Positions 1-64,000 of a stretch of DNA of 64,000 nt are shown here, one piece after another. Within the stretch, counting starts at the first letter, position 1, and every line of letters starts with the position of its first letter. The notes below the pieces were generated by a model. It saw nothing but the letters and a program-made list of their open reading frames with translations, ran no database searches and had not been told where the DNA came from. Both the position numbers and the translations under genes were made by a program. Source of the stretch: Paralichthys olivaceus (taxonomy: Eukaryota > Chordata > Actinopteri > Pleuronectiformes > Paralichthyidae); NCBI RefSeq assembly GCF_024713975.1, contig NC_091097.1:2571361-2635360 (forward strand). Reading direction: 5' to 3'.

Positions 1-271
1 GAGTGGGTGAGTTCAGCCTGGAGTAAGATTTGTGTCCCTGGGATCAACTCACATCAATTCAAAGCCCAGGAAACTGAAATGACTCAGCCAGCCAGTACTC
101 TGTATATATAAATGATACCTACATATGTATTTTCAATGACTTATTCTACAGGTAACAAATCAAACCTCACCAAATGTAATTATTGACTGGCAGCAACAGT
201 GACTGATTTAAGCATTGATGTATTTCATTGTGTATATCAATGGAATTTTTTAAATAACACTCTATGTAACT

Positions 272-376
272 GTGATGGACTTGTGGCCTGTCCAGGGTGT
301 ACCCCGCCTCTCGCCACATTCTCTGCGATTGGCTCCACCCTCAGAGGATTGATGACATAGATAATGAATGGATGGA
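272..376 (+). repeat. 3' tail fragment of a teleost non-LTR or SINE family
   Basis: It contains GTCCAGGGTGTACCCCGCCT-CTCGCC, CGATTGGCTCCACCC and a terminal AATGGATGGA run. I know this combination as a very common fish retroposon tail; the family name was not checked. Confidence 0.65.
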
Positions 377-3300
377 CGGGCCTATGCAACCAGTAGATTC
401 TTCTGCTCTGTGTATTTTAAGAGTCTCCATACAGCACATACATTTTCTGAGCACATTAAGCATTTGAATTTTAACGCATTTTGAATTTAATTTGATGGTG
501 TATAATATCCATACAATCTTAATTTTCGTGCCATGTACCACTGCACTTTGTAAAACTGTGCCATGACTACTGTTGGATCAGTTCCACAGATCTGCTGCCC
601 TGACCCGTATCATGGCACATTACTTAACTGCATGTTTAGTTGCGTGGTGCATTATCTGTATCATGGCTTCTTTTTTGAACTACAATAACACTGCAATCAA
701 ATCTTTGAACTCATTTTTTCATAGTAGTAGTTTTTATTTGTCATTGGTGGAACTCAGGTGGAACCACTGTCACTGGCTCAGTGGCATTTAAGCACATCAG
801 TGAGACAGAGTTCTCACAGCGCCGGGCCTGAGACTGTTAAATGGAATGCAGCCATTGTGAGTGTTGTAGGTTCACCTCAGGGCTGTAGAGATGCGGAGGA
901 TCATAATGTACAGTGCATGTATATACTGTGGAAGAGTGCACGCACACAAGGCGGCCTGTGTTTTGTACCGATGTGAACTCAAGTGTAAGGGTACACTCAA
1001 CACTCGATGGTTTCACTGAGTCACAAACTCACCGACAGCGTTGAATGTTCCCCAACACTTGAAAAACTCTGGCTGACAGCGGGCGAAAAAACAGTCTGTC
1101 CTCCAGTGCTACAAGGAGTGGACAGCCATGACAGGACAGACCCGAGAGGACACTAAACAAGAAGAGACAAGAGCACTGCAGGTGCACGCACACATTTTAC
1201 CCATGATGCAGCAGACAGCAAGTCCTCTGATGCTTTAGAATTTGAGCATAGTTTGTGCAAATTCATTATATTTAGGATTGTTTGTTGTTATTACTGTGGA
1301 GAACATTTCCTGAAGCTTTTCAGAAAAATATGCAGTTTTTAATTTATTTGCAGTTCCTCCCATTTCTTCAGTTTCAAGAATCTACTATTTAAGGTCCAAT
1401 AGCTCAAGGATATATGTTGATTCCTCAAATTTGATATAATAATAATTCAATGTATTCATTTTTTGCTTAAATTCTGGATGATATTTATATATATATATTT
1501 ATAAACATTGGCCTGTAGTGCATCACGATGCAACACTTTGCACCTTTCAGTTGCTGGTCAGATTTAAGATCGGAGGCTTTTTTAAAAATCCCTTATACAT
1601 TTTCTACATAGACATACAATGCCGTGAATAGACATTTAGAGTAGACACTAGTGTACGTGTAGTTCTGAGACATCGCTCTCAAATAACAAGCTTCATGTTT
1701 TTCTTAGAGGTGTCTACCACTATGTCACTATTTTTTATTGACCACATCACTGCTTACACTGGTCACAAGGTCTTTCTGGATAATTAATGTCTGAACTACA
1801 GCAACTGCAATATGATTTCCTTTGTGTGTGTGTGCGTGTGTGTGTGTGTGTCTGACATTAATTGTGATAGTTATTGATCAAAGATACATTGATATTTTAT
1901 TACAAATACTATTACAAATGAACAGAGGACTGGCCACACACAAACACTCTTTACCTTGAATTTCTGCATTTGATTTGCCAAACACACACACAAAGAATGC
2001 ACATTACATTTTACGTGCACTAGTAAAGTTTCACCTTGCGAGAGTAAAATTTCTTCATTCCTGTTTTTATAATCTTAAAACTTCATGAGACTTGAACAAA
2101 TCATGAATCAGATGTTTTCTTCAATACCTGGATACATCGCCTTACCTGAGTACGCCCCTCTGATTGGCTGTGTGTGATCATACGCTAAAACCTAAAAACT
2201 TTTTATATAAAATCTTTATATAGAGTCTATGACTAAAACCTAAAAACCCGCTTAACGCTCATGGCGTCACTGCTGTCGGGTTGATTATGTGATGATGGAG
2301 GAGCAGGGGGGAGAGTGGGGGACTGGGAGGGTGGAGAGTCAAGGGTGAGTGGAGAGAATAAAGATGGCGGGGGACGGAGGGCGGGGTGTCTGGGTGAGGG
2401 GAAGGCTGATCGATTCCAGGCTTGGTATTTTCCAGACAGGCTGAATGGTAAAGGTCAAAGGTTAGCTGCTCTTGTTTCCTATGAAAGAGAGTGTGTGTCT
2501 GCGTGCGTGTGTGTGCATGTGTGTGTGTGTGTGTGTTAAAGCTCATGTGCAGAGGGGCAGCTATCCATGCATTGATTGCTTGGCATTGTATTAAATCGTA
2601 GTGTTTTCAAATCTCTAGTCACGCAAAGCAGTGCAGGTCATTGCATCCATCTCTGAATGTTGAGGGAAAACAAGTGTGTGTCTGTCTGTGTGTTTTGTTT
2701 TTATTTACTTAGCTAATAGGAGAGGTAGAAAACCTGAATGATGCAAATAACTTAATTTTAATATTTCTCAAGACACATTTTTATATGAAGTCGTTAATGA
2801 ACACTAGAGGGGAAACATATTTCAGAAATATGAGACATAATTGGTTCATAGCTGTGTTTTCCTCAGGTTTAATATTCTGTCGCTTATATATTTACTTGTG
2901 ATGAATTTCTTTAGAGAAACAAATAATCAGAGCCGCTCAGCATTATTGCTCTTTATTTATCTTGTTTTGTCATCGGAAGCTCTGCATCCTGAGCTCATTT
3001 CTGTGCTGTGTGATATTCACTTTGAACAGCATCTTACGTTAGATTCCTGGGAAACTCAGACATGGCTGAAAAACCTATTTAAACTTCTTTATACGTCGAG
3101 TTAAAATGCATACATTTTTCAGAGATTTGAACAGCAGAACACTTTGAGCCCAAGAGAGTGGAGGATGGTGATTGGGTGTCTTGCTCAAGGGCACATGGGG
3201 AAAAAAGCTAAAAATAGTCCTGAGTGCTGCTGCTGAGATAAAATGTGACACATTTGCCCTACGCTACAGTGCGTTTGCGTGTGTGTCTGTTTTGCTGTCG

Positions 3301-3772
3301 GTCTGTATTCTGCTCCACCCAGACTATGACTGCTCACATAACTTCATTACACTGACATGGTGATGACAACACTCACGCACACCGTGTCTCCTCAGAGAAG
3401 AGATGTATCCATTTAACCTATGGGGCACGCACACAATCACACACACACAAAATTACAACCAGTCATGTCTTAACATCTGAGGCGCAGGGAACAGCCAACA
3501 AATAGAAAATTGAACACAACTTACACAGACACACACACAAAGGATGCACATTTGCATACATAAATACACACAGTGATGCAGTGGCATGTTGAGTTGGATC
3601 TATTGCATGTGCACTACTTCATGTGTGCATTTGCTTGCATGTGTGTGTGTGTGTGTGTGTGTACATGCATGGTTGCATGTGAATGCAAGTGGGCCTGAAC
3701 AAGAAGACAGATTGTGGCTGCGAGGTAAAGAAAAAGGAGGAGGGGGAGGGTGCAGGGAGACAGACACGCGGT

Positions 3773-3802
3773 GGGTGGCGGGGTGGGGTAGGGTGGGTAG
3801 GG
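3773..3802 (+). other. Candidate G-quadruplex tract
   Basis: Six G runs of three or four (with GG pairs) in 30 bp, spaced by one or two bases, meeting the usual G3+N1-7 rule several times over. A looser G-rich tract lies near 2,306-2,335. Confidence 0.6.
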
Positions 3803-4363
3803 AGTAAGTGAGTGAGAGTTGGTCTTCTTTGCGTCCCTCGCTCCTTTCCTTCCAGCCTCACTCTCCCAATCGCTTACTTGCTCCCCCTCCCCCTCCTGGG
3901 ACTTGAACCTGTGACCCCACGGTGAATGAGTTCATGGGAGGCACCGCCATTATTGGGGAAACTGCTGGTCTGTTTGTGTGAGTGTGTGAGCAAGTGTGTG
4001 TGTGTGTGTGTGTGTGCATAAAGTGACCTGAGCTGAGTTCACTCACTGGTGTCTGTTTTTGTGAGTGTGTGTTTACTGAAAGAATTCCAGCATTCCTTTA
4101 AAGTGGCTTTTTTCAATCACATCCCTGAATCATATGTTTGCATCGCATAAGGCTAACATCACAGATGCATACAGATGTGTGTATGTGTGTGTGTGTTTGA
4201 TGTCAGAGGTAATGGAAATGGTGATGGCCCTTCCCCCCCCCCGTTCGCTGCTGGATGTGTGACCAAGTCTGCATCCCCCTACTTTGCCCAGACAGACTGG
4301 ACGAGTGCTTGCATCTAATTGTCATTCACTTCAACTTGGACAGCACAACACACACACCCGCAG

Positions 4364-4403
<40 letters not shown>

Positions 4404-6180
4404 TCGCACACGTATGCAACATGCATATCTATATATCTATGTATGATGCACTCTTAAAAAAAAAAGAAACATGCCGATCCTTCACACATACCCAAACACA
4501 CACAGGAAGTCACATGAGAAATCATGAATGAAAATCCACATTGAGTGAATCCACTCACTTCTGTGTTAGCATGCCACCTCGGTGTTCTTTACTACATCCA
4601 TTTCCATGCTTAACTCTGCACACTTCCTCTGCCTCTCTGGGCGTTCCTCCTCATCATTGCCTCCTGCATGCACATCAGTGTCTGCAAACATCCACTGACA
4701 CACTGTCACATTGCATTCATGTCTGCCGACAAGCAGCCTCTCCCACAGTCAGGGCAGTTCTGGGACCAGAGCCCTGCACCACATGCACAATAATCCATCA
4801 GAAAAAAATGTAGGAGATGAAGGTGCAAACTCACTTACCCAAAATCCTCTTCTGCAGGAGCAGTAGTGTCGCCATCCCTCTTTCTCTGCATTCCTCTGTC
4901 TCTGTACCTCTGTTTTTACCCCTCCCATTGAAAACCCATGCCACTGCTCTCTCTCTTTCTTTCATCCTCTGTGCTCATCTTCATCACCTCTTCTAAAAAT
5001 CCCTACTTTTCAACACTTCCTTCCTTCTCCCTTTTTCACTTCCTACAGCTCTCTCTCCCATTTATCACAGTCTTTCTCTTTCTTTCTTCCTCTCCAGTGG
5101 CTGCCCGGCGTCTCCTTCCTGCTGCTGGAAACTGCAGACTGTCTGGAGAGAGAGAGGGAGGGAGTGAGAGATGAGAGAGGGAGAGAGAGAGAACCAGGTC
5201 GAGAGACACTGGGGAGCAATGGGAAGTGCAAACCAGGACACACACAGCCTCTGTCAGTTTGAATGAATATTGTGCACACTCGGCTTGTCTCTCTCCCCCC
5301 TCTTTCTCTTTCCCTCTCCCTCCCTCCTTTTTCTCTGTCTACCAGACACCCCTCCTCCACTCCTCTCTCACTTTGCCCTCCTTCGCTGTCTCCTCCTCCC
5401 TCTCCCTCACTCTCTGCCTTCAAACATGTTCACACTCCTAGACTGACATTATAGAACTGCACTTACCAACACCCCTTCAACACACATACACACACACACA
5501 CTTCCTGGACCCAGACGGTTAACCCTTTTGATGCAGCTGCATGTCCTGCCTGTGTGTATTATCACCTTAGTAGTTGTTTCAGCATTAGTCGTGACAGCTT
5601 CTTTGAATTTGTCTCATATGATAGGAATGTATCACATTGATAGTATCAGTGTATATGACATGAAACGCTGGTTCACATTGATTTTGATCTGTTATATTTG
5701 AGAGTCACATTAAATGCTTCACGTAAGTCGGATGTTTTACATGTGCCTATCTTTCCATCACACTGATGAGCTGAAAATCCATTTGAAACGCTGCGTCAAT
5801 ACGTGCAAAAACTTTCAGATGATGTTCAAATCATCAAACCTTCATTGATAGATATCATACGTCAGCTGCACAGCCGGTTTCATATGTGATACAACAAGAA
5901 GTTTTCAGACAATATATACAGTCAAATATTAATTGTATGAATATCAATGTATTTTCAGATTTTGTGTGAAAATGTTGTTCCACAAGACAGGTACACTTTT
6001 ATACACGTTTCATGTTATTTTACATTTTAAATGAAAACATTTTCCCAGGTAGTGTCTTATATTTTATAGGGAATTACTAAATAGGTTGCAATAGGTTGAA
6101 GATGTAAAACTCCATGTGTAACTGATATGTACCCTGCACGCCAGCTTAACTGCAAGGTATTGTTTTCACTGCAGTGGTTG

Positions 6181-6221
<41 letters not shown>

Positions 6222-9200
6222 GCAAAATAACATGGATAGATTTTTCACCAAACTTTGGAATATTATTTGTAAGTGTATCTCCTGATGATTTACTTTTGTA
6301 GCTGATCGGTCAAGAGCTAAGGTAAAACACATTTTCAAGGATATGTGTAGAAATAACAGAGACGATCTAAAGCTTATATTTAGCAGAAAATCATTCCCCA
6401 TCATCTAATGTCATATGACATCATGAAGAGGTTACAGAAAGGTCTTTTTTGCCCCTCCAATGCCATTTATTTCAGATGTTTTTAAAAAAAAAAGTGAAAC
6501 ATCTGAAAATGGCCCATGCTTACATAAAGGCAAGTTTTATCACACATGAAAATTCACATATGCCAATAGGTCAGTTATCCCATATAAAGTTTTTGTATTC
6601 ATGTGATTTATTAAAAATCACATGTACTGTTATTATGTCTCCTATCAAATAATGCAGCGCATCAGATAAAACAGAAATGTGTATCAAGTGCATTCAAATT
6701 CATGTTTAGTTTGTTATGGTAATGTTATTATACATTCAATATAATGAGATAATGTTACCACCAGATTCAAAAATACACTTCCATTTATTTTGCTTTCTGT
6801 ACACTTGCTTTTCTGAACACTTTCACTCGTCATATTAGATTTCTTCCACATTAAGTCCTCTTCCCTTTTCATGATTCCAAACACACAACACACTCGGTGC
6901 TTCACTGTCTGTGGCTGATTGAATTCATCAATGGTTATGAACAATAAACCTTTTTTTATGTGTTATAGTATATCTCTCTTTCTTGCACCACCCCCTTTAC
7001 TTGTATTTCCATTACCACCGTTCCTTTACCTTCCTCCATCCCCCCACTCTCTCCATCATCCTCCTTCCTTCCTTAGTTACATATTGATCAGGTCTCTCAA
7101 AGTGCATGTGTGTTTGTGTGTGTGGATGCACACAAGCCTGGTCCTGCTGTGGTCAATGAGGTCAACATGGTGGCCAGACAGACATCCCCACCCCCATCCG
7201 TTTTTTGTTTTTCTCGCCCTACCTCCTCCATCACCTTCTGCTTGCTCCTCTTAGGGTTACCGAGTGCAGTCGACGTAAAGAAACGATAAAGTCAGCATCC
7301 TTCATCAGCTCATGATAGCAACTGACAAAAAATGAATGCACTGACTAGTGATGTATACGACAGCGTCACATCATGACTTTAATGTGCTCATGCGTCCAGA
7401 AGGGAAGAATGACAGGTTGAGCACGGAGCGGTTTTGTTGTAATTAACAAATAAACCTTAGAAATGTCCCCAAACCATCCGCAGGAAGGATATGAAAACCA
7501 ACAAACAAGAGGAATAGGTGCAATAGTACTTTCAGTTTACAAATGTGAAAATGTTTCACATGTTTTCTTTGTCAGGTGACGTGCCTCGCCTCACCAGTCA
7601 CGTCTTTGCATTTGAAGGAGAAAGAAAACCAGCATGTTTTTCAAACACCACTTGACAGTGACCGTCCCTGCTGACCCCTGTAGCCAACAGACTCCCTGTC
7701 TGGGTGGAGGAGGGGGCAGGATGGAGAGAATAGTGCAGGAGTCAATAAAGGCCATAAGTCAAAGATGGAGGGAGATGCAGGCAGAGGAGGCCTGAGAGGA
7801 TTCTTCACAAGAGGGAGGCAAGAGAGACACAGCAGCAACGTGTTACGGATGAAGAATACAAATTATAAACGTATGAATTGTTGGATGACCACTCAAAACA
7901 CTTGACAGTACAGTTTTGCCATTCACTCATTCACACACATATTCATTAGGTATATTTTAATTGGCGCGTTCTCTATTACACATCATTTACACACTGGAAA
8001 TTTGGAGTTCAGTCTTTGGCCCAAGGTCACTGGGATCGAACTGTCTCTGGTTGGTAGAAGACCTGCTCTAACTCCTGAGCCACAGACAGTATTTTTGTAT
8101 TTCTGTATTATTTATTTATTTCTACATTTATTTATCAATTTATTTCTACACGTATAAATTCACTTTATATGAATTAATTCAGTTATTCATACATTTCAAC
8201 TTTAACCATTTCTGAATTTCTACATGTATCTATGTAATTATTTATTTCTGTGTCCATTTGTTAATTAGTGGGCGGTCTCACTTAGTCTGAAGCCCGATGG
8301 GTTACAGCAGCGTGATCATCAGATCAACTACTTCTGTCTTGAGTTGACCTGCACGCGGGAGCTTCTCATTTTAACTTTAAAAATTATATTTATTTGATGT
8401 ATTTATTTAGTTTCTCTTTTGTAGATTTGACTTAATCAAATGTGAAACTTATGTAGCGAACAGATTAAGTCAGAATATAAACTCAAATCTAGGACGTTGA
8501 AGACATTGTTCCACTTGTCAGTGCAGGCAGGTTGTGTGAGGAGCCCGGCTCTGGATTCAACTGCAGCTGGACTGAAGTGACAGATGTGAACACCTGCTCA
8601 CTGATGGCTGCACTGTTCAAATGATAAAGATCTAATACAGAGGACTGTGGAAACCCCACGCAGCTTCATGAGATCTGGAACCTCCACAGTCAGGAGACGT
8701 CAACTGGACAGTAATGAGACAATCTCAGCAGCAGTTTCCTTCTGAAAAATGTGGAAATACGGCTGGGTTCATTTTCCCTCTTTTTACACATTAAGATGTA
8801 TAAAAATGTCTTTATGTTCTAAGAAGTAAATGTATTCAAAAAGGTATTGATTTGTTTTTGATACTGAGCCTCACAAGGTTGCTCGCTAGCAGTTTTATTG
8901 AATCTAAGAACAGCATCAAATCTAAATCCTTGAGAACAACTTTTAAAATGTAATTAGTATCGACTCGTCATCCATTGAATGTAAATAATAGCAAAACTTA
9001 CATTTAACAAAGTGCTTTTTCCAAGCAGCCTGAATACTGTTGAAGGTTTGACATGAGCAACAGCTTTTATGAAAAAAACTGGGAAATAATTGATCTTCAT
9101 TTTAAACTGGAGGTTATTTATGAGAGATTCATAAATGTCATCATAGAAGGTAATGTATCAACATTTATACTGAACAGAGGCCAAACTGTGTTCTGTGTTC

Positions 9201-11126
9201 TCTTAATGCTGAACAGTTTTTGAAAATTTGACTTAAAATAGATGCTTGTGTTCTTTTTAATCTACTTGTTAAATGGCTGGTTTTACCAAGATGGGGGAAT
9301 ATGTCAGGCCTAACTAATCGAACTGAACAAGGACTCAATAGGTGCAGTCAACTTAATAACTCCAAAAATAATTAACTGACAGTATCTGAGCTCAGAGAAA
9401 AGTTTTGCTGGCTGAACTTTGTTAACTGGGTGCACGTTGTGCTAACTACATTATATTTGGACAGCAACTGTACAGTAAATGTTACATCAACTAAAAAAAA
9501 GAAATTAATAAACAAAAGTTGTGCCGCCTAATTTAGCAGTGTGAAAGTCTGAAGTAGCCAATGCAGGAAAACCTAGACATGTAGATTTGCACTCAGTAGA
9601 GAGCATACCTCTACCAATAGTCCCTTTAAATTTAATTGAGCTGCACCAAATTACACACGCTCAGATATCATTCCACTAAATATGCCAGAGTTTCATCAAG
9701 GAGAAATTCATGGATCTTGAATTACTCCCAGGGGAAACTATGAACATGTTGAAAAATGCCATGTTAGCAGTGTTAAAGAAAAATGTTTGGCTCTGCTCCC
9801 TGGTCCAAATCCCAAATGTTCTGGGTTCTTCCCTGACCCATACCGCATCCTACCACCAAGTTTGTGTACTCAATGTACTTAGTAGAAAACTAATCTGATT
9901 GCTTCTTTCACTAGTTCCTACTAACAGAGAATTATTGATCTTCCCATCTTACTCTTGGCAAAGAAAGCAAATATTCCCAAACTATTCCTTTAGAGTGCAG
10001 CAGAAAAATTAATTTGAAATTGCATGTGCAAATGTGGGCTTCAGTAAAAATAAAAATCAATATCCATAATAAATTGTTCTATACATTCAGGATTCTAACA
10101 GAGGGACGTACATTATAGAAATGAATAGTTTAAACTTTTAAATGGAATCAACATTTTTTCTTGTGTAGATCCAGTTGTGTTGGATTTCTCAACAGCTCTG
10201 TACAAAGTGTGTTGCCTGAACATTACACACGTTCATCCTCACATAGTTTATCATTATGTTTTGAAGTCAAGGTGAGGAAGAACCTTGGCTGAAATAAAAC
10301 TAACGAGGCACATAGAGCTGAAAAATACAGAGACTTCACTTTCATTCAAAATAATTACAAACGTTTTGTTTCCTAATAATAAACTGTATAACCAGTAACC
10401 TTTACCAGAATATTCCATCATGAACATGAGCTTCATTCACTGATGCACTTTATCTTCCTTGGCCAAGAGAAAAATGGCATGATGATAAAGAACTCTTGCC
10501 ACATTATTTTCTTTTTCCATTTTGTCATTGAAAGAAAATTCTTTGGGGCCTGACATGGGTTCTCATTGCTGTACTATTATGGGGGAAACAGTGATGTGAA
10601 TATCAGCAATATCAGGTTATGGGTTTATCAGGTTTATGGAACAAGGACGCACAAATCCTTAACTGGAAAACTGTTGTCTACTGCTCGGAATCAGAGAAGG
10701 AGAGAGACAGAGAGAGAGAGACTTCTTCCATAGAGCTTTCATTTTACAGACATTCATCAATCGGAGAAAAGAATCGGAGAGGACAGATTTTTACATTAAC
10801 AGCAACAACAAAGAGAGCAAAATGATATAATGAAAAAATTTGGCAAAATACAAGTTAATAAAAGACAACTAAATAATTTGAGAGAGTGGATATAGGAAAT
10901 TCAGGAAATCCAGTTTAGGTTAACTTTCTAAAAAAATTCTTGAAAGGGAAAGGTTGAAGATCTTCATAAATATATTGAAGTTGGGAGAAAAACAAGATAA
11001 AACAAACGAGATACTGGGAAACAAGTGACAGATTTATTGACAGCTGGTATAAATGTAAAACTTTCTGTGAGACTAAACATGTTGGAATAAATAAAACCCA
11101 GCTGAGGCTGATTCTGATGGGCTGCT

Positions 11127-11132
11127 TTTATT
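11127..11132 (-). terminator. Candidate poly(A) signal for timm29
   Basis: AATAAA on the minus strand about 150 bp after the timm29 stop codon. A second candidate (plus-strand TTTATT) lies near 11,032. Position only; the cleavage site cannot be seen. Confidence 0.45.
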
Positions 11133-11278
11133 TTGATGAGATAAAGGCGTGAATGTTTCCTCTTTCCTGGTGGTCAGTGGCAGCAGTAAACAGTGTGACA
11201 GTCATGGCTGAAAAATGAGAAGCCAGCAATACATGACCAATGGGAATAAACAGCATTTTGTTCTAGCAGTATATAACA

Positions 11279-11977
11279 TCAAGTCTGTTCCTCTTTCGCT
11301 GGTTCTGTTTGTTCTTCACTAACCTTTTCCTCCTTTCTGTCAACTACATGAGCCTCTTTTACCTCGTCCTCCACTTTCAGCGCTAACCAGGACTCTTTGT
11401 GCAACCTCTCGTTCTTCTCCACCTCCTGAACGCTGGGTGGCGATGATACCTGCATGTGAGCTGGCAAGTTCTTGAACTCATCCTCGTTCACATCATAGTC
11501 CCGCATCTTTGAGTCCAGAATCCACCAGCGGCTGCCGAAGCCCACATCCAGAACCCTTTGATGGAACTCCAACCACGGCATGGACAGATTGGAGCACTGG
11601 GCTTCGTACAATGCGGAGTCCGTGTCGTAGTTGGCCCAGTAAACCAGAGAGAGAAGACCCAGGCTGGCATGTTGGAGACGGCCCTCGTTACGAAGCTTCA
11701 CTAGATTCTGGATGTGGCCATCCGACGTGGCGTTGCGGATCCACGGGGACAGCAGGCCCAGCTGGTTGGAGCGCTCCAGCAGGGCCGCCTCAAAGGACGA
11801 CTGGTCAGGGTTTGTGTAGACACAAGCCGAGGCCCCACCCATCAGAGTCAAGTACACAGTGGCTTTGGCCGGTCGCCCCCAGGCTCCAAGCACTATCTCC
11901 CTGCAGGCCTCTTTATAATCTGAGACCAGGCTGCGACACCACACGCCTACAGACAGCAGAGAAGGAGATACTTAGTG

Positions 11978-12053
<76 letters not shown>

Positions 12054-13533
12054 AGCTTTCATTTCAAAACAGGTCAGGTGTTGCAGAGATGATCAGCAGA
12101 ACCAGCTGCTGCAGAGTCAGGGCCTGTATTTATCAAACCTCTATTTGAGTATCAAGCTTGTTATCATGTCCATATGGTGTTTTATGTGATACAAGACATA
12201 ATGAGCAAAATAAGCAAATTAATACTGTACCAATGACAGATTCAGGCCACATCCACACTAATTTGTTTAAGATTTAAACCAATGTATTTGAAATAAAACA
12301 ATCTGTGTCCAAATGAGAGTTGGAGCTCTGCATCAAATGTGCTTCCCCATCTGAAAACAATAAACCGGAGTGATGTAGCTTAAGGGAGACCAGCTAAATT
12401 AGATCATGTTTTACATTGATGAATATGGCTCCGGGTGGGTTTTTTGAAAGTGAAGAGATTGAAAATGGATATACACATACATACAATGGATCATGGCTAT
12501 CACATGTCATGATACAAATAGTATCGTAGTCTAGTAATAGCGGAAGTATTGATACTTTTCCATATCAGAAACATTCATTATTACCTTCCATTATTTGTAT
12601 ATCACACACTATAGTAAAACTCCACGTTTTGTGGGTGGATGGAAAGATGGAGAAATAATCCCTTTCGATTTTTCACCTAATCACACCCTGTTTGATTGAT
12701 TGTACAAAACCTACACTTGGTGACGATAACCAGTGGTATTTTAAGCCTGTTATTGGATAGGGTTTAAAAGATTGATATATATACACCCTACATCTGCCAT
12801 ATTGTTTCAAAAGTTCAGATTGCTGGTGTGAAATATTTAAGCACCAGGGAAAATAGATTCATAATGAGTATAATATAAATAATAATAATAATAAAATCAT
12901 AGAAAATTGGCCTTAATGAAAAGTAATTAAGCTGCAAAACAATCTGCTGTTGGTAGATGAAGTACATAATAACAATTTAATCTTAAAAAAAGACTGTGAC
13001 TACAATCAACACGGCGTTATGTTGCTAGCTGACAAATAACAACAGCATTAGTGCAAACAAGAAGTAAGAAGGAAACGGATCACAGTTATTTCTATATCTT
13101 GGTATTAACTAGTTATATCATTGAAATGTTTCTATCATGAAGACATGGACCAGAAGAGGATGAGGCACAAACATGTGCCGGATGTGAAACAGTCAGAGGG
13201 GTGAAGTGGTTTGAAGGCAGCTGGTGTCACAGTTGTATTAGCACCATGTATTAGTCCTGATGCTGACATGCTGTTAGCAGATTACTACGTTAGCTCCTTG
13301 ATCAGCTTCAGTACAACACCTCCCCGATACAATCATCACATTACCAGTACAGTGTGATTGAACAACCTTGATCAGTGATGTCACTGTCATGTGCTCAGTC
13401 TCTCACCTGCTTTACTGTTCTTCACTCTCTCCCAGCGGCTGCTGGAGGCCGGAGCTGCCGGAGCCGCCGGAGCCGCTGCTGCTGTTTCTGCCGCAGCACA
13501 GAACATCCTCCTCGCTACACGCAACGAAGCCAT
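11279..13533 (-). CDS. timm29: Mitochondrial import inner membrane translocase subunit Tim29, two exons
   Basis: Coding exons are complement(13407..13533) and complement(11279..11946); the join is in frame (127 + 668 bp) and gives 264 residues. Exon 1 starts MASLRVARRM and is Arg/Ala-rich with no acidic residue in the first 15, as in a mitochondrial presequence. It ends GCAG|GTGAGA; exon 2 follows CTGTCTGTAG and restores a Gly codon (KAG-VWCRS). Seen: the family core DYKEACRE (about 52-59), a hydrophobic stretch near 71-87 (likely the single membrane span), then RVLDVGFGSRWW, MRDYDVNEDEF and LPAHMQV, which match human TIMM29 as I recall it. The C-terminus is Glu/Lys-rich and low-complexity. 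Known role: TIMM29 is a metazoan component of the TIM22 carrier translocase, stabilising the complex and contacting TOM. A (CA)37 tract sits in the intron about 30 bp upstream of the exon-2 acceptor. The gene lies head-to-head with yipf2, as in human. Confidence 0.95.
11980..12053. repeat. (CA)37 microsatellite in the timm29 intron
   Basis: Thirty-seven uninterrupted CA units, about 33 bp upstream (in transcript sense) of the timm29 exon-2 acceptor. Confidence 0.97.
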
Positions 13534-14400
13534 TTCCACCGTGCTTCAGTGCCCGGGACGGTTCACCTTCATGTGGGAGACCCGCTGACAGGACAGGGCG
13601 GCTCACATGGAGCCAAAATGGCGGCCGGGGATGAGGCTGTCTAAGCCGTCCGACAAGAATCTCTACCTCGCAAACGTTCCGCTTGAAGTCAGATTGTGCT
13701 CTTTATTAATATATGGCTGTTGTTCTCACCGTGTAGACAACTTTATTACTTAAGTACAGAAAAGAAGGTAAATCAAATGAGTTGAAATAAAAAAATCAAC
13801 GGGCTTCTAATAATTTTAATGATTCAATAAAGTTAGGGTTTGATGACTGACTCATTATTCATGTACATTAATGATATGTGGTTCAACAGAAACTATTTCA
13901 GACAGTAAATATAGTTTTTCACACATTTACGCTGGAACGCCACAGAGGTGCAGTAATGGTGTATACCGCCATCTACCGGACAGGAGTGTGTACAATTTGT
14001 ATTCAGGGAATTAAACCAGTTTCTTTCAATATTTACTCGAACCTGTGTTCACTTTACATTATTATTTTTAAAGTCTCGTGACATCACATAAATATATTGT
14101 TCTGGTATTAAATGGGAAAACAGAGACATTTAAAAAATATTTTTTTATTTTATCCTTCGATTAGATTTTTTAAAAAACAGCAATAGTCGCATCTTGTTTA
14201 TTTTGCTGTCAAATTATAACTAAACGTCGTGGACAATATTTAATAATTCATATTGTTATTCGCGTACACTTTGAATAAAGTTTTTTTTAAACTACACGAC
14301 CCACGTGACAGCTTTGTTTACGTGGTGACGTGTACCGGAAGACATGCTAGCTAGCCTGGCTGACAGGAGAGCTCTCGCTGTGAGTATAAAAACACGTTAG
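13534..14400. promoter_or_regulatory. Divergent promoter interval between timm29 and yipf2, with yipf2 non-coding exon 1
   Basis: About 0.8 kb separates the timm29 start codon from the inferred yipf2 first exon. On the timm29 side (13,600-13,630) an AAAATGGCGGCC string resembles a YY1-type core. On the yipf2 side there is an E-box CACGTG at 14302-14307, a TGACGTG string near 14,326 and an ETS-like CCGGAAG near 14,335. A splice donor CGCT|GTGAGTAT ends an inferred 5'UTR exon at 14379. An ATG inside that exon (near 14,344) opens a 12-codon uORF that stops just after the exon joins 14711. The start sites themselves are inferred. Confidence 0.55.
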
Positions 14401-14740
14401 CGGTGGTTCAGTGTTATTTACCGTCGGTTTAATAAAACCCCCGGCCCGTGTGGACATATATGTAGCTGAGCCACATTCAGAAGTTAGAACAAATGCGGAA
14501 GTTCAGCGCTAGTGTACGTTTAGCTTAGCCAGTCCTAGCTGTCACAGCCGCTGACACGCCATCACCGCTGGGCTCGTCTCATCACTGCGGACAGGTGCGA
14601 GTTTGAGCCTTTGCCTTTCTGATCACAGGCAGGATCATGTCCGGAGCACGTTGATGTTGATGTTCCTGTATTTCTCAAAGAGTTTCCTCTTTGTGTTCAT
14701 CTTCCCTCAGGTGTGAAGTTCCTGTGGGGCCACTGAAACA

Positions 14741-19075
<4,335 letters not shown>

Positions 19076-19784
19076 CCAAAGGCAGGGAGACAGGAGACGA
19101 AGGCTGTTATGTTTGGAATCACAGGTTTAAAATTGTGTTTTGATATTTAATCATGTGGATTATTGTCATTGTGTGATTTGTTGTACGCTCCCCTTGTGAG
19201 TTGGGATGGGTGTGTGTGTGTGTGTGTATGTTTGTATGTTTAATTTATCCAGAGGGTGGTTCTATCATAGCTGATGTAGACCTGCAATAACTGAACATTG
19301 CTACTGTGATGTTTCAGGATGTGCTGCATGTACATGGTCTAGAATGACTTCCTCAACACTGTGATTTCCCTCATTTCATCAGCAAGACTGGAAAAAAAAA
19401 GAGAAAGTGTAAAATTGCTAAAGCAGTCATAAATCCATGTTGCTGCCAATCGCTCCTTTTACGGGTGCTAAGAAAGCACATACCTCAACCAGGGCTAACA
19501 CCCTATTACGCAACATTGAAAGTAAAAAATAATAATCCTGGATTTATTAAGAACTGCTTCAAAATATATCTTCTTCCTTGAGTCATACCACTGAATTTAA
19601 TGGACCTGGTTCTGTAGTTTGAGTCATTGCTGACAAACAGCAATAAAAACATAACCTTATTGGGGGAGGTAACTGGTTAGTTTGATAAATTCATAGTCAG
19701 TTTGCCACATAGGATGCATGCTGATCCAAGAAAGTGATGACGAAGCTCCTAGTTTGCTGGTGACTGTGTGGGCTGTTTATAGTG

Positions 19785-19790
19785 AATAAA
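19785..19790 (+). terminator. Candidate poly(A) signal for yipf2
   Basis: AATAAA about 710 bp after the yipf2 stop. An earlier AATAAA at 19642-19647 and a later one near 20,407 are alternatives. The 3'UTR also carries a short GT repeat near 19,210. Confidence 0.4.
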
Positions 19791-22700
19791 GCTGTACAAA
19801 CAACGGCCCCTGATTCCTAGCTGACTGAGGTCAAGTGAAATTCCGTCTCAAGTCTTCACATGTTCACGTCATCACAATGAATCACACACACTCAGCCTCT
19901 TTGTGCATATTTATTGCTGAGTATGTGAGCGTGGTAATCATTATACCTGCTGAACATCAGCATGTTAACATTGTCACTTTGTGTTTTTGTCAGTATCAGT
20001 TTGCATTAGCGTTAGCACAGCCTCATGGGACCGACAGCATAGGAATCGAACCTCAGTCTCTTTCCTTCATTAACATCAGGATGTTTTTCTGTCGACCTTG
20101 CAGCACAAAATGAAACCTTCTCCTAACTGCACTCATGTTTGAATTATCTCCCTAAAACTGAAAAGATTAAGACTTCGCATAACTAATCCGGCTCATTTAT
20201 TCCCATGAGGCAGCGTGTTCCAGTCACAGATGCAGCAGAGGAAGTTGTTCCAGACTGAAGTGCAGTGTAGTGAATGTGTTTGATGAGTGAACAGAGCTTA
20301 GCCTCTGAGCCTTCACTTACAAAATGACTCCAGTTGTGTTGAGATGATTTATTGTAAATTGAGGAAGGAGTTTGTTATCATCACATTGATGCAGGTTTTT
20401 CTGTTAATAAACAGGCTCTCTTCTGCTTGTCAAGCTTGTCATCAAATATTTCATCCGTTTTTGCTCTCGACACTCAGCTGTTGACAACATTGTGGCACCG
20501 AGGTGCTTTCTGTACGATCTCCAACACAAATGCTATGGTTGGAAATCGTAGTTTTTTTAATTCCTGGATTTTATATAAATGGTGAAGAACGAACTTACTG
20601 ACATGTGGTTTGTTACATTTTCATTTTAAATGTTATTCTATCTCCATTTAACCTGCGTAATAAGCCTACTGTGATGAATCTTATAGAATCTGGGGGAAAA
20701 TGTAGCATGTTTTTGTTGGTCACCTCATGACATAACAAACTAGAGTGCAAACCTCCACCAAGCCCCAGTAGACTATTTTCATGGGAGCCATTATGACACT
20801 CTTGGATATCTGTTTAAATATTCCTGATTGTTTTCATTCAGATCCATTGGATTATTATAGGAAATCAGTTGAAATGTAAAAATAAAACACCCAATTGGGT
20901 TTTGTTGGAGAAAGTGATTAAAAGATCCTGCATCCAAAATGCATCCCTACCAAAATGTAAGGCATTCTACAAGAAAAAACTAAAATGTTACTTTTATCCT
21001 TTTAAAACTTAACTGGAGTTGGTGCTGTCAGCTGATGTCTTTATAAAGATTTGTTCTTCATGGTGCAGCAGCTTTAGAACGACATGGTGTGTTTATGGGA
21101 TGTCATAAAGTCAGGTATTCATACTTTGACGAACAGAAAAAGAAAAATATGTAAATGAATAAACGACAAGATGAAAATTAGCTGCATTAGAAACACTGAC
21201 ACTGTGTGGCCGAGGCAGCAGCTGAATGTGCAGGAAAATGCAACCTTCTCTTGACTTTCTGTTATCATGCATTTCAAACACTGATAAAACCGACTGAGCA
21301 ACAAAATGAAGTTGAAGTCTTCAGGGTCCGCTCTCATCCACGCAGGCATCATCCTTTTGGGCCTTTACAGACCAAGCATTAACATCTGTCCTGAGAGATT
21401 CTAGTGGTCAGCTCTGAGCTCATCTGTTCAAGCCTGACATTTAAATGTGTCCTGCATGCATCTCTTGCGAACAGATCTCCTTCTGTAAAACACAAATATT
21501 CTTCTTTTTTTTTTTAAACATAGGACAAGATGTCGAATGTCCCTTGTACGTTATACTAACTACTACTAACGACGCAGCAGGAAATTGTCAGGAACGTGTA
21601 AACAATAACATTTGCCAAACATTTAGGTGAGAGGTGGTGCAGCATGCAGGAAGGACATAACAGATCAATTCTGCTGTGCAGATCGCATGTTTTTGTTTAC
21701 ACATCAACATCAGTATCGCCCATTATCACCAAAAGCTCTCGATTCTCCTCGTCTTTCCCGGTTGACATCATCGGCTGTGTCTTCTACACGTATGCCAACC
21801 CTTTTTTTTTTTCAGTTTTGTGTCCATCGCATGCTAGAAACATTGCCCACTCACCCGCTGAGTATTTTTGGAACAGTTTCCTGCTGTGTCCTCACATGGG
21901 TTTTTTTCTGAGGAACTATCAGAAAAAAACTCCAGAGAACGACTGGGACATTTCACATAAAACTCTTTCAGATAATTTTAGAATTTCGGGTCTTCAGTGC
22001 ATGTCTGTAAGCAGCAATAGAGATTGGAGTCCTGTGTGCAGCTAAGAAACATTATATCTGCACGGAGAAAAATAAATTGTGTTGTGGTGGCCACAAACTC
22101 ATACATTTAAAGTCACTGAGAAGTGTAAAAATACTTAATATAGCCACACGTGGCCCAGGACGGAGCAAAAAGAATGTGGCCACGTGTCCCAGAACACCTC
22201 TAAATGTGATCTGATCATGTCACAGGACACGTTTGGGTGCATTCACAGCTGTTTGTGGTGCTGACCACTTGTGATCAGCTCACTCAGGATGTTAGTTTAA
22301 AGCCTGAACTAAATATAATCTCACGAGACTGAAAAGTAAGCTTTATATATGAGGTAGAGCTGCTCTCTCGTGCTCAGCGCACAAGAAAAACTTGTGTAGT
22401 AATTTAGGACTGACCAACTGCAGCTGCCAGTGTTCATTGCAGACGTGTGGAGCAGAAGAGTCGTTTGTCAGACAGTGAGAAAAGTGTTATTACTGCTTTG
22501 TCAACACAGAAATAACAGAACATGACACACGTGTCGTCCGTACACACTTTTCCATGATAAAAATGAATGCCACTATTGGCTACACAGAATAATGACAAAA
22601 AGGAACACAATAGCTATAGGCTACCACATGGTAAACAGCTGGTGTGTCCAGGCTTTCACAAACTAGAGGAAACAAATAAAAGTAGTACAACACCTGATTC

Positions 22701-23600
22701 CAGAATGGGGCTTGGAATATCTCCACCACATTTAATTTGCTCTCTTTTTTTAATTGTTGGTTTTGTGACAGAAAAAATAAACAAAATAAAGACAACAAAA
22801 AAGATTAATTCTACAAAGAGACTTTTTTTTTCCTCAGCTCTCTTAAAACTTGCCAACTCATAAATTCCAAATGAACAAAGTCCAGTAGTAGACACTGGAA
22901 GCAATTCATAGATGTGTCAGTCTTTCTCTCCTTGACTATTAAAAGGGGACATGGGTGTCTCGGGGTAATGATATGCTGGCGGTCATACATAGTGAACCGA
23001 TGAGGAGGGAGATGATGGACAGGCCCTGTGTCCCATGCCTCAACAATGAAGTCTCTTTTCGACAGTCTCACAGTCTCAAGGAGGAAGCAGAGGGGAAGGA
23101 AACAAGGATGTAAACTAGGACGCTGCCAAATCCAGCACAGCTTCTCTCACTCCAGCAGCCAGTGGGCTGCCACCTGGGTAATTGGTCCTTACAGGCTCGT
23201 TCTCCAAATCTCCCACGTCCAACTGCTGGAGTAACCTGCTTCGACAAACGACTGGCTGGGGAGGAGCTGCTGCAGTGTCCTCTTGGCCAAAGGAAAAAGA
23301 AGAGGTACTAAGAGGGCGGATGATGGGAGCGGCAGGAGGCTTGTTTCAGGTTTCCTGGACTACACTGTTCTAGCAGGAAAGGCAAGTTTTTGGGAGACTT
23401 TCCTATTGGTCATCTTCCACGCAAAGTCTCATTTACACTACGCCAAACTACTACTGTCGCTTTGTGTAAAACTAAGGGCGACACTAAGAATGCTTTTAAG
23501 AAGACACTGACAGTGTAACACAGTTCATTGTGCGAGACTAATACACACCAGTCAGGGGGCTAAAAGACTCGCTCTGTCAGACTAGACAAATTCCAACTTC
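19791..23600. other. Intergenic interval between the 3' ends of yipf2 and carm1
   Basis: The two genes converge here. Apart from a dispersed-repeat copy near 21.4-22.0 kb (listed separately) I see no coding exon. The open frames present are short, share no recognisable motif and lack paired splice sites. The carm1 3'UTR probably occupies the right part of the interval. Confidence 0.5.
21440..22015. repeat. Degenerate copy of a dispersed DNA-transposon-like repeat
   Basis: This segment shares strings with intervals near 33.7-34.0, 41.98-42.76 and 55.05-55.42 kb. Shared features include an end resembling CTTCAGTGCATGTCTG, a central run on gacatcatcggctgtgtctt-like text and a T-rich stretch before TCAGTTTTGTGTCCATCGCA. 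The copies are strongly diverged. A non-autonomous hAT-like family is likely but was not checked against a repeat library. Confidence 0.4.
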
Positions 23601-23615
23601 CAGAAAGTCCCTTTT

Positions 23616-23621
23616 TTTAAT
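23616..23621 (-). terminator. Possible poly(A) signal (ATTAAA) for carm1
   Basis: No AATAAA is visible on the minus strand for more than 4 kb below the carm1 stop. ATTAAA at this position would give a 3'UTR of about 1.35 kb, similar in scale to mammalian CARM1. ATTAAA variants near 22,731 and 22,748 are alternatives. Confidence 0.25.
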
Positions 23622-24952
23622 TGGTTGTAAGAATAAAAAGTGTCACCTGGCTTTTAGTTAACTTTGAAATGCTATTCAAACCTGGCAACCCCACAGCATG
23701 TATGAGGACAGGACTCTTACGTTGCGGACCCTGGACCCAGCCGATTGTTGGCTAAGAACAACACAACTGGCCCGAAAACAGCGTCTTTTTTTTTTTAAAG
23801 GTTCACATTTTAAAGATATAAACTTTAAAAGCTTTAGGGTTTTAGGGTATTCACATTACAGTATACTTAAAGCTGCGCTAATCTATATTTGTTATTAACA
23901 ATGTCAGCAGGTGTCATTCATAGCGTTAAGAGAAAGGTTTTACAGCCTGTTTCATCTCAATGACTTTCGACTTCAGACACAGCTAAATGTGATGCTCATC
24001 TCTCATCACTAGGCATGGAAGGTGACCCGCGTTCTCCCAAAACTTGATGTATATGTGAACCTTGGTGTAAAGCAACAACATCACTGCTGCCAAGTACAAA
24101 CACACAGGGTTATGAGAAGAACTCGAATGGTTGGTTTGTCTGAGTAACAAGAAAAAGCATATTTTCTACATCCTCCTAACGGTGCCAATGTAGATAAGCT
24201 GCAGTTTTACGATATATCAGCCTCTGCCGACAGAATGAGTCATATACACTGAGAAAACAAGGGAAACGGGTTTTGTGTGATCTGACACTTGTCTGGCATG
24301 AGTCAGTCTCTTGTGCACAAAGACTATGGACATGTATTTGTATCCGATATGAAAAGCCAAGATGGCAGCTCAGAGCAGAGTGTTGATGATGATGATAATA
24401 GTGTCCTACTACACTAATGCAACACTTCAGTGACGATGTGGTACAGAGGTGAGGAGAATTGTGGGAAAGGGCTGATGCTGGTATCTGGCAACAGGTAGAT
24501 TGGGGGGAAACACTCTGGGATCATCTTGACATTTAAAAAAAGATAAGGGGGTTGGAGGGATTGAGACAGTAAGGAGGGTGAAAACCCAGGAGGGGGATAA
24601 GTGATAACGGCTGTGCATCTCGGCTGTGCATGTGTTGCAGTCCCAGGAGGAGAAAGGGTAGAGGAGGTTTCGGGTGTTAGCAAGACAAGAGTCTGGACGG
24701 ATACGAGTGTTTGACTGTTTATATAGTTCATATTGTGATGGACTGAACGGAGTAGATTGACGAACAAGGGGAGGGAGCAGTGCCAGCACAGCACTGGTTT
24801 TGGTATATTGGTTTTGGCTGCGAATGGAGGATCAGTCAGGGTTGAAGGGTGGAGGGGGTGGCAGACTGAGGAGCTCCACTGGGAGGGGTTGGGAATCTCT
24901 TGTCATGCGGGGGGGTGGGGAGGCTGAAGAGGTTTTTTGCGAAGTCCTTGTC

Positions 24953-44107
<19,155 letters not shown>

Positions 44108-44359
44108 CTTCGATCTGGAAGTCGAGACAGGTCGGCGGCGTTCACATCCAACCACCGCGCACTGCTCTCTGCTGGAGGCAGAGCGGGCGTCCACACCGCA
44201 GCCGCCCAACAGCGCCCCCAGCAGGGTTCGAGGGGGTACTGGTGGGATACGTCATAGGGCCTCTCATTCCCCCCAAGTTAACACAGTAATCAAACCGAGT
44301 GGGTTTAAAAAAAAACAACATGTGTATAAAATAATAATAATACACTAGATTCATGATAT

Positions 44360-44540
44360 GTGATAAAGCATCTCTAGTCAGTCAATAACAAGTTGTTTTA
44401 AGTATTAACGGTACAACAGCAGTAATACAACATTACTAAGTATGAGATGTGTGAATCATTAATCCCAACAGTGTGTAACATCCCACCTTATGACAAACAG
44501 TATAATCAGTGCCAATTACTGAGAGGAAAACACCACCACA
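44360..44540. repeat. Copy A of an AT-rich duplicated segment in the carm1 5' flank
   Basis: It aligns by eye with 46,072-46,224 in the gng5-like intron, including CAGCAGTAATACAACAT, ATGTGTGAATC...AACA, AGTGTGT and AGAGGAAAACACCACCA against AGAGAAGAAAACACCAACA. The identity of the family is unknown. Confidence 0.6.
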
Positions 44541-44585
44541 CAATACGTTTATTGTGGTTATAATTTAATGGACACCGTGTGTACA

Positions 44586-45060
44586 GAGAGTGTGTGTGTG
44601 TGTACAGAGAGTGTGTGTGTGTGTGTATGCTTGTCTTTCTATAGTTATGATGGACAATTTTGGTTCACTATCATCATTGTGAGGATATTTTGGCTCGTCC
44701 TCATGAAGGAGGGGGGTTGTGGCTGAGGGGAAGAGCGGTCACCTCCAACCTTCTGGGTCAGTGACTCAAATCCCAGCCCATGCCGAAGTGTCCTTGGGCA
44801 AGAAGTTGAACCCTGAATGGCCCCCTCATAGATGCTGAATGCACTAATTGGAATTCGCTTTGGATAAAAGCGTCAGCTAAAGGACATGTAATGTAATCTA
44901 AAATTCAGAGGGTTGTTTCAGGGTTAAGGCTTGGTTTTAGGTTTGGGTAAGGGCATTTATTTGTGATGTTTAAGGTTAGGGTAAGGGGCTGGGAATGCAT
45001 GATGTCAATGAGTGTCCTCACAACTATAGACAGACAAGTGTGTGGGTGTGTCTGATCCTT
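44586..45060. repeat. GT-bracketed repeat with terminal inverted strings, interrupted by a SINE-like insertion
   Basis: The left part after a GT run reads GCTTGTCTTTCTATAGTTAT; the right end reads CCTCACAACTATAGACAGAC, its inverted form, again next to GT. The interior is rich in GGTTTGGGTAAGGG and GGTTAGGG strings. Related pieces lie near 39,255-39,425 and 48,285-48,470. Confidence 0.6.
44713..44900 (+). mobile_element. tRNA-derived SINE-like element nested in the GT-bracketed repeat
   Basis: It begins GTGGCTGAGGGGAAGAGCGG, an A-box-like start, followed by a B-box-like region near 44,757-44,775 and the family string GTGTCCTTGGGCAAGAAG. It ends in a tail with repeated TGTAAT. Confidence 0.7.
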
Positions 45061-45173
45061 CTGACCGATGGATCAACAGTTGGCAAGTTTAGTAGCGTCA
45101 CATTGTTATATCAATAACAGTAATCTAGGTTTTCTGTTAAGAGAAAATAACTCATACTCTCAGTCTGTTTCAG

Positions 45174-45179
45174 TTTATT
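45174..45179 (-). terminator. Candidate poly(A) signal for the gng5-like gene
   Basis: AATAAA on the minus strand about 725 bp past the stop codon. A farther candidate lies near 44,548. Low certainty. Confidence 0.3.
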
Positions 45180-45902
45180 CTACTTCCCAGTGTACAGCAT
45201 TTGATTGGTAGAGTTCTTCAACTTGTCAGATTTAAGAGATGATTTATGTGCTACTTATATCAGAAAGTCAGAGACATAAGTGTCATTTAACCCTGTTTCT
45301 CTGTTGTTTACATCAGTGAAGTTTGGTTTGGTAAAACAGTTGGTATTTGTTCAAAACTAAGATACAACATTCATGTCAAATACACCTTCAAGTCACAGAT
45401 GGCAAACATGGTAACTTTTAAAGGTGAATCATAAAATTGCACATTGTTTTAGAGAGCATGGTTGACTTGTATGAACTAAAGCACATGTTATCATAGTGTA
45501 CCATGAAAAGTAAATTGCTTTATAAATGTACAGACACATAAATCTTAACAGATTTGGTACAATGCATTACAAAATGTTTCTGTGTGTGTTTGCGCGAGTG
45601 AGTGTGTGCATGGTCTTGTCTTCTTTATCTTCAGAGGCAGTGGGGCACATGACGGAAATCCACATCAGAATGATCAGGCATCTGTTAGAGTGTTTTTTTC
45701 ACTTCTTCACAGTCCTAAAAAGATAAGAAATAGATTTTTGCTTTAAGGGCTGTGTCTTGTGCTCCAAAAGCACAACACGTTCATTGTTCAGCAGCTGCAA
45801 GAAGCACAGTAGAAAAAGTATCACAGCAGCAGGGTAGAAAATAATTTTATGATATAAAAAAAACTGCCCACTTCAGGCAAAGAGAGTAGAGGAACACTCA
45901 CC

Positions 45903-49131
<3,229 letters not shown>

Positions 49132-49176
49132 GACTGAGCCAGAAGAGCAGGGAGAGTGATCGAGCCGTCAGCCGCA

Positions 49177-51764
49177 CTCATCCTCCCCTCAGTCCCTGGC
49201 TGCGGTAGCACGCGCACTCTGGTCTAAACCTTCAAAATAAAACACCCTCTCATCCTCCCCTCAGTCCCTGGCTGCGGTAGCACGCGCACTCTGGTCTAAA
49301 CCTTCAAAATAAAACACCCTCTCATCCTCCCCTCAGTCCCTGGCTGCGGTAGCACGCGCACTCTGGTCTAAACCTTCAAAATAAAACACCCTCTCATCCT
49401 CCCCTCAGTCCCTGGCTGCGGTAGCACGCGCACTCTGGTCTAAACCTTCAAAATAAAACACCCTCTCATCCTCCCCTCAGTCCCTGGCTGCGGTAGCACG
49501 CGCACTCTGGTCTAAACCTTCAAAATAAAACACCCTCTCATCCTCCCCTCAGTCCCTGGCTGCGGTAACACGCGCACTCTGGTCTAAACCTTCAAAATAA
49601 AACACCCTCTCATCCTCCCCCCAGTCCCTGGCTGCGGTAGCATGCGCACTCTGGTCTAAACCTTCAAAATAAAATATCCTCTCATCCTCCCCTCAGTCCC
49701 TGGCTGCGGTAGCACGCGCACTCTGGTCTAAACCTTCAAAATAAAACACCCTCTCATCCTCCCCTCAGTCCCTGGCTGCGGTAGCACGCGCACTCTGGTC
49801 TAAACCTTCAAAATAAAACACCCTCTCATCCTCCCCTCAGTCCCTGGCTGCGGTAGCACGCGCACTCTGGTCTAAACCTTCAAAATAAAACACCCTCTCA
49901 TCCTCCCCTCAGTCCCTGGCTGCGGTAGCACGCGCACTCTGGTCTAAACCTTCAAAATAAAACACCCTCTCATCCTCCCCTCAGTCCCTGGCTGCGGTAG
50001 CACGCGCACTCTGGTCTAAACCTTCAAAATAAAACACCCTCTCATCCTCCCCTCAGTCCCTGGCTGCGGTAACACGCGCACTCTGGTCTAAACCTTCAAA
50101 ATAAAACACCCTCTCATCCTCCCCTCAGTCCCTGGCTGCGGTAGCACGCGCACTCTGGTCTAAACCTTCAAAATAAAACACCCTCTCATCCTCCCCTCAG
50201 TCCCTGGCTGCGGTAACACGCGCACTCTGGTCTAAACCTTCAAAATAAAACATCCTCTCATCCTCCCCTCAGTCCCTGGCTGCGGTAGCACGCGCACTCT
50301 GGTCTAAACCTTCAAAATAAAACACCCTCTCATCCTCCCCTCAGTCCCTGGCTGCGGTAACACTCGCACTCTGGTCTAAACCTTCAAAATAAAACATCCT
50401 CTCATCCTCCCCTCAGTCCCTGGCTGCGGTAACACGCGCACTCTGGTCTAAACCTTCAAAATAAAACACCCTCTCATCCTCCCCTCAGTCCCTGGCTGCG
50501 GTAGCACGCGCACTCTGGTCTAAACCTTCAAAATAAAACACCCTCTCATCCTCCCCTCAGTCCCTGGCTGCGGTAACACGCGCACTCTGGTCTAAACTTT
50601 CAAAATAAAACACCCTCTCATCCTCCCCTCAGTCCCTGGCTGCGGTAGCACGCGCACTCTGGTCTAAACCTTCAAAATAAAACACCCTCTCATCCTCCCC
50701 TCAGTCCCTGGCTGCGGTAGCACGCGCACTCTGGTCTAAACCTTCAAAATAAAACACCCTCTCATCCTCCCCTCAGTCCCTGGCTGCGGTAGCACGCGCA
50801 CTCTGGTCTAAACCTTCAAAATAAAACACCCTCTCATCCTCCCCTCAGTCCCTGGCTGCGGTAACATGCGCACTCTGGTCTAAACCTTCAAAATAAAACA
50901 CCCTCTCATCCTCCCCTCAGTCCCTGGCTGCGGTAGCACGCGCACTCTGGTCTAAACCTTCAAAATAAAACACCCTCTCATCCTCCCCTCAGTCCCTGGC
51001 TGCGGTAACACGCGCACTCTGGTCTAAACCTTCAAAATAAAACATCCTCTCATCCTCCCCTCAGTCCCTGGCTGCGGTAACACGCGCACTCTGGTCTAAA
51101 CCTTCAAAATAAAACACCCTCTCATCCTCCCCTCAGTCCCTGGCTGCGGTAGCACGCGCACTCTGGTCTAAACCTTCAAAATAAAACACCCTCTCATCCT
51201 CCCCTCAGTCCCTGGCTGCGGTAGCACGCGCACTCTGGTCTAAACCTTCAAAATAAAACACCCTCTCATCCTCCCCTCAGTCCCTGGCTGCGGTAACATG
51301 CTCATTCTGGTCTAAACCTTCAAAATAAAACACCCTCTCATCCTCCCCTCAGTCCCTGGCTGCGGTAGCACGCGCACTCTGGTCTAAACCTTCAAAATAA
51401 AACATCCTCTCATCCTCCCCTCAGTCCCTGGCTGCGGTAGCACGCGCACTCTGGTCTAAACCTTCAAAATAAAACACCCTCTCATCCTCCCCTCAGTCCC
51501 TGGCTGCGGTAACATGCTCATTCTGGTCTAAACCTTCAAAATAAAACACCCTCTCATCCTCCCCTCAGTCCCTGGCTGCGGTAACACGCTCATTCTGGTC
51601 TAAACCTTCAAAATAAAACACCCTCTCATCCTCCCTTCAGTCCCTGGCTGCTAACACGCTCATTCTGGTCTAAACCTTCAAAATAAAACACCCTCTCATC
51701 CTCCCTTCAGTCCCTGGTTGCTAACACGCACACTGTGGTCTAAACCTTCAAATTAAAACACCCA
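49177..51764. repeat. 72-bp minisatellite, 36 units, between gng5-like and clpp
   Basis: Thirty-four 72-bp units are followed by two 70-bp units. Each unit contains CTCATCCTCCCCTCAGTCCC, CTGGCTGCGGTAGCACGCGC, ACTCTGGTCTAAACCTTCA and AAATAAAACACCCT. Most units are identical or differ at a few fixed sites: gtAgcac/gtAacac, cacGcgc/catGcgc/cactcgc, and acaCcct/acaTcct. Divergence is concentrated at the clpp-side end (units 30 and 33-36). Each standard unit brings three CpGs and, on the plus strand, one AATAAA. The array starts 45 bp upstream of the gng5-like ATG. Confidence 0.98.
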
Positions 51765-51856
51765 CTCATTGATGTTTAATGATGTTTAATTGATGGATGT
51801 TAATTACATAAAATTTAAGCAACACTTAAATGTACATTTTACTTTATACAAGTAGA

Positions 51857-51857
51857 A

Positions 51858-51921
<64 letters not shown>

Positions 51922-51927
51922 ATAGAT
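51857..51927. repeat. (GATA)n microsatellite
   Basis: Fifteen uninterrupted GATA units at 51861-51920 with degenerate units on both sides. Confidence 0.97.
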
Positions 51928-52084
51928 CAGTGTGGAGGTATTTCATGTTTTGTCTGTAGTTTTTGTTAACATTGGTCACCAGTTTCTTAAATTGTGTTGG
52001 ATTTGGCTGCAGCACTGTTTACCCCGGACACTTCACCCACCTACATAATGAGTGAAGTTTCATTTTTTTCAACTCTCCCTTTAA
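51926..52084. repeat. Second copy of the dispersed repeat seen at 48.1 kb
   Basis: Same order of strings as 48,095-48,277: GTGTGGAGGTATTTCATGTT, GGATTTGGCTGCAGCACTGT, TTCACCCACCTA and an end in CTCTCCCTTTAA. Confidence 0.6.
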
Positions 52085-52250
52085 TGGGGACATAGACAGT
52101 AGGTGCAGCTGTTCGATAGATGGCGCTACATACGTCAATCTGAAGCCATGCACCATGAAGAAGGTGAAGAAGAAGAAGACGGTTCAAAGGTCAAAGTGAG
52201 ATCGTTTCCGGAGGAGCTGGGGGTCACATACGGGGGGAGACGATTTCAAA
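52085..52250 (+). promoter_or_regulatory. clpp: clpp proximal promoter with a DR1-type nuclear-receptor motif
   Basis: The 166 bp before the clpp ATG contain GGTTCA-A-AGGTCA at 52181-52193, a direct repeat of hexamers spaced by one base, plus CRE-like TACGTCA near 52,131. No TATA box is evident. Binding is not shown; the motif alone is seen. Confidence 0.45.
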
Positions 52251-58670
<6,420 letters not shown>

Positions 58671-58946
58671 ACCCACTGTGGCAGAGCTGTCGCACTACTG
58701 CAAGCACTTCTTCAGGATTCAGTGCCTGACAGCTCCCCGAGAGCAAGGCCCATCCTCCATAGTCATCTTAAGTAGCTGCTCTCTTCCTCCCCCCCCCCCA
58801 CAGTAACAACACTATGCAGTCTGCACATGTGGAAACACCAGGTTGGTTTCAACTGTCAGGAGGCAACATACCTTCACACGAAGTGAAGTCATTGTTGGAC
58901 AGTTTTGTTTTTAACTGTTTGAGATGTAGATACATGTGGTCTATGA

Positions 58947-58952
58947 AATAAA
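58947..58952 (+). terminator. Candidate poly(A) signal for clpp
   Basis: AATAAA about 280 bp after the clpp stop. A second AATAAA lies near 59,239. Confidence 0.55.
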
Positions 58953-59767
58953 TTTAGTTACTACTAAAAGTAGTAATCCACAATTTGTTTTTTTAATTCC
59001 CACACTATGTGAGAGTGCATCTGATGGATTGAATCCATCCACATGCTTGTTGTTTATGACGCATCGCTGAAGGAAAGTAAAAGAGATTAAGAAGATACTC
59101 CACTCTGGGTTTGTTGGGGGAAGAGGAAGGCTGTTAAGAATATGGAGCCATCTTTTTCTGTACCTCCTTGCTGCAGACATGTCCAGCAAAGTGTGCAGAG
59201 GAACTTGTATTACCTGTATTTGATTATTCATATTTGTAATAAATGATAATTTTGACCACAATTCACAAAACATTGACTGTTTATTATCCAGAGTAGTTCT
59301 TGGTGGGGCTGCGCATTAAAACAGCTATAGTTTCAGATTGTTTATGCACGGTGAGGAGTTGAACACATTGATTTACCTCAGAGGTATGAAATGTTTCTTA
59401 GGGTTGTTATTCTCAGCTCGTTGAGTTTAAAACCAAAACTTTCACTCAGCAGCAGAAGTCAGTCTAAATAAAGTGACATTGTGATAACTACCAATTAACT
59501 ATTGTGTCACAATCCTGAGTAAATGAAATCCTGCAGACTCTCCCTCCCTCATTCCTCTCCTCTCCTCTCATCCAGTCGAGGCAGATGGTTGCACAGTGAT
59601 TCTGGTTCTAGAGGTTTCTTCCAGTTAATGAGTTTCTCTCAACAGTTGCCAGTGTCTGATCATTGTGGGGACTGTTGGGTTTCTCTATAATTTTTAAAGC
59701 CTCAACCTTATTATTAAAATGCCTTGAAATAATGTCTGTTGTGATTTGACTCTAAACATAAAATTTG

Positions 59768-61294
59768 GGTAACACTTTATATTAGGGAACACATTAACTA
59801 GTTTTTTATTAGCATGCATATTAGTAGCATATTGGCTCCTTATTAGTCATTATAAAACACTTATTAATGCCTTATTCTGTATGAGCTTATTCTACTACTA
59901 CTACTACGCCATTGCTTATTACATACTGCTTATTGACAGTAATTAAGGAAGTTGTTGTACATGAATTACAATCTTAGAATGCTTTGCTCAGTATGGGCAT
60001 TATAAGGTGGTAGTACCACAAGAATAGTCATTCTCCCTTCATCAATATGTTCTATTCACATGTAACTAAACTGCAAGTGTTAATAGTGTCCAAATAACTT
60101 TAAATTAAGTCTTTGTTACTCAAAACATGTTCCTCATTCTAAAGTGAGGTTTTGTAACACTGGTTGAACATTTGTGTGCTCCTTTACACACCAAAAAGCT
60201 CTGTCAGCTGAAATACAGGATACAGGAAGTTTAGGTAGTCCATTTGTTCTTAGCCTTGAAGAAACTTTAAAAAAAATATTTGAAAGGTCCAGTGTGTAAG
60301 ATTTAGGTGAAAGGGATCTATTGGCAGACATTTAATGTAGAATAATCCTCATGATGTTTTCACTAGTTAATTTCATCTAAATTGTAGTTTTCTTTACCCT
60401 AGAAAAGACCCCTTATATTTAAATACTTTATATTTACATGGAGGGGGTCCTCTCTACGGAGGCCGCCATGTTTTTTACATTAGTCCAGACTGGACAAACT
60501 AAACACCTTTTGAGTTTTTATGACAACTGAAGCTACCACAGGTTCTTTTTCATGTTTGGAAGGAGAGGGTGAGGTGAGAGGTGTTCAGCTGCAACATGCA
60601 ACTTCAACACTAGATATATCAAAAGTCTACACACTGAACCTTTGATAGATGATAGATCATGTTTGAAAATCTCTGAGGCGGTCCATTAATAAAGGAGATA
60701 TTTCTTGTGCTGACTATGTTCTTCTAGAACCTGTGCATCTCAGCAGTCCTTTTTTTTTTTTTTAAGGTGGAACCCATCACTTAAGAATAGCATTATTTGC
60801 AGTAGTTGTGTGCTATAATGAATTACTAAGTGTGAAGAAGAGGCAACTTTAGAAAAGGGAACCTGTGTGAGTTAATAAGTGTCAAACTACATGTGAATTA
60901 GTTATGAGCAAAACCTCACTTTAGAATGGGGAACATGTTCTGAGTAAGAAAGACTTACTTTAGACAATTGGACACTATTAACATGTTTTGTTACATGTGA
61001 ATAGAACATATTTATGAAGGGTTGTGGAACTACCACCTTCTAAGGCCCATACTGAGTAAAGCATATTAAGATTGTAATTCATGTACAACTTCCTTACTTA
61101 CTATCAATAAGCAGTAATTAGGTTATTGAGGGAACACTGCTAGTTAATGGCTTAGTAGTAGTAGTAGAATAAGCTCATACAGAATAAGGCAATAATAAGT
61201 GTTTTATGATGACTAATAAGGAGCCAATATGCTACTAATATGCATGCTATTAAAGAAACTAGTTAATATGTGTTCCCTTATATAAAGTGTTGCC
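59768..61294. mobile_element. Foldback DNA element with about 387-bp terminal inverted repeats
   Basis: The left arm (59,768-60,154) and right arm (60,909-61,294) are inverted copies over nearly their full length: AACACTTTATATTAGGGAAC on the left matches the reverse of GTTCCCTTATATAAAGTGTT on the right, and both reach an inner CAAAACCTCACTTTAGAATG string. Short differences (ACTACTACTAC against GTAGTAGTAGTAG, small indels) show the arms have diverged. No transposase frame lies in the loop. The family is not identified; clear target duplications were not found. Confidence 0.85.
60285..60641. mobile_element. MITE-like element, copy 2, nested in the loop of the foldback element
   Basis: Ends are inverted: AGGTCCAGTGTGTAAGA on the left and CTACACACTGAACCT on the right. 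The body matches 41,631-41,962 (see that entry). The terminal repeat type suggests a hAT-like non-autonomous element, but an 8-bp target duplication is not clear. Confidence 0.75.
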
Positions 61295-61617
61295 AATTGG
61301 AATTATTGCAATAACTCACAAAGTGAGTCTGCAGTAAATCTACTTATTTGAACCTTGTGATATAAATCTGTAAAGTAATTTCACATGAGGTTAAACAGTG
61401 GAAAAAAAACCAGGTCCTTTGATTAACATAGTTTAGATGTAAAGCAGAAGATTACAGCGCTCACTTCACGTGTGCGTGACAGACATTGAATATTTGTAGA
61501 GCAGCCGCTGCTTTACCTGGAGCCATCCCAGAGTTCACCAGTCACAAGTTAGCTTCCAAGTGTTCTTAAGAAAAAAAATAACTTTCGTTCTTTGGTAATA
61601 AAAGTAAATTTTCCAAT

Positions 61618-61623
61618 TTATTT
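61618..61623 (-). terminator. Candidate poly(A) signal for the aldh3b-like gene
   Basis: AATAAA on the minus strand, about 575 bp past the aldehyde dehydrogenase stop codon. Position only. Confidence 0.35.
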
Positions 61624-62194
61624 ACATCATTTCATGTATTATTATAAAAACAGAGCAATCAATCAAAAGACCAAAACTACAGAAGAGAAACTAAATGTTG
61701 TTAAAACCGTGTAAATCCACCTCACCACTCCAAGATTTCAGTGCAAGAACATGAAAAACTGAGCAGGAAGTTAAATCCCTGACATATAACAAATAAAAGG
61801 GTTTCATCATTTAGGAACTGTCCTTTTTTTTAATGTATATAAACTAGAACACATGACTTTAGAAAAAGTGAAGAATGTGACAGAAAGAACCCAGTTAGAA
61901 AAGGTAGGAATTTTACAATCAAGACAAACGTACAGTGTAGAATAAAAACACTACAGATACAAAATTATATTCAGTGACAAGAAGACAAAAACATTAAAGT
62001 GGCTGTTTAAGAGAAACTCATTGGAATGTGTTAAGTGTGAATTGACAATAATGCCTGAATATGTTAATACACACAAGCATCCAAACACAGGTTTAAAACA
62101 GAATGATTAATCCTCTGCACTAAGTTCCCCAGCACTCACTCTTGCTCTCATGGTATAAAATCTTCTCACACACACGCAGTCAGCCTGCTTGTTT

Positions 62195-63984
62195 TCACAT
62201 TAGTGAGCAGATGCTCTTGGGTGAGGCGCTCCAGCGCAGCCAGCTCAGTTTTCTTTCACTGTAAGGTGGGTAACGCAGGCCGTTGAGTTTCTCCAGACCC
62301 CAGCCACGCAGCATGCACGCCCGTCTGTGGCTGAATGTCTCAAAGCCCCAGCGGCCATGGTAACTGCCCCAACCACTGGCACCTGCACAGACCATGTGGT
62401 GTTTTGTAAGAAATGTAATCAAGTATATAAACAGTTTAAAAATCGATTTGGATGCAGTGATGGCCGTGTAGATGAGAGTTACAGGAACAGCAAAGTTATT
62501 TCACTTCATCCCGAGGACATGAATGTCTCCAATCCACCCAAAAGTTGTTGAAACATTTCATTAAAAACTAAAATCGTGGCATTACAATTAAAGTCAAGAC
62601 AAAACTAAAGTCAGTACGATATATTGACCTGAAACCATCAGTGTCTTAAAACGTAGTTCCAGATTGATTATTCCAGAAAGTATTGGATGGATTACCACAA
62701 CAGAACAATATACAGTAAATGTTGCTCCACTATCTATAGTGGGCAGCTGTGGCTGAGAGGTAGAGCGGTCAGCCAACAACCAGAAGGTCGGCAGTTGGAT
62801 CCCAGTCTTCTCCATCTGCATGCCGAGGTGTCCTTGGGTAAGATGCTAACACTGAATTGTGAAGAGGTGCTGCTAATAGATGCACTGCATGAATGTGTGA
62901 ACTGTTCTGTAAAGTGCTTTGACTGGTCATCAAGACTAGAGACGCTCTATATAAATACAAACCATTTAACATTGTGAAATGATCCATGATTCTGAGATTC
63001 AGAATCTCAGAAAGCAATTCCATTTGAGCACTAGCACAACTTGTGAAATATTGAAAGCATTGTCCAAGTAGAGGTAACCCTCGTTTCAGCTTTTTGTTTC
63101 CGGTAAGGCTCAACACAAGTGTATGGATAAACCAGAATGTATGTATGATAGCATAAAAACAAAGTATGATTTATGCTTTAAGGGTTCACGCCACATTCAT
63201 TTAACCATCTGTACATGTCTGCAATACATGGCTTTAATTGCATGCAAGCAAGCCTAATATTAAGAACATGGCTTGATTGGCTAAATGGATGGTGGACGTG
63301 CAGGCAATGCCAGTATTATTATTTGGTTAATAATTTTCCAATTGTCATTCATGTCATACTTTTTACTTGGTAAATAAAAACCCTCGAGATTTAACCATAA
63401 ACTCTGAAGTTTAGAACTTGTCTTATAAAATATATATAGTGGACGATAACCTATTTTCAGAATGACCTAATACATGTAGTCTGGAGAACATAGCTGAGAG
63501 ACTTTATACAAATCATCTGCAAACTAAAGCAGAAAAAAGAAAAAAAGGATGCACTACTTCCTGTAGGTTCAACAAAACAACAGACACATAAGTGGGAGAA
63601 GCTTTAGATCAGGGTCAAACCCACCTACACCTCCAAAGGGCAGACTGGGCAGGGTCATGTGTAGAATCCCGTCATTAGAGCAGAATCCGCCGCTGCTGGT
63701 GTTTTCCAGCACGGTGGTTACCACCTCCAAAAAGCAAAGATAGTTAGACGTAAAATATTAGACGACAGGAGGTAGGTGCTATAAAAGGTGGGTGGCTGCA
63801 TAGTTGTGTGTTCTCACAGATGATTCTTCAGAGAAAACATAGAGAGCCAATGGCTTCTCTTTACGGTTGATTAGGGCAATGCCTTCCTCCAGAGAGTCGA
63901 TGCACAGGATGGGCATAACGGGGCCAAAAATCTCCTCCTGCATTAGGGCATCGTCTTCAGCCACGTCCACGACCACTGTGGGAG
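62195..63984 (-). CDS. aldh3b1: ALDH3B-like aldehyde dehydrogenase, last three exons (5' part outside window)
   Basis: Exons complement(63818..63984), complement(63625..63724) and complement(62195..62382). Phases fit throughout, giving the last 151 or so residues. The first visible exon follows CTCTCCCCAG and reads APTVVVDVAEDDALMQEEIFGPVMPI, the conserved EEIFGP motif. Then PLALYVFSEESS, VLENTSSGGFCSNDGI and LPSLPFGGVGASG, then GSYHGRWGFETFSHRRAC, all typical of the ALDH3 family. The catalytic Cys and general-base Glu lie upstream, out of view. The C-terminus GLEKLNGLRYPPYSERKLSW...SPKSICSLM lacks the hydrophobic tail of ALDH3A2 and ends in a CaaX-type box, as ALDH3B proteins do. Known role: NAD(P)-dependent oxidation of medium- and long-chain lipid aldehydes at membranes. 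A fish aldh3b paralogue cannot be excluded; the symbol is tentative. Confidence 0.88.
62741..62970 (+). mobile_element. Near full-length tRNA-derived SINE-like element in the aldh3b-like intron
   Basis: A-box-like start GTGGCTGAGAGGTAGAGCGG, B-box-like GGTCGGCAGTTGGATCCC, then GGTGTCCTTGGGTAAGATGC, TGTAAAGTGCTTTGACTGGT and a tail CTATATAAATACAAACCATT. It is the most complete of three copies; the gene in which it lies is transcribed the other way. Confidence 0.8.
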
Positions 63985-64000
63985 CTGGGGAGAGGACAGC

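Follow-up and report, generated by a model that had tools for sequence, protein, structure and literature searches.

The divergent genes gng5-like (minus strand) and clpp (plus strand) of Paralichthys olivaceus are separated by an interval that consists mostly of a single tandem array, raising the question of whether this repeat regulates either gene or simply holds them apart. The array lies in a 64,000-nucleotide stretch of contig NC_091097.1 (assembly GCF_024713975.1, positions 2,571,361 to 2,635,360 of the forward strand), the whole of which was analysed and is referred to here as the window; all coordinates are those of the window. The array is probably an ordinary single-locus minisatellite that has grown by slippage or unequal exchange and serves mainly as a 2.6 kb spacer. 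Its main parts are as follows:

49177–51764, no strand assigned: minisatellite of 36 head-to-tail units with 96 CpGs (repeat finding and unit cutting)
49177–49536, no strand assigned: units 1–5, adjoining gng5, all identical to the consensus (unit comparison)
51265–51764, no strand assigned: units 30–36, on the clpp side (unit comparison)
49175–49181, plus strand: CACTCAT at the left array border, a 7-bp direct repeat with 51763–51769
51763–51769, plus strand: CACTCAT at the right array border, a 7-bp direct repeat with 49175–49181

The array is far beyond chance. Tandem Repeats Finder places it at 49177–51769 with a period of 72, 36.1 copies, 97% matches and a score of 4864, against 210 for the runner-up within the window. 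When the array is cut at the unit start, 34 of the 36 units are 72 bp long and two are 70 bp, with a mean pairwise identity of 97% among all 36. An earlier note on this DNA had described a 36-unit array lying 45 bp from the gng5-like ATG and occupying 2.6 of the 3.1 kb between the gng5-like and clpp start codons, its standard unit carrying GCACGCGC, GCTGCGG and three CpGs. This description holds for the array, its unit and both neighbouring genes: the array fills 2588 of 3119 bp, beginning 45 bp from the gng5 ATG and ending 486 bp from that of clpp. Minisatellites are defined in the accessible part of PMC2688266 as head-to-tail repeats with units of 6–99 nucleotides, and their arrays span about 0.5 kb to several kb according to the accessible part of PMC2820488; 36 copies of 72 or 70 bp over 2588 bp fall within both ranges. 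A blastn search of the rest of the window, with the array masked, found no second copy of the unit (best match 14 bp, E 0.08), and a dispersed family was rejected as a reading of the array for lack of such a copy. An exact 27-base unit pattern had no match in viral contigs or in bacterial and archaeal genomes, a result that says nothing about other fish.

The flanking genes and the sequence around the array are laid out as follows:

49039–49131, minus strand: gng5-like coding exon 1, with its ATG at 49131, followed by GTTTGT (gene reconstruction)
45903–46028, minus strand: gng5-like coding exon 2, ending in CVLL and a stop (gene reconstruction)
51925–52084, plus strand: copy of a dispersed repeat in the gap from the array to clpp, with a relative at 48099–48277
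52141–52840, no strand assigned: CpG-island-like stretch at the start of clpp, separate from the array (CpG scan)
52251–52262, plus strand: probable clpp coding exon 1 (MLLR), with its ATG at 52251, followed by GTGAGT, placed from the donor and the phase of exon 2
54057–54161, 55673–55747 and 55833–55931, plus strand: later clpp exons (domain, structure match and tblastn)
about 56696–56890, 57000–57134 and 58434–58565, plus strand: later clpp exons (domain, structure match and tblastn)

The joined gng5-like protein has 72 residues and a G-gamma domain (Pfam E 7e-19), and its top structure-library match is G-gamma-2 (best 60 of 75 distinct sequences). We take the gene to be gng5 because its exon 2 is 72% identical to human GNG5, the only gamma subunit in that comparison. 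The plus-strand gene encodes a CLP_protease domain (E 2e-30), and its best structure match is human mitochondrial CLPP (E 1e-36). A tblastn search using a human sequence placed the further clpp exons, and one matching stretch extends beyond an exon end. A literature search found nothing on synteny of gng5 and clpp, and in another search gng5 was absent among the matches listed; neither result proves absence from print.

The two start codons are 3119 bp apart and would be 531 bp apart if the array were removed. Bidirectional promoters typically have divergent starts within about 1 kb of each other, and the array may have separated a once compact divergent gng5/clpp pair. The dispersed repeats at 48099–48277 and 51925–52084, which share the same orientation and 77–80% identity in two pieces, bracket gng5 exon 1 and the array. 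Also present are an ATAG microsatellite at 51858–51927, between the array and clpp, and a second, perfect minisatellite with 5.8 copies of an 18-bp unit (100% matches) at 52416–52520, just within the inferred first intron of clpp. No inverted repeats around the array were reported in 47900–53100.

Variation among the units is concentrated at one end. Twenty of the 36 units are identical and form the commonest type, units 1–5 beside gng5 among them. Seven units show at least three differences from the consensus: 7 (four), 17 (three), 30 (four), 33 (four), 34 (three), 35 (five) and 36 (eight). Five of these seven sit at the clpp end (30, 33, 34, 35 and 36), with units 7 and 17 as divergent exceptions in the interior and units 31 and 32 carrying one and no differences, respectively. 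G38T and C41T are common to units 30, 33, 34 and 35, and units 35 and 36 both lack two G, reducing them to 70 bp, and both carry C12T; the shared variants of the clpp-end units form a stepwise series. The further a unit lies from gng5, the more it differs from the consensus (Spearman rho 0.47, p 0.003, all 36 units), a trend that persists when the last two units are dropped (rho 0.36, p 0.03). The gradient is gone when the last seven are left out (rho 0.19, p 0.34), making it a property of the clpp-side end. Adjacent units resemble each other more than permuted ones do when all 36 are taken (p 0.002), but not when only the first 34 (p 0.42) or the first 29 (p 0.93) are. Edge decay may underlie the gradient and would suffice by itself to explain it.

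The suggestion in the earlier note that the ATG-adjacent unit may be the original one is not supported by this map. Because units 1–5 are of the commonest type and the divergent units lie mostly on the clpp side, a recent or homogenised copy is the more likely reading of unit 1. A single CpG is present in each of units 35 and 36, compared with three in the standard unit; if the clpp-side units are older, expansion would have added the other two, although the change may have run the opposite way.

The CACTCAT at both borders is what slippage at short direct repeats would be expected to leave, a mechanism put forward for the birth of minisatellites in the accessible part of PMC2820488. It is weak evidence for slippage, since five of its seven bases belong to the unit's own phase and only CA is extra. 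A 70–72 bp stretch upstream of gng5 would have been duplicated, probably when short direct repeats such as CACTCAT slipped or exchanged unequally, and the array would then have been enlarged and homogenised, with its most recent, identical units lying towards gng5 and its older and more divergent ones towards clpp. It would now be chiefly a 2.6 kb spacer in the divergent gene interval, and any effect on gng5 would be indirect, through length, nucleosome placement or methylation. The structure of the array, its borders, its variant map and the gene positions are direct observations, alongside which we infer the slippage origin, the direction of growth and the lack of a dedicated function. Swordtail fish, whose PRDM9 is partial, recombine more often close to transcription starts and CpG islands (PMC5519329, accessible part), and such recombination would be a plausible driver of array growth next to a promoter. 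Among five fish genomes, the share of tandem repeats is 1.7–5.0% in four and 20.6% in the other (PMC2688266, accessible part).

The earlier estimate of about 100 CpGs is close to the 96 counted, and the array is indeed CpG-bearing, but its observed/expected ratio is 0.67, compared with 0.39 for the remainder of the window and 0.69 for the clpp 5′ region (52050–52800). The window has eight CpG-island-like stretches, of which the array ranks first in length (2560 bp as merged) and fifth in observed/expected. The highest ratio, 0.92 with 66 CpG per kb, belongs to 42841–44380, a likely promoter island. CpG islands have a GC content of at least 0.5, an observed/expected ratio of at least 0.6 and a length of at least 200, with a stricter rule asking for GC of at least 0.55. 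The array, being one 72-bp unit repeated, passes the looser thresholds (GC 0.53, observed/expected 0.67) and fails the stricter one. With 28 C and 11 G, each unit is strongly strand-asymmetric, and its 3 CpGs compare with 28 × 11 / 72 = 4.3 expected from composition; the CpG total of the array reflects copy number. Transitions are found at 5 of the 214 bases in CpGs and at 28 of the 1186 remaining C or G bases, 14 of these 28 at one site, and the ratio of sites hit, CpG versus other, is 1.6 (interval 0.16–8.3, from few events). Methylation-driven decay of the array was set aside as an explanation, these few events showing no clear excess of CpG transitions and no sign of fast CpG decay. The same lack of a clear excess could fit an unmethylated, functional CpG-rich stretch.

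Sequence motifs were compared with 400 dinucleotide shuffles, using 26 motif rows that amount to 25 distinct patterns. The lowest nominal p values are those of CACGCG (0.0075), AATAAA (0.035), a MEF2-like pattern (0.035) and a Jeffreys-core-like pattern (0.0675). None of the 25 survives multiple-testing correction (0.0075 × 25, or about 0.19, for CACGCG), and motif-driven function was rejected accordingly; none of the NRF1, XRE, HRE, Sp1, NFY, ETS, CREB and TATA patterns is notable in the array against the shuffles. CACGCG occurs 28 times in the array, compared with 5 times across both strands elsewhere in the window, a frequency that, at its nominal p of 0.0075, leaves room for a predicted binding site per unit. 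A coding array was rejected because a stop occurs in every unit in each of the six consensus frames, and structured RNA or DNA was rejected on fold z-scores of −0.71 and 0.09 and the lack of an Rfam match in the array. On the plus strand (clpp sense), all 36 units contain an acceptor-like 3′-splice site, CTCATCCTCCCCTCAG, scoring 9.4–12.3, and the array has 35 AATAAA hexamers, a curiosity given that no plus-strand transcript is known to cross it.

In the gng5 sense, all 36 units contain GGGAGGATGAG, an ATG with A at −3, and the copy nearest to gng5 is the following:

49179–49181, minus strand: last upstream ATG in the gng5 sense, in the context GGGAGGATGA, opening a 27-codon frame

In the inner units examined, the upstream ATG opens a nine-codon frame, MRGCFILKV; the 27-codon frame of the nearest one (49181) overlaps the gng5 ATG in a different frame. 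An unspliced 5′UTR would thus bring 36 upstream ATGs, the last of them overlapping the gng5 start out of frame, and on these grounds the array is unlikely to lie in the 5′UTR of an efficiently translated mature gng5 mRNA. Of the two roles that the earlier note had proposed for the unit, promoter or 5′UTR piece, the promoter-proximal position stands and the 5′UTR becomes unlikely. Since an mRNA with even the first unit would carry the overlapping frame, transcription would start within the gap of about 45 bp between the array and the ATG, or the 5′UTR would be spliced at CAG|TCATG.

Splicing at that site would place the array in a gng5 5′UTR intron, with transcription starting near the CpG-rich region of clpp from a bidirectional promoter shared with that gene, an arrangement that we regard as unlikely. 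It would remove all upstream ATGs of the array, and a 3′-splice-like site, CCTGCTCTTCTGGCTCAG|T (score 8.6), does end two bases before the gng5 ATG; sites of this type scoring at least 8 occur about 1.7 times per kb per strand. The CpG-rich stretch at 52141–52840 adjoins clpp, minus-strand donor-like sites occur at 52043 (8.7) and 52418 (9.3), and inside the array no acceptor-like or donor-like site in the gng5 sense reaches the respective thresholds of 6 and 5. However, the splice scoring matrix was built from general consensus frequencies, one donor-like site lies in the dispersed repeat and the other inside the first intron of clpp, and donor-like sites scoring at least 8 have a frequency of 0.85 per kb per strand, so that one or two here are near chance. 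An assembly artefact affecting copy number and unit order in part is less probable still: short reads could not order 20 identical units out of 36, but the variant units are scattered through the array, as read-through assembly would give, and the array itself, with its unique flanks, is not in doubt.

A direct regulatory role is likewise unlikely. The array would then be a copy-number-dependent cis-regulator, each unit contributing a binding site or CpG cluster, and extra units would alter the transcription or promoter methylation of gng5 and possibly of clpp. Its start 45 bp from the gng5 ATG, its surplus of CACGCG and its CpG ratio relative to the rest of the window are all consistent with this, and human minisatellites near genes can be associated with expression (PMC8024321 and PMC8096271, accessible parts). 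Human associations of this kind involve 163 of 10,264 genotyped VNTRs in the accessible part of PMC8024321, and 187 genes, including CSTB with a VNTR upstream, in that of PMC8096271. The first figure, only 1.6% of tested VNTRs, also implies a low prior; the corrected p of CACGCG is about 0.19, no other tested pattern survives correction, and the CpGs per unit are fewer than base composition predicts. A copy-number effect on expression is thus possible and reasonable, a known kind of hypothesis with a low prior, no sequence feature that singles it out and no support specific to this locus. In its strongest version, which is highly improbable, each unit would be a portable gng5 promoter copy and the array a length-variable, germline-unmethylated promoter domain maintained by recombination, making gng5 dosage an inherited length trait. 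This version specifies a 2.6 kb CpG-rich domain, about 30 CACGCG sites and one decoy ATG per unit, and recombination aimed at promoters and CpG islands, in a fish without full PRDM9, would keep the array expanding and its gng5 side homogenised.

Were a regulatory reading true, the locus would serve as a natural series of copy numbers in front of a widely used G-protein gamma gene, and as a test of whether promoter minisatellites in fish without full PRDM9 (PMC5519329, accessible part) are fed by recombination directed to promoters. An ordinary minisatellite, the preferred reading, would be a useful polymorphic marker and a clear case of such a repeat occupying most of a divergent gene interval. 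The array is real, well described and ordinary for now.

In its head-to-tail units of tens of bases, few-kb length, strand-asymmetric bases, patchy variant map and short direct repeat at the borders, the array resembles known minisatellites and VNTRs, with nothing distinctive found in it. Guppy minisatellites were reportedly shown by Taylor and Breden in 2000 to be born by slippage at non-contiguous repeats. Human expression-associated upstream VNTRs such as that of CSTB (PMC8096271, accessible part) are likened to the array by description, as CpG-bearing tandem arrays directly upstream of a gene, although the present array is known from sequence alone. The 77-nucleotide GC-rich minisatellite of Nothobranchius furzeri is similar by description in unit length and conserved units, but it is centromeric and high-copy in the accessible part of PMC2688266, whereas the present array occurs once in the window, beside genes.

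Elsewhere in the window, a mir-181 microRNA precursor at 980–1060 (minus strand, 66.2 bits) is the only Rfam match, and a Tim29 gene lies at 11279–11971 (minus strand, Pfam E 2.8e-65). Open frames at 25861–26519 (plus strand) give an HTH_38 match with an E of 0.0004, below Pfam's cut-off, and resemble a remnant of a Tc1-type transposase.
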